Positions 1 through 64,000 of a DNA stretch of 64,000 nucleotides are shown here, piece by piece. Source of the DNA: Gammaproteobacteria bacterium (GTDB lineage: Bacteria > Pseudomonadota > Gammaproteobacteria > SZUA-140); contig JACREF010000019.1 of assembly GCA_016218365.1 (NCBI GenBank), positions 68,543 to 132,542 of the forward strand, in the 5' to 3' direction. A program made the position numbers and the translations under genes. Within the stretch, counting starts at the first letter, position 1. Each line of letters begins with the position of its first letter. The notes below the pieces were generated by a model. The model made no database searches, was not told where the DNA came from, and was given only the letters and a program-made list of their open reading frames with translations.

Positions 1-1827
1 GCGCGGCACTACCTCGAGCTGATGTGGCGCACTCGCGGGCCTGGCGGCCGTGTGCCGGATCGCCCCGCATTGCATGAAGATGATCGGCTGCTGACCATCA
101 CGGCGTACCGGTGTGGCAGTGAGGCCCAGCACATACTTCGCCTTCACTCGTTTCAGGATCGCCTCGAACGAGAACGCAGACAGGTGATGACATTCATCTA
201 CAATGATATGACCGTAGTTGTCGACCAGATCGCTGATCTCGCCCTGCCTTGAGAGCGACTGCATCACGGCGATGTCGATGCTGCCGGTCGGCCTGGCCTT
301 GCCGCCGCCGATGGTGCCGACGGCACCTTTGTCGACGCCAAGGAACGATTGCAGACGTTCCTGCCATTGCCTGAGCAACTCGGTGCGATGCACCAGTACC
401 AGCGTGTTGACCTCGCGCCGTGCGATCAGCGCGGCGGCAGTGACGGTCTTGCCGAACGCGGTTGGTGCACATAGCACACCGGTGTCGTGGTGAAGCATTG
501 CGATAACCGCTGCCTCCTGATCGGTGCGCAATGTGCCAGCGAAAGCCACCTCCAGTGCTTGCCCTGCAAGGCGCTCATCGTGCAGATCACAGCGAATGCC
601 ATTATCGCGGAGCAGCTCCTGCGCTGCATCCAGGCAGCCGCGCGGCAGGGCAATATGATTGGGGTAGTTCTCGGCGCAACCGATCACGCGGGGTTTATCC
701 CAGACGGGGAAACGCATTGCCTGCGCCTTGTAAAACTCCGGGTTCTGGAACGCGGCCAGCCGGATCAGCCGGTTAGCGAGTGGCTGGGGTAGCTGCGCCT
801 TCTCGAAATAGAGCATGTTCGCCAGCGTTACCGTCAGCGCCTTTGGCATCACCCCCGGCAGCTTCTTTGCTGCGATGACTGGGCGCTGCCACGGTTCCTG
901 CTGGTCTTCGTCGGTGACAAAGGTCACGTCCAGCGGATGCGCGCCACCGGTGGCGCGCAGAATAGCGGGCTCGATGTCGTGCGGCGGCAGCGGCTGGATC
1001 GATGCCAGGAATGCCCATTGATCTGCATACGGCCTCAATGCATCATCGACAAATACGCTGAGGCCCTGCTCGCGTGGCCTCTTCTGCAAGGGCAGCGCAA
1101 TCAGATTGCCGAAGCCGCCCTTGGGCATCGTGTCCTGGCCCGGAAACAGCCGGTCGTAGGAGGTCAGCTTCAGTTGCCGGGTGCGATGACAGGTGTAGCT
1201 GATGATGGCTGTACCGAGGCGCCGGGCATCCCGTGCCGAAACGCTGGCGGCGAAGAATATCCAGGCATGGGCACCGTTGCCGGAGCGCGAGATCTCCAGT
1301 GCCACCGGCACGTCCAGCTCCCGGCAAGATTGAACGAAGGCCCGCGCATCCTCGCGCCAGTCGGCCTCGTCGAAATCGACCGCCAGAAAGTGGCAGGTAT
1401 CGTCGGCCAATAGCGGATAAACACCAATCGTATGATCACCGGTGAGATGATCATAGATAATCTGATCGGCAACAGGGATCAGCAGCCGGTTACCGCAGTC
1501 CGCGCACTTGATGCGCGGCTTGTCGCAGACGCCGGGCTTCCACTCATTGGCGCAGGCCGGCGCGTAGCCTGATTTACCGGTCTTGCCCTCCCAGCGGACG
1601 GGATAAACATCGGTGCGGCCGCGGAACAGACGGCGGAACAGCGCGATCTTACCGTCGCTGCCCAAATTCCTGGAAGCGCGTGGCGGCAGGATGGGCTCTT
1701 CGGGAGGCAGTTCGATAGCGTGCTGGATGCCATGTTGATCCAGCACAGCGATCAAGCGGGCATTTTCAGCGCGAAGCTGCTGGCATCGGGCCAGCGCTTC
1801 GGCCAGTTGCTGCTCAACGTCGTTCAC
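1..1827 (-). CDS. TOTE-type archaeo-eukaryotic primase fused to a DEAD/DEAH helicase (3' end outside window)
   Basis: I translated this gene by hand; it is open from a GTG at 1827 to the window edge (609 codons, no stop). A short N-terminal helix (about 1-35) is followed by a zinc-ribbon-like group of four cysteines (about 91, 100, 107, 110). The primase domain has a D-x-D pair in FLAVDFDEADW (about 150/152), a His in SRSGNGAHAW (about 186) and the family-like stretch FPGQDTMPKGGFGNLIALPL (about 227-246). A superfamily 2 helicase follows, with Walker A APTAFGKT (about 453-460), Walker B VDECHH (about 542-547) and motif III LTATP. Such primase-helicases occur in predicted conflict (defence) systems. 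It lies 42 bases after the SNF2 gene, on the same strand, so co-transcription is likely. A TTG ten codons upstream is an alternative start. The C-terminal helicase lobe and anything after it are not visible. Confidence 0.85.
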   Translation of the reverse strand, partial: MNDVEQQLAEALARCQQLRAENARLIAVLDQHGIQHAIELPPEEPILPPRASRNLGSDGKIALFRRLFRGRTDVYPVRWEGKTGKSGYAPACANEWKPGVCDKPRIKCADCGNRLLIPVADQIIYDHLTGDHTIGVYPLLADDTCHFLAVDFDEADWREDARAFVQSCRELDVPVALEISRSGNGAHAWIFFAASVSARDARRLGTAIISYTCHRTRQLKLTSYDRLFPGQDTMPKGGFGNLIALPLQKRPREQGLSVFVDDALRPYADQWAFLASIQPLPPHDIEPAILRATGGAHPLDVTFVTDEDQQEPWQRPVIAAKKLPGVMPKALTVTLANMLYFEKAQLPQPLANRLIRLAAFQNPEFYKAQAMRFPVWDKPRVIGCAENYPNHIALPRGCLDAAQELLRDNGIRCDLHDERLAGQALEVAFAGTLRTDQEAAVIAMLHHDTGVLCAPTAFGKTVTAAALIARREVNTLVLVHRTELLRQWQERLQSFLGVDKGAVGTIGGGKARPTGSIDIAVMQSLSRQGEISDLVDNYGHIIVDECHHLSAFSFEAILKRVKAKYVLGLTATPVRRDGQQPIIFMQCGAIRHTAARPASAPHQLEVVPR

Positions 1828-1869
1828 ACTGCCGCTCGGCCTGGCCAAAGGCTGCCATTTTGATCCCGG

Positions 1870-4278
1870 CTACCTTTGGCCATTAAGAAGATTCACCAGG
1901 CTGTCAGCCAGGCGCTGCACTGCTTGCGGTTCGGGAACGGGAAGTTTCAGGTAGCGCCGCCCGGTGTTTGGATCCGTTTCGACCCACCGGGACTGGGCGT
2001 CTCCCGTCGAGGCCGCCGCCAATTCACCCAGCAGGCGGATACCTGCCTCCAGTAATGGCGCCCAGGGATCGGCGGAGGGATGCGGTGCTTCAGCTGCCTG
2101 CGTGTGTCCGGCCAACGGTTGATCCGCGGCTTCCGTTACGGTTTCCGCCTCGATCGCACCCGCAGCGCTTGTGACCTGCTCCACGCTTTCCATGAACTTG
2201 GACAGGCGCGTGCCCTGCAGGGTCACCTCGCTCTGTCCGCCGTCCAGCACGCCGGCGAACAGAGACTTCTTGAACGCCAGCACCGAGAGCATGCCCTCCT
2301 CGATCGTGCCTTTGGCGACGAAATTCACAACCTGCACGCCGCGGGCCTGACCAAGCCGGTGGACGCGCCCGATACGCTGCTCCAGCACTGCCGGATTCCA
2401 CGGCATATCCATGTTCACGACGATTGCGGCCGCGTGTTGCAGGTTGAGCCCGACCCCGCCGGCATCGGTGGAGAGGAAGAGGCGGCAATCCGGATCGGCG
2501 AGGAAGCGGTCGACCAATGCCCCGCGCTTCTCGCCCGGCACGCCGCCATGGAAAAGCACATGGCCCCAGCCCCGCATCTCCAGCCGCCGCACGATCAGTT
2601 CATGGGTGCGCAGCCACTGGCTGAAGACCACCACCTTGGCTTGAGGATCTTCGAACATGTCTTCGAGCAGGGCGATCAGCTCGTCGGCCTTGTACCCGTG
2701 GTCGGTTTCGTGATCCAGCAGATAGGTGCTGTTGCAGGACATGCGCATGTTTTGTAAGCAGCAGGTGAGGCGAATCTGGTCCTGCTCGGACAGGTAGCCC
2801 GTCTTGCGCCAGCGCAGCACGATGCGCGCGACGATTTCGCGATTTTCCTCGTGATGCCCGGCTTGCTGCGGCGTCATTGGCACGAACAGTGTGTTGTCCA
2901 CCCGCGCCGGCAACTGATCCAGCACCTCGGCCTTGCGCCGGCGCAGCATGACCGGAGAAAGTGTTTTTCCGATTTTATCGAGATTCTTGTAGCCGATGAC
3001 GCGGCCATGGTCATCGCGCTGTTGATGTTCGTGCAGCAAGCGCCAGGTCGGCCCCAGCCGGTGCTGGTCGACGAACTGCACGATGGAAATGAGTTCCTCC
3101 AGCCGGTTTTCCAGCGGCGTGCCGGTAAGCACGATGGCATATGGGCTGTCGATGCGTTTCAGTGCCCGCGCCGCCACCGTACTCCAGTTCTTGATGCGCT
3201 GGGCTTCATCGACGATCACCACGTCCGGCGCCCAGGACTGGATCAGATCGAGATCGCGGGTCAAGGTTTCATAATTGGTAATCTTGCAGAAGCTCTCCTG
3301 ACCGTAGAGCGTTTGACGCATCGCCCGCAAACCACCGATGACCATCGCATCGCGCCCGGAAAATCGGTCGATCTCGCGTTGCCATTGATACTTGAGGGAG
3401 GTGGGGCAGACGATGAGTACCCGCCCGGCACCGAAGTGGCGAGCGAGCAGCTCGATGGCCGCAATCGCCTGTACGGTCTTGCCCAAACCCATTTCGTCAC
3501 CGATCAGGGCGCGGCCGGCACGCGCGGCGAACAGCGCGCCCTCCGCCTGATAAGCGTACAGCCCGACCTTGAGCAGCTTTTTCAGTGCCGGGCTTTTCGC
3601 ACCCTTTGGATAGGCCTCGTCGAGAATCCTGCGCCGCGTCTCGGCATCCCGATGTTCGGCAATGAAGGCTTGCGCATCATCGTAGCAACGCAGATCGTGG
3701 CCGGTCTTGCGAACCGCTTCGAGAAACGCCGGCAGCTCGGAGTAGCGTTCGGGGAACAGTTGCCAGCCATCATGTTCGGCAAACAGCGCGGACGCTTTTT
3801 TCCTGATGCCCCGCGGGCAAGCGCTGCCAAGACGCAGCCGCACCCGCCGCCGACCGGCATAATCGAGGAACAGCTCGCTGAACGGCGGGTGAAAGCCGCG
3901 CTTCAGAGCGGTCTTGCCGCCGCGTTTCGCCGCGATCCGTGCCAGAGTGAATTCAATATGCTTGCAGGTGCCCAGGTCATTGGTGGCAAAATCAGGGCAG
4001 GAACAATAGTTCTCCCCAGGCTGCTCGCCACGTATGGCGACCCGGTAACGCCGTCCGCTCTCCGGGTTGATGACCGCGAACTCCGAGAACACCGGATCAT
4101 CGCCGAGATTCTCAAGTGTGAAGCTCTGCTCGCGGCCAAATTGCTGCCGGAGTCTCCGCTGCCAGTCCTCGGCCGAGAGACCTTCCGGTTTACGTTGGCG
4201 GGAGAGGCGGGGTTCCGCTGAGGGTTTCGCGGCACGCCTCCGAGAAGCCGTTGAAAGTTTTTTAGCAGGTTTTTTCAC
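1870..4278 (-). CDS. SNF2-family helicase with N-terminal SWIM zinc finger
   Basis: 802 residues. A basic N-terminus precedes a SWIM zinc finger at about 92-107 (C-x-C then C-K-H, from YCSCPDF to GTCKHIEF). The SNF2 ATPase follows, with motif I GDEMGLGKT (about 260-268), a DEAQ-type motif II VIVDEAQRIKN (about 354-364), LTGTPLENR, and motif VI QRIGRVHRLGQ in the second lobe. Swi2/Snf2 enzymes are double-stranded DNA translocases; SWIM fingers usually bind DNA or protein. The start is a GTG preceded by GAGGG at suitable spacing. The C-terminal tail of about 130 residues has no domain I recognise. It is followed closely by the primase-helicase gene and preceded by hipBA on the same strand. A remodelling or translocase role in the same defence-like system is inference; the helicase identity is certain. 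Confidence 0.9.
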   Translation of the reverse strand: MKKPAKKLSTASRRRAAKPSAEPRLSRQRKPEGLSAEDWQRRLRQQFGREQSFTLENLGDDPVFSEFAVINPESGRRYRVAIRGEQPGENYCSCPDFATNDLGTCKHIEFTLARIAAKRGGKTALKRGFHPPFSELFLDYAGRRRVRLRLGSACPRGIRKKASALFAEHDGWQLFPERYSELPAFLEAVRKTGHDLRCYDDAQAFIAEHRDAETRRRILDEAYPKGAKSPALKKLLKVGLYAYQAEGALFAARAGRALIGDEMGLGKTVQAIAAIELLARHFGAGRVLIVCPTSLKYQWQREIDRFSGRDAMVIGGLRAMRQTLYGQESFCKITNYETLTRDLDLIQSWAPDVVIVDEAQRIKNWSTVAARALKRIDSPYAIVLTGTPLENRLEELISIVQFVDQHRLGPTWRLLHEHQQRDDHGRVIGYKNLDKIGKTLSPVMLRRRKAEVLDQLPARVDNTLFVPMTPQQAGHHEENREIVARIVLRWRKTGYLSEQDQIRLTCCLQNMRMSCNSTYLLDHETDHGYKADELIALLEDMFEDPQAKVVVFSQWLRTHELIVRRLEMRGWGHVLFHGGVPGEKRGALVDRFLADPDCRLFLSTDAGGVGLNLQHAAAIVVNMDMPWNPAVLEQRIGRVHRLGQARGVQVVNFVAKGTIEEGMLSVLAFKKSLFAGVLDGGQSEVTLQGTRLSKFMESVEQVTSAAGAIEAETVTEAADQPLAGHTQAAEAPHPSADPWAPLLEAGIRLLGELAAASTGDAQSRWVETDPNTGRRYLKLPVPEPQAVQRLADSLVNLLNGQR

Positions 4279-4444
4279 TTATTACCCTCACTATTGCCCC
4301 TTCTTCCGCCAAGTCGCGTCTGAACCGCAGCCAGTCCTGATGGAGATAGACAAGTCATCCTGCACCCTGGTGATCTGCCTCATGGGTCGATTCCGTTAAT
4401 CCTTGTTGACGCATCAATCCATGCGCTGCCATGCAGGATGATGA

Positions 4445-5704
4445 CTACGCCTCGTTCTCCGCCACGAGCGCGGCGGTGATTTTGTCATACCGCTGATTGA
4501 TGACGCCCAGTATGTTATCGATGACGATACACGACCCGTGCTCAACGATGAACTCATCACGGAGCGCCTGGGCCGATTCGTGAATGGATTCCTTCATAAA
4601 CAACAAGCGCTGCCGTACCAGTTTATAAGCAACGCCGATATCTTCCGCGAAGGCTTGCCAGCGGCGTGCGATGATCCAGCTCGGACGATCTTCGCCGCCG
4701 ATCTTCATCGCGAGCTTGTCGGTGAGATCCGGATAGGCTGCCGTGCACATCAGGTCGTAACACGGCGCCAGACGGGGCCCATCCTGCATGAGCAGCAACG
4801 AGATGTTTTTTGCGTGCGCGTCGGCGTTGCCGATCAGATAATTAAAGACTACCCAATCCAGCAAGGCGCGCATATCGGATACCGGGAACACGCTGTGGTC
4901 GCGCAGCAGCATGAAGCATTGCTTGATACCGGGGCCGCCTTCTTTCTCGTACTTCTGATCCGGCAGGATTCCCAGCGCCTGACAGAAATCCTCCTGGTGG
5001 ATGCGTTCAATCGATCCGTCCGCTTTCGAGTCACGGTCATAGCGCTCGATCAGATAGAGATTCTTGCGCTTGCGCAACAATGTCACGCGCGGAACCGAGA
5101 GGCCGACACGTTCCGCCAGCCGCATGCAGAAATATTCGTTTTCCACTGAGTGCGGGTACTGGACGATGGGCGGCTTGAGAATATGGCTGCTGGGGGCATT
5201 ATCAAGCGGCACACTGATGTGTTGGCCGTCGAAGTGTACAGGTAACTTATTCTGCGCGCCGGCCAGCGACAGGCGGATGCCTTGCTCACCGGCCAACATG
5301 GGGCGCGTGGGCAGTTCATCGACCAAGGCATTCAGGTCATCCTCGTTCAGGATGCGATAACTGCCCGTATCGGGCAGTGGCATATTATCTGGCAGCAGGC
5401 TGACAGCGCCGGCACACTCGCCGCCAACGGCCTCCAGTAGCGCAAAATCGTTTTGCTCCGACAGGCCGAGCTTTCGTGCCAGCGCGCGTCGCAGGTCAGA
5501 TTCGGGCAACAGATTGGCAAAGAACGGGCGTGCCTGTTCGTCAGCGAAGGGTTCAGCGTGCAGCGGCAGGTGCAGCGAGAGCGGCACGGCAGCTGTGTTG
5601 GTCAGCCACTCCTGATCGTAGATGAACACGAAGTGGCGCCGGGCATCGAGCGATAATCGGCCGACCTTATCGCCGCGCAAATAGACGTTCAGGTCATTGC
5701 TCAT
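4445..5704 (-). CDS. hipA: HipA-family serine/threonine kinase toxin
   Basis: 419 residues, the usual HipA length. It has the N-terminal subdomain (FANLLPES at about 62), the gating-loop motif RLSLAGAQNKLP, where E. coli HipA carries its autophosphorylated Ser150, the catalytic loop GNADAHAKN, and the metal-binding motif PCYDLM. In E. coli HipA phosphorylates GltX and blocks translation; gltX lies 2.7 kb away here, but that target is only an extrapolation. The gene starts at the hipB stop with a one-base overlap (TGATG arrangement), so the two are translationally coupled. All kinase motifs look intact. Other HipA-family kinases have different targets, so the substrate is unknown. Confidence 0.93.
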   Translation of the reverse strand: MSNDLNVYLRGDKVGRLSLDARRHFVFIYDQEWLTNTAAVPLSLHLPLHAEPFADEQARPFFANLLPESDLRRALARKLGLSEQNDFALLEAVGGECAGAVSLLPDNMPLPDTGSYRILNEDDLNALVDELPTRPMLAGEQGIRLSLAGAQNKLPVHFDGQHISVPLDNAPSSHILKPPIVQYPHSVENEYFCMRLAERVGLSVPRVTLLRKRKNLYLIERYDRDSKADGSIERIHQEDFCQALGILPDQKYEKEGGPGIKQCFMLLRDHSVFPVSDMRALLDWVVFNYLIGNADAHAKNISLLLMQDGPRLAPCYDLMCTAAYPDLTDKLAMKIGGEDRPSWIIARRWQAFAEDIGVAYKLVRQRLLFMKESIHESAQALRDEFIVEHGSCIVIDNILGVINQRYDKITAALVAENEA

Positions 5705-5976
5705 CAGGTGCGCTCACGATGCGCCCAGCCACGCGGGCGTATGCTGAGCTCCAGCCCCAGACACTTGATCACCTGAAGCACCTTGCCCAGTTCCATGGTC
5801 GGTTTGCCGTTTTCCAGATCCGATATGAAACGCACCCCTACCCCGCATAGGGCGGCAAACTCGGCCTGGGTGGCCTCTTGCTCCTTGCGCCTTGCGCGCA
5901 CGCAGCGACCCAGGTCTTCAGCGGCGATTATGTTCCCGTACGGTAATGATGACGTCTGATTCATGCCTTGAGCCAT
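5704..5976 (-). CDS. hipB: HipB-like XRE-family antitoxin and autorepressor
   Basis: 90 residues with one helix-turn-helix domain (about 19-80): RRKEQEATQAEFAALCGVG then FISDLENGKPTMELGKVL. This is the Cro/CI fold of HipB antitoxins, which bind HipA and repress the shared promoter. The gene sits directly upstream of hipA with coupled ends. Two copies of a palindromic site flank the promoter just upstream, as expected for a dimeric autorepressor. An ATG four codons downstream (5964) is an alternative start. Confidence 0.9.
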   Translation of the reverse strand: MAQGMNQTSSLPYGNIIAAEDLGRCVRARRKEQEATQAEFAALCGVGVRFISDLENGKPTMELGKVLQVIKCLGLELSIRPRGWAHRERT

Positions 5977-5981
5977 ATTTA

Positions 5982-6044
5982 TTCCCGCTCGGGAACTATA
6001 TTGTCAATTATCACTTTTAGCAAGAATATTTTACCGCTCGGGAC
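5982..6044 (-). promoter_or_regulatory. hipBA promoter flanked by two HipB-type operators
   Basis: On the minus strand TTGCTA (6018-6023) and TATAGT (5995-6000) are separated by exactly 17 bases. The near-perfect palindrome TTCCCGCTCGGGAA (5982-5995) touches the -10 box on its downstream side. A second copy, TTACCGCTCGGGAC (6031-6044), lies just upstream of the -35 box. The same half-site CGGGA on both sides suggests a dimer bound at each. That HipB (perhaps with HipA) is the binder is inference from position. Confidence 0.72.
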
Positions 6045-6060
6045 CATACCGTCACTCATC

Positions 6061-6452
6061 ACCGCCGCCAAGATACAGGAAGACGCCCGCAATCTGGCCC
6101 AAAGAAGCTGACCGGTTAATCTCATAGATTGCTTCGGGCCAGGCGCCACAGCGGGTGCTTGAGAAAATTACCGCGCGCGCGAACAAGCGCATGATCTGGA
6201 AGTCGAACGGGAGCGCTGGAGGCCGCCGGGTTTCCAAGGCATCGGAGATGGCGCGCATGCAGCGGTTCGCACATGAACGAACCGATCAGGGATACCCTGC
6301 AAAACGACGTACCCGGCGCCCGGGAAGCCTTGAAGCAGATCCTCGACGGCCCGAGCAGCCTTAAGCTCGACAGCGCGGACGACAGGATTGAAGGAAAGAC
6401 ACGGGACGGAGCGCGCTATTAGCCCCCGATTCGACCACAACCAGCATAAAGA
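6061..6452. other. Gene-poor stretch between hipBA and tRNA-Glu
   Basis: These roughly 390 bases hold no intact gene. ORFs on both strands are short and of unlikely composition, and one minus-strand frame runs through the tRNA genes. The only recognisable content is the possible recombinase fragment at 6273-6422. This is the boundary between the accessory island and the core tRNA/synthetase block. Confidence 0.6.
6273..6422 (+). pseudogene. Possible remnant of a large serine recombinase (C-terminal fragment)
   Basis: A 49-codon frame from ATG 6273 to TAG 6422 begins MNEPIRDTLQNDVPGAREAL and continues KQILDG. The pattern 'R..L...P.AR..L..iL.G' resembles, from memory, the segment near the C-terminus of large serine recombinases and resolvases. 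Another frame just upstream (about 6180-6240) encodes a charged helix, as would remain of the preceding coiled coil after frameshifts. No catalytic domain is present. The call rests on recall of a family pattern without alignment; a chance ORF is quite possible. Confidence 0.3.
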
Positions 6453-6528
6453 TGGCGTCCCCAAGGGGATTCGAACCCCTGTTACTGCCGTGAAAGGGCG
6501 GTGTCCTAGGCCTCTAGACGATGGGGAC
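6453..6528 (-). tRNA. tRNA-Glu (anticodon TTC)
   Basis: The minus strand reads GTCCCCATCGTCTAGAGGCC at the 5' end, has the anticodon arm CCGCCCTTTCACGGC with TTC, the T-arm GGGGTTCGAATCCCC and an encoded 3' CCA. The acceptor stem GTCCCCA pairs with TGGGGAC. It is 76 bases long and very close to E. coli tRNA-Glu. It lies 19 bases after tRNA-Ala and is probably processed from the same transcript. Its 3' end faces the accessory island. Confidence 0.98.
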
Positions 6529-6547
6529 GCAAAACCGAACTGTTTTC

Positions 6548-6623
<76 letters not shown>

Positions 6624-6639
6624 GTTAACAGAAGCGCGC

Positions 6640-6668
6640 AATTTACCGGTTCAGGCCCAAGCTGTCAA
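6640..6668 (-). promoter_or_regulatory. Promoter of the tRNA-Ala/tRNA-Glu unit
   Basis: On the minus strand a perfect TTGACA (6663-6668), a 17-base spacer and TAAATT (6640-6645) are followed by a G+C-rich discriminator GCGCGC. This is the layout of stringently controlled stable-RNA promoters. It lies between the glnS stop (6684) and the tRNA-Ala 5' end (6623). Confidence 0.8.
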
Positions 6669-6683
6669 GCCAAAGCAGGGCCT

Positions 6684-8372
6684 TTATCCGCCCTGTTCTT
6701 CAATCTTCGCCCAGCTGTCGCGCAACGTGACAATACGGTTGAAAACCTGCCGATCCTTGGCCGCCAGCACCCCATCCAGACAAAAATAGCCTTCGCGCTC
6801 AAACTGGAACCGGTCACCCGCCCTGGCCTGCGCCAATGAGCGCTCACCGACGGCCTGGGTCAGTGTCCGCAATGACTCCGGGTTCAGCAGCTCGCGATAG
6901 TCCCTGCCACCGGCATTGTCCGGCGTCTTGTGGGTGAACAGCCGGTCGTACAAGCGCACCTCCAGCGGTACCGCATGCGCCGCCGACACCCAGTGGATGA
7001 CACCCTTGACCTTGCGCCCTGCCGGGTCGGCGCCCAGCGTTGCCGGATCGTAACTGCAGCGCAGCTCGATGACATTGCCCTGGGCATCCTTGATGACCTG
7101 GTCACAGCGGATCACATAGGCAAAACGCAGCCTGACCTCTCCACCGGCCACCAGCCGCTTGAACTTCTTTGACGCCTCCTCGCGGAAATCGTCCTGATCT
7201 ATATATATGACCCGCGACAGCGGTACCCGCCGCGTCCCCAGCGCCGGCTGCTGCGGATGGTTCGGCACCTCCAGCTCCTCGACCTGGCCTTCGGCAAGGT
7301 TTTCGATGACCACCTTCAAGGGCTTTAGTACCGCCATGCGCCGCGGCGCGATGTCGTTCAGATCCTCGCGGATGCAGTTTTCCAGCAGCGCCATCTCGAC
7401 CAGGCTGTCGGCACGGCTGACGCCGATGCGCTCGCAGAACGTGCGGATCGCCGCTGGCGTGTAACCGCGGCGGCGCAGCCCGGCGAGGGTCGGCATCCGC
7501 GGATCATCCCAGCCCTCGACATGACCGTCATCAACCAGCTGCGTCAGCTTGCGCTTGCTGACCACAGTATGTTCGAGATTGAGGCGCGAGAACTCGATCT
7601 GCTGCGGATGACAATCGATGGTGATATGGTCCAGCACCCAGTCATACAACGGACGATGATCCTCAAACTCCAGCGTACAGATCGAGTGGGTGATGCCTTC
7701 CAGCGCATCGGAGATCGGATGGGTGTAGTCATACAACGGATAGATGCACCACGCCTCACCGGTCTGGTGATGGATGACGCCATGGCGGATACGGTACAGC
7801 GCCGGGTCACGCAGGTTCATGTTCGGTGATGCCATATCGATCTTCGCACGCAACACCTTCGCGCCATCCGGGAACTCGCCGGCGCGCATCCGCGCGAACA
7901 GCTCCAGGTTCTCGGCCACGCTACGCTCGCGGTACGGGCTGTTACGACCGGGTTCGGTCAGGGTACCGCGGTAGTCACGCACCTGCTCGGCATCCAGATC
8001 GCAGACATAGGCCCGTCCCTTGTTGATCAGTTCAACGGCGTACAGATACAACTGTTCAAAATAGTCGGAGGCATAATACAGCCGGTCATCCCAGTCAAAA
8101 CCCAGCCAGCGCACATCCTGCTGGATCGCCTCGACATACTCGATGTTTTCCTTGTGCGGATTGGTGTCATCAAAGCGCAGGTTACAGCGGCCGTTGAAAT
8201 CCACGGCCAGCCCGAAGTTCAGGCAGATCGACTTGGCATGACCGATGTGCAGATAACCATTGGGCTCCGGCGGAAAACGGGTCGCCACCCGGCCGCCGTG
8301 TTTACCGCTGGCGATATCGGCCTCGATGATCTTGTGGATGAAGTTGCTGGGGGCCTCTGTCTGATGACTCAT
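6684..8372 (-). CDS. glnS: Glutaminyl-tRNA synthetase
   Basis: Charges tRNA-Gln with glutamine in the cytoplasm. The class I HIGH-type motif lies in [16 protein letters not shown] near residue 35, and the KMSKS counterpart is VVSKRKL. The C-terminal part matches the two beta-barrels that read the anticodon. About 562 residues from the ATG at 8372, against 554 in E. coli. The open frame extends upstream into gltX, but the conserved start [20 protein letters not shown] is typical. It follows gltX by 13 bases and is likely co-transcribed with it. Having GlnRS implies direct charging of tRNA-Gln. Confidence 0.97.
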
Positions 8373-8385
8373 GGCACTGATCCTG

Positions 8386-9798
8386 TCAATTCGCAGTCTG
8401 TTGTTCAATATACGCCAGCGCCATGTCGATGCGCCGCAGGCAGGCCTCACGCCCGACCAGATACAGTGTCAGATCAATGGGCGGTGACGCCCCCTGGCCG
8501 CTGACCGCAACCCGCAGCGGCATGCCGACCTTGCCGATCTTGATGCCCAGTTCTGCGGCCACCTGCTCGATGGCCTGATGCAACACCTCGGTCGTCCACG
8601 GCTGCAAATCTTGCAGCCGCTGCCGCATCCGCTGCAGCGGTGCCTGCGCTGCCATCACCAGATGGGATTGCGCGGCCTTGGGCTCGAAGGCGTCGAAATC
8701 GCGGTAGAAGAAGGCGCTGCTGCGCGCCATCTCGGAGAGCGTCGTCGCCCGTTCGCGCTGCGCCTTGACGATCTCGACCAGCTCCGGCCCCTCGCCGGGG
8801 TCGATGCCGAGCAGACCCAGGTGACGGCTCAAATGACGGGCCACATGCTGCGGTGCCGAGTTCTTGATGTAGTGCTGATTCAGCCACAGCAGCTTGTCGG
8901 GGTTGAAGGTCGAGGCCGAGTTGTTGATCTGGTCGATGTCGAAAAACTCGATCATCTGGTCCGCCGAGAACACCTCCTGATCGCCATGTGACCAGCCCAG
9001 CCGCACCAGATAATTCAGCAAGGCCTCGGGCAAATACCCCTCATCATGATACTGCATGACACTGACTGCACCGTGACGCTTGGACAATCGCTTGCCATCC
9101 TCACCGAGGATCATCGGCACATGGGCATAGATCGGCGGCGTCGCCCCCAGGGCCAAGAGGATATTCATCTGGCGCGGCGTGTTATTCAGATGATCGTCAC
9201 CACGGATCACATGAGTGATCTGCATATCCAGATCATCAACGACGACGGTGAAGTTATAGGTCGGTGTGCCGTCGGAGCGGGCGAGGATCAGGTCATCGAG
9301 CTCGTCATTGGCAAACACTACACGGCCACGCACCTGGTCCTCGACCACCACCTGACCGTGCTGCGGATTGCGAAACCGTACCACCGGCGGGACACCCGGC
9401 GGCGGTGGCCCGCTGCGATCACGGCAGCAACCATCGTAGCGCGGCTTTTCCTTGTTGGCCATCTGTTGCTCGCGCAGCTGCTCGAGCCGCTCCTTCGAGC
9501 AATAGCAGTGATAGGCCCTGCCCTGACCAAGCAGCTCCTGGAGCACCTGACGGTAGCGATCAAAGCGCTCGGTCTGGCGAAACGGCCCTTCGTCATAATC
9601 GAGATTCAGCCAGTTCATGCCCTCAAGGATGGCATTGATCGATTCGGTCGTCGACCGCTCGAGGTCGGTGTCCTCGATGCGCAGGATAAAGGTGCCGCCG
9701 TGTTTGCGGGCATACAGCCACGAAAACAGTGCGGTGCGGGCGCCTCCGATATGCAGAAATCCGGTCGGGCTCGGGGCAAAACGTGTTCTGACTGTCAT
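8386..9798 (-). CDS. gltX: Glutamyl-tRNA synthetase
   Basis: Charges tRNA-Glu with glutamate. 470 residues, the normal length for a bacterial GluRS. HIGH motif: [19 protein letters not shown] near residue 10. KMSKS counterpart: [11 protein letters not shown]. The zinc-binding region contains CYCSKERL and a further cysteine near CCRDRSG, matching the C-x-C...C pattern of E. coli-type GluRS. First gene of a gltX-glnS unit; its tRNA substrate is encoded 2 kb downstream. In E. coli GltX is the target of the HipA toxin, and a HipA homologue is nearby. Confidence 0.97.
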
Positions 9799-9914
9799 GA
9801 TCCATCAGCAGGTTGAGAAGTGGGCCTATTCTAGCACCCCTGCCCGTCAGCGGAAATCTGCGGTGCCCACTTATCATGATAGAATCCCGGCATCATGTTA
9901 AGTGGAACCGAGCG

Positions 9915-10496
9915 ATGGCAACCGCCCCGGCCCTGAGCCCGCCCCCGACCGCCTGTTATGTCAGCGGCAAGGGCATGTATGCATCAAACACCACCTGGTC
10001 GTTCAAGGCGAGCGTGATCCTGGCGCTGGAGCAATCGGGACTGGGCTTTGACACCCGCTACCGCTATTACTGCCAGCAGTTCCCCGCTATGGAGGCCAGT
10101 CAGCTGGCGCGGATGATCTGTGATCCGATGGAGTATTATGACCGCAACTTTCCGGCCTATCTTGCACAGCAACAGGGCCGGATCAGCGAGGCCGAGGCTG
10201 CGACCCGGTTCATGCTGACACTGGATGACCAGTTCCGGCAGCAGGCCGAGGTGGCGATCTATTGCCTCGATGAGGCAGGGTTCGGCTCCGGGGTCAATAT
10301 CATGCGCTTTCTGACCCGCGGCAAACCGCTGCTCGGCTTCTACAATCTGCAACGGCTGCAGCATCCGTTGAATCTCTCCAACATCCTGCAGCTGCAGCTC
10401 CACTATCCGGAGCTGGTCACGCTGATCAGCTACCAGGACGGTGATGACCTGCCACAGCAGGTGCTGGGCTGGCTACAGGGGCGACACAGGGGCTGA
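9915..10496 (+). CDS. Conserved-looking protein of unknown function
   Basis: 193 residues from ATG 9915. No signal peptide or membrane segment. It starts MATAPALSPPPTACYVSGKG and contains CLDEAGFGSGVNIMRFLTRG followed by KPLLGFYN near residues 118-145. That second stretch recalls the 'D..G.G..E...A...GKP.lg' loop of nucleoside 2-deoxyribosyltransferase-like and TIR/SLOG-like Rossmann folds, but I do not recognise a family. Transcribed divergently from gltX, with 116 bases between the starts. An upstream in-frame ATG at 9813 would overlap the gltX promoter region and is less likely. No function is assigned. Confidence 0.7.
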   Translation: MATAPALSPPPTACYVSGKGMYASNTTWSFKASVILALEQSGLGFDTRYRYYCQQFPAMEASQLARMICDPMEYYDRNFPAYLAQQQGRISEAEAATRFMLTLDDQFRQQAEVAIYCLDEAGFGSGVNIMRFLTRGKPLLGFYNLQRLQHPLNLSNILQLQLHYPELVTLISYQDGDDLPQQVLGWLQGRHRG

Positions 10497-10525
10497 TTGC
10501 GCGCATCACAGAACACGCCGCTGCA

Positions 10526-11791
10526 TCATGCTCCGTAGGTCGTGCCATCCCAGAACGAGAAGTTGACCTCCTCGGCATTGCCTGGACCGATGCTCACCGT
10601 CTCCAGCACCTGATCGCTGCGACCATCAAGGATCGTCAGTGTCCCGTCGCTGGGATTGGGGATGAATACATACACCGGCTTGCCACCCGGTGCCAGGAAG
10701 GCCAGTGGACGGCGGCCACAATCGGCAACCCCGACCTGCACCTCCCGCAGCAGTTCCAGCGCCGGCAGCTTGGTCGCATCATAGACCCGGACCACATTCT
10801 TTTTCAGATTCTTATGTTGCGCACCCTTGCCAGTGGCCGCCGAGGTCACATACAGCCGGCTACCATCAGGGCTGAAGCGGTAGACGCTGGGGTAAAAATC
10901 CGGCACCTCGATACTGTGCACCACCTTGTTGCTGCGGATATCCGCCACCGACAGGATACCCAGCACATGCTCGGCATTGGACTTGCGATCCGCGCCCTTG
11001 CCAATCAGATAGCGGCCATCCGGCGACAGCAGCAGATTGCTGCTCTTTTTCATCACCATGCGGTTGACGATGGCATTGTTGCGCGGATCAATGACCGAGA
11101 TCGATCCATAGCCATTGCTCAGACTGTAGATCAGTCCGGTCACATCGGAATAGACCTGGCCATGCGGAAATGCATTATTCGGCACGCCATTCGCCCCTTC
11201 CTCATCCTTGTCCGGCTCGGCAAGATTGATGGTATCCAGTACCTGCAGATAACTGCTGCTGTCTTGCGGATCATGACCCACGACACAGATCGAACCATCC
11301 AGCAGGTTGCTGACAAAGGCCCGGCGCAGCAAATCGGGATGATTCCTGGTCGGCGCGGTAAAGGTCACGACATGATGGCCGCGCCCGGCACAGATGATGC
11401 GGGAGAGCTCTGCAGACTGGCCGCTGTTGCGCACCACGATCACCGGCGAGCCCTGATCGGCACAATTTAACGGATCGTTGCCGGTCTCCTCATCACCATC
11501 GCTGACAAACCAGACATGCTGGCCATCGGGATCACGATAAGAGTAGATCGGGAATGCATCACTGGGCAACGCCTTGTGTGACACGATCTTGCGCGCCTCG
11601 GGATCCAGCACCCAGGCCCCCAAGCGGTCCTGACCAGCGCCAATGAACAACGGTCGACGCTCGGCGCCCCGGCCACTGGCCTCCGCCACCGGCAACTGCT
11701 GAACCCGGAACCTGCCACCATCACCACTGACAATGGCCACCACCCCGCCGGATTCGGCAGAGATATGACACACCAATGACCACTCACTCAT
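10526..11791 (-). CDS. YVTN/WD-like beta-propeller protein
   Basis: 421 residues. Repeated blade-like segments end in patterns such as NLLLSPDGRYLIGKG, SVYRFSPDGSRLYVTSAATG and LAFLAPGGKPVYVFIPNP, and 'VISVIDPRNN' or 'LTILDGRSDQVLETV' strands recur. These mark a seven-bladed YVTN/YncE-type beta-propeller. No signal peptide is seen (start MSEWSLVCHISAESGG), so it may be cytoplasmic. Such folds usually bind proteins or ligands and have no fixed activity. It lies 46 bases downstream of the Deg-type protease on the same strand and may be its partner; that is inference from position. Confidence 0.75.
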   Translation of the reverse strand: MSEWSLVCHISAESGGVVAIVSGDGGRFRVQQLPVAEASGRGAERRPLFIGAGQDRLGAWVLDPEARKIVSHKALPSDAFPIYSYRDPDGQHVWFVSDGDEETGNDPLNCADQGSPVIVVRNSGQSAELSRIICAGRGHHVVTFTAPTRNHPDLLRRAFVSNLLDGSICVVGHDPQDSSSYLQVLDTINLAEPDKDEEGANGVPNNAFPHGQVYSDVTGLIYSLSNGYGSISVIDPRNNAIVNRMVMKKSSNLLLSPDGRYLIGKGADRKSNAEHVLGILSVADIRSNKVVHSIEVPDFYPSVYRFSPDGSRLYVTSAATGKGAQHKNLKKNVVRVYDATKLPALELLREVQVGVADCGRRPLAFLAPGGKPVYVFIPNPSDGTLTILDGRSDQVLETVSIGPGNAEEVNFSFWDGTTYGA

Positions 11792-11837
11792 AACAAACCT
11801 CTCACAAATCCTGTCAACTGATCAGCGGCAAACAGTA

Positions 11838-13307
11838 CTACCACCGCATCGGGACGATATTGTAACGCATCCTGATCGCAGACTGTTCTTTCTCCAGCTC
11901 CTGACGATCGAGGACGATCTTGGCCTTATTTTCCAGTTCGATGACGTGGTACGGACCGGTGTCCTTGGCAAAGGCCTGGACAACATCATCCAGTTTATGG
12001 ATATCCATATCATTGATCTTCATGACACGCACATCCTCCACCCAGCCACTATAGCCTTTGTTGACCGAGGCGGCGAACACCTCGGCAATGACCACCAGCT
12101 CTTCCATACCATCAATCTCGCCATAGACGGTATCGCTATACTCGGTGATGGTCTGCGGCACCTGATTGCCGAGGCTGGCGATATACCGCGGCTCCACCGC
12201 CCTGATGATAAAACCGCCTATATCGAAGAAGCGTGGTTGCTTATCATACAATGGCACCGGCGGCACAACCTTGAAATTATAAGGGCCGAGCCTGACCTTC
12301 TTCTTGATGATCTCGCCATTACGGGAGATCTTCACCGTGATCTCGTCACCCACCTGCTTGGTCACCACCGGATACATCAGACCGATCTTGCTATCGCCGC
12401 GAAACGGCAACTTTGCATCATTCAGCACCTTGATACCATCAATCTCAAGCAGCACATCATCGGACTGCACGACGCCATCCACTGTGCTGCCCTTGGCAAC
12501 AAATATGACCCTGACCCCGCTGAGATCCGGGCCCATCTTCAAGGACTCGCGGATAGTCGGGTTCTCCAGCGGCTGCACAAAAACACCCAGCAACGGTATG
12601 CCATCAATCCCGCCATTTTTGACATCGTTAAGGAACTGATTGATCACCGGCGCCGGGATAAAATAGCCGATACCCTGCCCCCCTGAAGCGACCTGGGTCG
12701 CCACCCCGAGACAGCCGCCGGTCCGGTCCGAGAACACCGGGCCACCGGAGTTGCCGGGATTGATCGCGGCATCGGTCTGCACCATCAGACTCATGACACC
12801 GCTATGGGCATAGGACATCAGGTCGATACGCGATACCACACCCTCGGTAAACGAGATCTGGGTACCACCTACCGGATAACCTACCGTGACAACCTTCTCT
12901 CTGAGCAAGGGCAACTCATCGAACATGATAGGCTTGACCTTGGGATTCTTGTTCTCATCCTTGAGCCTGATCAACGCCAGATCTACCTGATGATTAACTG
13001 CCACCAGCTCAGCCTCATGCTTGTCCGGATCACCCGGGATCTCAACCTCGATATAGGTATTGTCAGCGACACAGTGACCATTGGTCAGTATCCCCTCGGG
13101 GATATAGAAGGCTGAACATACCGCCTTGCTGGACGGCGACTTGTTCCATGGTTGCCGCGCCCCCCAGCTCTGTGATGTCACATAGAGTTTGACGACGGCC
13201 TTGCTGGTATCCCGCAGATCTATGGCCTGCGCCACACCGCTGACCAGCACCATGGCGCCAGCGGCAGCCCCTTGCAGCATCATCCGTCTGCACCACTTTC
13301 TTAACAT
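11838..13307 (-). CDS. Exported trypsin-like serine protease of the Deg/HtrA type with PDZ domains (plant Deg9-like architecture)
   Basis: About 489 residues from ATG 13307. The signal peptide has a twin-Arg-like basic start (MLRKWCRRMMLQ) and ends near VSGVAQA. Protease domain: catalytic His in LTNGHCVAD, Asp in HQVDLALIRL, Ser in NPGNSGGPVF. A PDZ domain follows (GVFVQPLENPTIRESL...VLLEIDGIKV). A second C-terminal unit (GGFIIRAVEPRY, VVIAEVFAASVNKGY, VMKINDMDIHKLDD) resembles the Do-like PDZ of plant Deg2/Deg9/Deg10 proteases more than E. coli DegP. Predicted periplasmic quality-control protease. The frame extends 26 codons upstream, but those residues do not look like a signal peptide. Confidence 0.88.
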   Translation of the reverse strand: MLRKWCRRMMLQGAAAGAMVLVSGVAQAIDLRDTSKAVVKLYVTSQSWGARQPWNKSPSSKAVCSAFYIPEGILTNGHCVADNTYIEVEIPGDPDKHEAELVAVNHQVDLALIRLKDENKNPKVKPIMFDELPLLREKVVTVGYPVGGTQISFTEGVVSRIDLMSYAHSGVMSLMVQTDAAINPGNSGGPVFSDRTGGCLGVATQVASGGQGIGYFIPAPVINQFLNDVKNGGIDGIPLLGVFVQPLENPTIRESLKMGPDLSGVRVIFVAKGSTVDGVVQSDDVLLEIDGIKVLNDAKLPFRGDSKIGLMYPVVTKQVGDEITVKISRNGEIIKKKVRLGPYNFKVVPPVPLYDKQPRFFDIGGFIIRAVEPRYIASLGNQVPQTITEYSDTVYGEIDGMEELVVIAEVFAASVNKGYSGWVEDVRVMKINDMDIHKLDDVVQAFAKDTGPYHVIELENKAKIVLDRQELEKEQSAIRMRYNIVPMRW

Positions 13308-13460
13308 TCCAGGCACCTCAACCGTTATCCTATAAGGGACGTTAGCTTGCGCAATCCACGACCAACACGGCGCAGACAATAACATGTTCCTGGCAGGGTT
13401 GCCCAGTGCGGCGGTGCGGCACCCGATTCGCGTCAGTTCACGAACATGACGGGCTCGATC

Positions 13461-13925
13461 TCAGACCTTTCCATCCTCAACCAGGTGACGACACCGGATA
13501 TAATCTGTATGCGACACATGCAGCAGGTCGGAGACCTTGCGCACCAGATGCTCTTCATATTTGTCCTTATGACCATCGGCATACACCACCTGCCATAACA
13601 TCGTTACCACCCGGACCTTGTCCTGATACTCCAGTTCACGATCAAGCAACGAGGTAAACTGGAACAATGAGGAGGCATTCTTGACCTCGACCTCTGCCAG
13701 ATCCAGCAATTCTGCCACCTCCTGCGGCTGCAGATCAGTAAACTGCAGCATCAGCTCATTGATCAACTGCCGTTCGGCGTCCTGATCCTTGAAATCGGAC
13801 CGCAGCACCTCGATCATCAGACAGGCCGTTGCCAGGTGCAAGGCGTGCTCATGATAACCAGCGCGCCCGTCACCTGCCGTGATACTAATCTTCCGGTCGA
13901 AATAGCGGCGGATACGATCCAGCAT
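13461..13925 (-). CDS. TerB-family protein
   Basis: 154 residues, mostly helical, beginning MLDRIRRYFDRKI. Conserved TerB features are LATACLMIEVLRSDF, acidic residues of the DxxxxxxE type, and VTMLWQVVYADGHKDKYEEH near the C-terminus. TerB-like proteins are cytoplasmic, metal-binding and often linked to membrane stress; the precise role is unknown. The start at 13925 lies 13 bases after the dnaQ stop, so this is the last gene of the methyltransferase-rnhA-dnaQ run. A longer frame overlaps dnaQ out of frame and is rejected. Confidence 0.85.
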   Translation of the reverse strand: MLDRIRRYFDRKISITAGDGRAGYHEHALHLATACLMIEVLRSDFKDQDAERQLINELMLQFTDLQPQEVAELLDLAEVEVKNASSLFQFTSLLDRELEYQDKVRVVTMLWQVVYADGHKDKYEEHLVRKVSDLLHVSHTDYIRCRHLVEDGKV

Positions 13926-13938
13926 CTGCGGCAGTCCT

Positions 13939-14652
13939 TTAATGGGTAGGTTCGATATCGCGCCAGACGCAGCGACCGGATTTCGCCAGGCGCTCCAGCC
14001 AGCGCTGATGCGCCTCAACCTCGTCCGTTGCCGCCGCAAGCACCGGCAGTGCCGCCTCAGCACTACGCTGCAGACGCATCACCGCCTCGACGTTGCGCTC
14101 GACCTGCGCCGTCCGCTCACCCAGCCCCAGATCACGCTGTCCACCGGTCATCACCAGGTAGAGATCGGCCAGGATCTCGGCATCAAGCAGCGCGCCATGC
14201 AGTGTGCGCTGCGAATTATCAATACTGTAACGCTTGCATAACGCATCCAGGCTGTTGCGCTGCCCCGGATGCAGCTGTCTGGCCAACAGCAGCGTATCCG
14301 TCACGCTGCCACAGTGTTTGGTCACCGGCGGCAGACCGAGGCGCCGCAACTCGGCATCAAGAAAACCAATATCAAACGGGGCATTATGGATGATCAGCTC
14401 GGCGCCGCCGATAAAGGCCAGGAATTCTGCCGCGACATCCTGGAAACGCGGCTTGTCAGCCAGAAACTCGTTGCTGATGCCATGAACCTCGAGCGCGCCG
14501 TCATCGATCTCGCGATCCGGCTGCAGGTACTGATGGTAATGAACCCCGGTCAAGCGGCGCTTGACCAGTTCGACGCAACCGATCTCGATGATACGATGAC
14601 CCTGCGACGGCTCCAGCCCGGTTGTTTCGGTATCCAGTATGATCTGTCTCAT
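13939..14652 (-). CDS. dnaQ: DNA polymerase III epsilon subunit (3'-5' proofreading exonuclease)
   Basis: 237 residues, close to E. coli DnaQ (243). The DEDDh motifs are visible: Exo [12 protein letters not shown], Exo [16 protein letters not shown], and Exo III with [17 protein letters not shown]-terminal stretch suits alpha-subunit binding. It proofreads within the Pol III core. The start overlaps the rnhA stop in an ATGA arrangement. The rnhA-dnaQ adjacency is conserved in gammaproteobacteria, though divergent in E. coli and co-directional here. Confidence 0.97.
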
Positions 14653-15107
14653 GTGCCCTTCCCGCTGCGACCCTGCATTTCATCGATGGCCTGATTGGCC
14701 AGGCGATCGGCCAGTTCGTTCTCAGGGTGGCCGTTATGCCCCTTGACCCAGCACCATTCTATCTTATGTCGGGCACTGACCTCATCCAGCTGCTGCCACA
14801 GGTCAACATTCTTCACCGGCTGACGTGAAGAGGTCTTCCAGCCGCGCTGCTTCCAGGAAACGATCCATTCGGTGATCCCTTTCTGGACATACACCGAATC
14901 GGTCGTGATCCTGACCTGACAGCGCCGCTTCAGGGCCTCGAGCGCGCGGATCGCCGCCAGCAACTCCATCCGGTTATTGGTGGTCTCGGCCTCCGCCCCG
15001 TACAGGTGTTTCTCGTGGCCGCGCCCACTGCGCAACACCACCCCCCAGCCACCGGGACCGGGATTGCCACGGCAGGCACCGTCAGTATAGATATCGATGT
15101 GATCCAA
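14649..15107 (-). CDS. rnhA: Ribonuclease HI
   Basis: 152 residues (E. coli 155). Hydrolyses the RNA strand of RNA-DNA hybrids. Catalytic acids: Asp in [18 protein letters not shown], Glu in [10 protein letters not shown], Asp in ITTDSVYV, and Asp in [10 protein letters not shown]. The basic handle ([14 protein letters not shown]) and the [11 protein letters not shown] loop are present. It overlaps dnaQ by 4 bases and follows the methyltransferase by 14 bases. Confidence 0.98.
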
Positions 15108-15121
15108 ACATCACCCGTGCA

Positions 15122-15919
15122 TTATTGAGTCGGAGACTTCACCAGATCGGACACTACGACACGGCGCGGCTTCCACACCGGCCTGACCGGTGTCAACGTG
15201 GCCACCCGCTTTTTACCCAGCAGCAGGTAAACGCCCCCCCGGTTACGGGCATACCGCCCGCCCAGTCGCTCCATAAACTCCAGCCGCCGCAGCGTGGGCT
15301 CATGGACCAGCGGCGGACGAAAGCAACTGGTCCGGCACAGCACCGTGTCGAAACCAACCAGACGCAACCATTCCCGGATGCGTGACATGCTGCGAAACTT
15401 GCCACACCATGGAAAACGATCGCTGCGATAACGCAGCGCGCGCACCCCCCCCCAGAGACTCCACGGATTGAAGCCGAGGATGATCACATGACCTTCCGGA
15501 ATCAACACCCGATCAACCTCCCGCACCACCTCATACGGGTCGACGGCGAATTCCAGCGTATGCGGCAACACCACCACATCAATCGACCCGGACAGGATCG
15601 GCAACGATTCCGGAACGGACACCACGCCGGTCCTGCGCTGCACCAGATCGTCAGCATTCAGTGAAAAGAGACCATCGACGATGCACTGGTGAGGAATGCG
15701 GCATGACTTATACAACCCATCATCATAGGCAGCCCCGATCTGTATCATGTGATAACCAAACAGATTGCTCAGTACCGCCTCCAGCTCCCGTTGTTCGGCA
15801 ACCCGCAGCCAGCGTCCGAGGGCGGAGGTCCGATACCAGTCATGCAGGCCCTCCATGCGGCGCTGCTCTCGCTCGACGGCCGGCATGGTGTGTCTGTTGT
15901 TGGTCGTCTTATATTCCAT
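15122..15919 (-). CDS. YafS-like class I SAM-dependent methyltransferase
   Basis: About 265 residues from ATG 15919. A degenerate motif I (MIQIGAAYDDGLYKSC) is followed by VVVLPHTLEFAVDPYEVVREV and the post-motif GHVIILGFNPWSLWGG. This pattern and the position between gloB and rnhA match the YafS-type methyltransferase of E. coli (same neighbours). Substrate unknown. The frame is open back to 16000, which would leave only 6 bases before the divergent gloB, so the shorter start is preferred; 15886 is another possible ATG. Confidence 0.88.
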   Translation of the reverse strand: MEYKTTNNRHTMPAVEREQRRMEGLHDWYRTSALGRWLRVAEQRELEAVLSNLFGYHMIQIGAAYDDGLYKSCRIPHQCIVDGLFSLNADDLVQRRTGVVSVPESLPILSGSIDVVVLPHTLEFAVDPYEVVREVDRVLIPEGHVIILGFNPWSLWGGVRALRYRSDRFPWCGKFRSMSRIREWLRLVGFDTVLCRTSCFRPPLVHEPTLRRLEFMERLGGRYARNRGGVYLLLGKKRVATLTPVRPVWKPRRVVVSDLVKSPTQ

Positions 15920-16006
15920 TGGTGCGGATATCCGACTCTCCCGTGTGTTGCTGACCGTTAACCCGCCCGGATTGACCCTCACCGCCGGTGATGCGAGCAT
16001 GGCACA

Positions 16007-16780
16007 ATGATCCGCGTTGATGCCATACCCGCCTTTGAGGACAATTATATCTGGCTGCTCAGTGCAGCAGGATCACAGCCGTCTCGTGACGCCGTCGTCG
16101 TCGACCCCGGCACCGCCGAACCGGTCATCGCCTGCCTTGAACGCCTGCAGCTGAGACTGACCGCCATCCTGATCACCCATCACCATGATGATCACTGCGG
16201 CGGGATCACCGCACTGACCCGACACACCCCGGTTCCGGTCTACGGCCCGCTGCGTCCCGGCCTGCCGATCAGTCATCCGCTCCATGATGGTGACAGGCTG
16301 ACCGTGCTACCCGGGCTAGAGCTTGCCGTCATCAGTGTCCCGGGCCACACCCGGGATCACCTGGCCTATTACGGTGGCGAGATGTTGTTCTGCGGCGACA
16401 CGCTGTTTGCCGGCGGTTGCGGTCGCGTCTTCGAAGGCGACAGTGCGCAACTGTACCAATCACTGACCCGTCTGGCCACACTGCCCGAGACAACACGAAT
16501 CTATTGTGCCCACGAATACACCCTCGACAATCTGGCGTTTGCCCGCCAGGTGGAGCCCGACAATCAGGCCTTGCAACAACGGCTGGCCCGGGTCAGAGAC
16601 TTGCGCGCCACCGGGCAGGCCACCATCCCGTCGCTACTGGCCGAAGAACACCTGACCAACCCTTTCTTGCGCTGCGCCGTACCCGACGTACACCATGCAG
16701 TTGAACATTTTTCAGGCAAATCGCCGGCATCGCCCCAGGAGGTCTTCAAGATCCTGCGCTACTGGAAAGACACATTTTAG
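16007..16780 (+). CDS. gloB: Hydroxyacylglutathione hydrolase (glyoxalase II)
   Basis: 257 residues, the family length. Metallo-beta-lactamase fold with the metal motif ITHHHDDHCGG, a further His in VPGHTRDHLAYY, Asp in LFCGDTLFAGGCGR and His in YCAHEYTLDNLAF. Hydrolyses S-lactoylglutathione to lactate and glutathione in methylglyoxal detoxification. The C-terminal helical domain ends ILRYWKDTF. It lies divergent to the methyltransferase and upstream of mltD, as in the E. coli block. Confidence 0.97.
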   Translation: MIRVDAIPAFEDNYIWLLSAAGSQPSRDAVVVDPGTAEPVIACLERLQLRLTAILITHHHDDHCGGITALTRHTPVPVYGPLRPGLPISHPLHDGDRLTVLPGLELAVISVPGHTRDHLAYYGGEMLFCGDTLFAGGCGRVFEGDSAQLYQSLTRLATLPETTRIYCAHEYTLDNLAFARQVEPDNQALQQRLARVRDLRATGQATIPSLLAEEHLTNPFLRCAVPDVHHAVEHFSGKSPASPQEVFKILRYWKDTF

Positions 16781-16799
16781 TCCTGCCTTCCACATAAGA

Positions 16800-16829
16800 C
16801 TGACCTCGCTCTAAAGATTCCCCTATAAT
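16800..16829 (+). promoter_or_regulatory. Candidate sigma-70 promoter for mltD
   Basis: A perfect TATAAT (16824-16829) lies 18 bases after CTGACC (16800-16805). The -10 box contains the ATG at 16828, so RNA from this promoter would begin downstream of that ATG. This supports the TTG at 16876 as the mltD start. Confidence 0.6.
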
Positions 16830-16875
16830 GACCGAATTAAATAGTCAGCCCCCGGCAAAAAGCGGAGCACCATTT

Positions 16876-18825
16876 TTGATTTTCAATAATAACGCCAGTT
16901 ACAACAATGTATTACTTGCCATCACTGCAGGCCTGCTGACCCTGCTGAGCGCCTGCGCGACCCCGGGTCCGACAGCATATCAACATCCGACTACCCCCGA
17001 CACCACCTTAAGCATGCTCCCGGAACCGCTGGACCTGCCACCGGCAGCTAGCAGCGCAGCTGACGAACAGGATGAGGGCGAGGACGAGATCGTTGCCCAG
17101 GATGAGCAAGAGGAATACATCGCCCCGATCGAGGACACAGTCGCAACCGCCAGTGAGCAGCTGCAGATCCCGGATTATTGGGAGGTGCTGCCCGCCACCC
17201 CGGATGATGAACACCAACCCCCGAACGCAGAGGACCTGGCGCCAGGCCTCAGCACCCAGATTGAAACACCCCCTTTGGTGCTGCAGATCGCCCAGCTGCC
17301 GGTACCCAGGATCACCCCATTTATCGGGGCACCGGTCAGCGAAGAGGCTGACGACAGCAGGGAATACCTGGTACTGAACCAGTTCGATCTGTGGATGCGC
17401 ATCCGCCGCGGCTTCCGCCTGCAGCATATCGAGGTCAATGCCCGCACCCAGGCCGAGATCAACTGGTTTGCCTCCCACAACAGTTACCTGGACCGTACCA
17501 TTGAACGCGCCCAGCCTTATCTGCACTACATCGTTGAAGAGGCGGAAAAACGCGGCATCCCCGCCGAGATCGCCTTGCTGCCGATCGTCGAAAGCGCCTT
17601 CCAGCCCTTCGCCTATTCACATGGACGGGCGGCCGGGATCTGGCAGTTCATCCCGAGCACCGGCAAGCTGTATGGCCTGAAACAAAACTGGTGGTATGAC
17701 GGCCGCCGCGACATCACCGAATCGACCCGTGCCGCGCTGGACCTGCTGCAAGACCTGGAGCGCAGCCTGGACGGCGACTGGCTGCTGGCACTGGCCGCCT
17801 ATAATTCCGGACTGGGAACCGTCAGCCGCGCCATCCGCAAAAACCAGCGCAAAAAACTGCCGACTGACTTCTGGTCGCTGAAACTGCCGCGCGAGACCCG
17901 TTCCTACGCCCCGAAACTACTGGCCATCAGCGCCATCATCAATAACCCGACATCGTTTGGCATCCGGCTCAAGGGGATCGCGGACAAACCGGTCTTGACG
18001 GCTGTCGACACCGGTTCGCAGATTGATCTGGCACTGGCTGCGGACCTGGCGGACATCCCGTTGCAGGAGATGTATCGCTACAACCCTGCCTTCAATCGCT
18101 GGGCCACCGATCCTGATGGCCCGCACCAGCTGCTGGTCCCGCTCGAGAATGCCGAGACCTTTCGACAGAATCTGGCCGCGCTCCCGGCCGAAAATCGCCT
18201 GCGCTGGGAACGCCACCAGGTCAGGAATGGCGAGACGCTGATCCAGATCGCCGAACAATTCAACACCACTGTCGAACTGCTGAAAAAGGTCAACCAGCTC
18301 AGCAAGGGCAAGTTACATGCCGGGCAGACGCTGACGATCCCGGTGGCATCACGCGAACTCGACAGCTACACACTGAGCGCCACGCAACGTCTGAAGGCGA
18401 TCCAGAACCGGCCGGCCAGCGGCAAGAGGATATTCTATACCGTTCGTAACGGTGACACGTTGTGGTCGATCGCCCGGCAGCACCGGGTCGATTATGCCGC
18501 ACTGGCCAAGTGGAATGGCATGGCGCCACGCGACCCGCTGAAAAGCGGCCAGACCCTCGCGATCTGGATCAAGAAAAAATCCACTGCGCGTGATTCCATT
18601 GATGGCCACCTGCTGACCGCGCTCAACACCTCACCCGATGATGCCATGCAGAAGATCCGCTACAAGGTGCGGCGCGGCGATTCACTACACCGGATCTCCC
18701 AGAAATTCAACGTCAAGGTATCACAGCTGCGGCGCTGGAATGCCCTGCCCAAGAGCGGCGGTCTACGCGCCGGCCAGGTCATCACGCTGTTTGTGGACGT
18801 CACCCAGCAATCCGGCAGCCTGTAA
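16876..18825 (+). CDS. mltD: Membrane-bound lytic murein transglycosylase D with three LysM domains
   Basis: About 649 residues from TTG 16876. I chose this start because GGAG lies 8 bases upstream and a TATAAT box overlaps the earlier in-frame ATG (16828). Signal peptide and lipobox LLSAC give an outer-membrane lipoprotein. An acidic linker of about 130 residues precedes the goose-lysozyme-like SLT domain: catalytic Glu in LLPIVESAFQPFAYS, then AAGIWQFIPSTG and ALAAYNSGLGTV. Three LysM repeats close the protein (VRNGETLIQIAEQF, VRNGDTLWSIARQH, VRRGDSLHRISQKF). E. coli MltD is 452 residues with two LysM, so this one is longer. It cleaves peptidoglycan to 1,6-anhydromuropeptides. Confidence 0.95.
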   Translation: MIFNNNASYNNVLLAITAGLLTLLSACATPGPTAYQHPTTPDTTLSMLPEPLDLPPAASSAADEQDEGEDEIVAQDEQEEYIAPIEDTVATASEQLQIPDYWEVLPATPDDEHQPPNAEDLAPGLSTQIETPPLVLQIAQLPVPRITPFIGAPVSEEADDSREYLVLNQFDLWMRIRRGFRLQHIEVNARTQAEINWFASHNSYLDRTIERAQPYLHYIVEEAEKRGIPAEIALLPIVESAFQPFAYSHGRAAGIWQFIPSTGKLYGLKQNWWYDGRRDITESTRAALDLLQDLERSLDGDWLLALAAYNSGLGTVSRAIRKNQRKKLPTDFWSLKLPRETRSYAPKLLAISAIINNPTSFGIRLKGIADKPVLTAVDTGSQIDLALAADLADIPLQEMYRYNPAFNRWATDPDGPHQLLVPLENAETFRQNLAALPAENRLRWERHQVRNGETLIQIAEQFNTTVELLKKVNQLSKGKLHAGQTLTIPVASRELDSYTLSATQRLKAIQNRPASGKRIFYTVRNGDTLWSIARQHRVDYAALAKWNGMAPRDPLKSGQTLAIWIKKKSTARDSIDGHLLTALNTSPDDAMQKIRYKVRRGDSLHRISQKFNVKVSQLRRWNALPKSGGLRAGQVITLFVDVTQQSGSL

Positions 18826-18827
18826 GC

Positions 18828-18852
18828 CCTCGAAGCCACACGGCGGTCGAGG
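18828..18852. terminator. Hairpin between convergent mltD and the receiver gene
   Basis: CCTCGA (18828-18833) pairs with TCGAGG (18847-18852). Inside, GCC (18835-18837) pairs with GGC (18842-18844) around an ACAC loop. It fills the 39-base gap between two convergent stops. No strong T-run follows on either strand, so termination efficiency is uncertain. Confidence 0.4.
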
Positions 18853-18864
18853 AAGTTGTCGGGA

Positions 18865-19662
18865 TTATTTGATCAGCTTCTTGATCAGTGACCTGACCAT
18901 ATTGATCTCGAAGGGCTTGTCGCAGATGGCCGATGCCCCGCCCTGCTCGACAGCAGCGAGCCTTCTCATATCGGATTCGCTGGTCACCATCAGGATCGGC
19001 AATGTCGGCTGACTACTTTTGGTACGGATAAATTCGATCAGCTCCCGGCCATCCATCTCCGGCATATTGTAGTCAGTCACAATGAAATCAAAATAATTTG
19101 TCGTGATCTGCCCGATCGCCTCCCGGCCATTGGCCGCCTCGGTAATGTCTTCGATGCCCAGTGCGTTCAAGGTGTTGCGGATATGATGCCTGGCCGTGAC
19201 GCTGTCATCGACGATCAGCACCTTCAGTTCCTCGGCAAAACCGCCCTGATCAAGATCAAGCTTTTCCGGATTCAGGAAATCCAGCGTTGACAGCAGCGCA
19301 CGATGCATACTCTGCTGACTGAACGGCTTGGTCAGGATCGCAATGACGCCACCCTGGCGGATCGGATCCAGCATCTTCAGGCTGGTCTCGCTTGAAATCA
19401 GGATAAATGGCACATCCCTCAGCTGTGGATCGTGTCGCATGGTCTCCAGCAATCTGACACCATCCATGTCATCAAAATACATGGCTGATATCACCAGATC
19501 CGGGACATTGGACCGCATACTGGCCAGCGCTTGCGCCCCGGTGCCAGCGTGCTCGATCAGTTGAATCCCCGACACCTGCAAATAACCGGAGATCAGCTTT
19601 TGTTGTGTCGTCGAAGGCTCCACCAGCAGGGTGTTGACCAGATCCAGTCCGATTGATGACAC
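18865..19662 (-). CDS. Double-receiver response regulator; first receiver lacks the phosphoacceptor Asp
   Basis: 265 residues from GTG 19662, with GGAGG 6 bases upstream. Receiver 1 (about 10-125) has LVEPS where the acidic pair should be and LVISAMYFDDMDG where the phosphorylated Asp is expected: that position is Ala. It keeps the switch Ser (LISSE) and Lys (LTKPF). Receiver 2 (about 145-265) is complete: VLIVDDS, FIVTDYNMPEMDG, MVTSE, CDKPF. No output domain follows, so it should act by protein contact, as CheY does. Its partners are not in the immediate neighbourhood; a chemotaxis cluster lies about 38 kb away. Confidence 0.9.
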   Translation of the reverse strand: MSSIGLDLVNTLLVEPSTTQQKLISGYLQVSGIQLIEHAGTGAQALASMRSNVPDLVISAMYFDDMDGVRLLETMRHDPQLRDVPFILISSETSLKMLDPIRQGGVIAILTKPFSQQSMHRALLSTLDFLNPEKLDLDQGGFAEELKVLIVDDSVTARHHIRNTLNALGIEDITEAANGREAIGQITTNYFDFIVTDYNMPEMDGRELIEFIRTKSSQPTLPILMVTSESDMRRLAAVEQGGASAICDKPFEINMVRSLIKKLIK

Positions 19663-19808
19663 TGCATTCCTCCGCTATTAAAATGACCAGATTATCGACC
19701 GTCATGTGTGCATCATGGCGACCGGGCCATCAAGCTATTAACGGCCAGCCCATTTTGTGCTTTAATCGCCGGACCGGGATTTGTCTTAGCATCTACGATC
19801 GGGTCGCC

Positions 19809-20024
19809 ATGAAAAACAAAAAGTTACTGATCAGCGTCATCATCACAGCATTCATTGTCGGACTGTGGTTCGGCTTCAACCTCGGCAAGGGACAACCGTT
19901 CTACAGCAATCCGTTTGCCGCCGAATCAAAGAAATTGCTGCAATCGGGTGGCGCAGCCCTGGAACGCAGCGGACAGGCCCTGGAAAAAAGCGGCCAGGAT
20001 ATCAAGGAAACATTTCGGGAATAA
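19809..20024 (+). CDS. Small single-pass membrane protein
   Basis: 71 residues from ATG 19809 (MKNKKLLISVIITAFIVGLW). A basic start and one hydrophobic helix (about 6-24) are followed by an amphipathic tail with two near-repeats, RSGQALEKSGQ and ERSGQAL. It has no family I recognise. It ends 42 bases before btuC on the same strand and may share its promoter. A longer frame back to 19653 overlaps the divergent regulator promoter and looks non-coding. Confidence 0.6.
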   Translation: MKNKKLLISVIITAFIVGLWFGFNLGKGQPFYSNPFAAESKKLLQSGGAALERSGQALEKSGQDIKETFRE

Positions 20025-20066
20025 CGGCACCTCGCAGCTCCCTGCGGCATAATCTGGCGCACCGTC

Positions 20067-21080
20067 ATGATCACAAAGCTGCGCCGCCACGCTGTCCTTC
20101 CCGTACTGATAGTGCTGACGACGCTGATGGTGCTGGCGTTGCTGATCTCGATGATGACCGGCAGCACCCCGATCCCGCTGACAGACCTGCTGTACGCACT
20201 ATCAGGTAATCCCTCCAACAACCTGGCCCATACCGTGATGTGGGAACTGCGCCTGCCACGCGCCTTGTCTGCCCTGCTCACCGGCGCGATGCTGGCGCTG
20301 GCCGGCACACTGATGCAGGTACTGCTGCGTAATCCACTCGCCGACCCCTACATCCTCGGGATCTCCGGCGGCTCGGCCTTTGGCACGCTGGCGGCCTTGC
20401 TGCTTGGCCTGTCAGGCGCACTGGTCACCGGCAGCGCCTTTGCCGGCGCGCTGTTATCGATGCTGCTGGTCTTTGCACTGGCCCATGGTCCTGGTGGCTG
20501 GACCAGCAGCCGCTTGCTGCTGACCGGCATCATCATCGCCTCCGGCTGGGGCGCGTTACTGAGCCTGATGCTGTCATTGAGCCCTGATCAGCAGCTGCGT
20601 GGCATGTTGTTCTGGCTGATGGGTGATCTGGGCCAGGGCACGACGCCAAGCTGGTGGTATCCCGCTGCACTGGCCCTGGCGCTGGCCATGGCACTGTTTC
20701 ACGCCCGTGACCTGAACCTGCTGTCGCGCGGTGAGGACCAGGCCCGGACACTGGGCGTCGAGGTCAGGGCACTGCGCTATCGCATCTATTTTCTGGCTTC
20801 GTTACTGACCGCACTGGCCGTCACCCTGGCCGGCAGCATCGGCTTCATCGGCCTGGTCGTGCCACATATGCTGCGGATGGTCATCGGCAGCGACCACCGG
20901 TTGCTGTTGCCGGCCGCGACCCTGGCCGGCGGTACCTTGCTGGTCATTGCCGACACCCTGGCGCGGACGCTGTTTGCACCGCAGCAGCTGCCGGTCGGTG
21001 TGCTGACCGCACTGCTGGGGGTGCCACTGTTCCTGTGGCTGATGCAGCGTGAATCATCGCGGCAGGTAATATCGCGATGA
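20067..21080 (+). CDS. btuC: Vitamin B12 ABC transporter permease
   Basis: 337 residues with about ten hydrophobic helices; FecCD/BtuC family (E. coli BtuC 326). Typical features: LRLPRALSALLTGAMLALAG near 55-75, NPLADPYILGISGG, and the C-terminal GSIGFIGLVVPHMLRMVIG and DTLARTLFAPQQLPVGVLTA. It forms the inner-membrane channel that BtuD energises. Its stop overlaps the btuD start (ATGA). FecCD permeases for siderophores look alike; the B12 call rests on the adjoining btuB, btuF and cob genes. Confidence 0.92.
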   Translation: MITKLRRHAVLPVLIVLTTLMVLALLISMMTGSTPIPLTDLLYALSGNPSNNLAHTVMWELRLPRALSALLTGAMLALAGTLMQVLLRNPLADPYILGISGGSAFGTLAALLLGLSGALVTGSAFAGALLSMLLVFALAHGPGGWTSSRLLLTGIIIASGWGALLSLMLSLSPDQQLRGMLFWLMGDLGQGTTPSWWYPAALALALAMALFHARDLNLLSRGEDQARTLGVEVRALRYRIYFLASLLTALAVTLAGSIGFIGLVVPHMLRMVIGSDHRLLLPAATLAGGTLLVIADTLARTLFAPQQLPVGVLTALLGVPLFLWLMQRESSRQVISR

Positions 21081-21847
21081 TCGATCTTGTCATTGATCAG
21101 TTGTCAGTGACCATCGCCGGTCAACAGGTCTGCTCACGGCTCAATCTGCACGCCGGCAACGGCCAGTGCTGGGGGCTGCTCGGCGGCAATGGGGTCGGCA
21201 AGACGACGCTGCTGCGCTGTCTTGCCGGGCTGCTGACGGCTGATCATGGCAGCGTGCAGATCGACGGCCGACCACTCGCTGGTTATTCACGCCGCGCATT
21301 AGCAACGCTGCTGGGATTACTGCCCCAGGACACCAGTGATCCATTTCCCGCCACCGTACTGGAAACAGCACTGATCGGTCGCCACCCGCACCTGTCTCGC
21401 TGGCAATGGGAGGACCATCGAGATTATGAACTGGCGCGGCATTGCCTGAAACAACTGGGTCTGGAACACCTCGAGCAGCGGCCGGTCTCCAGCTTGTCAG
21501 GAGGCGAACGGCGACGTCTCGCCATCGCGACACTGCTGACCCAGCAGCCACAGATCGCCCTGCTCGATGAACCGACCAATCACCTCGATCTGCATTATCA
21601 GATCCTGATCATGCGTCTGTTGCAACAGTATATGCGGGAAAACAACGCCATGCTGTTTATGACCTTGCATGACGTCAACCTGGCCGCGCGTTATTGCAGC
21701 CATCTGCTGTTGCTATATGGTGATGGACAGACCGAACATGGACCCACTGCATCACTGCTGACACCAGACCGCCTGCAACGCCTTTATCACCACCCGATCA
21801 CCGTCGTCGATGATGGCACGCAGCGCATCTACGCCCCGGCGCCTTGA
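21077..21847 (+). CDS. btuD: Vitamin B12 ABC transporter ATP-binding protein
   Basis: 256 residues. Walker A GGNGVGKTTLLR, Q-loop LLPQDT, signature SSLSGGERRRLAIA, Walker B IALLDEPTNHLD and H-loop MTLHDVN are all intact. It powers cobalamin import with BtuC. The gene overlaps btuC by 4 bases. Its stop codon overlaps the TTGACA of the next promoter, so the riboswitch-controlled unit begins right here. Confidence 0.93.
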   Translation: MIDLVIDQLSVTIAGQQVCSRLNLHAGNGQCWGLLGGNGVGKTTLLRCLAGLLTADHGSVQIDGRPLAGYSRRALATLLGLLPQDTSDPFPATVLETALIGRHPHLSRWQWEDHRDYELARHCLKQLGLEHLEQRPVSSLSGGERRRLAIATLLTQQPQIALLDEPTNHLDLHYQILIMRLLQQYMRENNAMLFMTLHDVNLAARYCSHLLLLYGDGQTEHGPTASLLTPDRLQRLYHHPITVVDDGTQRIYAPAP

Positions 21848-21873
21848 CAGCCACGCCGCAAAACCGCTACAGT
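21844..21873 (+). promoter_or_regulatory. Promoter for the btuB operon
   Basis: A perfect TTGACA (21844-21849), an 18-base spacer and TACAGT (21868-21873) lie at the end of btuD. Transcription would start near 21880, just upstream of the riboswitch. Confidence 0.65.
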
Positions 21874-21892
21874 TGCGACCAGCTTTACAGCT

Positions 21893-22097
21893 GACCTGAG
21901 GTTCCCTGCGGATTTCTGACGACAGGGTTAAACGGGAAGCCGGTGCGCCTGCAGCGATTTGATCGCGACCAGGCAATGCCGGCGCTGCCCCCGCAACGGT
22001 AAGCGAGTCAAGGTTTCAGACAACGCCACTGTGCCGCACGGCATGGGAAGGCCTGAACCCCGGGGTCTCACCCCGCTCGCAAGCCCGGAGACCGGCC
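21893..22097 (+). promoter_or_regulatory. Cobalamin (adenosylcobalamin) riboswitch
   Basis: The conserved elements appear in order: AGGTTCCCTGCGG (about 21898), AAACGGGAAGCCGGTG (about 21930-21945), GCTGCCCCCGCAACGGTAA, GCCACTGT, CATGGGAAGGC, and the B12 box AGCCCGGAGACCGGCC (22082-22097). It lies in the btuB leader. It should lower expression of btuB-tonB-btuF-cobQUTS when B12 is plentiful. btuCD lies upstream and is not covered by it. Confidence 0.95.
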
Positions 22098-22168
22098 TTG
22101 AGTCTTACTGGTGTCGTGTTGCGGCGGGCAACGGCGATGACGCCGCATAGACTTGCCTCTGCCGCGTT

Positions 22169-22231
22169 CCTCGTTTTGTCTCCGCACTGCACCGTTCCCT
22201 GCACGGGGTGTGCGATTCAATCAAAACGAGG
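22169..22231 (+). promoter_or_regulatory. Expression platform: helix that can hide the btuB ribosome site
   Basis: CCTCGTTTTG (22169-22178) is perfectly complementary to CAAAACGAGG (22222-22231). The second strand contains the GAGG ribosome site (22228-22231) 5 bases before the btuB ATG. A smaller nested stem, CGCAC (22183-22187) with GTGCG (22210-22214), lies inside. This suggests control of translation initiation; there is no T-run for a terminator. Confidence 0.7.
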
Positions 22232-22236
22232 TAATC

Positions 22237-24045
22237 ATGAAAGCTGTTGTACCTGCCCTGACCGGCATCTTGTTCCTTTCCGCCATCCATATCTCCCAGG
22301 CTGCTGACAGCGATGCTGTCATCGTCACCGCCAGCCGCCACGCCGAGACCGTCGATGAGACACTGGCCGCCGTCACCGTCGTGACGCGCCAGGATATCGA
22401 GCGCCTGCAGGCCACGACCGTTCCTGAGCTGCTGGCCTCATTACCGGGCATCGATTTTGGCATCGGCGGCGGCTATGGCAAGGACAGCGGGCTGTATCTG
22501 CGCGGCAACAATTCCAATCACCTGCTGGTGCTGATCGACGGCATGCAGATCGGCTCCGTCACATTGGGCTCGGTCTCTCTGCAATACCTGCCGTTGGCCG
22601 CGATCGAGCGCATCGAGATCGTCCGCGGCCCGCGCTCCAGCCTGTACGGTGAGGATGCCATCGCTGGCGTGATCCAGATCTTCACCCGTCAGGCAACAGG
22701 GCAGACGCAGTGGTCAGCCGATATCGGCAACGGTAGTTTCGGCACCCGGGCGATAAATGCCGGCTACAGTGCACAGCGTGGCGATCTGCGCTACCACCTC
22801 CAGGCCGGCTATTTGACCAGCGACGGCATCAATGCCATGCAGACCAACAATCCGGACCAGGACGGCTACGATAATCTGTCATTGAATGCTGCTGTCGATG
22901 GCAGGCTTACTCATCAACTCAGCTACGATATTCGGCTGCTGCGCGCCAGCGGACGCAACGATTACGATGGCTGGATGACCAGTAGCCTGTATCACAATAC
23001 CTTTCTGCAGCAGGCCGCCGGGATACGGCTGAATTACCTGCCAACAGCTGCCCAGCAGATCGCACTGGCATTAAACCAGTCCCGTGACGATTCTGAAGAT
23101 TTCACCGATGGCGCCAGCATCGGCACCATCAACTCGACCCGCAACACTGCGCTGCTCAGCGACAGCTACAGTCTCGGTGACAATACATTACTCGACAGCG
23201 GTCTTGAACTGCAGCGCGAAGCGGTAGACAGCACCAACAATTACACCTCCACCTCACGCAACAACACCGCCGCCTATATCCAGGGCCGCCACACCACAGG
23301 GCCACATGATGTTCAACTGGGCCTGCGTTATGATGATAACGAGGCCTTCGGTGGACACACCACCGGCAATCTGGGTTATGGCGTCGAGCTCGGCTCGATG
23401 CGGCTGACCGCCAACTACGGCCAGGCCTACAAGGCCCCGAGCTTCAATGATCTGTACTGGCCGGGGGCGGGCAATCCGGATCTCAGGCCTGAGACCTCGA
23501 AACAATATGAATTGGGCCTGCGTGGCAAATTTGCCACAGAGACCTGGCAATTCAATCTTTACCATAACTCGGTGAGCGATCTGATCGCCTGGGCACCAAC
23601 CTTCGCTGATCCAAATGTCTGGTTACCATCCAACATCAACAACGCCACGCTGGATGGCGGCGAGCTGGCCGTCAACGGCACGCTGCTCGCTATCCGGCAC
23701 GCACTGTCACTGTCGGTCGTCGACCCCAAGGATGATGCCACCGACAAAACACTGATCTACCGTGCTACACAGACCGCAAGGCTTGATCTCGACAAGGCCA
23801 TCGGCCAGACCACGCTGGGCATGACGGTCAGCGCCCAGAGTCGGCGCTTTGCCGATGCCGCCAACACCAGCGACATCCCTGGCTATGCCACCGTCAAGCT
23901 GCGCGGCAACTATCAGCTCAACCCGTACTGGCAGCTGTTCGGTCATGTCGACAACCTGTTTGACCGCAACTACCAGACCAAACCTGGGTATAACTCACCC
24001 GGCATGGCACTGTTCGCCGGCATCCGTTACCAGGAAGGCGGCTGA
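22237..24045 (+). CDS. btuB: TonB-dependent outer-membrane cobalamin receptor
   Basis: 602 residues from ATG 22237, close to E. coli BtuB (614). The signal peptide ends near ISQAA. The TonB box is DAVIVTASR (about residues 26-34). The plug contains VPELLASLPGIDF and IERIEIVRGPRSSLYGEDAI; the barrel keeps YKAPSFNDLYWPGAGNPDL and DNLFDRNYQTKPGYNSPG. The last residues (GIRYQEGG) lack the usual terminal Phe. GAGG 5 bases upstream fixes the start; an upstream in-frame ATG (22153) lies inside the riboswitch platform and is rejected. Confidence 0.95.
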   Translation: MKAVVPALTGILFLSAIHISQAADSDAVIVTASRHAETVDETLAAVTVVTRQDIERLQATTVPELLASLPGIDFGIGGGYGKDSGLYLRGNNSNHLLVLIDGMQIGSVTLGSVSLQYLPLAAIERIEIVRGPRSSLYGEDAIAGVIQIFTRQATGQTQWSADIGNGSFGTRAINAGYSAQRGDLRYHLQAGYLTSDGINAMQTNNPDQDGYDNLSLNAAVDGRLTHQLSYDIRLLRASGRNDYDGWMTSSLYHNTFLQQAAGIRLNYLPTAAQQIALALNQSRDDSEDFTDGASIGTINSTRNTALLSDSYSLGDNTLLDSGLELQREAVDSTNNYTSTSRNNTAAYIQGRHTTGPHDVQLGLRYDDNEAFGGHTTGNLGYGVELGSMRLTANYGQAYKAPSFNDLYWPGAGNPDLRPETSKQYELGLRGKFATETWQFNLYHNSVSDLIAWAPTFADPNVWLPSNINNATLDGGELAVNGTLLAIRHALSLSVVDPKDDATDKTLIYRATQTARLDLDKAIGQTTLGMTVSAQSRRFADAANTSDIPGYATVKLRGNYQLNPYWQLFGHVDNLFDRNYQTKPGYNSPGMALFAGIRYQEGG

Positions 24046-24047
24046 AA

Positions 24048-24707
24048 ATGAACGCGACACCACAGCCATGGCGCATGCCGCTGTTAGTCGCGGTATCGCT
24101 GGCGCTGCATGTGCTGCTGCTCGGCACCACTGTATTGCGTGACCAGACCTCATCACGCAATACAGTCCAGTCGGTATTGAATATTGCATTACTGAATTCA
24201 GGTCACAGCAATCCTGCCACAACTGCGCGCACAGACACCCCAGCGACCTTGACGCAAGCCGCCTACACCGCAGCGACGCCGTTAACATCGGCCGCCGACA
24301 CGGAAGCACTCCAGGCCGCATGGGCACCATCTGCTGCTGCGCAGCAGATTACCGCAGCGGCCGATCCAGACGTCTCCACAGCAACCGTCGCTGCGACGGC
24401 CGGCAACGAGGCGGCCGGTCAGGCACTGTCACTGCAGCTCGCTGCACAATTCCAGCACCATTTCAACTATCCGTTCCTTGCTCGTCAACGCGGCTGGCAA
24501 GGGCAGGTAATATTGAACGTGCGCATCGAGGTCGATGGTCGCGTCAGCGACATCGCAATCGCCGACAGCTCCGGCTACCCCTTGCTCGACCAGTCTGCCG
24601 TCAAGGCCGCGCATGCCGTGGCACGCCTGGAAGGTGTCAGCGAATGGCTGCAGGACAGGGCGTTGCAGGTCCGGCTACCCGTCATCTATCGCCTGACCGC
24701 AAGTTGA
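24048..24707 (+). CDS. tonB: TonB-family energy transducer in the B12 operon
   Basis: 219 residues. One N-terminal membrane anchor (LLVAVSLALHVLLLGTTVL, about 12-30), a linker, and a C-terminal TonB domain (YPFLARQRGWQGQVILNVRI, then GRVSDIAIADSSGYPLLDQS and RLPVIYRLT). TonB transmits proton-motive force to outer-membrane receptors, here probably BtuB. The linker (about 55-125) is rich in Ala and Thr and poor in Pro, unlike the Pro-rich rod of classical TonB. It starts 2 bases after btuB and overlaps btuF by 4 bases. No exbB/exbD is in the window, so it must use a pair encoded elsewhere. Confidence 0.88.
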   Translation: MNATPQPWRMPLLVAVSLALHVLLLGTTVLRDQTSSRNTVQSVLNIALLNSGHSNPATTARTDTPATLTQAAYTAATPLTSAADTEALQAAWAPSAAAQQITAAADPDVSTATVAATAGNEAAGQALSLQLAAQFQHHFNYPFLARQRGWQGQVILNVRIEVDGRVSDIAIADSSGYPLLDQSAVKAAHAVARLEGVSEWLQDRALQVRLPVIYRLTAS

Positions 24708-25630
24708 ATACCCGTCATTCAGCACTATGGACACTGGACAGCGCACGGCGCTGGACACAGCGGATTGCCGCCTGGCTATTGATAACGCTTTCTGGTACAT
24801 CCTATGCTGCCAGCATCGAGGTCATTGATGATCTGAAGCATCCGGTACAATTAACGGCACCTGCGCAACGGATCATCAGCCTGGCCCCGCACATCACCGA
24901 GCTGCTGTACGCGGTCGGCGCGGGTGATGCCATCGTCGGCGCAGTCGATTACAGTGATTACCCGCCGCCCGCCAGCAGGCTGCCGCGCGTCGGCGGCTAT
25001 AACGGCTTTGATATCGAGGCGATCGCGGCACTACATCCCGACCTGATCATCGCCTGGCGCAGTGGCAACCCGTCACCATCACTGGCCAGCCTGGAGAGGC
25101 TGCGCATCCCGATATTTTTCAGCGAACCGCGCGAGATCGAAGATGTCGCCACCAGTCTGGAACGGTTTGGCATCCTGACCGGACATGTGCAGCAAGGGAC
25201 GAACGCCGCTGCCGACTTTCGCCGCCACCTTGCCACACTGCAGCAGCGCTATAAAAGCGTCGCCCGCGTCACCGTATTCTATGAAGTGTGGAACCATCCA
25301 TTGATGACCGTCAACAACCAGCATCTGATCAGCAAGGTGCTGGGCCTGTGCGGCGGTGACAATATCTTCGGCACGCTGCCAGCACTGGTGCCGCAACCGG
25401 ATATCGAGGCCGTGCTGCAACGCGACCCGCAGGTCATCATGACCGGCGATGCCGGCAACAAGCACGAAGAGTTCCAGAAATACTGGCAACGCTGGCCGTC
25501 GCTGCAGGCGGTGCGCAACCATCAGCTATACCAGGTCTCGGCAGACCTGCTGCAGCGCCACGGCCCGCGCATCCTCGACGGCGCCGAACAGGTATGCCGG
25601 GTACTCGACACCGTCAGGGCACGCCGATGA
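24704..25630 (+). CDS. btuF: Periplasmic cobalamin-binding protein
   Basis: About 308 residues from a TTG at 24704 that overlaps the tonB stop (TTGA). Signal peptide: [22 protein letters not shown]. The two-lobed cobalamin/siderophore-binding fold is seen in [39 protein letters not shown], and [15 protein letters not shown]. It delivers B12 to BtuCD. The open frame runs further upstream through tonB in another frame, so an earlier start is unlikely. The stop overlaps the cobQ start (ATGA). Confidence 0.9.
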
Positions 25631-27126
25631 ACCGGACCCCGACGCTGATGATCCAGGGCACGACCTCGGATGCCGGCAAGAGCGTCATCACCACCGGCCT
25701 GTGCCGCATCCTGACGCGCCACGGCATCCGCGTAGCGCCGTTCAAGCCGCAGAACATGGCGTTGAACAGCGCGGTCACGATCGACGGCGGCGAGATCGGT
25801 CGTGCCCAGGCGGTGCAGGCCGAGGCCTGCGGACTGCCACCGCACAGCGACATGAATCCGGTATTGATCAAGCCAACCAGCGATCGCGTGGCACAGATCA
25901 TCATCCAGGGGCATGCCACCGGCAACATGAACGCCGTCGATTATCACCATTACAAGCAACAGGCGCAGGCGGCGGTGTTCGAATCCTATCAACGCCTTGC
26001 CAGCCGCCATGAGGCCATCATGGTCGAGGGCGCCGGCAGCCCGGCCGAGGTCAACCTGCGGGACAACGACATCGCCAACATGGGCTTTGCCGAGGCCGTC
26101 GACTGTCCGGTGCTGCTGGTGGCTGACATCGACCGCGGCGGGATATTCGCCCAGCTGGTCGGCACACTGGCGCTGCTCAGCACCAGCGAACAACAGCGCA
26201 TCCGCGGCTTCATCATCAATCGCTTCCGTGGCGATCTGGCATTGCTGCAGCCCGGCTTAGCCTGGCTGGAACAACGCACAGGCAAGCCGGTGCTCGGCGT
26301 ATTGCCATGGCTGCAAGGGCTGCACATTGAGGCGGAGGATGCGCTGCAGCCGACACCGGACAGGGATAACCGCCCGCATCGCCTACGGATCATCGTTCCG
26401 GCCCTGCCGCGCATCAGCAACCATTCCGATTTTGATGCCTTGCGCCTGCACCCGGATGTCGACTTTCGCTATATCGGGCCCGACCAGGCGATCCCGCCTG
26501 CCGATCTGATCATCCTGCCCGGCAGCAAAAATGTCATCGGCGACCTGCAGTGGTTAAGGCAGCAGGGCTGGGAGGAGGCGTTGCGCCGGCATCTGCGTTA
26601 TCACGGCAAGGTCATCGGCCTGTGCGGCGGCATGCAGATGCTGGGCCGCCGCATCTGCGACCCGCATCACATCGAAGGAACAACCGCACAGGCTGCAGGC
26701 CTGGGACTGCTCGACTACGACACCACGCTGCACCCGGAAAAGCAGCTGCATCGCCGCCACGGCCGACTGACCCTGGATGATGCCGTTGTCACGGGCTATG
26801 AGATCCATGCCGGCGTCAGCAGCGGCCCGGCATTGCATCATCCGGCGCTGGTATTCGAGGATGGCCGACATGACGGCGCCCGTTCCGCCGACAATCAAAT
26901 CCTGGTGACCTATCTGCATGGGCTGTTCGACAGCCCGCCGGCCTGCGCAGCGCTGCTGCGCTGGGCAGGCCTGACATCAGCTGCCAACTTTGATTACCCG
27001 GCGCTGCGCGAGCAACAAATCAACCGGCTGGCCGATGCCATGGAGCAACATCTGGATATCAACGCAATACTCGCCATGCTGTCCCTTCCTGCGAGCAAGC
27101 AGAAACACCGGCACCAGACACCGTGA
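25627..27126 (+). CDS. cobQ: Cobyric acid synthase
   Basis: 499 residues. Amidates adenosylcobyrinic acid a,c-diamide at four positions. The N-terminal ATPase domain has [16 protein letters not shown] and [13 protein letters not shown]; the C-terminal class I glutaminase has the nucleophile Cys in [11 protein letters not shown] and a His in TYLHGLFD. It overlaps btuF and cobU by 4 bases each. In a strain without the full corrin pathway it acts in salvage of incomplete corrinoids; whether the early pathway exists elsewhere cannot be seen. Confidence 0.95.
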
Positions 27127-27647
27127 AGACGCTGATCCTCGGCGGGGTGCGCTCCGGCAAGAGCCGGCTGGCCGAACAGCTGGCGGCAGGACTGCATCAG
27201 CCGGTGACGGTGATCGTCACCGGCCAGCCGCTGGATGAGGGCATGCGACTGCGCATAGAACAACACCGCGCCGCGCGCCCTGCACGCTGGCAAGTCATCG
27301 AGGAACCGCTGGCGCTGGCCGATACCATCGCAGCACATAACGATAGAAATCGCTGCCTGGTCGTCGACTGCCTGACGCTGTGGTTGACCAACCTGCTGTG
27401 CTCGCCATCGCATGTCGACAATATCAGATACTTCCGCGAACAACTGTTATCAGCAGTCAGAGATACCTTGCAACCCCTACTGCTGATCAGCAACGAAACC
27501 GGTCTTGGCATTATGCCGGATAATGACCTGGCGCGCCGTTACGGCGACGAGTCCGGCCTGCTGCATCAGCAACTTGCTGCATGCTGCGACACCGTTATCC
27601 TGACCGTTGCCGGTCTGCCGCTTTACATAAAAGGAAAACCTGCATGA
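27123..27647 (+). CDS. cobU: Adenosylcobinamide kinase / adenosylcobinamide-phosphate guanylyltransferase
   Basis: 174 residues from GTG 27123, which overlaps the cobQ stop (GTGA). P-loop [15 protein letters not shown] at 3-17; [14 protein letters not shown] and [20 protein letters not shown] are typical of CobU/CobP. It phosphorylates adenosylcobinamide and transfers GMP to it. Next gene cobT overlaps by 4 bases. Confidence 0.95.
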
Positions 27648-28696
27648 GCCGCTTTATCGTCAGGCATACCGCACTGCCGTGTAACGAACACCACCAGGCC
27701 GCACGCTCCCGTCAATCACAATTGACCAAGCCTGCCGGCTCACTGGGACGACTCGAGGAACTGGCGATCCGGCTGGCGGCGCTGCAGCGCCGCCATGATC
27801 CGGTCGTCAACAACATCCAGATCACCATCTTTGCCGGTGATCATGGCATCGCTACGGCGGGCGTATCGGCCTTCCCGCAGGCCGTTACCGCTGAGATGAT
27901 CCGCAATTTCGCCCGCGGCGGCGCGGCGATCAGTGTATTGGCACAACAACTCGGTGCGAACCTGGAGATCGTCAATACCGGCACTGTCAACGCCATCGAG
28001 ACCCTGCCCGCAGTGCTCGATCAGCGCATTGCCGCCGGCACCCGCAACTTCATTGATGCGCCGGCGATGACTGAAGACCAGTTGCACGCCGCACTGCTGA
28101 TTGGGCGCCAATCCATCGAACGGGCACTGGACAGAGATATGCAGCTGTTCATCGGCGGCGAGATGGGAATCGGCAATACCACAGCCGCCACGGCGCTGGC
28201 GTGCTTGCTGCTCGACGCCACACCAGAGCAACTGGCCGGCCGCGGCACCGGCATCGATGAGGCCGGGATGCAGCGCAAGCTCACCGCCCTGCGCCAGGCC
28301 CTGAGCCTCCATCACGCTGCGCGCCATGATCCGTGGACCGCACTGCGCTGTGTCGGTGGCTTCGAGATCGCCGCGCTGACCGGCGCCTACCTTGCCGCCG
28401 CCGAACATGGCCTGCCAGTACTGGTGGATGGCTTCATAACCACCGCGGCTGCACTGGCGGCAACACGCATCAACCCTGACATATTGCCCTGGCTGTTGTT
28501 CAGCCATCAGTCGGCGGAATCAGGGCAACAACAGATGCTGACAGCGATGGATTCCCGGCCACTTCTGGACCTCGGGATGCGGCTGGGTGAAGGCAGTGGC
28601 GCCGCCGTCGCCGTACCCTTGCTGCGCCTGGCCTGTGCACTGCACAACAACATGGCTACCTTCGGTGAGGCAGGTGTCTCCGCGGGCCCGGACTAG
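27644..28696 (+). CDS. cobT: Nicotinate-nucleotide--dimethylbenzimidazole phosphoribosyltransferase
   Basis: 350 residues. Makes alpha-ribazole phosphate, the lower-ligand nucleotide of B12. Conserved segments: [58 protein letters not shown], and the catalytic Glu in [16 protein letters not shown] 27644 overlaps the cobU stop. Upstream in-frame residues come from cobU's coding region. Confidence 0.96.
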
Positions 28697-28703
28697 ATGC
28701 ATC

Positions 28704-29462
28704 ATGCGTAATCCCCTGCTGATAGCGATCCGTTTCCTGTCACGGCTGCCAGCACCATCATCGGCCGGTCATGACGAGATAACGGTCGGGCAATCTGCAC
28801 TGTTCTACCCGCTGGTCGGCGCCCTGTTTGCATTGCTGTTGATCGGCACACAGTTGCTACTCGTCCCCATTGCCGCTCCGTCACTGGCCGCCGCACTGTT
28901 GCTGGCGTTATGGGTACTGCTCAGCGGTGGCCTGCATCTCGACGGCCTGGCCGACAGCGTCGATGCCTGGATCGGCGGTCTGGGCAATCGTGACAGGATG
29001 CTTGCGATCATGAAAGACCCATATAGTGGTCCAGCTGGTGTCACCGCGCTGCTGCTGGTCTTGCTGCTCAAATACACTGCGCTGCTCAGCCTGTGTCAGC
29101 AACACAGCTGGTCTCCGTTATTGCTGACACCGATCCTCGCCCGTACGGCACTGATCCTGCTTTTCCTCACCACACCATATATAAGGCCATCTGGCATGGG
29201 CAGCACACTGGCAGCATACCTGCCCCGCAGACCTGCCTGGATCATCATTACCATGATCATGTCGGCACTCTCGATCATCGCGCTCCCTGGCAGCCTGATC
29301 ATAATGGCTAGCGTACTACTCGGTTTCATGCTGCTGCGACACATGATGATACAACGCCTCGGCGGTACTACCGGCGATACCGCCGGGGCAATGGTCGAAC
29401 TGCTTGAAATGCTGCTCTTGGTCACTGCAGCGCTGTTACCCGCCTCATGGCTTGTCATATGA
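28704..29462 (+). CDS. cobS: Adenosylcobinamide-GDP ribazoletransferase (cobalamin synthase)
   Basis: 252 residues, an integral membrane protein with about six helices. The Mg-binding motif HLDGLADSVDAWIGG (about 77-91) and NRDRMLAIMKDPYSGPAGV are characteristic. It joins adenosylcobinamide-GDP and alpha-ribazole(-phosphate), completing the pathway. It lies 7 bases after cobT and is the last gene of the riboswitch unit; no alpha-ribazole phosphatase gene (cobC) is adjacent. Confidence 0.95.
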   Translation: MRNPLLIAIRFLSRLPAPSSAGHDEITVGQSALFYPLVGALFALLLIGTQLLLVPIAAPSLAAALLLALWVLLSGGLHLDGLADSVDAWIGGLGNRDRMLAIMKDPYSGPAGVTALLLVLLLKYTALLSLCQQHSWSPLLLTPILARTALILLFLTTPYIRPSGMGSTLAAYLPRRPAWIIITMIMSALSIIALPGSLIIMASVLLGFMLLRHMMIQRLGGTTGDTAGAMVELLEMLLLVTAALLPASWLVI

Positions 29463-29532
29463 TGAACACCAGCTTTATGCTGCAATCACTACCCATCTGG
29501 TTTAGAATAATACAATCGCACCCTCCAACCTG

Positions 29533-29940
29533 ATGAGGCAACAGCCCGTGTTCACCTCCGAGGCCTGCACCCGTGGCGTCCGTGTGCACGTCGAATCGAA
29601 TTATTCCGCTGAACGGTCCGACCCCGAACGTGGCCAGTGGTTTTTCACCTACCATATCACCATCACCAACGAAGGCCCGCAGACGGTCCAATTGTTGATG
29701 CGCCACTGGACCATCACCGATGCCAATGGCAAGACGGAGCAGATCACTGGACCCGGCGTGATTGGCGAACAACCGGTGCTGCGTCCCGGCGAGAGTTTTG
29801 AGTACACCTCCGGCTGCCCGCTGCGCACACCGGTGGGCTCGATGCAGGGCCGTTATCTGATGTTACGCCGCGATACCGAGCAGACCTTCGAGGCCGACAT
29901 CGCGCCGTTCACGCTGGCCGAACGCTACACGGTCAACTGA
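29533..29940 (+). CDS. apaG: ApaG-family protein (DUF525)
   Basis: 135 residues (E. coli ApaG 125) with an all-beta, FnIII-like fold. Conserved segments: FFTYHITITNEGPQTVQLL, RHWTITDANG, GPGVIGEQPVLRPGESFEYTS and MQGRYLMLR. ApaG is linked to Co2+/Mg2+ phenotypes in Salmonella, but its biochemical role is unsettled. It is normally next to ksgA and apaH; here it stands alone after the B12 operon, 70 bases after cobS and convergent with the reductase gene (6-base gap). Confidence 0.93.
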   Translation: MRQQPVFTSEACTRGVRVHVESNYSAERSDPERGQWFFTYHITITNEGPQTVQLLMRHWTITDANGKTEQITGPGVIGEQPVLRPGESFEYTSGCPLRTPVGSMQGRYLMLRRDTEQTFEADIAPFTLAERYTVN

Positions 29941-29946
29941 CATCAC

Positions 29947-30924
29947 TCACATCGGTCTGCTCGCTGACACAAACGGATCGGCGTGAATATGTTGCAATGA
30001 GGCGCCCGCCAGGTAGGCCTTCATCTTCATCTCCTGCACCATCGCCGGATTCCCTGACAGATAAACCCGCCAGCCCTGCAGTGTCGGCAGTTCATTCAAT
30101 GCGACATCTCCAACCCGGCCCTGCCTGAACTCACCGTCTGCACTGACCCCATCAGAGACACATGGAAAGTAATCGACATTCGCGGCCCTGGCCTGCAATG
30201 CCTTCAATTCATCGAGCAGATACAGATCCTGCTGACTGGCAGCACCATGAAACAACTTGATGGGCCCCTGATGGTGCTGGGCCAGCGCATCACGTACCAC
30301 ACCCAGCAGCGGGGCCAGCCCGGTTCCGGTAGCCACCAGCAACAAGGGTTGCATCCTGTCATCGGCACTGTAGCAACACTCACCACACGCCTCGCTAATC
30401 TCAACCGCATCCCCGACCTGCAGTGTCCCGGCAATCCAGCCACTCATCTCCCCGCCCGGCACCTGGCGAACATGCAACTCCAGCGGTCCGTCACCCGGCA
30501 GCGATGACAACGAGTAGCTGCGTTCAACACCATCCGGCCTCCGGACCCTGACAAACTGCCCTGCCCGAAAGGGGAATTCCTGCTGTGGCTGCAACTGCAG
30601 CCGAACCACCGTCGGTGACAGGTGACTCTTGCTGGTTACGGTGACCCGGCAATAATTGTCACGGTCAGATTCAATAATGGTCAGATCATCATTGCCCCGG
30701 CAGATACATGGCAGGAAATAGCCGCGCAGCCGTTGACCTTCTTTTAATCCCTGCTGCGCCATGGCGGGCAGCCCGTCCGGGCTGTCGGCCCGCATCAGAC
30801 AGGTCTGACAGACCCCGCTACGACAGGCACAGGCCACGGACTCACCCTGCCTGAGCAGGCATTCCAGCACCGTCTCATCCGCCAGCTGGTAAAACGCTCT
30901 ACCCTGGAAATGGATGACAGGCAA
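29947..30924 (-). CDS. 2Fe-2S ferredoxin-NAD(P)H oxidoreductase, probable haemoglobin reductase
   Basis: 325 residues. N-terminal plant-type ferredoxin domain with the 2Fe-2S motif CACRSGVCQTC (about 32-42) and PCIC near 74. FAD-binding domain with RSYSLSS (about 135), then an NAD-binding domain with LLVATGTGLAPLLGVV. The order Fd-FAD-NAD resembles the reductase components of oxygenases (BenC/CDP-6-deoxy reductase type). It starts 32 bases after the truncated haemoglobin gene on the same strand, so it probably re-reduces that haem protein; this is inference. No signal peptide. Confidence 0.85.
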   Translation of the reverse strand: MPVIHFQGRAFYQLADETVLECLLRQGESVACACRSGVCQTCLMRADSPDGLPAMAQQGLKEGQRLRGYFLPCICRGNDDLTIIESDRDNYCRVTVTSKSHLSPTVVRLQLQPQQEFPFRAGQFVRVRRPDGVERSYSLSSLPGDGPLELHVRQVPGGEMSGWIAGTLQVGDAVEISEACGECCYSADDRMQPLLLVATGTGLAPLLGVVRDALAQHHQGPIKLFHGAASQQDLYLLDELKALQARAANVDYFPCVSDGVSADGEFRQGRVGDVALNELPTLQGWRVYLSGNPAMVQEMKMKAYLAGASLQHIHADPFVSASRPM

Positions 30925-30955
30925 GGTGAAGCCCTGACCCTATGACCGCTAAGAC

Positions 30956-31324
30956 TCAACGATCCAGGACATCATTGCGGACGCTCTCGGCGATCGCCGC
31001 AACCTCATTGATCATTTCTGCCGGGACCTTCAGTTCCTGCAGCGTCGTGGCCAGATTCTCCACCACCGCATCAAAATGGCTGTCATTCAATCCCTGCTTG
31101 ACCAGGTGTTGATGGCCCTTGCGCATGTCCAGTCCCGTGTAATTGTTTGGACCACCAAAGGCAAACTTCAGAAAGGCCTTCTGCTTGGCCGCCTGCCCGT
31201 CCATATCAACACCCGTGAAGAACCTGTTGATACGATTGTCTGCCAGCACCTTGCGATAGAAGATATCGACTGCGGCATTCACAGCTGCTTCCCCGCCGAT
31301 CCGGTTATATAAACTTGCATTCAT
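30956..31324 (-). CDS. glbN: Group I truncated haemoglobin
   Basis: 122 residues from ATG 31324, preceded by GGGAGAG. 2-on-2 globin fold: SLYNRIGGEAAVNAAVDIFY, FFTGVDMDGQAAKQKAFL, FAFGGPNNYTG and the proximal His in MRKGHQHLV. Such proteins bind O2 and NO and often detoxify NO. The adjacent reductase would supply electrons. The frame continues 11 codons upstream but the RBS supports 31324. Confidence 0.92.
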   Translation of the reverse strand: MNASLYNRIGGEAAVNAAVDIFYRKVLADNRINRFFTGVDMDGQAAKQKAFLKFAFGGPNNYTGLDMRKGHQHLVKQGLNDSHFDAVVENLATTLQELKVPAEMINEVAAIAESVRNDVLDR

Positions 31325-31639
31325 GACCACTCTCCCGTAATTGATTGGTAACACCACCCATCCATAGCTTCATTCCCGACCTTCCTGCTCAACAATATCC
31401 ACATGAAATGAAGTGTTTATAATGTTACATCCTTAATACATCTTTATCAAGCCTGGCAATTATCAGAGCCCAATCCGTACGGGATACATGCGTTGTGCTG
31501 CACTGGCAGATAGGCAAAAACCTGGACCCGGGCGGCCTTTTGCAAGATTCTATTAAAGATTGGCCATAAAACCCGGATACAATAGGTAACAGCCTCATCG
31601 GCCTGATAAAACAACCGAGATCGGAGTGGAGCACCCAGC
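31325..31639. other. Intergenic region between divergent haemoglobin and peptidase genes
   Basis: 315 bases, visibly more A+T-rich than its surroundings, with no credible gene. On the minus strand, towards the haemoglobin gene, TATAAA lies at 31416-31421. Upstream of it, in about 31427-31451, are an NsrR-like half-site AAGATGTATT and an FNR/DNR-like half-site TTGAT. These suggest NO or oxygen control, but neither site is a complete palindrome. A TACAAT box lies about 50 bases before the peptidase start. Confidence 0.45.
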
Positions 31640-32539
31640 GTGATAGCCAGAACTGCCCTGCTGAGTACCCTGTTATTGCTCGCCCCCGCCGCCTGGGGCA
31701 GTGAGCCCGCTGACACGCCGCAGACCGTCGAACAGGTCTGCCAACGCATCGCCAACAAGCTCGCCAGCGTCTCGTATCAGGACTGTGCCACCACCGGCCT
31801 GACCATCAGCGATGGTCAGTCGGTCAACCAGACTCCGATCCTGCTGCGCGAATACCCCCCACTGGCACAACGCACACCGCTGGGCCGCGTGCTGGTGCTG
31901 GGCGGCATCCATGGCGATGAATACTCATCCGTGTCGATCACGTTTAAATGGATGAGGACCCTGGAGCAGCATCATTCCGGGATGTTTCACTGGCACGTGG
32001 CGCCGCTGGTCAATCCGGATGGCCTGCTGCAAACACCATCACAACGCATGAATGCCCATGGTGTCGACCTGAATCGCAATTTCCCAACCCCAAACTGGGA
32101 AACCGAAAGCGAGGCCTATTGGGTCAGGAAGACCTCGCGCGATCCCAGACGCTTTCCCGGCACTGCTGCCCTCAGCGAACCCGAGACCCAATGGTTGACC
32201 CGAGAGATCGAGGACTTCAAGCCCGATGTCATCGTCAGCATCCATGCCCCGTATGGCATCCTCGACTTTGATGGCCCCCAGGAGGCACCGCGCCGGCTGG
32301 GCAGCCTGCTGCTGACCCCGCTGGGCATCTTTCCGGGATCGCTGGGAAACTATGCCGGCATCTCGCGCAACATCCCGGTCATCACCGTTGAGTTGCCGAA
32401 TGCCGGCGTCATGCCCAGGATCTCAGAGAGTGAGCGGATGTGGAATGATCTGGTACGCTGGTTGCGCAAGAATCTGCCTGCAGATGCCGCGACCCATCAG
32501 GCTCGCGACCGGATCAAGGTTCAGACCGAACCTTCATAG
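31640..32539 (+). CDS. Exported M14-family zinc carboxypeptidase (murein peptide amidase-like)
   Basis: 299 residues from GTG 31640 with GGAG upstream. Signal peptide ends near PAAWGS. Zinc ligands: His and Glu in GGIHGDEYSS and His in VSIHAPYG; RNFP (VDLNRNFPTPN) is the substrate-binding Asn-Arg; the catalytic Glu is in ITVELPNAG. E. coli MpaA, a related M14 enzyme, cleaves gamma-D-Glu-diaminopimelate in murein peptides, but it is cytoplasmic; this one appears exported. Its 3' end overlaps the convergent L,D-transpeptidase gene by 19 bases, which fits a shared role in the cell wall. Confidence 0.88.
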   Translation: MIARTALLSTLLLLAPAAWGSEPADTPQTVEQVCQRIANKLASVSYQDCATTGLTISDGQSVNQTPILLREYPPLAQRTPLGRVLVLGGIHGDEYSSVSITFKWMRTLEQHHSGMFHWHVAPLVNPDGLLQTPSQRMNAHGVDLNRNFPTPNWETESEAYWVRKTSRDPRRFPGTAALSEPETQWLTREIEDFKPDVIVSIHAPYGILDFDGPQEAPRRLGSLLLTPLGIFPGSLGNYAGISRNIPVITVELPNAGVMPRISESERMWNDLVRWLRKNLPADAATHQARDRIKVQTEPS

Positions 32540-33741
32540 ATAATCTTCCATTCACCGTTTTCAAAACGCCAGTACTGGCGTTTTGTTGAACGCTGCACCG
32601 CCGTGCTGCTGCGGTATTCCTGATTGAAGGTGGTCACCACCATCTTTTCATCCGGGTAAGCATAGATGCTGATATCACTCAGGTTGATGTTCAACTCCTC
32701 GGCATTGGCATAGGAGGCGCGGGCGTTGTCGCGCCATGCCTGGTAATTCTTGCCCTGACCGAAAAATGCCTTGGAATAATGTTGCAGGTAGCGTTTCACA
32801 TCGCGACTCTCCCAGTCCTGTTTCCAGCGCTGCAACGCCTGATGTAACTGATCACGCGCCTGACTCAGCTGCGACGGTGTCGTCCAGTCGATATGCTCGG
32901 CCAGGATCACCGGCGTGCGGCCCACATCGATATAGGAGGACAGTGTCATGAAATCCAGATTGCTGAGCGTCACACAGCCATCGCTGGCCCACGGGGCACG
33001 GTTGAACGTATAACTCGGCGTGCCGTGCAGCCAGATCCCGTACCCGGTCTTGCCATGCCGACGATCCCATTCATTGGGATAATTGAGCGGAAAGGCCCCC
33101 GCACCATACATATCCGGCAGCGCCTTGGCGGGGATGAAGTCATTGACAAAATAGATGCCGACCGGCGTCCGCTGGTCACCCCGGGTCGATTTGCGCGGAC
33201 CGCGCAGCCCGATCGTCACATAAAAATCATTGACCAGATACAGGCCGTCACCGGCCCGGTTCTCGAACAGAAACATCCGCGAGGCGTTCATGTCCACGGC
33301 CAGCACATAACGCTGCCCGGGGTCGACCTCCAGCAGATTGCTGGGAACCTGTCCGGCCAGGGTGTCCTTGACATCGAGGTAATAGCGCCAGCGCTTGGCC
33401 GCCTCGGTGCGCAGCGCGGCATACTGTCCCTGCTGCCCCGCCTCTGCAACACTGCCCAGCTGACTGATGACACCGGCCCGGGCACTGAACAGATCGGCCT
33501 GCAGCAGCCGGGCCAGCTTGAAATTAGGCTCCTGGTCCAGCAGCCCGGTCAGTTGTTGCTGCGCCTGATCGATACGGTTATCGCGGATGGCCTTGATAAC
33601 CTCGATCACCTGTCGTTCATAGATATTGGAATGACCGGCTGCGGCAGCGCCGCCCTCTGCCGCCAGCACTGCCGGGGACGACAGCACTATCGACAACAGC
33701 ACACATAACGCCTGCAAGCTGTAGTTCACTGCCTTGCTCAC
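32521..33741 (-). CDS. L,D-transpeptidase (YkuD domain) with C-terminal NTF2-like domain
   Basis: About 406 residues from GTG 33741, which overlaps the upstream gene's stop (GTGA). Signal peptide: LCVLLSIVLSSPAVLA. The YkuD catalytic region is IWLHGTPSYTFN followed by WASDGCVTLSN, with the nucleophile Cys and the His of the HG motif. These enzymes make 3-3 peptidoglycan cross-links or anchor lipoproteins. The last about 120 residues (RDQLHQALQRWKQDWESRDV to RFENGEWKIIYEGSV) look like an NTF2/SnoaL-type domain and match the end of the neighbouring TPR protein. An ATG at 33771 would overlap that gene by 34 bases. Confidence 0.9.
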   Translation of the reverse strand: MSKAVNYSLQALCVLLSIVLSSPAVLAAEGGAAAAGHSNIYERQVIEVIKAIRDNRIDQAQQQLTGLLDQEPNFKLARLLQADLFSARAGVISQLGSVAEAGQQGQYAALRTEAAKRWRYYLDVKDTLAGQVPSNLLEVDPGQRYVLAVDMNASRMFLFENRAGDGLYLVNDFYVTIGLRGPRKSTRGDQRTPVGIYFVNDFIPAKALPDMYGAGAFPLNYPNEWDRRHGKTGYGIWLHGTPSYTFNRAPWASDGCVTLSNLDFMTLSSYIDVGRTPVILAEHIDWTTPSQLSQARDQLHQALQRWKQDWESRDVKRYLQHYSKAFFGQGKNYQAWRDNARASYANAEELNINLSDISIYAYPDEKMVVTTFNQEYRSSTAVQRSTKRQYWRFENGEWKIIYEGSV

Positions 33742-34718
33742 TGTATGACATCCTCGAACAGGATACGCCATTGATCACCGCTGCGCTCCATCAGCAGATG
33801 TTTTCTGACGGTATCACTGACCCGATCGGACTTATAGGCCTGCATGAACACCACACTGGCATGCGCGTTGCCAAGCAGATGCACCTGCGGCACATTGACA
33901 GATACATTGATGGATCTCGGACGCTGCAACCGTTCGCTGCGCTCCTGCTCCCATGCCGCCCGCCGCCCGCCATCCGGCGGCTGAAAGGACTCGGCATAAC
34001 TGGCCAGATAACCCTTGACGTCTTTCTGGCTCCAGGCCTGGGCCCATTGCTGAACCGCCCGGATGACATCCTCCGCTCGGGCAACCCCGCCCCCCTGATC
34101 GGCTGTCACCACAGCGCCCGCACTCGTAACAGCGGGTGCCGCGGACTCGTCCTCTTCGATCACCGATGAACTCAGCAAATCATCGAGCCGCGTCAGTGTC
34201 ACCTTCTCCACAGACTCGCCACCGCGCTGGTCTGGCTCCAGCGCCTCGCGGTAGGCATTGCTGGCCATCAGCATGTACAACGCCGACAGGTTGGACTGTG
34301 CTGCGGCATAACTGGGGTGGGTCTGCAAGGCGCGCTTCAATGTCCGCTCGGCCTCGACCAGATTACCCTGACTGACATAGATCGCAGCCATATTGTTATA
34401 CGGCTCCGGTAACTGCGGAAACTTGCCGGTCAATTCGCTATAGGTCTGCAGTGCACCCTTCTGGTCACCACGCTGTTCCTGCAACCTGCCCTTCAGAAAC
34501 AGGCCGCGCGGACTGTCGGGATGTTCGCCGAGAAAGCTGCTGATCTCACTCTGGGCACGGTCGTATTTACCGCCCGCCAGGTAGCTGCTGGCTGCCGCCA
34601 GCCGCTGATCGGCCGCATGGACGGTGATGCTTGCCAGCATCAACGCCGTCAACCACCCGCCGCGCCGCAATGCCGTGCGGCGATATCGAACTGTATTCGT
34701 ACTGTAGTTGTATCTCAC
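33738..34718 (-). CDS. Exported TPR protein with C-terminal NTF2-like domain
   Basis: 326 residues from GTG 34718. A basic N-terminus (RYRRTALRRGGW) and hydrophobic stretch end in ITVHAA, a signal peptide. About four TPR units follow (ASSYLAGGKYDRAQSEI, GRLQEQRGDQKGALQTYSEL, AAIYVSQGNLVEAERTLKRA). A linker leads to an NTF2-like domain (VQQWAQAWSQKDVKGYLASY to RSGDQWRILFEDVIQ) like that of the next gene. It is translationally coupled to the L,D-transpeptidase and is probably its periplasmic partner. Confidence 0.85.
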   Translation of the reverse strand: MRYNYSTNTVRYRRTALRRGGWLTALMLASITVHAADQRLAAASSYLAGGKYDRAQSEISSFLGEHPDSPRGLFLKGRLQEQRGDQKGALQTYSELTGKFPQLPEPYNNMAAIYVSQGNLVEAERTLKRALQTHPSYAAAQSNLSALYMLMASNAYREALEPDQRGGESVEKVTLTRLDDLLSSSVIEEDESAAPAVTSAGAVVTADQGGGVARAEDVIRAVQQWAQAWSQKDVKGYLASYAESFQPPDGGRRAAWEQERSERLQRPRSINVSVNVPQVHLLGNAHASVVFMQAYKSDRVSDTVRKHLLMERSGDQWRILFEDVIQ

Positions 34719-34741
34719 TGCTGTTTTCTCAATATATATTT

Positions 34742-35275
34742 TCAGAAAGACAAACCACCCAGTTTCTTCATGATCCGCTGGCGATACCAGTATTGCCCGC
34801 TGACAAAACCGCCCAGCGCTGCGATCAGTATACCTGCGAAGACAAATATCCTGTTATAACCCGGTCTTGCCCCCGTGTGCCGCAACATGTCATTCTGCTG
34901 CTGCAGCTCGGCATTACGTCGTGTCAGTTCAGGCAATGGCTGCTGGACTGCCGCTGAGCGGCCTGTCTCTGTTGCCGGCACCGCCGGGCGCTGCTGCAGC
35001 AACAACCGGGCCGGCATCTCTGCACTCAGGTAACGTTTCCTGACCCAGCCCTCCTGCCCGCCTGCAGTCCTGACCCGATAATGATTGCCAGCACTGCCGA
35101 GCACCTCGACCCGGTCGCCGGTCTCGATGACGACTAGTGGTGCGTCCTGCCCCTCCGGGGTAGACCGGACACCGACCCGCACCGTATCCCCGACATACAT
35201 ATGCTGAGCCGAGGCAATGGAAATGCCGTTAATAAACATGAAGATAGCAAATGCTGCACTCAACTTGGTTGTCAT
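34742..35275 (-). CDS. SH3-domain protein with C-terminal membrane anchor
   Basis: 177 residues from ATG 35275 (35293 is possible). Signal peptide LSAAFAIFMFINGISIASAQ, then a bacterial SH3 domain (MYVGDTVRVGVRSTPEG to EGWVRKRYLSAEMPA), a helical segment (LPELTRRNAELQQQNDMLRH) and a C-terminal transmembrane helix (FVFAGILIAALGGFVSGQYW). The layout matches the YgiM/TIGR04211 'SH3 and anchor' family. It lies 23 bases before the TPR gene and heads this three-gene envelope unit. Confidence 0.87.
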   Translation of the reverse strand: MTTKLSAAFAIFMFINGISIASAQHMYVGDTVRVGVRSTPEGQDAPLVVIETGDRVEVLGSAGNHYRVRTAGGQEGWVRKRYLSAEMPARLLLQQRPAVPATETGRSAAVQQPLPELTRRNAELQQQNDMLRHTGARPGYNRIFVFAGILIAALGGFVSGQYWYRQRIMKKLGGLSF

Positions 35276-35359
35276 TGCACTGCCTGACCCCATTGCGTTA
35301 TGCCTGTCCTGATTCCTTATCGGCACGATTTCGATGAATTTGTAATATTTTTCAGTTCG

Positions 35360-35389
35360 TTGAAAAGGTGCCGTAATATCGTTTATAGA
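35360..35389 (+). promoter_or_regulatory. Promoter for the glycerol operon
   Basis: TTGAAA (35360-35365), 18 bases, TATAGA (35384-35389), about 50 bases before the FGGY kinase start. Five of six and four of six matches to the sigma-70 consensus. No clear operator palindrome is seen. Confidence 0.5.
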
Positions 35390-35439
35390 TGAGCCTGAGC
35401 CGCAGGCCTCCCGACCGTTACAGGTACAGATAGTCCATC

Positions 35440-36885
35440 ATGGGCAATGCGATCTCCAACGACACCGACCTGTGCCTGACCATTGATCAGGGCGGACATG
35501 CCACGCGCGCCGCGGTATTTGATGACCAGGGCCGCTTGGTCGCCCGTCACACAGTGGCCGTGACGGCCCAACGACCGGCCCATGACCGCGTCGAATATCC
35601 GGCGCGGCAGGTACTGGATTCCATCAGGGAAGCTGTAACCGCGGTCTGCGCCGCCACCGGCAAGGGACGCGCACGGATCACTGCCGCAGGCCTGGCCACG
35701 CAACGCTCAAACATCGCCTGCTGGGACCGTGACAGCGGCCAGCCATTGTCACCGATACTCAGCTGGCAGGATAACCGCGCCAGCCGCTGGATCGGGGCCT
35801 ACCGTGACCATTCAGCACTGATCCACGACATCACCGGACTGTTCCCGTCCCCGTATTATGGCGTCGGCAAGTTGCACTGGTGCCTTGATCATCTGCCGGC
35901 GGTGCGCAATGCGCTGGAACAAGGCTGTTTGCATGGCGGGCCAATGGCCAGCCTGCTGTTGCATCATCTGCTCCGGGAGCGGCCCGCACTCAGTGATCCG
36001 GTCAATGCCGCACGCACCCTGCTCTACGACATACGCCAGCTCCAGTGGTCGGACACCCTGCTGGATCTGTTTTCATTCCCGGCGGAAATCCTGCCTGAGT
36101 GCAGTAACAACGAGGCCACGTTTGGTAGCTTGAACATTGCCGGATCGCCGTTGCCGTTGACGATAATGACCGGTGATCAGTCGGCCGCACTGTTCGCATC
36201 CGGCATCACCGATAACAGCACCGCCCATGTTACGATTGGCACCGGGGCCTTCATCCAGCGCCTGACCGGGACGACACGCTGTCACGACCCGCACCTGCTG
36301 ACCAGTATCGTGCACCGCTCAACAGACCAGACCTGGTACAGCCTTGAAGGCACCGTCAACGGCGCCGGCAACGCTGTCGATTATTTTGCTGCGCAGTGGA
36401 ACATCGATGAACCAGGTACCAGACTCCCGCGCTGGCTGGAACAGATCCCGCAGCCACCGCTATTCGTCAATACCTTTTCCGGACTCGGCACGCCGTATCT
36501 GCGCGCCGGCCTGCCCTGGCGTTTCATACCCGATGCTGAACCTCCGCAACAGATGGTCGCGATCATCGAGAGCATCGTGTTCCTGCTGTGCCTGAATCTG
36601 GAGCTGCTGTCCAGACACCCGCCTGCGCTGCAGCGCATCCACATTGGTGGTGGCCTGTCGCAACTTGATGGCTTATGCCAGCGCCTGGCCGATCTCAGTA
36701 GCCTGATGGTAGTGCGCAACGATGATAGCGAAACCACGGCCCGTGGCCTGGCCTTTTTGCTGTTGCAGCGCCCCCAGCGCTGGAGCACACCCGAACCCGG
36801 CATCTTTGAACCGCACGCGGCCCCGGCCCTGCATGAACGCTACAGCCGCTGGAAGACACTGATGGAGCAGCACTGCCATGGTTGA
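35440..36885 (+). CDS. glpK: FGGY-family kinase, probable glycerol kinase
   Basis: 481 residues, against about 500 for GlpK. N-terminal nucleotide-binding motif LCLTIDQGGHATRAAVFDDQ; GLATQRSNIACWDRDSGQPL and ILSWQDNRA resemble the glycerol-binding region; MTGDQSAALFASG, THVTIGTG-like AHVTIGTGAFIQ and LEGTVNGAGNAVDYFAAQW are FGGY landmarks. It would phosphorylate glycerol; the adjoining glycerophosphodiesterase and G3P dehydrogenase genes support this. The sequence is divergent from enterobacterial GlpK, so another polyol substrate is possible. The end overlaps the next gene by 8 bases. Confidence 0.8.
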   Translation: MGNAISNDTDLCLTIDQGGHATRAAVFDDQGRLVARHTVAVTAQRPAHDRVEYPARQVLDSIREAVTAVCAATGKGRARITAAGLATQRSNIACWDRDSGQPLSPILSWQDNRASRWIGAYRDHSALIHDITGLFPSPYYGVGKLHWCLDHLPAVRNALEQGCLHGGPMASLLLHHLLRERPALSDPVNAARTLLYDIRQLQWSDTLLDLFSFPAEILPECSNNEATFGSLNIAGSPLPLTIMTGDQSAALFASGITDNSTAHVTIGTGAFIQRLTGTTRCHDPHLLTSIVHRSTDQTWYSLEGTVNGAGNAVDYFAAQWNIDEPGTRLPRWLEQIPQPPLFVNTFSGLGTPYLRAGLPWRFIPDAEPPQQMVAIIESIVFLLCLNLELLSRHPPALQRIHIGGGLSQLDGLCQRLADLSSLMVVRNDDSETTARGLAFLLLQRPQRWSTPEPGIFEPHAAPALHERYSRWKTLMEQHCHG

Positions 36886-37633
36886 GCATGCCATTCCGCT
36901 ACCGACGCTGATCGCCCACCGTGGTTATGCCGCGCGTTATCCTGAGAACACCTTGCCGGCGCTGGAGGCAGCGCTACGGGCTGGGGCGCGCTATGTCGAG
37001 ATCGACATCCAGCTCAGCGCCGACCACCAACCCTTCCTGTTTCATGATGAGACACTGCTCCGTACCACCGGCCAGCCAGGACTGATCACCGAGCTCGATT
37101 CCCACGCCATCGCCCGCCTCGACGCCCGCGAACCGGCCCGTCTCGGTGACCGTTTCCGGGATATTGCCGTACCCTCGCTGGCCGATTTCGTCACGCTGAT
37201 GAACCAATGGCCGCAGTGCCGTGCGCTGGTTGAGATCAAGGAAGAGAGCCTGCAGCGTTTTGGCATCGAGCTCACTACCGACACAGTGCTGCAACAGCTG
37301 GCATCGCTGGGCGATCAGGCCATCGTCATCTCCTACGATGAGGCCTGTCTGCGCCATGCCCGACAGCGCACCGGCTGCGCCATCGGCTGGGTCCTGCGCA
37401 ACTATGATCAGCACCATCGCAACGCGGCCGAGCGACTGCAGCCGGAATGGCTGATCTGCAATCACGCGAAGACTGGCACCGGACAGCTGTGGCCCGGCCG
37501 CTGGCACTGGGCGCTGTACGAGGTCATCGACCCGATACTGGCACTGCAGCTGGCGAAACGTGGCGCCACACTGATCGAAACCATGGCGATCGGCGAACTG
37601 CTGCCCCGGCTCGCCAGTGACGGGGGCCGGTGA
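36878..37633 (+). CDS. ugpQ: Glycerophosphodiester phosphodiesterase
   Basis: 251 residues. GDPD catalytic motifs: IAHRGYAARYPENTLPA (His, Arg and Glu), YVEIDIQLSADHQPFLFHDE (Glu, Asp and second His). TIM-barrel fold, no signal peptide, so cytoplasmic UgpQ-type. Releases glycerol 3-phosphate from glycerophosphodiesters of lipid turnover, feeding the dehydrogenase encoded next. It overlaps glpK by 8 bases and touches glpD. Confidence 0.92.
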   Translation: MVEHAIPLPTLIAHRGYAARYPENTLPALEAALRAGARYVEIDIQLSADHQPFLFHDETLLRTTGQPGLITELDSHAIARLDAREPARLGDRFRDIAVPSLADFVTLMNQWPQCRALVEIKEESLQRFGIELTTDTVLQQLASLGDQAIVISYDEACLRHARQRTGCAIGWVLRNYDQHHRNAAERLQPEWLICNHAKTGTGQLWPGRWHWALYEVIDPILALQLAKRGATLIETMAIGELLPRLASDGGR

Positions 37634-38838
37634 TGGCGGGGTTCGATCATGACATCATCATCGTCGGCGGCGGCATCCACGGTGCCGGCTGCGCGCAGGC
37701 CGCGGCGGCCCAGGGCTATAACGTGCTGGTACTGGAACAACATGCGCTGGCCCATGGCACATCGAGCCGCTCCAGCAAACTGATCCATGGCGGGCTGCGC
37801 TATCTGGAAAGCGGTCAGTTCGCACTGGTGCGCGAATGCCTGCAGGAACGGCGGCGGCTGTTGCAAAATGCCCCGGGACTGGTGCACTTGATCCCGTTCC
37901 ATATCCCGATCTATGAACAGACAACCCGCCGCCCGTGGCAGATCCGCAGCGGCCTGGCGCTGTATGCACTGCTCAGCGGCCTGGAACATTCCGGTCTGTT
38001 TAGCACCGTCCCGAAACGGCAATGGGCCGAACTCGATGGCCTGCAGACCACAGGCCTGCAGCAGGTGTTCCGCTATTACGATGCACAGACCGATGATGCG
38101 GCACTGACCCGCGCGGTGATGCAATCCGCCATCAGCCTGGGTGCCGAACTGGCCATGCCGGCGACCTTCGACGGCGCCGAACTCGATGACCACGGCTGCC
38201 GTGTCCGGTATCTCCATCAGGGGCGGACAATCCGCCGGCGCGGCCGGATCATGATCAACGCCACCGGGCCGTGGGCCCCGCAGGTGCTGGTCCGCGTCAT
38301 GCCGGTGCAGCCCGCCATCCCGATCGAACTGGTACAGGGGACGCATATCGTGTTACCGGGTTCACTGGTGCAGGGCTGCTATTATATGGAGGCACCATCG
38401 GATCGCCGCGCGATCTTTGCGATGCCGTGGCGGCAGCAGACTCTGGTCGGCACCACCGAAACGCCCTTTCACGGCGACCCCTCCGCAATCGTCCCGCTGC
38501 CACAGGAACAGGACTACCTGCTGCAGACGGCAGGCCATTATTTTCCGGCTTACCGGAACCTGGGACGGGGGGCCATCCAGTCCAGTTTCGCCGGGCTACG
38601 GGTGTTGCCCGGTGGCGCTGGCACAGCGTTCGGCCGGCCACGGGAGACCGTCATGCACTGTGACAGGGCGACCAACACCCGGCTGCTGACATTATATGGC
38701 GGAAAGCTGACGGCCTACCGCGCCACCGCCGACAAGGTCATGCAACTGTTGCGGGCTACACTACCGCCAAGGCCGCGACAGGCCGATACCCGCATGATAC
38801 GATTGATTGATAGTGATACCTATGACAGTCCCCGCTGA
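37633..38838 (+). CDS. glpD: FAD-dependent glycerol-3-phosphate dehydrogenase
   Basis: 401 residues from ATG 37633 (TGATG overlap with the previous stop). FAD motif DIIIVGGGIHGAGCAQAAAA; SRSSKLIHGGLRYLESGQF is characteristic of GlpD/GlpA. It oxidises G3P to dihydroxyacetone phosphate at the membrane, passing electrons to quinone. About 100 residues shorter than E. coli GlpD: the sequence stops soon after TRLLTLYGGKLTAYRATADK, so the C-terminal helical cap domain is missing. No frameshift is visible, so this may be a natural short form. Confidence 0.88.
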   Translation: MAGFDHDIIIVGGGIHGAGCAQAAAAQGYNVLVLEQHALAHGTSSRSSKLIHGGLRYLESGQFALVRECLQERRRLLQNAPGLVHLIPFHIPIYEQTTRRPWQIRSGLALYALLSGLEHSGLFSTVPKRQWAELDGLQTTGLQQVFRYYDAQTDDAALTRAVMQSAISLGAELAMPATFDGAELDDHGCRVRYLHQGRTIRRRGRIMINATGPWAPQVLVRVMPVQPAIPIELVQGTHIVLPGSLVQGCYYMEAPSDRRAIFAMPWRQQTLVGTTETPFHGDPSAIVPLPQEQDYLLQTAGHYFPAYRNLGRGAIQSSFAGLRVLPGGAGTAFGRPRETVMHCDRATNTRLLTLYGGKLTAYRATADKVMQLLRATLPPRPRQADTRMIRLIDSDTYDSPR

Positions 38839-38933
38839 GATCGACGCGGCGGGATCGATAACCAGATGCTGCGGCATGACTCAATAATCACTGTATACAC
38901 GGACGTTATTAACCGGAAAGGTTTCACAGACGC

Positions 38934-41900
38934 GTGAACCCAATGATAGCGACCAGGACAACGCGGCTGATCAGCATGCTGATCGTCATGCTGTATTGTC
39001 TGCTGATGACCGCACCCGGCGCCGCCAGCCACGACTCAGATGCGTCCCCGATCAAGCAGGTCAAGGTCGCCATCCTCGCCGACATCGGTTTTGGCGCCGC
39101 CGAACAGCATTGGCAGTCAACCATGGATTATCTGAATGACCGCTTGCCCGGTCAGCGGTTCTCGCTGCTGCCATACTCGACCACCGCCGATCTGACACAT
39201 GCCGGCTATATGAATGAGTTCGACTTTGCCATCGTGCCGCCGGATGTCTATCTGACACTGGAAAAAGACAGAGGAGCCAGCGTGATCCTGTCGCTGGTCC
39301 GCCAGGGTAATGAGCTGGGACTCACCCAGTACGGCTCGGTGGTTATCACCCGCAGTGACCGTACTGATCTGAAAACGCTGGCCGACCTGCGTGGCCAGAC
39401 GATACTGACCAGCCGGGCCAATCCATGGATCACCTGGCTCACTGTCAAATACGAGCTGCTCGAACTGGGCATGGACCCGGAGGACGACCTGAAACAGGTG
39501 GAGATGTCCAACCTGATCCAGCCCGAGATCATCAACAATGTACTGACCGGCGCCTATGATGCCGGCATCGTCAGCAGCGGCCTGCTCGAGGACCTGGCGA
39601 TGGAAGGCCGCCTCGACCCGTCGCAGCTCAGGATCATCGGGGCAAGAAGGCTGCCCCCTGACGTCTATCCGTTCGCAGTCTCGACGCGGCTGTATCCGGA
39701 ATGGCCTTTGATCAAGTTGGACCATACCAGTGAAAAGCTGGCCAAGAGTGTGGCCCAGCAACTGCTGCTGATCACCCCCGACATGCCAGCGGCACTGGCC
39801 GGCGACTATGCCGGCTGGACGATACCCAACGATTACGGTGATGTTGATAGGGTCCTGAAACAACTGCACTCCGGGCCGTGGGTAACCATCGAGGAACTGG
39901 TCCCCGAACCGCTCAGGCCCTACATCCCGTGGCTAGCTGGCATCACGGTGCTGGCCTTTTTGGCTGGCACCACGGCTATTATCTATCTGTTCGCAGTCAA
40001 TCGCCGGCTGCGCCGGGCCCGGGCGTCGCTGCTCGACATGCAGCAAACGCTCGAAGACCGGGTCAGGACCCGCACCCAGATGCTGCAGGATGAAATCCAG
40101 ACCCGTCGCGAGGTGGAAAAACAGGTCATCAACAGCGAGACCCGGCTGCGGCTGACCTTGAACAGCCTGCTGGACTCCATTATCACGATCGATATAAACG
40201 GCACCATCACCAGCTGCAACCAGGCTACCGAGAAACAGTTCGGCTACCCCCTGCAGGAGTTGCTCGGACACAATATCAGCATGCTGGCGAACCCTGCAGA
40301 CGCTCCCAATCACAGTTACTATATGGACAACTACAAAAAAACCGGCCAGGGCAAGGTCATTGGCACCGGGCGTGAGGTGCTGTGTCGTCGCAAAGATGGT
40401 TCGCTGTTCGAGGCCGATCTGTCGGTCATTGAGATCGTCATGGATAATGAGCAGGCATTCATTGGCACCATTCATGACGTCTCACATCTGAAGGCCCTCG
40501 AGAAGAATGTCCGTGACAATGAACAGCGGTTGAAACTGAGTCAATCCTTCGCCAACATCGGCACCTGGGACTGGAACATCGCCAGCAATCTGATCATGAC
40601 CTCGGAACGCGTCGCGCCGCTGTTCGGCCTCAACGGCCCAGTCCCGGACGCCATGGATGGGTTCATAGCGATGATCGCACCGGAGGACCAGGAGTTCTTC
40701 AGGACATTGCTTAGCCAGTCTATTGAACAAAACCTGGAATTCAATGTTGAATTCCGCGTTGCCCGTCAGCACGGTGAGCAGCTCTGGTTACACGCCCGGG
40801 GCGATGTCATCCGTGATCGGAATCAGCAGCCGCTGCGCATGCTCGGTGTAGTCCAGGACATCACCGAACGTAAACGACTGGAATCCGATCTGGCATCACA
40901 GCGCCAGATGATGGCGCTGCTGTATAACGGGCTGGCCAACTTCATGACCAGCGGTGATCTGCGCAGCACCTCGGAATTGCTGCTCGACGGCATCCTGATG
41001 CTGACTGGCAGTGAATACGGGTTCACTGCCGTCATCATCCAGGATGCCGCCGGCAAGCCGTTCATGAAAACCACCGCACTGACCAATATTGCCTGGAATG
41101 ACGAGACCCGCGCCCTGTATGACACACATGCTGCAGAGGGCATTGAATTCCACAACCTGAACACGCTGTTCGGCCATACCATCCGCACCGGCGAACTGGT
41201 GCTCAGCAACGACCCGGCCCATGATCCGCGCGCCGGCAAGAACTTTCCTGATGGTCATCCACCTATGGATGCGTACATCGGTGTGCCGGTCTATTACGGC
41301 AGTGAGCTGATCGGCATCTATGGCCTGGCCAACCGGCCCGGTGGCTACGGCCAGGAGATGTCATCATTTCTTGAACCCTTCACACTGACCTACGGCATCA
41401 TCCTGCATGCCAATCAGATGACCGTCCTCGAACAGCAACAACGCGTCTCGCTGGAGGCCGCGAAGGATGAGGCCGAAAAGGCCAACCGTGCCAAATCCGA
41501 ATTCCTGTCCCGAATGAGCCACGAGCTGCGCACGCCGATGAACGCCATCCTCGGCTTTGTCCAGTTGTTAAAACTCGAGCCGCAGACCCTGAACACCGAA
41601 CAACTGGAGAACATCAATGAGATCCACAAGGCCGGCGACCACCTGCTGAGCCTGATCAATGAGGTGCTGGATCTGGCACGCATCGAGGCCGGCCGGATGT
41701 CTATCAGCTGCGAGGATTTCGAGCTGGCCATCACCATCGATGAATGCCGGAGCCTGATCGTGCCGCTGGCCGAACAACGTCACATCACTGTCACCTTCTC
41801 TGACAGCTGCGCTCAAGCGATGGTATATGCCGACCGCGTTCGACTGAAACAGATCGTGCTGAACCTGCTGACCAACGCCATCAAATACAATGTCGACCAC

Positions 41901-42635
41901 GGCCGGGTCGACGTCAACTGCTCTGCCGGGGCCGGCATGCTGCGTATCGAGGTCCGCGACACCGGCAAGGGCATCCCCGATGAGCTTCAACAGCAGTTAT
42001 TCAAGCCCTTTGAGCGCCTGGATGCCGATCGCAGCAACATCGAGGGTACCGGCATCGGGCTGACGATCGCCCGCTACATGACTGAATCGATGGGTGGCAT
42101 CATGGGTTTTAGCAGCCAGGTCGACCAGGGTAGCATCTTCTGGTTAACCGTCCCGCTGGCATCCACCGGCACCACCCCCGGATCACCAACGTCGGCCCGC
42201 GTTGATGGGCTGGCCAACCGATCACCGGACCACAACGCCGGCAGTGTGTCCAATTATAAAATCCTCTACATCGAGGACAACCCGGCCAATATGCGGCTGA
42301 TTGAGCATGTGTTGAGTCGACAGCCGGGTGCGACGCTGCTGGGCGCGGCGACACCGCAGACGGGGCTGGAACTGGCGCGCACCGCACAGCCCGATCTGAT
42401 CCTGCTCGATATCAATCTGCCCGGCATCGATGGTTATCAGGTCATGGAACGCCTGCAGCAAGACGCCGCCACCCGTGATATCCCGGTCGTGGCCATCAGC
42501 GCCAACGCCATGCCACGCGACCTGGAACGGGGCAAGGCGGCCGGGTTCCGTGATTACCTGACCAAACCGATCGATGTACCGCGGTTTCTGGTCATTACCC
42601 GGTCGATACTAAACGAGAAGCTGTCGCGCAGCTGA
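38934..42635 (+). CDS. Hybrid sensor histidine kinase with PhnD-like periplasmic sensor, two PAS, GAF and receiver
   Basis: 1233 residues from GTG 38934. Order of domains: signal peptide; periplasmic-binding domain like PhnD (about 40-310; KVAILADIGFGAAEQHWQST, DFAIVPPDVYLTL, LADLRGQTILTSR); transmembrane helix (PWLAGITVLAFLAGTTAIIY, about 330); coiled coil; PAS 1 (about 405-515) and PAS 2 (about 525-645); GAF (about 665-830); HisKA with phosphoacceptor His863 in MSHELRTPMNAILG; HATPase (LLTNAIKYN, DTGKGI, GTGIGLTIA); receiver with Asp1159 in LILLDINLPGIDGY. It probably senses a small ligand in the periplasm. The response partner is not adjacent, and the downstream genes run the other way. 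Confidence 0.92.
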   Translation: MNPMIATRTTRLISMLIVMLYCLLMTAPGAASHDSDASPIKQVKVAILADIGFGAAEQHWQSTMDYLNDRLPGQRFSLLPYSTTADLTHAGYMNEFDFAIVPPDVYLTLEKDRGASVILSLVRQGNELGLTQYGSVVITRSDRTDLKTLADLRGQTILTSRANPWITWLTVKYELLELGMDPEDDLKQVEMSNLIQPEIINNVLTGAYDAGIVSSGLLEDLAMEGRLDPSQLRIIGARRLPPDVYPFAVSTRLYPEWPLIKLDHTSEKLAKSVAQQLLLITPDMPAALAGDYAGWTIPNDYGDVDRVLKQLHSGPWVTIEELVPEPLRPYIPWLAGITVLAFLAGTTAIIYLFAVNRRLRRARASLLDMQQTLEDRVRTRTQMLQDEIQTRREVEKQVINSETRLRLTLNSLLDSIITIDINGTITSCNQATEKQFGYPLQELLGHNISMLANPADAPNHSYYMDNYKKTGQGKVIGTGREVLCRRKDGSLFEADLSVIEIVMDNEQAFIGTIHDVSHLKALEKNVRDNEQRLKLSQSFANIGTWDWNIASNLIMTSERVAPLFGLNGPVPDAMDGFIAMIAPEDQEFFRTLLSQSIEQNLEFNVEFRVARQHGEQLWLHARGDVIRDRNQQPLRMLGVVQDITERKRLESDLASQRQMMALLYNGLANFMTSGDLRSTSELLLDGILMLTGSEYGFTAVIIQDAAGKPFMKTTALTNIAWNDETRALYDTHAAEGIEFHNLNTLFGHTIRTGELVLSNDPAHDPRAGKNFPDGHPPMDAYIGVPVYYGSELIGIYGLANRPGGYGQEMSSFLEPFTLTYGIILHANQMTVLEQQQRVSLEAAKDEAEKANRAKSEFLSRMSHELRTPMNAILGFVQLLKLEPQTLNTEQLENINEIHKAGDHLLSLINEVLDLARIEAGRMSISCEDFELAITIDECRSLIVPLAEQRHITVTFSDSCAQAMVYADRVRLKQIVLNLLTNAIKYNVDHGRVDVNCSAGAGMLRIEVRDTGKGIPDELQQQLFKPFERLDADRSNIEGTGIGLTIARYMTESMGGIMGFSSQVDQGSIFWLTVPLASTGTTPGSPTSARVDGLANRSPDHNAGSVSNYKILYIEDNPANMRLIEHVLSRQPGATLLGAATPQTGLELARTAQPDLILLDINLPGIDGYQVMERLQQDAATRDIPVVAISANAMPRDLERGKAAGFRDYLTKPIDVPRFLVITRSILNEKLSRS

Positions 42636-42650
42636 CCCAGGCATGATCCA

Positions 42651-42995
42651 TCAGCCTGGCGGCCACGCCATGCCGCGGCCGCCCAGCAGGTGCAGATGGA
42701 GATGAAACACCGTCTGTCCGCCATCGGCATTACAGTTCATGACGGTTCGGAATCCGGATTGCGCGATGCCCAGGTCACTCGCCACCCTGGCCGCGGCCAG
42801 CAACAGCCGGCCGGCGAGCCCGGCCTGGTCCGCCTGCAGATCATTCAAGGTCGCGATGTGCAGCTTCGGGATGAGCAGCACGTGCACCGGCGCCTGCGGA
42901 TGAAGATCACGAAAGGCCAGCAGCTGCTGATCCTCATAGACAATATCCGGCTGGATCTGACGCGCCACCATCTTGCAAAACAGACATTCGCTCAT
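42651..42995 (-). CDS. hinT: Histidine-triad nucleotide-binding protein (HinT-like)
   Basis: 114 residues from ATG 42995. HIT motif VFHLHLHLLGG at the C-terminus with the catalytic histidine triad; N-terminal CLFCKMVARQIQPDIVYED. Purine nucleoside phosphoramidase activity is known for the family. Last gene of a five-gene minus-strand run, 38 bases after cpdA. Confidence 0.95.
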   Translation of the reverse strand: MSECLFCKMVARQIQPDIVYEDQQLLAFRDLHPQAPVHVLLIPKLHIATLNDLQADQAGLAGRLLLAAARVASDLGIAQSGFRTVMNCNADGGQTVFHLHLHLLGGRGMAWPPG

Positions 42996-43033
42996 CTTAT
43001 ACCTCGCATGGTTCAATTCCGCAGCAATCCATC

Positions 43034-43777
43034 TCAAAACTGGTTGAGGCGCACGATCCCGCTGGTTAATCTACCCCCGGGCCCCGGCCGCAGCCAGCGA
43101 TAGGCCGGCAAGCCGTCATCGAGTGCATAGTCAGCGCTGTGCACACGAAACTGCACCGCGGTCGCCGGGGTACCATAGACGGCTATACCCAGATGTTCGG
43201 TCGCAAACTCCTGATGGATATGTCCGGACACCACCGCCCGCACCCGGCATGGTGCATTCAATAGCAGCGGCCACACCGCCGCGGCGTCCGCCACCCGCTG
43301 TTGATCCAGCCAGCGGCTGCCACAGGGCAGCAACGGGTGATGCATGGCGACGATGACATCACGACCGGGATGATTATTCAACACCCGCTCAAGATCATGC
43401 AAGCGTTCGGCGCCCAGGCGGCCGCCGACCTGGCCGGGCTGGCTGCTGTCGAGCAACACACACAGCCAGTCACCGTACTCGATCAGCGACTGGCAATTGA
43501 CCTGGTCCGTTGCCAGTATCGATTGCATCAGCGGCACCGCATCATGATTGCCGGGCAGACAGCGTACCGGACAGGGCAAGGTCTGCAGCAAACCCAGCAG
43601 GTTCCGGTAACCCTGCGCGCTGTCATCGTGAACCAGATCACCGGTCACCAGCACCAGCTGCGGTGCAAGGCCGCGGATCTGTTCAATCACCCGCGCCAGA
43701 TGATCATAGGGGTTGATGCCCTTGAACAGCTGCCTTGGGTCGGCCAGCAGGTGGGTGTCGGTCAATTGAATGATCAC
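43034..43777 (-). CDS. cpdA: Metallophosphoesterase, probable 3',5'-cAMP phosphodiesterase
   Basis: 247 residues. Metal motifs: QLTDTHLLAD, LVTGDLVHDD, PGNHDAVPL, AMHHPLLP and SGHIHQEF, the five blocks of class III cyclic nucleotide phosphodiesterases. E. coli CpdA is 275 residues. It would lower cAMP. It begins 2 bases after the tsaB stop. Confidence 0.88.
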   Translation of the reverse strand: MIIQLTDTHLLADPRQLFKGINPYDHLARVIEQIRGLAPQLVLVTGDLVHDDSAQGYRNLLGLLQTLPCPVRCLPGNHDAVPLMQSILATDQVNCQSLIEYGDWLCVLLDSSQPGQVGGRLGAERLHDLERVLNNHPGRDVIVAMHHPLLPCGSRWLDQQRVADAAAVWPLLLNAPCRVRAVVSGHIHQEFATEHLGIAVYGTPATAVQFRVHSADYALDDGLPAYRWLRPGPGGRLTSGIVRLNQF

Positions 43778-43779
43778 TG

Positions 43780-44472
43780 TCAGCGGTCACTGCTGGCCGG
43801 TTTGGACGCAACCTGGTCACGCAGATAGACCGGCAATACCCGGTCCGCCGCAACCCCCAGTCCCTGCTGCAACAGCCTCTGCCCAAGCAGCGCCACATCA
43901 CGGGCCTGCGGATAGATGTCGGCGATGCAGTCCTGACAACAGTCACCGAGCTGCTGCGTCAGCAGCGTCCGGTATTGCAGCCAGGCACTGCCCGCACCGA
44001 GCCATCCGCTCGTCGTCGGCCGCGGTACAGCCGCGGGCAGGCACACCTGCTCGCCCCCCTGCAGCTGCATGCACTGCTGCGCACCGAGGACGTATTGCCC
44101 CCAATACACCTGCTGCAACCGGGCATCGAGTCCGGCCAGCACCTGTATTGCACCATGGCTACGCCAGGCCTGCTGCGCCAGCGCCGCCAGTGTCGACACC
44201 GCGGCGACCGGCAGGTCACACCCGTAGGCGATACCCTGAATGACACTGCTGGCAACACGCACCCCGGTAAAGGCGCCGGGTCCGCGGCCAAAGGCCAGCC
44301 CGTCAAGCTGGCGCACACCCAGGCCGGCCTCGGCCAGCACACTGTCGATCATCGGCAGGATCAGTTCGGTATGCTGGCGCGGCGCAATCTGGCAACGCTG
44401 ATACAACTCACCACCTGCCAGCAACGCGGCCGAACAGGCATCGGTCGAGGTGTCGATCGCCAGGATGTTCAT
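43780..44472 (-). CDS. tsaB: tRNA threonylcarbamoyladenosine biosynthesis protein TsaB
   Basis: 230 residues (E. coli 231). ILAIDTSTDACSAALLAGG and AFGRGPGAFTGVRVASSVIQ are the ASKHA-fold motifs of TsaB. It acts with TsaD and TsaE to make t6A37 on ANN-decoding tRNAs. The start overlaps the helicase stop by 4 bases; the yoaA-tsaB adjacency is also seen in E. coli. Confidence 0.95.
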   Translation of the reverse strand: MNILAIDTSTDACSAALLAGGELYQRCQIAPRQHTELILPMIDSVLAEAGLGVRQLDGLAFGRGPGAFTGVRVASSVIQGIAYGCDLPVAAVSTLAALAQQAWRSHGAIQVLAGLDARLQQVYWGQYVLGAQQCMQLQGGEQVCLPAAVPRPTTSGWLGAGSAWLQYRTLLTQQLGDCCQDCIADIYPQARDVALLGQRLLQQGLGVAADRVLPVYLRDQVASKPASSDR

Positions 44473-46433
44473 CCGGCCTGTCCCAGCGCCTGACGGCGCT
44501 GCTGCTCAAGTTGCGCGTCCAGGCGGACCATGAACGCGCGTACCGTATCCCAGTCCCTGACCAGCGGCATCGGCGGCAGACTGTCGCGGAACACCTTGCC
44601 GTAGGGTTTGCTAAACAACCGCGGATCACAGACCATCAGCACCCCCTGGTCCTGCATGTCACGGATCAGCCGGCCGGCCCCCTGTTTCAAGGCGATCACC
44701 GCCTGGGGCAGCTGTTCATCGACAAAGGGTTCACCGCCGCGTTCCCGCACCAGCGCCGCGCGCGCCTGCAACACCGGATCATCGGGCATTGCAAACGGCA
44801 GCTTGTCGATGACCACGGCCGACAAGGCGGCGCCGCGCACATCGACCCCTTCCCAGAAACTGCCGGTACCCAGTAATACCGCTCGACCATGGGCACGGAA
44901 CCGCTCCAGCAGGACATGGCGTGGTTCACTGCCCTGGACCAGCACCCGCCGGTCATCCAGATCAACCGTCTCCAGCAACTGTGCGGCCTGCTGCAATGCG
45001 CGATGACTGGTGAACAGCAAAAACAGGCCGCCGGGACAGACGCTGATCAATGGCAAGGTCGCCGTGATCACTGCCGGGAGGTAACCGGAGTCGGACGGCT
45101 GCGGCAACTGCTGCGGCACATACAACAGGGCATGATCCGCATAGGGAAACGGACTGTCCCAGCGTGCCGTCGCGGCCTCGGTCAACCCAAGGCGATCGAC
45201 GAAATGGTCAAAGCGTCCGGCCACCGTCAGCGTCGCTGAGGTGAAGATCCATGTCGCAGGATAGCGCTCCATACATTGCTGGAAGGTCGCGGCAATATCC
45301 AACGGCGTACTGCGCAGCATGAAGCCGTGGCGCGAGGTCTCATACCAGCTGACCTGACCATGCTGCGCCGGCTTTTGATACTGCGCCAGCCGTTGCTGCA
45401 GTTGCTGCAGCCGTTGCCAGCCCCGCTCCAGCCCCTTGCCGCGCGGCGCGGCCAGCTGCAGCTGTTCGCCATATTCCTCAGCCGCCTGACACAGCTCCGC
45501 CATGCCACGCTGCACTGCAGACTGCTGACGCCGCGCTTGCCAGGCCCGGCGCTGGCCGCTGTCGCCGAGCGTGGCCCGCAGCTGCTGCAGCCTCAGCCGC
45601 AACAACTCACCACAACGCGGCAAACCCGCCATGTCCGGGGCCTCGCTGCGCTGCGCCAGCTCGACATCCTGAATCAGGTCATGAAACTGGCGGGCACTGA
45701 CCACGCTACCAAAGAAGCCGCTGGCGATGTCCGGCAACTGATGCGCCTCATCGAGGATCAGCGCCTCGGCACCCGGCAATAACTCCCCGAACCCCTGTTC
45801 GCGCAACATCAGGTCCGAAAACAGCAGGTGATGGTTGATGACCACCAGCTCCGCCTCCTGTGCGGCCCGCCGCGCCCGCAGCACATGACACTCGGCGAAA
45901 TGACCGCAGTCCTGCCCCAGGCAATTATCGGTGGTCGATGTCAATCGCGGCCATAGTGGCGAGTCCTCGGCGATACCGGCCATCTCAGCGATGTCGCCGC
46001 TACGGGTCCGCCCGGCCCATTCCCGGATATGCTGCAGCTGCTGCGCCTGCTGGCGTGAACCCAGCAGTCCGGACTCCGTCAGCTGCTGCAGACGATGGTG
46101 GCACAGATAATTGCTGCGCCCCTTGAGCAAGGCGGCGCGGGCCGGACTGGCCAGCGCCCGTCGCACCCGCGGCAGATCGCGATGGAACAATTGATCCTGC
46201 AAGGCGCGGCTGCCGGTCGAGATCACCGCCTGGTGGCCTGCATGCAACAGCGGGACCAGATAGGCGAAGGTCTTGCCGATGCCGGTACCGGCCTCGATCA
46301 CCAGGGTCCGATGCCGCTGCAACGCGGCGGCGATCGCCTCGGCCATCTGCTGTTGTGCCGGCCGTGCACTGAAACCAGGCAGCTGGGCGGCAAACGGGCC
46401 GCCGTCGGCCAGTAATGCGCTGAGTTCAGTCAT
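44469..46433 (-). CDS. yoaA: DinG/YoaA-family Fe-S DNA helicase
   Basis: 654 residues from ATG 46433. XPD-like superfamily 2 helicase: Walker A EAGTGIGKTFAYLVPLL, four Fe-S cysteines around NYLCHH and DNCLGQDCGHFAECHVL, DEAH box LILDEAHQLPD, and motif VI GAGRLIRDMQDQG. A 5'-3' DNA helicase that in E. coli works with HolC in replication-fork repair. It is flanked by tsaB, as in E. coli. A longer frame upstream overlaps the preceding gene and is rejected. Confidence 0.93.
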   Translation of the reverse strand: MTELSALLADGGPFAAQLPGFSARPAQQQMAEAIAAALQRHRTLVIEAGTGIGKTFAYLVPLLHAGHQAVISTGSRALQDQLFHRDLPRVRRALASPARAALLKGRSNYLCHHRLQQLTESGLLGSRQQAQQLQHIREWAGRTRSGDIAEMAGIAEDSPLWPRLTSTTDNCLGQDCGHFAECHVLRARRAAQEAELVVINHHLLFSDLMLREQGFGELLPGAEALILDEAHQLPDIASGFFGSVVSARQFHDLIQDVELAQRSEAPDMAGLPRCGELLRLRLQQLRATLGDSGQRRAWQARRQQSAVQRGMAELCQAAEEYGEQLQLAAPRGKGLERGWQRLQQLQQRLAQYQKPAQHGQVSWYETSRHGFMLRSTPLDIAATFQQCMERYPATWIFTSATLTVAGRFDHFVDRLGLTEAATARWDSPFPYADHALLYVPQQLPQPSDSGYLPAVITATLPLISVCPGGLFLLFTSHRALQQAAQLLETVDLDDRRVLVQGSEPRHVLLERFRAHGRAVLLGTGSFWEGVDVRGAALSAVVIDKLPFAMPDDPVLQARAALVRERGGEPFVDEQLPQAVIALKQGAGRLIRDMQDQGVLMVCDPRLFSKPYGKVFRDSLPPMPLVRDWDTVRAFMVRLDAQLEQQRRQALGQAG

Positions 46434-46441
46434 TGCAACGG

Positions 46442-46954
46442 TCAGCGACCGGTCTGGTTGTCCCAGACCCCGTCTGCGTCGACACCCAGCTCGCGCGTCC
46501 ACACCCGCAGCCCCAGCGCCTTGAAACGCCCGACCGACATCGCACCGCGCTTGTTGCGGCGACTATGGCTGGTCTGGTCCAGGTCGTTCAACAGATCATT
46601 GCGCTGCGCCTCATAGATCTCGACCGGTTCCAGGTTGTCATCCATCAAGACCAGCATGACGCTGTCCCAGTCCTGTTCGGTCTTCAACTGACCAAGACGG
46701 TGTCCGCCCTTGCTCTCATCAAAGATCGCCCGGCCCTTGATCTGGATCTTCTTGCCGGCGCGGACCCCGCCCCGGCCCATCGCATCGTAGCCCAGCGCCG
46801 GGTTGTTGGTCAGCTCCAGGTCCAGCAGCCGCGCCGCATCATGCATGCAGATCTCGGCGCTGACGCCGGGCAGCGGCTTGCCGGTGGCGCGCCGGTAGTC
46901 GGCCGCCACCTTGCGGGCCTCGGCAATCAATTTCTCGACAGAATATAAAGTCAT
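46442..46954 (-). CDS. DUF6998-like protein of unknown function
   Basis: 170 residues, soluble, starting MTLYSVEKLIAEARKVAADY. It has a GYDAMGRGGVRAGKKIQIKG segment followed by a predicted beta-hairpin core (QDWDSVMLVLMDDNLEPVEI). The pattern 'D...K/IQIKGR' recalls the core of PD-(D/E)xK nuclease-like folds, but the catalytic acids cannot be confirmed. It ends 8 bases before yoaA and heads that operon. The DUF number is from memory and should be treated as tentative. Confidence 0.7.
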   Translation of the reverse strand: MTLYSVEKLIAEARKVAADYRRATGKPLPGVSAEICMHDAARLLDLELTNNPALGYDAMGRGGVRAGKKIQIKGRAIFDESKGGHRLGQLKTEQDWDSVMLVLMDDNLEPVEIYEAQRNDLLNDLDQTSHSRRNKRGAMSVGRFKALGLRVWTRELGVDADGVWDNQTGR

Positions 46955-47214
46955 TCGCTGCTATCCGGCAGGCCAGATGTGCCCTGCCCCTATTCTGTCA
47001 AAATCGTTGCCAGTTCACCACTGATCCTTTAGATTTGCCTGGCCGCCACCCCGGCCGCCCGCCCGGGCTCAAGCGCGCTGCATTCCGGACCGCTAATCCA
47101 CCGGGAACATCTGCCGGAGGCATGACGTCTTACCGCCATGAGGATCACGATGTCCGGCACGCCCCACCCGGGTCGGCCATAACAACTAGAACCTGATCCC
47201 GCTAGGATGGTGCC
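46955..47214. promoter_or_regulatory. Divergent intergenic region with a candidate promoter for the transglutaminase-7TM operon
   Basis: 260 bases between divergent starts, without a gene. A plus-strand candidate is TTGCCA (47007-47012), 17 bases, TAGATT (47030-47035). It would give a leader of about 175 bases. No riboswitch-like conservation is recognised in it. Confidence 0.4.
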
Positions 47215-48825
47215 ATGTCAGCAACGATGACCCCGACAACAAAACGGCTGCTCTATGCCGTGTTCCTTGCCGTGTTGCTGGTGCTGCCGCTGTCGCTGAT
47301 GACCTACAAGCTGCTGTGGCTGAATTACTCGCTGGTCCAGCAGATCCCGTCCACCGCCTACCAGATCGACCTGTCGATGCAGGTCACCGGCAGTGGCCAG
47401 GATATCGAACTGTATACCTATCTGCCGCAGACTGACGCCCGCCAGACCGTCAGTGACGAGACCTCGTCGACCGGTATCTTCACGCTGTCTCTGGAGAACA
47501 AGTCCGGCAACCGCATCGCCCACTGGTCTGCCAGCGATGTCTCGGGTCAGGCCATGACCCGCTTCGGCTTCACCGCCCAGGCCCATCATGTCCGCTATCT
47601 GATCCCGGCAGGATTGCCGATCCCGACCGGCTATGCTGCCGACGTCTCGCGCTATCTGATACCTGAGGAAGGGATCCAGTCCAGCGACCCGCAGATCGCT
47701 GCCGCCGCGGGCAAACTGTTCCCGGAAGGAACGCCGGACCTGCTGACGGCCGCCACCCGCATCCACCGCCAGCTGCAGGACAGCATTGCCAACCGCAATT
47801 TCTCCGGTTATACCGATGCGCTGACGGCACTGAAACTCGGCGAGGCCAGCTGCAATGGCAAGAGCCGGCTGTTTGCGGCCCTGGCGCGATCGCTGAACAT
47901 CCCGGCACGGCTGGTCGGTGGCCTGATCATGGAAAATGGCGACAAACGCACCACCCACCAGTGGGTGGAACTGTATATCAACGGTCACTGGGTGCCATTC
48001 GATACCATCAACGACCACTTTGCCGAATTGCCAGCCAATTACCTGACGCTGTATACCGGCGATCTGGTGCTGTTCCGCCACAGCAGCGACATCAATTTCC
48101 AGTACACCTTCCATGGCAGCAAACGCCTGCAGCCACGCGTTGAGTCAACCGAATCACTGGCTGACACCCCGGCGCTGAACCTGAGCAATATCACCGGCTA
48201 TTTCCAGCAGATCGGCATCTCACAGAACCACCTGAAGATCATCCTGATGATCCCGCTCGGCGCACTGGTGGTGGTGATCTTCCGCAACATCATCGGCCTT
48301 GAGACCTTCGGCACCTTCCTGCCGGCGCTGATCGCCGCCGCGTCACGCGAGACCGGCATCTTATGGGGCATGATCGGCTTTCTGATCATCATCCTGGCTA
48401 CCTCGCTGGTACGGCGCCTGCTCGACTGGATGCAGCTGCTGCATTCACCGAAGATGTCCATCATCCTGACCTGCGTCGTGGTGCTGATGCTGCTGATCAC
48501 GGTGATCAGCGTCGATCTCGGCCAGTTGAGCCTGGCGCATCTGTCATTGTTCCCGATCGCGATCCTGGCCATCACCGCCGAGCGTTTTGCCACCATCGAA
48601 GAAGAACAGGGCTTGTCCAAGGCGTTAAAACTGACGGCCTCGACGATCCTGGTAACGATCTGCACCTACATCGTCATGGCCTCGCTGTTCCTGCAAGGCA
48701 TGATCCTGGCATTCCCCGAGCTGCTGCTGATGCTGGTGCTGTTCAATATCTGGCTCGGCAAATGGGTCGGGATCCGGCTGCTGGAATTCATCCGCTTCCG
48801 CCACCTGATCTTCAAGGACAGCTGA
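47215..48825 (+). CDS. Transglutaminase-like protein fused to seven transmembrane helices
   Basis: 536 residues. An N-terminal helix (LLYAVFLAVLLVLPLSLMTY) is followed by a periplasmic part of about 300 residues. That part contains a transglutaminase-like core: Cys213 in GEASCNGKSRLFAALARSL, His248 in THQWVELYINGHWV, and Asp263 in PFDTIND. Six to seven C-terminal helices follow (about 335-520). The architecture matches the Pfam family described as 'inactive transglutaminase fused to 7 TM helices' (UUP1 type), yet the Cys-His-Asp positions look complete here. The next gene (1 base away) encodes an ATP-grasp ligase, the usual partner. Function unknown; probably envelope peptide or protein modification. 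Confidence 0.9.
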   Translation: MSATMTPTTKRLLYAVFLAVLLVLPLSLMTYKLLWLNYSLVQQIPSTAYQIDLSMQVTGSGQDIELYTYLPQTDARQTVSDETSSTGIFTLSLENKSGNRIAHWSASDVSGQAMTRFGFTAQAHHVRYLIPAGLPIPTGYAADVSRYLIPEEGIQSSDPQIAAAAGKLFPEGTPDLLTAATRIHRQLQDSIANRNFSGYTDALTALKLGEASCNGKSRLFAALARSLNIPARLVGGLIMENGDKRTTHQWVELYINGHWVPFDTINDHFAELPANYLTLYTGDLVLFRHSSDINFQYTFHGSKRLQPRVESTESLADTPALNLSNITGYFQQIGISQNHLKIILMIPLGALVVVIFRNIIGLETFGTFLPALIAAASRETGILWGMIGFLIIILATSLVRRLLDWMQLLHSPKMSIILTCVVVLMLLITVISVDLGQLSLAHLSLFPIAILAITAERFATIEEEQGLSKALKLTASTILVTICTYIVMASLFLQGMILAFPELLLMLVLFNIWLGKWVGIRLLEFIRFRHLIFKDS

Positions 48826-48826
48826 G

Positions 48827-49720
48827 ATGTTTTCCGGGCTGCTCACCCGACTGGCGCGTTACCGGCGCAATGCGGCAACGGTACTGACGATGAACCGGCG
48901 CAATCTCCATTATATCTACCCCAACAACCCGCACGCCCAACTTGAGGTCGCCGATAACAAGCTGGAGACCAAGCTCATGCTGCAGGGCGCCGCCATCCCC
49001 CACGCCCGCACCTATTTTGCCTACCATAATTTCCTGGATCTCAACACACTGGAGCAGAATCTGGCGCTGCTGGACGCGTTCGCCGTCAAGCCGGCACATG
49101 GCAGCGGCGGCAGCGGCATCAAGCTCATCACCGGCCGCCACCCTGACGGTAGCTGGCGCTCGATCAACGGTGAGCGGATCATGCTGGCCGACATCCGCAA
49201 GCATATCTCCGACATCCTCTTCGGCGTCTATGCCTCCGATCTCAATGATATCGCGATCATCGAGGAGATCATCTCCCAGCACGATGAGATGTCGCTGCTC
49301 AGCCCCTATGGCCTGGCCGATATCCGCATGATCATGCATCAGGATCAGCCGGTGATGTCGATGTCCCGGATACCGACCCGACGCTCGGGTGGCCGTGCCA
49401 ACCTGCACCAGGGTGCCGTGGGTGTCGGCATCGATATCCCAACCGGCATGACCCGCAATGTCACCTGGTTTGGAAAGATGATCACCCATCATCCGGACAG
49501 TGGCGTGCAACTGGTCGATCTGCAGATACCGCAATGGCCACAGATCCTCGATATCTGCTATCGCACCGCCCGTGCCTGCCCGCTGAAATACCTCGGCCTG
49601 GACGTTGCCGTCAGCAGCCATGGCCCGATGATCATCGAGATCAATGCCCGGCCCGGACTGACGATCCAGAATGCCAACCTGCGCGGCATGCGCAGCATAC
49701 TGGAGCGTCAGCCGTCATGA
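48827..49720 (+). CDS. ATP-grasp ligase, 'alpha-L-glutamate ligase-like'
   Basis: 297 residues. RRNLHYIYPNNPHAQLEVAD and the ATP-grasp core are visible: FAVKPAHGSGGSGIKLITG (nucleotide-binding Lys and Gly loop), AIIEEIISQHDEMS, PYGLADIRMIMHQDQPVMSM, and the Mg-binding MIIEINARPGLTIQNAN. These enzymes form amide bonds by acyl-phosphate. Partner of the transglutaminase-7TM gene in many marine gammaproteobacteria. Substrate unknown. Stop and next start overlap (ATGA). Confidence 0.9.
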   Translation: MFSGLLTRLARYRRNAATVLTMNRRNLHYIYPNNPHAQLEVADNKLETKLMLQGAAIPHARTYFAYHNFLDLNTLEQNLALLDAFAVKPAHGSGGSGIKLITGRHPDGSWRSINGERIMLADIRKHISDILFGVYASDLNDIAIIEEIISQHDEMSLLSPYGLADIRMIMHQDQPVMSMSRIPTRRSGGRANLHQGAVGVGIDIPTGMTRNVTWFGKMITHHPDSGVQLVDLQIPQWPQILDICYRTARACPLKYLGLDVAVSSHGPMIIEINARPGLTIQNANLRGMRSILERQPS

Positions 49721-51606
49721 AGATCGCGACACTGTTCAAGGAAAGCCTGGTCTCGGTGATGGTGTTGTTGCTTACCATCATCATCGCGCTTGCCTATGTC
49801 GAATACCGTACCCAGCGTGCGGAACAGGAGGTGCGGATCATTGCCATCTCGGCGACCCCCGAGACCGCCGAGTCCCAGAATGATGACGCAGTGGACCAGG
49901 AATCCCTGGACAGCGATGCCGCCGCACCGGCCTCCGACACCGGCAATGACCCCGGCCTTGCGCTGATCAAAGGCAAACGTTACGCCGAGGCCGAGAAACT
50001 CTATCTCGATATGCTTGGCCGCGGTGACAATGCCCACGCCCATGCCATGCTGGCAACCATCTACTCAAGGACCGACCGCTCCGAGCCTGCACTGCTGCAT
50101 ATTGAGCGCGCCATCGCCCTTGAACCCAGCAGTCAGTCACTGCTCTACCTGCGCGGCCTGATCCAGTCCCGCCGCAGTAACTATGACAAGGCGATCCAGT
50201 CCTACCGCGCCGCACTCCGGGTTAACCCCAACCATTTCGAATCGCATTACAATGCCGCGGTCAGCTATATCAAATTAGGGAAATGTCCTGAGGCAATACC
50301 CCATCTGCAGCAGGCCGCTACACTGACCGGCGGCAAGCGCAGGGCCAAGGTCTATTTCAACCTTGGCTACTGCCTGCAACAACGCGACCCCGCACTGGCC
50401 TTGGACCATCTGGACAAGGCGCTACGCCTGATGCCTGACCATATAAAATCACGGTTGTTGCGCGCCAAAATACTCGGCAAACAGCTCGACGGGTTCAATG
50501 CCGCAGTCGCTGAATACCACAAGGTGATCGCGCTGGAACCCAACCGCGCCGCGCATCATTTCCGGCTGGCTCAGCTCTACAGCGATCACCAGGATGTCAA
50601 AAAGGCCATCGCCCACTACACGATATCGCTGCAGATCAACCCGAAATACCTCAAGTCACACTATAATCTTGGCCTGCTGTATCTGAAAGACAGGCAATGG
50701 CGGCAGGCCGCGCAGCAGTTTCGTACCATCATCAACATCGACCCCCGGCATGCCCAGGCCCATTTCAACCTGGGGCGCGCCCTGTCTGGCGATCATCATT
50801 ACGATGAGGCGGTCAGGACCTATCAGCAGGCACTCAGGCTGCAACATGACTACCCCGAGGCCTATCTGAACCTGGGCCTGACCTATGCCAGGATCGGCGA
50901 CCACAAGGCGGCGCTGGCCGCCTACCAGGCGGCAATGAAACAACGCAAGGATTACACCGAAGCATTTTACAACTCGGCACTGCTCCATATCGACGATGGC
51001 AACATGGCCACGGCCGAACAATTGCTGAATACCGCGACCAGGATTGACCCGGATCATTACCGCTCGTGGACCAGCCTGGGCCTGATTAAATTCAGACAAA
51101 AGAATTATCAGCAGGCCGTAATCTATTATCAGCAGGCATTACGCCTGCGCCCGAACCATATCGAGGTCAGTCTGAATCTGGCGCAGACCTATCGCCAGAT
51201 GGGCCGAGGCAATGCGGCCGTGTCTCTTTACCGGGATATCCTCAAGCGCGCCCCTGACAACACCAGGGCATTGACCGAGCTTGGCATTACCTACTATTAC
51301 CTGGAAGATCCCGCTGCCGCCACCAACGTCTTCAATCAGCTGCTGACACTCAAGCCTGATGACCGCGACGCCCTGTTCTATCTATCCAGGACCCAGCTGG
51401 CCGCACGCAACTACCAGGCTGCGAGCCACACACTGAATCACCTGCTTGACCTGGCACCGGATGATATCGGTATCCGGCTGGATTATGCGGCCACGCTGCG
51501 TGCGCTGGGGGAAAATGCCGCTGCCAGACAACAACTCAACAAGATTCTGAAGCTTGACCCTGCCAACGCCAAGGCGTTGGAGCTACTCAAACAACTGCCG
51601 CTATAG
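49717..51606 (+). CDS. Membrane-anchored TPR protein
   Basis: 629 residues from ATG 49717. An N-terminal helix (SVMVLLLTIIIALAYVEY) anchors it, facing the periplasm. After an acidic linker, roughly 15 TPR units fill about residues 85-625 (for example YLRGLIQSRRSNYDKAIQSY, HYNLGLLYLKDRQWRQAAQQ, AYLNLGLTYARIGDHKAALA). TPRs make protein-protein scaffolds. Position between the ATP-grasp gene and the outer-membrane barrel gene suggests it links the inner-membrane and outer-membrane parts; that is inference. Confidence 0.88.
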   Translation: MKIATLFKESLVSVMVLLLTIIIALAYVEYRTQRAEQEVRIIAISATPETAESQNDDAVDQESLDSDAAAPASDTGNDPGLALIKGKRYAEAEKLYLDMLGRGDNAHAHAMLATIYSRTDRSEPALLHIERAIALEPSSQSLLYLRGLIQSRRSNYDKAIQSYRAALRVNPNHFESHYNAAVSYIKLGKCPEAIPHLQQAATLTGGKRRAKVYFNLGYCLQQRDPALALDHLDKALRLMPDHIKSRLLRAKILGKQLDGFNAAVAEYHKVIALEPNRAAHHFRLAQLYSDHQDVKKAIAHYTISLQINPKYLKSHYNLGLLYLKDRQWRQAAQQFRTIINIDPRHAQAHFNLGRALSGDHHYDEAVRTYQQALRLQHDYPEAYLNLGLTYARIGDHKAALAAYQAAMKQRKDYTEAFYNSALLHIDDGNMATAEQLLNTATRIDPDHYRSWTSLGLIKFRQKNYQQAVIYYQQALRLRPNHIEVSLNLAQTYRQMGRGNAAVSLYRDILKRAPDNTRALTELGITYYYLEDPAAATNVFNQLLTLKPDDRDALFYLSRTQLAARNYQAASHTLNHLLDLAPDDIGIRLDYAATLRALGENAAARQQLNKILKLDPANAKALELLKQLPL

Positions 51607-51663
51607 GAATAATCTTAATTTATCACCGTATCTAAACACCACCTGTCCAGAGGGGAGAATTGA

Positions 51664-52836
51664 ATGAAACGTCACGCACTGAATACGTCGATCTTGCTCG
51701 GCCTGTCACTCAGCCCCGCCATCGTCCTGGCCGCAACCGAACCTGCACTGACGGTAACGGCCTCCACGGCCATCGCTTACGACAGCAATACCTACCAGAG
51801 CCCATCGGCAGACTACGACGACCCGAACCTGCCACCACCCACGCTGGTCACGCCTACGGTCCAGTCCGGACTGCTGACCGATCTTGGCCTCAATGCTGAA
51901 TACAGACTTGCCGGAACCCGCGCCGAACCGGCAACACTGAGTTATGATTTCAAGGGGCGCATCTATCTGGACAGCGCGCTCACTAACGCCAACGAGTACA
52001 TGAATACCCTGCGCCTGGGAAAGTTGGCCACTACAGGAAAAGCGTCAAGCCTGGACACCGGTCTCTCGCTGCACCTTTCACGCCAGATCTATTATGACCA
52101 TGACAGTGGCGATAACAAGCTGACCTCCGCAACGGCAACTGATATCTCCAACCGTTACAACTATAATGCACTGGCGGCGGATGCCAGCTGGACGATCAAG
52201 GCCCACGGCATCGACTATACTGTCACCGGCGAACTGGAATCGCGCAACTATGAAGACCCGATCGTCGTCTCCCAATATGATCAGGACCGCATGTTGCTGA
52301 CCGGCAAGATGGAGATCCCGCTCAATAGCAGCAACAAGTTCAAACTCGGTTACAGCTACCACACCATTGACTACACCAGCAAACAGGCCCGCACCCTGAC
52401 CGCCGTCACCACCGGGGCTCCCAACCTGTCCTATACCTATGAAGATCTGACCGGCACGCTGTTGCTGCGCCAGGGACAGAATACCCGGTACTATTTCGAT
52501 TACACTCATAGTGATCGCAGCGACGGCTTTGTGGGTTACAATGATTATGCCGCTAATGAGTTCAAACTGCGTATCCTGACTGCCAGTGCTGGCATCAAGA
52601 CCCGGCTGGCCGTCGCCGTCCAGGACCGCGACTACCCGCATGCGCTGGCCTTTGATAAAGTAGGTCAGGCGAACAAGACCTATTCCAAGACCAGCGTGGA
52701 CCTGACATTCAGCGACATCACACTGGCAGGGCGGCCATGGTGGATAGACATTGGCTATGACAATCAGGATACCAATGATCTGCGTTACAACTACGACCGC
52801 TATCTGGCAACCCTTGGCACCGACTGGGAGCTGTAA
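51664..52836 (+). CDS. Outer-membrane beta-barrel protein
   Basis: 390 residues, preceded by a good ribosome site (GGGGAG). Signal peptide LGLSLSPAIVLAA. The rest alternates polar and aromatic beta strands (TVTASTAIAYDSNTY, LSYDFKGRIYLDS, FKLGYSYHTIDYTS, TRYYFDYTHSDRSDGF) typical of a barrel of about 14-16 strands. It ends LATLGTDWEL, not the usual Phe/Trp. No family recognised. It lies 57 bases after the TPR gene on the same strand. Confidence 0.82.
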   Translation: MKRHALNTSILLGLSLSPAIVLAATEPALTVTASTAIAYDSNTYQSPSADYDDPNLPPPTLVTPTVQSGLLTDLGLNAEYRLAGTRAEPATLSYDFKGRIYLDSALTNANEYMNTLRLGKLATTGKASSLDTGLSLHLSRQIYYDHDSGDNKLTSATATDISNRYNYNALAADASWTIKAHGIDYTVTGELESRNYEDPIVVSQYDQDRMLLTGKMEIPLNSSNKFKLGYSYHTIDYTSKQARTLTAVTTGAPNLSYTYEDLTGTLLLRQGQNTRYYFDYTHSDRSDGFVGYNDYAANEFKLRILTASAGIKTRLAVAVQDRDYPHALAFDKVGQANKTYSKTSVDLTFSDITLAGRPWWIDIGYDNQDTNDLRYNYDRYLATLGTDWEL

Positions 52837-52856
52837 GCGCGGACAGGGCTCAAGCG

Positions 52857-54455
52857 ATGCCTGATCCCGGGCATCCGCAACCTATCGATCATCGCATACC
52901 CGGGGCGCTGTTGCGCCCCGCAGCCTTTCCGCACCCGGCCGATGACCTGCAACTGATCGAGACCCATATCTCATGGGTGATCCTGGCCGGTGACTATGCC
53001 TACAAGATCAAAAAACCTGTCAACCTGGGCTTCCTGGACTTCTCCACGCTGGCAAACAGGCGCCACTACTGCACCGAGGAACTGCGGCTCAATCGTCGCC
53101 TTGCCGCCAGCTATTATCTTGAGCTGTCACCAATTACCGCAAGCCCCGAGGGACCGGTCGTCGACGGCAACGGCGATATCATTGAGTACGCGGTCAGGAT
53201 GCGGCGTCTTCCTGCGCACGCCTTGCTCAAGGACCGGCTATCGACACAGCCCGTACCCGCCACATTGCTCGATAAGCTGGCTGACCAGATCGCACGCTTT
53301 CACCAGCAGGTCGCTGTAGCCACCAGCGATACCCTCTATGGTGACCCGGATCGGGTAGCCGCCCCGGTGCTGGATAATGTCACGACACTGCGCCGGCTGC
53401 TCACCACTGAACAATCCGTCATGTTACTGGACAGGCTGGAAGGCTGGTTGAGATCACAGCTCACGGTCCTGCAACCCCTGCTGGCGCAACGCAAACAACA
53501 GGGATTCATCCGCGAATGCCATGGCGATCTTCATCTCGGCAATATCGCTGTGGTGGATCATGACATCGTGATCTTTGACTGCCTGGAGTTCAATGCCGAG
53601 CTGCGCTGGACGGATACCTTCAACGAACTGGCATTTCTGGTCATGGATCTGCATGCGGCCAAACAATGGCCGGCCGCACAACAACTGTTAAACCGCTACC
53701 TGGAGCATACCGGTGACTATCCGGGCCTGCGCCTGCTGGATTTCTATTGCTGCTATCGCGCCATGGTGCGCGCCAAGGTCTGTGCGCTGCAGGCCAGCCA
53801 GCACGCGGCACCGTCTGAACAACGGCGGGATCTGTTGGATCAGGCCCAGCGCTATCTGATGCTTGCCTGCCATTATCAGCGCCCCCGCACGCCGGCCTTG
53901 ATCCTGACCCATGGCTATTCCGGCTCCGGAAAATCGACGATCACCGGACGCTTGCTGCAGCAGCTTGGCGCCATCCGCATCCGCTCCGACATCGAGCGCC
54001 GGCGTCCTCCGCACACCCCGGCAGTTTCTGCCGTCAATCAGGGCAATTATTCACCCCAGGCCCGGGCCACTGTTTATCACCGTCTGCTGGCCCTGTCTGA
54101 GCACATCACCCGCGCTGGCTTTCCGGTGATCGTCGATGCCACATTTCTCCAGGCTTGGCAGCGCCAGCTGTTCGTGGAACTGGGCCGCTCATGCAAGCTG
54201 CCGCTGCTGATCCTGGACTGCCAGGCCCCTGACACCGTGCTGCGTCGCTGGATCACACAGCGTCAGGCCCTGCGTCAGGATCCGTCCGAAGCCACCCTCG
54301 AGGTCCTTGCTATGCAACAACGCACTGCACAGCCATTGACCACAGATGAACAGGCATGCGCCATCGTCGTTGACACAACAACCGACGTTGATATCGCGCA
54401 ACTGGCTGGCAACATCATCAGGCGCCTGCGGCTTGACCTCCCCGCAGACTGGTGA
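52857..54455 (+). CDS. Two-domain kinase: aminoglycoside-phosphotransferase fold plus P-loop kinase
   Basis: 532 residues. N-terminal part (about 20-340) resembles APH/protein kinases: DYAYKIKKPVNLGFLDF, catalytic ECHGDLHLGNIAVVD and DCLEFNAELRWTDTFNELAF. The C-terminal part is a P-loop kinase with THGYSGSGKSTITGRLL (about 355-371) and RIRSDIERRR. This fusion is widespread as 'bifunctional aminoglycoside phosphotransferase/ATP-binding protein'; its real substrate is unknown and drug resistance should not be assumed. It lies 20 bases after the barrel gene and may belong to the same transcript. Confidence 0.87.
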   Translation: MPDPGHPQPIDHRIPGALLRPAAFPHPADDLQLIETHISWVILAGDYAYKIKKPVNLGFLDFSTLANRRHYCTEELRLNRRLAASYYLELSPITASPEGPVVDGNGDIIEYAVRMRRLPAHALLKDRLSTQPVPATLLDKLADQIARFHQQVAVATSDTLYGDPDRVAAPVLDNVTTLRRLLTTEQSVMLLDRLEGWLRSQLTVLQPLLAQRKQQGFIRECHGDLHLGNIAVVDHDIVIFDCLEFNAELRWTDTFNELAFLVMDLHAAKQWPAAQQLLNRYLEHTGDYPGLRLLDFYCCYRAMVRAKVCALQASQHAAPSEQRRDLLDQAQRYLMLACHYQRPRTPALILTHGYSGSGKSTITGRLLQQLGAIRIRSDIERRRPPHTPAVSAVNQGNYSPQARATVYHRLLALSEHITRAGFPVIVDATFLQAWQRQLFVELGRSCKLPLLILDCQAPDTVLRRWITQRQALRQDPSEATLEVLAMQQRTAQPLTTDEQACAIVVDTTTDVDIAQLAGNIIRRLRLDLPADW

Positions 54456-54472
54456 AACGACAGGGTATCGCC

Positions 54473-55390
54473 TCAGCGCGTACTGCGATCGATAGTCAGC
54501 GGCAGGCAACGACCGACCGATTCAGGCGCGCACAATGAACCGTCGATCCATTTGGCCTTGCCAAGGTTGGCATTGGAAAAATCCGCACCATCGATGATGG
54601 CGCCGGTCAAATCGGCATACGACAGATCCGCATCCTGCAGCAGGGCCTCGGAAAGGATGGCCCCTCGCAGACTGACCCCTTTCAGATTGCCGCCGGTCAG
54701 TGTCGCCCCTTCCAGATGACTCTGATCGAGTATCGAGAATGCCAGACTGGCCTCGGCTAGATTGCTGTGATGCAGGTCGGCGCCGCGCAGGTCCATATTC
54801 TCCATCGAGGCCTTGCGCAGACTGATGTTGGCCAGTTGCCCACCACGCTTCTGGCAATTATCCCAGCGCACCATGGGCTCCGCCACGGCATTGCAATCGA
54901 TGTCCGGTATCTGCGGCGACCGGGGTGACTGGTAGACCAGCCAGGCCACCACGGCGCAGAACAGCAGCGCCCCGAAGATAAACCGATTGCGCAGGCTGGA
55001 GGCTGTCGTATCCCTGCTGGCATCTGCCGCGGCAGTGGATATATGCACGGCCGGCGGCACCCCGTCCTCCATCTCCTCGCGCCGTTCGTCACCGTCTGGC
55101 ACGGCTGTGGACACAGCGCCGCGCCGTTCATCCGCCCAGCGGCGCGCTGCCTTCAATCGATCACGCTCAAAGGGATCTTCGAGGTTGCCCTTCATGACAT
55201 CCGGGATAAAATCCGTCGCATAGGCCACTTGAACCCAGATCTTCTGATCGGAACTGATCTGGTCAGAGAACCGGATGCGACCCAGCAGGATATAACGGCT
55301 AATCAGCCCGGCGGGGTAGGGTCCATACACCTTCCCCCCCTGGGCATAGTACCAGCGATTGCCGCTCGATTTCTCATCATGAATCTTCAC
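54473..55390 (-). CDS. GYF-like domain, transmembrane helix and pentapeptide-repeat protein
   Basis: 305 residues. The N-terminus RWYYAQGGKVYGPYPAGLIS continuing to QKIWVQVAYATDF is a GYF_2-type domain (about 12-62), which in bacteria binds proline-rich peptides. A charged linker leads to one helix (FIFGALLFCAVVAWLVYQ, about 147-164). Pentapeptide repeats (A[D/N]LxG-like) fill about 195-280: ANISLRKASMENMDLRGADL, SHLEGATLTGGNLKGVSLRG, DADLSYADLTGAIIDGADFS. The repeats lie on the outer side of the membrane if the GYF part is cytoplasmic. Role unknown. Convergent with the kinase gene. Confidence 0.85.
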   Translation of the reverse strand: MKIHDEKSSGNRWYYAQGGKVYGPYPAGLISRYILLGRIRFSDQISSDQKIWVQVAYATDFIPDVMKGNLEDPFERDRLKAARRWADERRGAVSTAVPDGDERREEMEDGVPPAVHISTAAADASRDTTASSLRNRFIFGALLFCAVVAWLVYQSPRSPQIPDIDCNAVAEPMVRWDNCQKRGGQLANISLRKASMENMDLRGADLHHSNLAEASLAFSILDQSHLEGATLTGGNLKGVSLRGAILSEALLQDADLSYADLTGAIIDGADFSNANLGKAKWIDGSLCAPESVGRCLPLTIDRSTR

Positions 55391-55689
55391 CGGCCGCTAC
55401 TCCACAGCCACGCAGAATGAATGCCTACCTTATGTTTCGGCTTCATAAGGCAATTCCTGCACTTCTTGCCATTGCAGTGAACCGCTCCAACCATAGCACA
55501 CCACCGGACTGCACATATAATGATCATCATTAGGTCTGAAAACGGCACCCCACGGCTGAAGAGCCCATTAATCCCCTAAAGAAATCATCTAGTGATGACG
55601 CTAACTGAGCGGATCACGGAAGACATCCGACGTTCAAGCATTAACAACTATAAACGGGATCTACCACCTGTAGCAGGTTGATATCCGTC
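55391..55689. other. Intergenic region between divergent pentapeptide and GGDEF-EAL genes
   Basis: 299 bases, A+T-richer than the flanks, no gene. A perfect TATAAT (55516-55521) on the plus strand lacks a good -35 box (ATAGCA at 55493-55498). A leader of about 165 bases would precede the GGDEF-EAL start. I see no convincing operator. Confidence 0.4.
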
Positions 55690-57519
55690 ATGGAACCCAG
55701 AATGTCGTCCACAGACAATACAATGGATTATGTCACGGATAGCTGGCCCGACGCCGCCACCGTGCCAGCCGCGGATGAGGCGCTGCCTGATGTGACCGCA
55801 ATGTGCATTGTAGTCGCCGGCGACCATGCCCGCAGCGTCACCGGCAAACTTCTTGCCGCCGGCTTCACCCAGATCATCAAGGCCAGCCACAAGACCGTGC
55901 TTGCTGAATACGCCGCGGCTGGAGCAGCACACAATACCCTGCATACTGATTTGCTGGTTATCTGCAAAGATGAAAGTGACCTCATACAGAAGCTGCAACA
56001 CAGCACCACCCGGCTGGAGATTCCGGTCATAGCACTGGACAGCAGCCATGCGGAAACATCCGGCACCAACCGGCAATATGATGACAATGGATACATCTGT
56101 GCATTACCGGCCTCGGCATCTGATCAACAGATTATCAGCGCGGTCACACTGGCATTGAAATTCAAACAGATGGTCGATCTCGGACAGCGTCACCGCAACG
56201 ATCTTGGGGATGAGATCGCCGAAAAACGGGTGCTGCAGGCGCGTCTCGATTACCTGGTGTCCCATGACGATCTGACAGGATTATGCAATCGCAAGATCCT
56301 GGAACGTGCCATTGGCAAGGCGCTTGTGCTCCATAGAGAGCACGGCATTGAATCTGCATTGCTGTATATTGACCTCGACCAGTTCAAGATCATTAACGAT
56401 CTGGAGGGTCATAACAACGGTGACCGGCTGGTCATCAAGATCGCCCACCTGTTACGTCAAAATACCGGAGAAGGCCATATCCTGGCCCGGATAGGCGCCG
56501 ACGATTATGCCATCATGGCAAACAACTGTAACGAAGTAATGGCCATACAGTATGCCGAAAAGATCCGGACCGAGCTTGAGAGATTTGAATTTGAATGCCA
56601 GGGCAGCATCTATCATCTCGGGGCATGCATCGGGATTGCAGTAACCGGCGCCAGCGGCGTGGAAACACCTGATGATATGTTATCCCACGCCGACCACGCC
56701 TGTCTGCGGGCCAAACGGTCGCCACACCACAAGATTCACGTATACCGCCATCATGACAATGATCTCAAATCCATGAAGGACGCGGTGGGTCTGATACCCA
56801 GAATCCGCCGCGCCTTGCAGGACAACAATTTCTTCCTGGTCTATCAACCACTGCTCGACATCGACAACAACCGGATCGTGCGTTATGAGGCGCTGATCAG
56901 GATGCAGGAAGATGACCATGTCCTGACGCCCAATATCTTCATCCCCGTCGCAGAAAAGATGGGCATGATCAACATCATTGATCGCTGGGTGATAGGCACC
57001 GCCTTCAAGAACTGGCGGGAGCATCACCGCACCGAGAATGCCCTATCGATCAGCATCAACCTGTCAAGTCACGCCTTCACTGACAACACTTTGATCGATA
57101 TCATCAAGGAGCATGCGGCTGAAAACAGCATTATCCATGATCGGTTCATATTCGAGATCACGGAAACAGCGGCCATTGCGAACTACGACAAGGCCAGGGC
57201 GCTGATATACAAGCTGCGTGATATGGGATTTCATATCGCCCTGGATGACTTCGGGGTCGGCTTCAGCTCATTTGACCATCTGAAACGCCTGCCGGTGGAT
57301 ATCCTGAAGATTGACGGCAGCTTTATCACCAACCTCAAAAATGACATCATTGACCAAACGCTGGTCCGGGCGATTTCTGATATTGCCCGAAAACTGGGAA
57401 AGATTACCGTGGCTGAATATGTGGAGGACCAGCAGACACTGGATTTATTACGCAGCTACCACATCGATTATGCACAGGGCTATCTGATCGGCAAGCCGGC
57501 GCCGATCAATTTTAACTAA
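55690..57519 (+). CDS. GGDEF-EAL protein: degenerate cyclase, probably active c-di-GMP phosphodiesterase
   Basis: 609 residues from ATG 55690 (an in-frame TTG at 55678 and ATG at 55702 are alternatives). Residues about 35-160 look like a receiver without the acidic pocket. The GGDEF domain (about 185-345) has RIGADDYAIM in place of R-GGDEF, so cyclase activity is unlikely. The EAL domain (about 375-609) keeps YEALIRM, SINLSS, FEITETA, ALDDFGVGFSSFDHL, LKIDGSF, AEYVED and QGYLIGKP, so hydrolysis of c-di-GMP is likely. No membrane segment. It is next to the chemotaxis cluster, which suits control of motility. Confidence 0.88.
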   Translation: MEPRMSSTDNTMDYVTDSWPDAATVPAADEALPDVTAMCIVVAGDHARSVTGKLLAAGFTQIIKASHKTVLAEYAAAGAAHNTLHTDLLVICKDESDLIQKLQHSTTRLEIPVIALDSSHAETSGTNRQYDDNGYICALPASASDQQIISAVTLALKFKQMVDLGQRHRNDLGDEIAEKRVLQARLDYLVSHDDLTGLCNRKILERAIGKALVLHREHGIESALLYIDLDQFKIINDLEGHNNGDRLVIKIAHLLRQNTGEGHILARIGADDYAIMANNCNEVMAIQYAEKIRTELERFEFECQGSIYHLGACIGIAVTGASGVETPDDMLSHADHACLRAKRSPHHKIHVYRHHDNDLKSMKDAVGLIPRIRRALQDNNFFLVYQPLLDIDNNRIVRYEALIRMQEDDHVLTPNIFIPVAEKMGMINIIDRWVIGTAFKNWREHHRTENALSISINLSSHAFTDNTLIDIIKEHAAENSIIHDRFIFEITETAAIANYDKARALIYKLRDMGFHIALDDFGVGFSSFDHLKRLPVDILKIDGSFITNLKNDIIDQTLVRAISDIARKLGKITVAEYVEDQQTLDLLRSYHIDYAQGYLIGKPAPINFN

Positions 57520-57539
57520 ATTCACCATTCAACCTGCCC

Positions 57540-57977
57540 TCAGGCAGCACGTCCCGGCGACAGCCGCCTGGCAGCACGCTGTTGGCTGCCATCACGGCCA
57601 TGCAGCATCACCAGCAGCCTGGCCTCTGATGGAATAATATTACATACATCAATCACCTCTTCGAGCGTGGCGCCGCGCTCGATCATCTTGGCTGCCTGAC
57701 GATAGGTATCGGCAGGTTGAGACAGCGTATCGAGATCTTCCTGGCGCTCGGCCAGGCGCTTGATCTTGCGCTCAAGCGTTGACAGATAACGACTCATCCC
57801 CTCTGCACCCTTGCATAAACCACTGACATCGGCAGCCAATGAAGCAACGATTATCTGTTGACGGCGTGATAGCATGTACATCCGCAGCGCCAGTAATAGC
57901 GACACCACCAGCACGACCGCCATAACGGCCGTCACCATATAGAATAAAGACATATCGCTGTCGATATGGTGTGTCAC
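57540..57977 (-). CDS. DUF2802 membrane protein of the chemotaxis cluster
   Basis: 145 residues. One N-terminal helix (FYMVTAVMAVVLVVSLLLAL), a coiled coil (LSTLERKIKRLAERQEDLDT) and a C-terminal helical segment (YRQAAKMIERGATLEEVIDV and CNIIPSEARLLVML) typical of DUF2802. In Pseudomonas an equivalent gene also follows cheW. Function unknown. It overlaps the cheW stop by 4 bases. Confidence 0.85.
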   Translation of the reverse strand: MTHHIDSDMSLFYMVTAVMAVVLVVSLLLALRMYMLSRRQQIIVASLAADVSGLCKGAEGMSRYLSTLERKIKRLAERQEDLDTLSQPADTYRQAAKMIERGATLEEVIDVCNIIPSEARLLVMLHGRDGSQQRAARRLSPGRAA

Positions 57978-58447
57978 GATGCCGCCATCTCCTGGACCTC
58001 GCTCTCACTCAGCAATTTATTGACATCGACCAGTATCAGCAGCTTGCCATCAGCGCTATGAACACCATGGATATATCTGGAGTCCTCGGCACCGGTCAAT
58101 GGCGCAGAACCGATCTCTGATTCCCGCAGATAGGCCACTTCCGATACCGCATCCACCAGCAGACCGACCACCTGGCCATGAGATTCGATGATGATGATCC
58201 TGGATTGCTCATCCGGGGTCTTGTGTACCAGGTCAAAGCGCACCCGCGTATCAATAACGGTCACCACATTGCCGCGCAGATTGATGATCCCCAGAACATA
58301 GGGCTGGGCACCTGGTACCGGCGTGATATCGGTAATCCGCAACACCTCCTGAACCTGCATCACATCGATGCCATAGGTCTCTCCGTCCATACCAAAGGTC
58401 ACCCATTGGGTCAGATTGTCATGTTTATCCGCTTCGTTTTTTTCCAT
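57974..58447 (-). CDS. cheW: Chemotaxis coupling protein CheW
   Basis: 157 residues. Two SH3-like lobes: WVTFGMDGETYGIDVMQVQE, ILRITDITPVPGAQPYVLGI, NLRGNVVTVIDTRVRF, and VVGLLVDAVSEVAYL. CheW bridges chemoreceptors and CheA in polar arrays. Follows parP by 38 bases. Confidence 0.95.
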   Translation of the reverse strand: MEKNEADKHDNLTQWVTFGMDGETYGIDVMQVQEVLRITDITPVPGAQPYVLGIINLRGNVVTVIDTRVRFDLVHKTPDEQSRIIIIESHGQVVGLLVDAVSEVAYLRESEIGSAPLTGAEDSRYIHGVHSADGKLLILVDVNKLLSESEVQEMAAS

Positions 58448-58485
58448 TTACCCTCTCTCCTGTCTCCCGCACTATTGAACATCCA

Positions 58486-59082
58486 TCAGGACATGTGAAC
58501 CAGGCGATCAACATCTACAATCGCACACATGCTGACGGTATCCAGTCCGGCAATCCATCGGGTATTATGGCGGTGTCCACGCCATGACACCCTGACTGCA
58601 TCCAGATTCAATGTCTGATCTATCTGATCTGCCAGCAAGGCGGTGCCGTTGTCGACAAAGACGACAAATCCGCCCGCCTGCCGAGCCAGCAATCCGCCAT
58701 TTTTATGACGCCCGGCATATGCCAAATCGATTACGGTATACTCATGTTCTCGATAATTAATCTGGCCGATGACGTAGCCAGCTGCAGTAACGGGTTCAAT
58801 GTGTAAGGTCCTGAGGTTTGCCACCCCTCGTAGCCGCAATAATGGCACTGCAAAATTGCGCTGATCGACCTGTAACCTCAGCGCACGGATCTCCCCGGAA
58901 AATATCGGGGCGAAGATCTCGTCAACCGCGTTCTGTAATGGTGCTGCGGACACCTGCCTGGTGTCGACATCAATCGCCTGTCCATCATCTGCAAGTGCAG
59001 CTAACGGGCGCTCATGGGTCAACATGGCCAAAAAATAGTCGTCCAGTATATCCTGATCTGTCTGTTTTGCCGTGGCAGTCAT
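58486..59082 (-). CDS. parP: CheW-like protein, probable ParP
   Basis: 198 residues. N-terminal about 70 residues are variable; the C-terminal CheW-like domain has ALRLQVDQRNFAVPLLRLRG, IGQINYREHEYTVIDLAYAG and FVVFVDNGTALLADQIDQTL. In Vibrio, ParP links ParC to CheA and holds arrays at the pole. Position between parC and cheW supports the name. The Pro-rich region of Vibrio ParP is lacking. Overlaps parC by 4 bases. Confidence 0.82.
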   Translation of the reverse strand: MTATAKQTDQDILDDYFLAMLTHERPLAALADDGQAIDVDTRQVSAAPLQNAVDEIFAPIFSGEIRALRLQVDQRNFAVPLLRLRGVANLRTLHIEPVTAAGYVIGQINYREHEYTVIDLAYAGRHKNGGLLARQAGGFVVFVDNGTALLADQIDQTLNLDAVRVSWRGHRHNTRWIAGLDTVSMCAIVDVDRLVHMS

Positions 59083-59867
59083 GCTGCGGTCTCCTGTCGA
59101 TGAGATAGAACCTGTTCAAATCTCAATGAATCAACAAGCAATTCATATGCCATAGTTCCCCGGGCCGTCCGCGACAGGGTACTGATCGGTACGCCGACGC
59201 TGCTGGCCTCCTTGAACTGGGCATCGACAGGGATGACGCCATCCCATAATTTACGAGGATATTTGCCGCGAATCAGCTCCAGGCACTGGCCAGAGGATCT
59301 GGTACGGCGGTCATACATGGTGGGTACAATCATGTAGTCCAGATCCTTGGCCAAGGCACGTGACACCATCGCTACCGTCTGCACCATCAGATCAAGTCCC
59401 TTCAGCGCCAGAAATTCCGCCTGCACCGGGATCACCAGCTTGTCAGAGGCTGCCATGGCATTGACCATCAGCACCCCCAGCACAGGTGGGCAATCGATGA
59501 TCGCATAGTCATACCAGTCACTCAATTGCTGCAAGGCCTGTCCCAGGATCAGACCCTTCCCATCCTGACCACCCAGTTTTTTGTCGAGTGTTGCGAGTGC
59601 CGGCGAGGAAGCAATGACATGCAGGCCGGCTATCTGCGTCTTCGACACCAGAAAGTCTACCCGGGATTTGTAACCGTCAAAGAGACTGTATACCGAGCGC
59701 TCAAAGCCACGGTGATCGAGATGAAAATAACTGGTCAGACTACCATGTGGATCCGCATCAACCAGCAACACCCGATGTTTGCGTTGCACGAGGATACCGG
59801 CCATCGACACTGCGGTGGTGGTCTTGCCGACCCCGCCTTTTTGGTTGACCACAGCAAGCACCTTCAT
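59079..59867 (-). CDS. parC: ParA-like ATPase, probable ParC (polar placement of chemotaxis arrays)
   Basis: 262 residues from ATG 59867. Deviant Walker A NQKGGVGKTTTAVSMAGIL, Walker B YAIIDCPPVLG, and VDADPHGSL. ParA/MinD-type ATPases in the che/mot gene order position chemotaxis arrays at the cell pole. Longer frame upstream overlaps motD and is rejected; the gap to motD is 10 bases. Confidence 0.9.
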   Translation of the reverse strand: MKVLAVVNQKGGVGKTTTAVSMAGILVQRKHRVLLVDADPHGSLTSYFHLDHRGFERSVYSLFDGYKSRVDFLVSKTQIAGLHVIASSPALATLDKKLGGQDGKGLILGQALQQLSDWYDYAIIDCPPVLGVLMVNAMAASDKLVIPVQAEFLALKGLDLMVQTVAMVSRALAKDLDYMIVPTMYDRRTRSSGQCLELIRGKYPRKLWDGVIPVDAQFKEASSVGVPISTLSRTARGTMAYELLVDSLRFEQVLSHRQETAA

Positions 59868-59877
59868 CCTGAACCTC

Positions 59878-60729
59878 CTAGCGTGAGAACAGCATCTCAA
59901 TATCGTGATTTGCCATCACGACTATCGACACACGACGGTTGCTGGCGCGCCCGGCCTCTGTTTCATTATCGGCCACAGGTCTGTACTGACTGTATCCTGA
60001 AGCGCTCAGTCGCTCCGGATTGATCCCGGCATCCTGAAACAACCGGGCCACCCTGGCAGAGCGACTGACGGATAGCTCCCAGTTCGATGGATAGATAATA
60101 TTGTCTATCGCCTTGTTATCTGTGAAACCTTCAATCTTAACCGGGTTGGGATATTTCTTGATGATGGCCCCGATCTCCTGCAGAACAGGCATGATGGCAA
60201 ACTGCAATTCAGAACTGCCGCTGTAGAACAGAATGCTGCTCTTGATCTCGACCTCAATCCAGAAATCATTACGCTTGACGGCAACCAGATCCTGCTCGAT
60301 CAATTTGCTCATGGCCTTTTCTATTGAGTTTGCCATCAATGCCAGATCTTTCTGTTGCTGCTTTGTGGCCGGCTCTTCATAAATGTCATTTTTTTTCTGC
60401 TCCTGCTGATCACGGCTCCCCTCATTGGGATTTTTGACCCCGAGCGAGATACTGGGCGACGTCAACATAGCGGGTGGCGCGTGAAGCTGGATATTAAGGT
60501 CAACGGGAGTTTTTGCCGGCCTACCGACCTGCACAGGCTCCATGGAGCGTGGTGAAACATGGAATGCCGACACCATAGAATCCGACAATACCTTGTATTT
60601 CCCTTCGTTAACCGATGAAATCGAATACATCACGACAAAAAAGGCAAACAGCAGCGTGATAAAATCAGCGTAGGAGACCAGCCAGCGCTCATGGTTCTCA
60701 TGCTCCTCATGTTTGGCTTTGCGGGCCAT
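59878..60729 (-). CDS. motD: Flagellar stator protein MotD (MotB-like)
   Basis: 283 residues. N-terminal transmembrane helix with the proton-channel Asp in WLVSYADFITLLFAFFVVMY; C-terminal OmpA-like peptidoglycan-binding domain (GFTDNKAIDN, ELSVSRSARVARLFQDAGIN, GRASNRRVSIVVM). Anchors the stator to the wall. Start and motC stop share one base. Confidence 0.94.
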   Translation of the reverse strand: MARKAKHEEHENHERWLVSYADFITLLFAFFVVMYSISSVNEGKYKVLSDSMVSAFHVSPRSMEPVQVGRPAKTPVDLNIQLHAPPAMLTSPSISLGVKNPNEGSRDQQEQKKNDIYEEPATKQQQKDLALMANSIEKAMSKLIEQDLVAVKRNDFWIEVEIKSSILFYSGSSELQFAIMPVLQEIGAIIKKYPNPVKIEGFTDNKAIDNIIYPSNWELSVSRSARVARLFQDAGINPERLSASGYSQYRPVADNETEAGRASNRRVSIVVMANHDIEMLFSR

Positions 60730-61469
60730 CAGTGCACATATCCACGCAGCTTGGTCTCGATATTGCGCGGATTCTCCCCTTCGGCAATCGACACTATGCC
60801 TTCAATGATCATTTCACTGTATTTTGACCTGGTATGAATAATACTCTTGAGCTTGTTGGCAATTGGCAGCAGAAAGAGGTTGGCCAGCCCAACCCCATAG
60901 ATTGTTGCAACAAACGCCACGGCAATACCGCTGCCGAGCTTGCTGGGATCGGCCAGATTGTTCATGACGTGGATCAACCCCATCACAGCCCCGATAATCC
61001 CGATGGTAGGCGTGTAGCCGCCCATGCCCTCAAACACCTTGGCCGATTGCAGCTCACTGTGCTCCCTGGTATCCAGCTCAACCTCCATCACATGGCGGAT
61101 AGAATTGGGCTCTCCTCCATCGACCAGCAACTGCAGTCCTTTTTTTGCGAACTGGTCGGTTTCATTTTCTGCTACATCTTCCAAACCAAGCAATCCTTCC
61201 TTACGCGCCGTATTACTCCAGCCGACAATCTTTTCAATTGCCTGAGCTGCCTGTACTTTTGGAGTAAAGATTATCCACAACGTCATCTTCATGGACTGGA
61301 TAAAGGTATACATCGATGTCTGCAGCATGATTGCACCGAGCGAGCCACCGGCAACAATGATAAATGCCGTCAGCTGCATCAGTGAATCGATGTGGCCGCC
61401 TTCAAGATAATTACCGCCTAGGATGGCGACAAAGGATACAATTATCCCGACTATGCTTAAAATATCCAC
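60729..61469 (-). CDS. motC: Flagellar stator protein MotC (MotA-like)
   Basis: 246 residues with four hydrophobic helices: DILSIVGIIVSFVAILGGNY, LTAFIIVAGGSLGAIMLQTS, YTPTIGIIGAVMGLIHVM and VAFVATIYGVGLANLFLLPI. The cytoplasmic loop carries the torque-generating region. Forms the stator with MotD. Begins 1 base after the cheB stop. Confidence 0.94.
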   Translation of the reverse strand: MDILSIVGIIVSFVAILGGNYLEGGHIDSLMQLTAFIIVAGGSLGAIMLQTSMYTFIQSMKMTLWIIFTPKVQAAQAIEKIVGWSNTARKEGLLGLEDVAENETDQFAKKGLQLLVDGGEPNSIRHVMEVELDTREHSELQSAKVFEGMGGYTPTIGIIGAVMGLIHVMNNLADPSKLGSGIAVAFVATIYGVGLANLFLLPIANKLKSIIHTRSKYSEMIIEGIVSIAEGENPRNIETKLRGYVH

Positions 61470-62507
61470 TTACGTGATCCTGGAAAAGATACTTTTCATC
61501 TGCGATAGCGATAACACGGCGTCGGCAAGACCTGCCTCTACCACTGCCTGCGGCATGCCATAGATCACACAGCTTTTTTCATCCTGTGCCCAGATCGTCG
61601 CCCCCCGCTTCTTCATCCGAGCGACACCCTCTTTCCCGTCTGACCCCATACCAGTCATAATGATAACTAAAGATTTATTATTAACACCCTCGGCCAGCGA
61701 CTTCAGGGAATAATCTATGCAAGGCTTGTAGGTATCAGATGCAACACCGTCTTTCAGAGTAGTTACAAGTTCTCCATTCCGCGAGACGAATCCAAGCTGC
61801 TTGCCCCCTGGTGAGATATAAATTACACCCTTAGTAAGGATAGCTGCATCTTCAAGATGCCTTACCTCAAGATTACTCATACCGTTGAGTCTTTCCGCAT
61901 AGGGCTCAGTAAAGGCAGACGGCATATGTTGAACAACAATAATGGGGCACGAAATCTTGCTCGAGGCCGTCTGTAATAGTTGCTGCACCGCTATTGGCCC
62001 TCCAGTGGAGGCGCCTATAAAAATGAGATCGGCATCAGCCACAACCCTGATCAGGGAATCATGGTTATCATGTATCGAGTTGGCCTCCTTTATTGTCGGC
62101 ACAACCAGCGAACTGGCACCACGTGCAGCTATCAGTCTCACCCTGGCACATAATTTACGCTTGAAATTAATATCAAGATTGACACCATCTGGCTTGGCAA
62201 TAAAATCCACAGCCCCGGCCGCCAGAGAGTCCAGCGTAGCCCCAGCCCCTTCAGTAGTCATGGATGACAACATCAGGACCGGCGTGGGAGTATGACTCAT
62301 GATCTCCTTCACGGCCGCGATCCCATTCATCACCGGCATCTCGACATCCATGGTGACAACATCAGGATGCAGATCATTAACCATAGCCACGGCCTCCCGG
62401 CCATCCTTTGCCATACCTATCACATCGATGTGCCCATCTTCCAGCAACATATCGCGAAGGCGATTTCTGAAAAATGATGAATCGTCTACTATTACGACAC
62501 GTGCCAT
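61470..62507 (-). CDS. cheB: Chemotaxis response regulator protein-glutamate methylesterase
   Basis: 345 residues. Receiver domain: VVIVDDSSFFRNRL, phosphoacceptor in VVTMDVEMPVMNG, MLSSM. Methylesterase domain: catalytic Ser in IFIGASTGGPIAVQ, His in VVQHMPSAFT, Asp in MTGMGSDGKEG. Removes methyl or amide groups from chemoreceptors when phosphorylated by CheA. Codon use is visibly more A+T-rich than in motC-motD. Starts 24 bases after cheA. Confidence 0.96.
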   Translation of the reverse strand: MARVVIVDDSSFFRNRLRDMLLEDGHIDVIGMAKDGREAVAMVNDLHPDVVTMDVEMPVMNGIAAVKEIMSHTPTPVLMLSSMTTEGAGATLDSLAAGAVDFIAKPDGVNLDINFKRKLCARVRLIAARGASSLVVPTIKEANSIHDNHDSLIRVVADADLIFIGASTGGPIAVQQLLQTASSKISCPIIVVQHMPSAFTEPYAERLNGMSNLEVRHLEDAAILTKGVIYISPGGKQLGFVSRNGELVTTLKDGVASDTYKPCIDYSLKSLAEGVNNKSLVIIMTGMGSDGKEGVARMKKRGATIWAQDEKSCVIYGMPQAVVEAGLADAVLSLSQMKSIFSRIT

Positions 62508-62531
62508 ATGATCGATACCTGTTATCCTAGT

Positions 62532-64000
62532 TTAACGCCGAGCATATCTGTATAGCAGACTAGGGATATCAAGAATCAATGAAATCTTGCCATTGCCAGT
62601 GATGGTCGCACCAGCCATACCAGGGGTACCATGCAACATTGATCCTAATGGCTTGATAACCACCTCTTCTTGTCCAAGCAGTTTATCTACGACGAATCCA
62701 ACCTGCCGACCAGTAGCATTGACCATAACCACATGATTATCATTTGCCGCAGGCGGTTCTCCACGTGTTGTCAACCAGTCGCGGAGAAAATAGATAGGTA
62801 GCGGCTTATTCCTGACCAGAACAATCTTTTGACCGCTAACGGTGTTCGTCTCATTCAGGTCAAGATTGAAGATTTCAACCACACTACCCAAGGGTAACGC
62901 GTAAACCTGCTCATTAACGACCACCATCAAGGTCGGCATGATAGCTAGGGTTAATGGCACCTTGATATCAATTGTTGAACCCTTGCCTGGCGCAGAGGTA
63001 ATATCGATCGCGCCATTGAGCTGTGAGATCTTGGTCTTGACAACATCCATGCCAACACCGCGCCCCGACACATCTGAAATGACCTCTTTGGTCGAGAAAC
63101 CAGGCATGAATATCAGATTAAAGGCTTCCTTTTCAGATAGTCTTTGGGCGGTCTCTGCATCGATCACTCCCTTATCAACAGCTATCTTCTTCAGCTTGTT
63201 GACATCCATACCTGCGCCATCATCTTTTATGCGCAGCAAGATATGATCCCCTTCTTGTGAAGCAGAAAGTATGATCTTACCCCGTCGACTTTTCCCAGAT
63301 TTCTCTCTGACATCTGGCATCTCAACCCCATGATCAACCGCATTCCTGACCAGATGGATCAGCGGGTCGGCCAAGGCCTCGACCAGATTCTTGTCGAGAT
63401 CCGTCTCTTCACCGATCAGCTCAAGTTCTACATCTTTATTCAGACTACGCGCCAGATCCCTGACAACGCGCGGGAATCTTCCAAACACCTTTTTGATAGG
63501 TTGCATCCGCGTCTTCATGACAGCAGTCTGTAAATCTGACGTCACGATATCAAGATTTGATGCAACCGACGTCATCTCTTCATCATGGGCGAGAGCCTGG
63601 ATTGTCAACAATCTATTTCTTACCAATACCAGCTCACCAACAAGATTCATGATATCATCAAGACGCTTGGTATCGACGCGCACCGTATTCTCGGTTTGCT
63701 GCGCATCTTTTTTGACGCCTTTGTCAATTTCAGTGGAATCTGGCTTGCGAACAGCGGCGACGTGGTCATCAGCCTTTATGGCAGATGCCGTCTCAACCTT
63801 AGTTGACACGGCCACAGGCGGATCATTAATCAGATCACCGGCAGGTTTTTCGCCGGGTATTCCCGAGCCGTGCAGTTGGTCTAGCAGGCTTTGAAACTCA
63901 TCCTCGGTAATGTCACCATCCAGATCTGGCGATGAAGCACCCGATATATTAGCCCCATCGCTTATCTTCCCTGCCACTTCACCTGGCACAGCTGTTCCAT
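62532..64000 (-). CDS. cheA: Chemotaxis histidine kinase CheA (5' part outside window)
   Basis: At least 489 codons, still open at the right edge. Visible: acidic linker, P3 dimerisation domain (VDTKRLDDIMNLVGELVLVR), P4 kinase domain (HLVRNAVDHGVE, IKDDGAGMDVNKL, FMPGFSTKEVISDVSGRGVG) and the CheW-like P5 domain (PTLMVVVNEQVYALPLGSVV to GKISLILDIPSLLYRYARR). The P1 domain with the phosphorylated His lies beyond the edge. First visible gene of the cheA-cheB-motC-motD-parC-parP-cheW run. A+T-richer than its neighbours, like cheB. Confidence 0.95.
   Translation of the reverse strand, partial: GTAVPGEVAGKISDGANISGASSPDLDGDITEDEFQSLLDQLHGSGIPGEKPAGDLINDPPVAVSTKVETASAIKADDHVAAVRKPDSTEIDKGVKKDAQQTENTVRVDTKRLDDIMNLVGELVLVRNRLLTIQALAHDEEMTSVASNLDIVTSDLQTAVMKTRMQPIKKVFGRFPRVVRDLARSLNKDVELELIGEETDLDKNLVEALADPLIHLVRNAVDHGVEMPDVREKSGKSRRGKIILSASQEGDHILLRIKDDGAGMDVNKLKKIAVDKGVIDAETAQRLSEKEAFNLIFMPGFSTKEVISDVSGRGVGMDVVKTKISQLNGAIDITSAPGKGSTIDIKVPLTLAIMPTLMVVVNEQVYALPLGSVVEIFNLDLNETNTVSGQKIVLVRNKPLPIYFLRDWLTTRGEPPAANDNHVVMVNATGRQVGFVVDKLLGQEEVVIKPLGSMLHGTPGMAGATITGNGKISLILDIPSLLYRYARR

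Follow-up and report, generated by a model that had tools for sequence, protein, structure and literature searches.

Four adjacent genes on one strand of a contig from an SZUA-140 bacterium of the Gammaproteobacteria raise the question of whether they form a single system and, if so, what that system makes and where the product goes. The contig (JACREF010000019.1 of assembly GCA_016218365.1) was analyzed over positions 68,543 to 132,542 of its forward strand; this whole stretch of 64,000 nt is referred to as the window, and its own coordinates are used below. An earlier note, made from the letters of the DNA, had placed the four + strand genes at 47215-52836 with spacings of 1, -4 and 57 bases, and had read them as coding for a membrane protein with a papain-like domain, a ligase, an anchored TPR protein and an outer-membrane barrel. 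The coordinates and spacings are exact, and all four gene types are borne out by Pfam and by an AlphaFold2 (AF2) model of the barrel. The features are as follows:

47007..47035, + strand: weak promoter-like site (9/12 matches), about 180 bases 5' of the transglutaminase-7TM gene
47215..48825, + strand: transglutaminase-7TM protein, 536 aa (PF01841, PF14400, PF14402, AF2, Foldseek)
47851..47853, + strand: codon of the predicted catalytic Cys213, motif EASCNGKS
47956..47958, + strand: codon of the predicted catalytic His248, motif THQWVE
48001..48003, + strand: codon of the predicted catalytic Asp263, motif WVPFDTIND
48827..49720, + strand: ATP-grasp ligase, 297 aa, RloC/RimK-like (PF14397, TIGR02291 under its cut-off, motifs)
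49717..51606, + strand: anchored TPR protein, 629 aa (Pfam TPR families, orthologue in 19/19 complete loci)
51664..52836, + strand: outer-membrane barrel, 390 aa, with a signal peptide and 16 predicted strands (alignment, AF2, profile search of 369 genomes)

The TPR gene starts at 49717, overlapping the ligase stop by 4 bases (ATGA); the longer start at 49534 given by the ORF lister falls within the ligase gene. No terminator-like sites were found on the + strand between the four genes, and the counts of promoter-like and terminator-like sites are not clearly above the chance level. A search for known RNA elements found none.

A scan of one-genome-per-species contigs with the transglutaminase-7TM gene as the query gave 14 loci from several phyla, to which loci from whole-genome searches were added. 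The four genes occur in the same order and direction in all 19 loci with enough flanking sequence, the window included; these span the Gammaproteobacteria, the Nitrosomonadales (Betaproteobacteria), another class of Pseudomonadota, the Nitrospirota and the Deltaproteobacteria/Myxococcota, and six further loci of the same type (L002, L005, L006, L010, L013 and L116) end at contig edges and stand outside the count. From the first to the fourth gene, median pairwise identity falls from 62 through 52 and 36 to 30 percent, and pairwise distances correlate between the four proteins with r values of 0.59 to 0.81, from which host relatedness is not removed. Since the order is kept in 19/19 loci although the relatives' barrels are only 28-39% identical to that of the window, it is not due to chance. 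Moreover, the TPR and barrel ORFs overlap in L004, L008, L009 and L047, which argues for co-transcription. The earlier note had staked its reading on the TPR and barrel genes being tied to the first pair, and would have given it up had they been unlinked or separately transcribed elsewhere; instead, the order it had proposed to check is intact in every complete locus, and the linkage is universal in this lineage. Thus, the four genes almost certainly constitute one functional unit. Universal linkage and overlapping ORFs also make it natural to read the locus as an envelope pathway that includes a delivery arm, as the earlier note had suggested; its further proposal, that the product is an envelope modification, is one option beside a free polymer and an exported peptide.

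The distribution of the barrel agrees with this linkage. Across 369 genomes of the class, matches to PF14402 are mostly high-scoring proteins of the RloB type (see below), with a small set near 180 bits that includes the window. A profile of the barrel has a strong match in eight of the 369, and seven of these eight carry a transglutaminase of the window type; an overlap of 7 between two sets of 8 has a hypergeometric P of 3.7e-13, an indicative value, as related genomes are non-independent. The count places the fusion genome G181 in the window-type set. In the eighth barrel genome (G167) the barrel stands alone, remote from any live-transglutaminase locus, and carries N-terminal TPRs of its own (L099:7554-9173, - strand), which shows that a direct fusion to TPRs occurs in the barrel family.

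Several loci deviate from the common layout. The fusion genome G181 has its transglutaminase, 7TM and ATP-grasp parts in one protein of 838 aa (L052:6475-8991) with an intact triad, and an overlapping TPR gene comes next; no barrel of the window's family was found in that genome. The fusion makes it very likely that the products of the first two genes act together. A Bacteroidota cousin from the Saprospiraceae (L014:8025-11909) combines a live triad with a putative barrel gene, with no TPR gene recognized, and is possibly a shorter version of the four-gene system. In another cousin from the Bacteroidota (L015) the transglutaminase lacks the Cys. Beside the four genes, neither a fifth gene nor a substrate is universally conserved across the loci: a second TPR protein, in some cases YbgF/CpoB/YfiO-like, lies upstream in six loci (L003, L006, L013, L047, L048 and L050), and a PepSY-like membrane protein is found at four loci of another Pseudomonadota class. 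In the window itself, a gene at 52857-54455, starting 20 bases past the barrel, codes for an aminoglycoside-phosphotransferase-like N-terminal half joined to an AAA_33/zeta-toxin-like kinase C-terminal half; it was considered as a member of the unit and set aside, no relative being seen at the related loci read. On the opposite strand, 54473-55390 encodes a pentapeptide-repeat protein with a separate N-terminal region.

What the unit does must be sought first in its core. The product of the first gene matches 7TM_transglut (PF14402, 176 bits) and the transglutaminase core (PF01841, 71 bits), as well as the N-terminal region PF14400. In its AF2 model (pLDDT 86.5) an N-terminal membrane helix is followed by a periplasmic beta domain with the papain/transglutaminase core, and then by a helical 7TM domain. 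By Foldseek the transglutaminase region resembles 3isr, and the 7TM part is unmatched among the 50 matches listed. With the PF01841 fold and the Cys213-His248-Asp263 triad intact, the protein is, from its sequence, a live-looking papain-like enzyme; among the proteins aligned, the predicted triad is kept by all of the four-gene type and by none of the RloB type. The 7TM domain was also considered as a homologue of CapC/PgsC, the membrane subunit of poly-glutamate synthase (PF14102), and this was rejected as unsupported: a Pfam scan at E<=10 gave no match to the family, and in hhalign comparisons of the 7TM part with CapC domains from relatives 6/60 reversed or block-shuffled controls scored equal or higher. 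Another family of Pseudomonadota (L083-L093) has ORFs about 1085 aa long, in which two CapC (PF14102) domains stand in tandem and the C-terminal region is long. The second gene codes for an ATP-grasp protein (PF14397, 211 bits) whose motifs KPA.G.GG, ADxR, GxANLHQG and LEIN.RPG are intact and conserved in the 19 loci, and whose closest solved structures are RimK-type glutamate ligases; no signal peptide was found, so the ligase is presumably cytoplasmic.

A pair of this kind is known from the RloABC (retropepsin-like osmotic stress tolerance) operon of P. aeruginosa, where a transglutaminase-7TM gene likewise adjoins and precedes an ATP-grasp gene; the 7TM parts are homologous (hhalign, E 1e-45). 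The earlier note had called the pair uncharacterized; RloB and RloC were in fact studied genetically in 2025 (PMC12239564). It had also taken the locus for the known pair with two genes added, a view that gives way to that of a lineage of its own, which lacks the retropepsin and whose transglutaminase looks live. RloB has a dead transglutaminase, in contrast to the intact triad of the four-gene protein, and the four-gene ligase scores 244 bits against TIGR02291, under the cut-off of 314 that RloC passes (478 bits for the RloC adjoining RloA and RloB in L063). Against NF052267 (RloB) the window protein scores 177 bits, with a narrow cut-off of 900 that lies above even the 473 of an RloB-type homologue beside RloA. 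A gene for a retropepsin of the RloA type, RloA being secreted, adjoins RloB in 23/23 RloB-type neighborhoods, in none of which (0/23) a TPR or barrel match was found; conversely, no retropepsin was found in the fetched flanks of 18 four-gene relatives (0/18), in the window, or anywhere in the window's own genome, and retropepsin is absent from 12 of 20 genomes searched, mostly carriers of the four genes. When a tree is built from the 7TM part only, so that the triad is excluded, the four-gene and RloB groups separate with no mixing; the clade that unites the four-gene set with the fusion and the Bacteroidota cousins has an SH-aLRT support of 97, the four-gene set by itself 89 and RloB 91. Phyla are intermixed within the four-gene branch, as horizontal transfer predicts, on inner branches that are poorly supported. 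Judged by this tree and these neighborhoods, the four-gene locus is a separate lineage, a cousin of RloB/RloC with reciprocal features. A third type of 7TM_transglut protein (L053-L061) has a dead triad, a retropepsin nearby in 7/8 cases and often no adjacent RloC; other RimK-like ATP-grasp genes lie near it in L057 and L060. No paper describing the four-gene set was found among those searched, a mention in a 2009 survey of amidoligases (PMC3268129) being possible; the system is apparently an undescribed relative of Rlo, with a known core in a new lineage, with other partners and with the transglutaminase in the opposite state.

The partners are a TPR protein, with many repeats after an N-terminal membrane anchor, and the barrel. 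An alignment of the 12-member barrel family gave an AF2 model with a mean pLDDT of 83, in which DSSP assigns 16 long strands. The window member has no match in Pfam or NCBIfam; naming it by a solved structure was tried and abandoned, since a PDB profile search gave no match and the fold matches from Foldseek are generic porins, many in number, with the PgaA and BcsC barrels among them. The charge of the lumen, considered as a clue to a polyanionic cargo, is predicted to be mixed, without a consistent positive bias. The evidence points to an unnamed, widespread family of barrels. The TPR region matches PF24575 of Slam, the surface lipoprotein assembly modulators (71.6 bits, cut-off 35.2), a score that generic TPRs can reach; unlike Slam, however, the TPR and barrel parts are on separate genes, and none of the 12 barrels matches any Slam family at E<=1.

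The Rlo work offers a lead to the product. In vitro, polyglutamate is cut by RloA, and a P. aeruginosa strain without RloA proteases is rescued when RloB or RloC is lost (PMC12239564); together, these findings fit a scenario in which RloBC makes what RloA removes. What a core of the RloBC type makes would then be a peptide, or something like polyglutamate, that arrives in the periplasm and needs cutting. The reciprocal pattern, a live transglutaminase with an outlet versus a dead one with a retropepsin, likewise hints at a product of the core that has to be cut, exported in the four-gene version and degraded in the Rlo version. In the mechanism that we propose, the cytoplasmic ATP-grasp ligase would build a peptide or poly-amino-acid chain from amino acids, perhaps glutamate by analogy with RimK and with the specificity of RloA; the chain, or its carrier, would be moved over the inner membrane by the 7TM domain; in the periplasm, the papain-like domain would cut it or hand it to an acceptor; and the TPR protein, with its anchor in the inner membrane, would span the periplasm as far as the barrel, by which the product might exit or reach the surface, as in synthase-dependent polysaccharide exporters. 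RloA would do the cutting in the periplasm in the Rlo version, with the transglutaminase dead, and in the four-gene version the transglutaminase would be live and the barrel the outlet. We put the chances of this sequence of events, taken as a whole, a little below even. Besides the gene order, the co-occurrence and the reciprocal pattern with Rlo, it is favored by the fusions, by the match of some barrels to EpsL (see below) and by the PgaA and BcsC barrels among the fold matches; the unsupported likeness to CapC/PgsC, the lack of a 7TM match among the 50 listed, the generic barrel matches, the mixed lumen charge and the deviating Bacteroidota cousins count against it. Its boldest form, in which the ligase and the live-transglutaminase 7TM protein make a non-ribosomal peptide polymer that the TPR-plus-barrel outlet exports to the surface by a new Gram-negative secretion pathway, is put forward tentatively.

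Possibly, the locus is a modification system instead. Ligase and live transglutaminase may attach amino acids or peptides to a component of the envelope, be it peptidoglycan, a lipoprotein or the barrel itself, with the TPR protein and the barrel serving as acceptor, scaffold or outer-membrane anchor rather than as an export channel. RimK-type ligases put glutamate on proteins, transglutaminases crosslink, TPR proteins are general scaffolds, and the cell-shape and ampicillin phenotypes of rloB and rloC mutants suggest an involvement of the wall (PMC12239564). RimK/RimB, which glutamylates ribosomal S6 and to which the ligase is akin by its ATP-grasp family and by its nearest solved structures, has a cytoplasmic target and no envelope genes, and no RimB-family protease was found in the window's own genome. 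An acceptor beyond the inner membrane would require a route through the 7TM part for a ligase that is presumably cytoplasmic, and no conserved candidate acceptor gene adjoins the four genes.

It is rather improbable that the pathway is linked to a polysaccharide, the ATP-grasp protein decorating a saccharide or lipid-linked precursor with an amino acid, and the TPR protein and an EpsL-like barrel exporting the polysaccharide so modified. PF14397, to which the ligase has its 211-bit match, is named 'sugar-transfer associated', and a periplasmic TPR array with a predicted 16-strand barrel recalls the synthase-dependent exporters PgaA, BcsC, PelB and AlgK/AlgE; moreover, 4/12 of the barrels match EpsL (TIGR03014, best E 2e-9), the XrtB/PEP-CTERM polysaccharide outer-membrane protein. 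The window barrel itself does not match EpsL and its linked genes differ; it has no sequence kinship to the solved exporter barrels, and the TPR part is a separate protein anchored in the inner membrane. Against this reading, no gene family, and hence no glycosyltransferase, is conserved beside the four genes across the loci, nor is there a glycosyltransferase among the four, and the barrel is almost confined to genomes with this transglutaminase/ligase pair. A role in regulated proteolysis, with the papain-like domain as a periplasmic protease that frees a surface protein as LapG does and the ligase modulating it, accords with the intact Cys-His-Asp triad and the transglutaminase/cysteine-protease-like fold, but is very unlikely, as no adhesin or secretion gene family is conserved beside the locus and the invariant ligase and barrel would be left unexplained.

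In any event, the locus is best explained, as far as gene order and sequence comparison can tell, as a trans-envelope machine related to, and distinct from, the RloBC core. Rlo proteins affect antibiotic tolerance, biofilm formation and cell shape in P. aeruginosa, and the four-gene lineage makes the question of their substrate and purpose testable. As a sister lineage of Rlo, it is also a candidate for a new export pathway, which, if the proposal is true, would be a peptide counterpart of synthase-dependent polysaccharide secretion.
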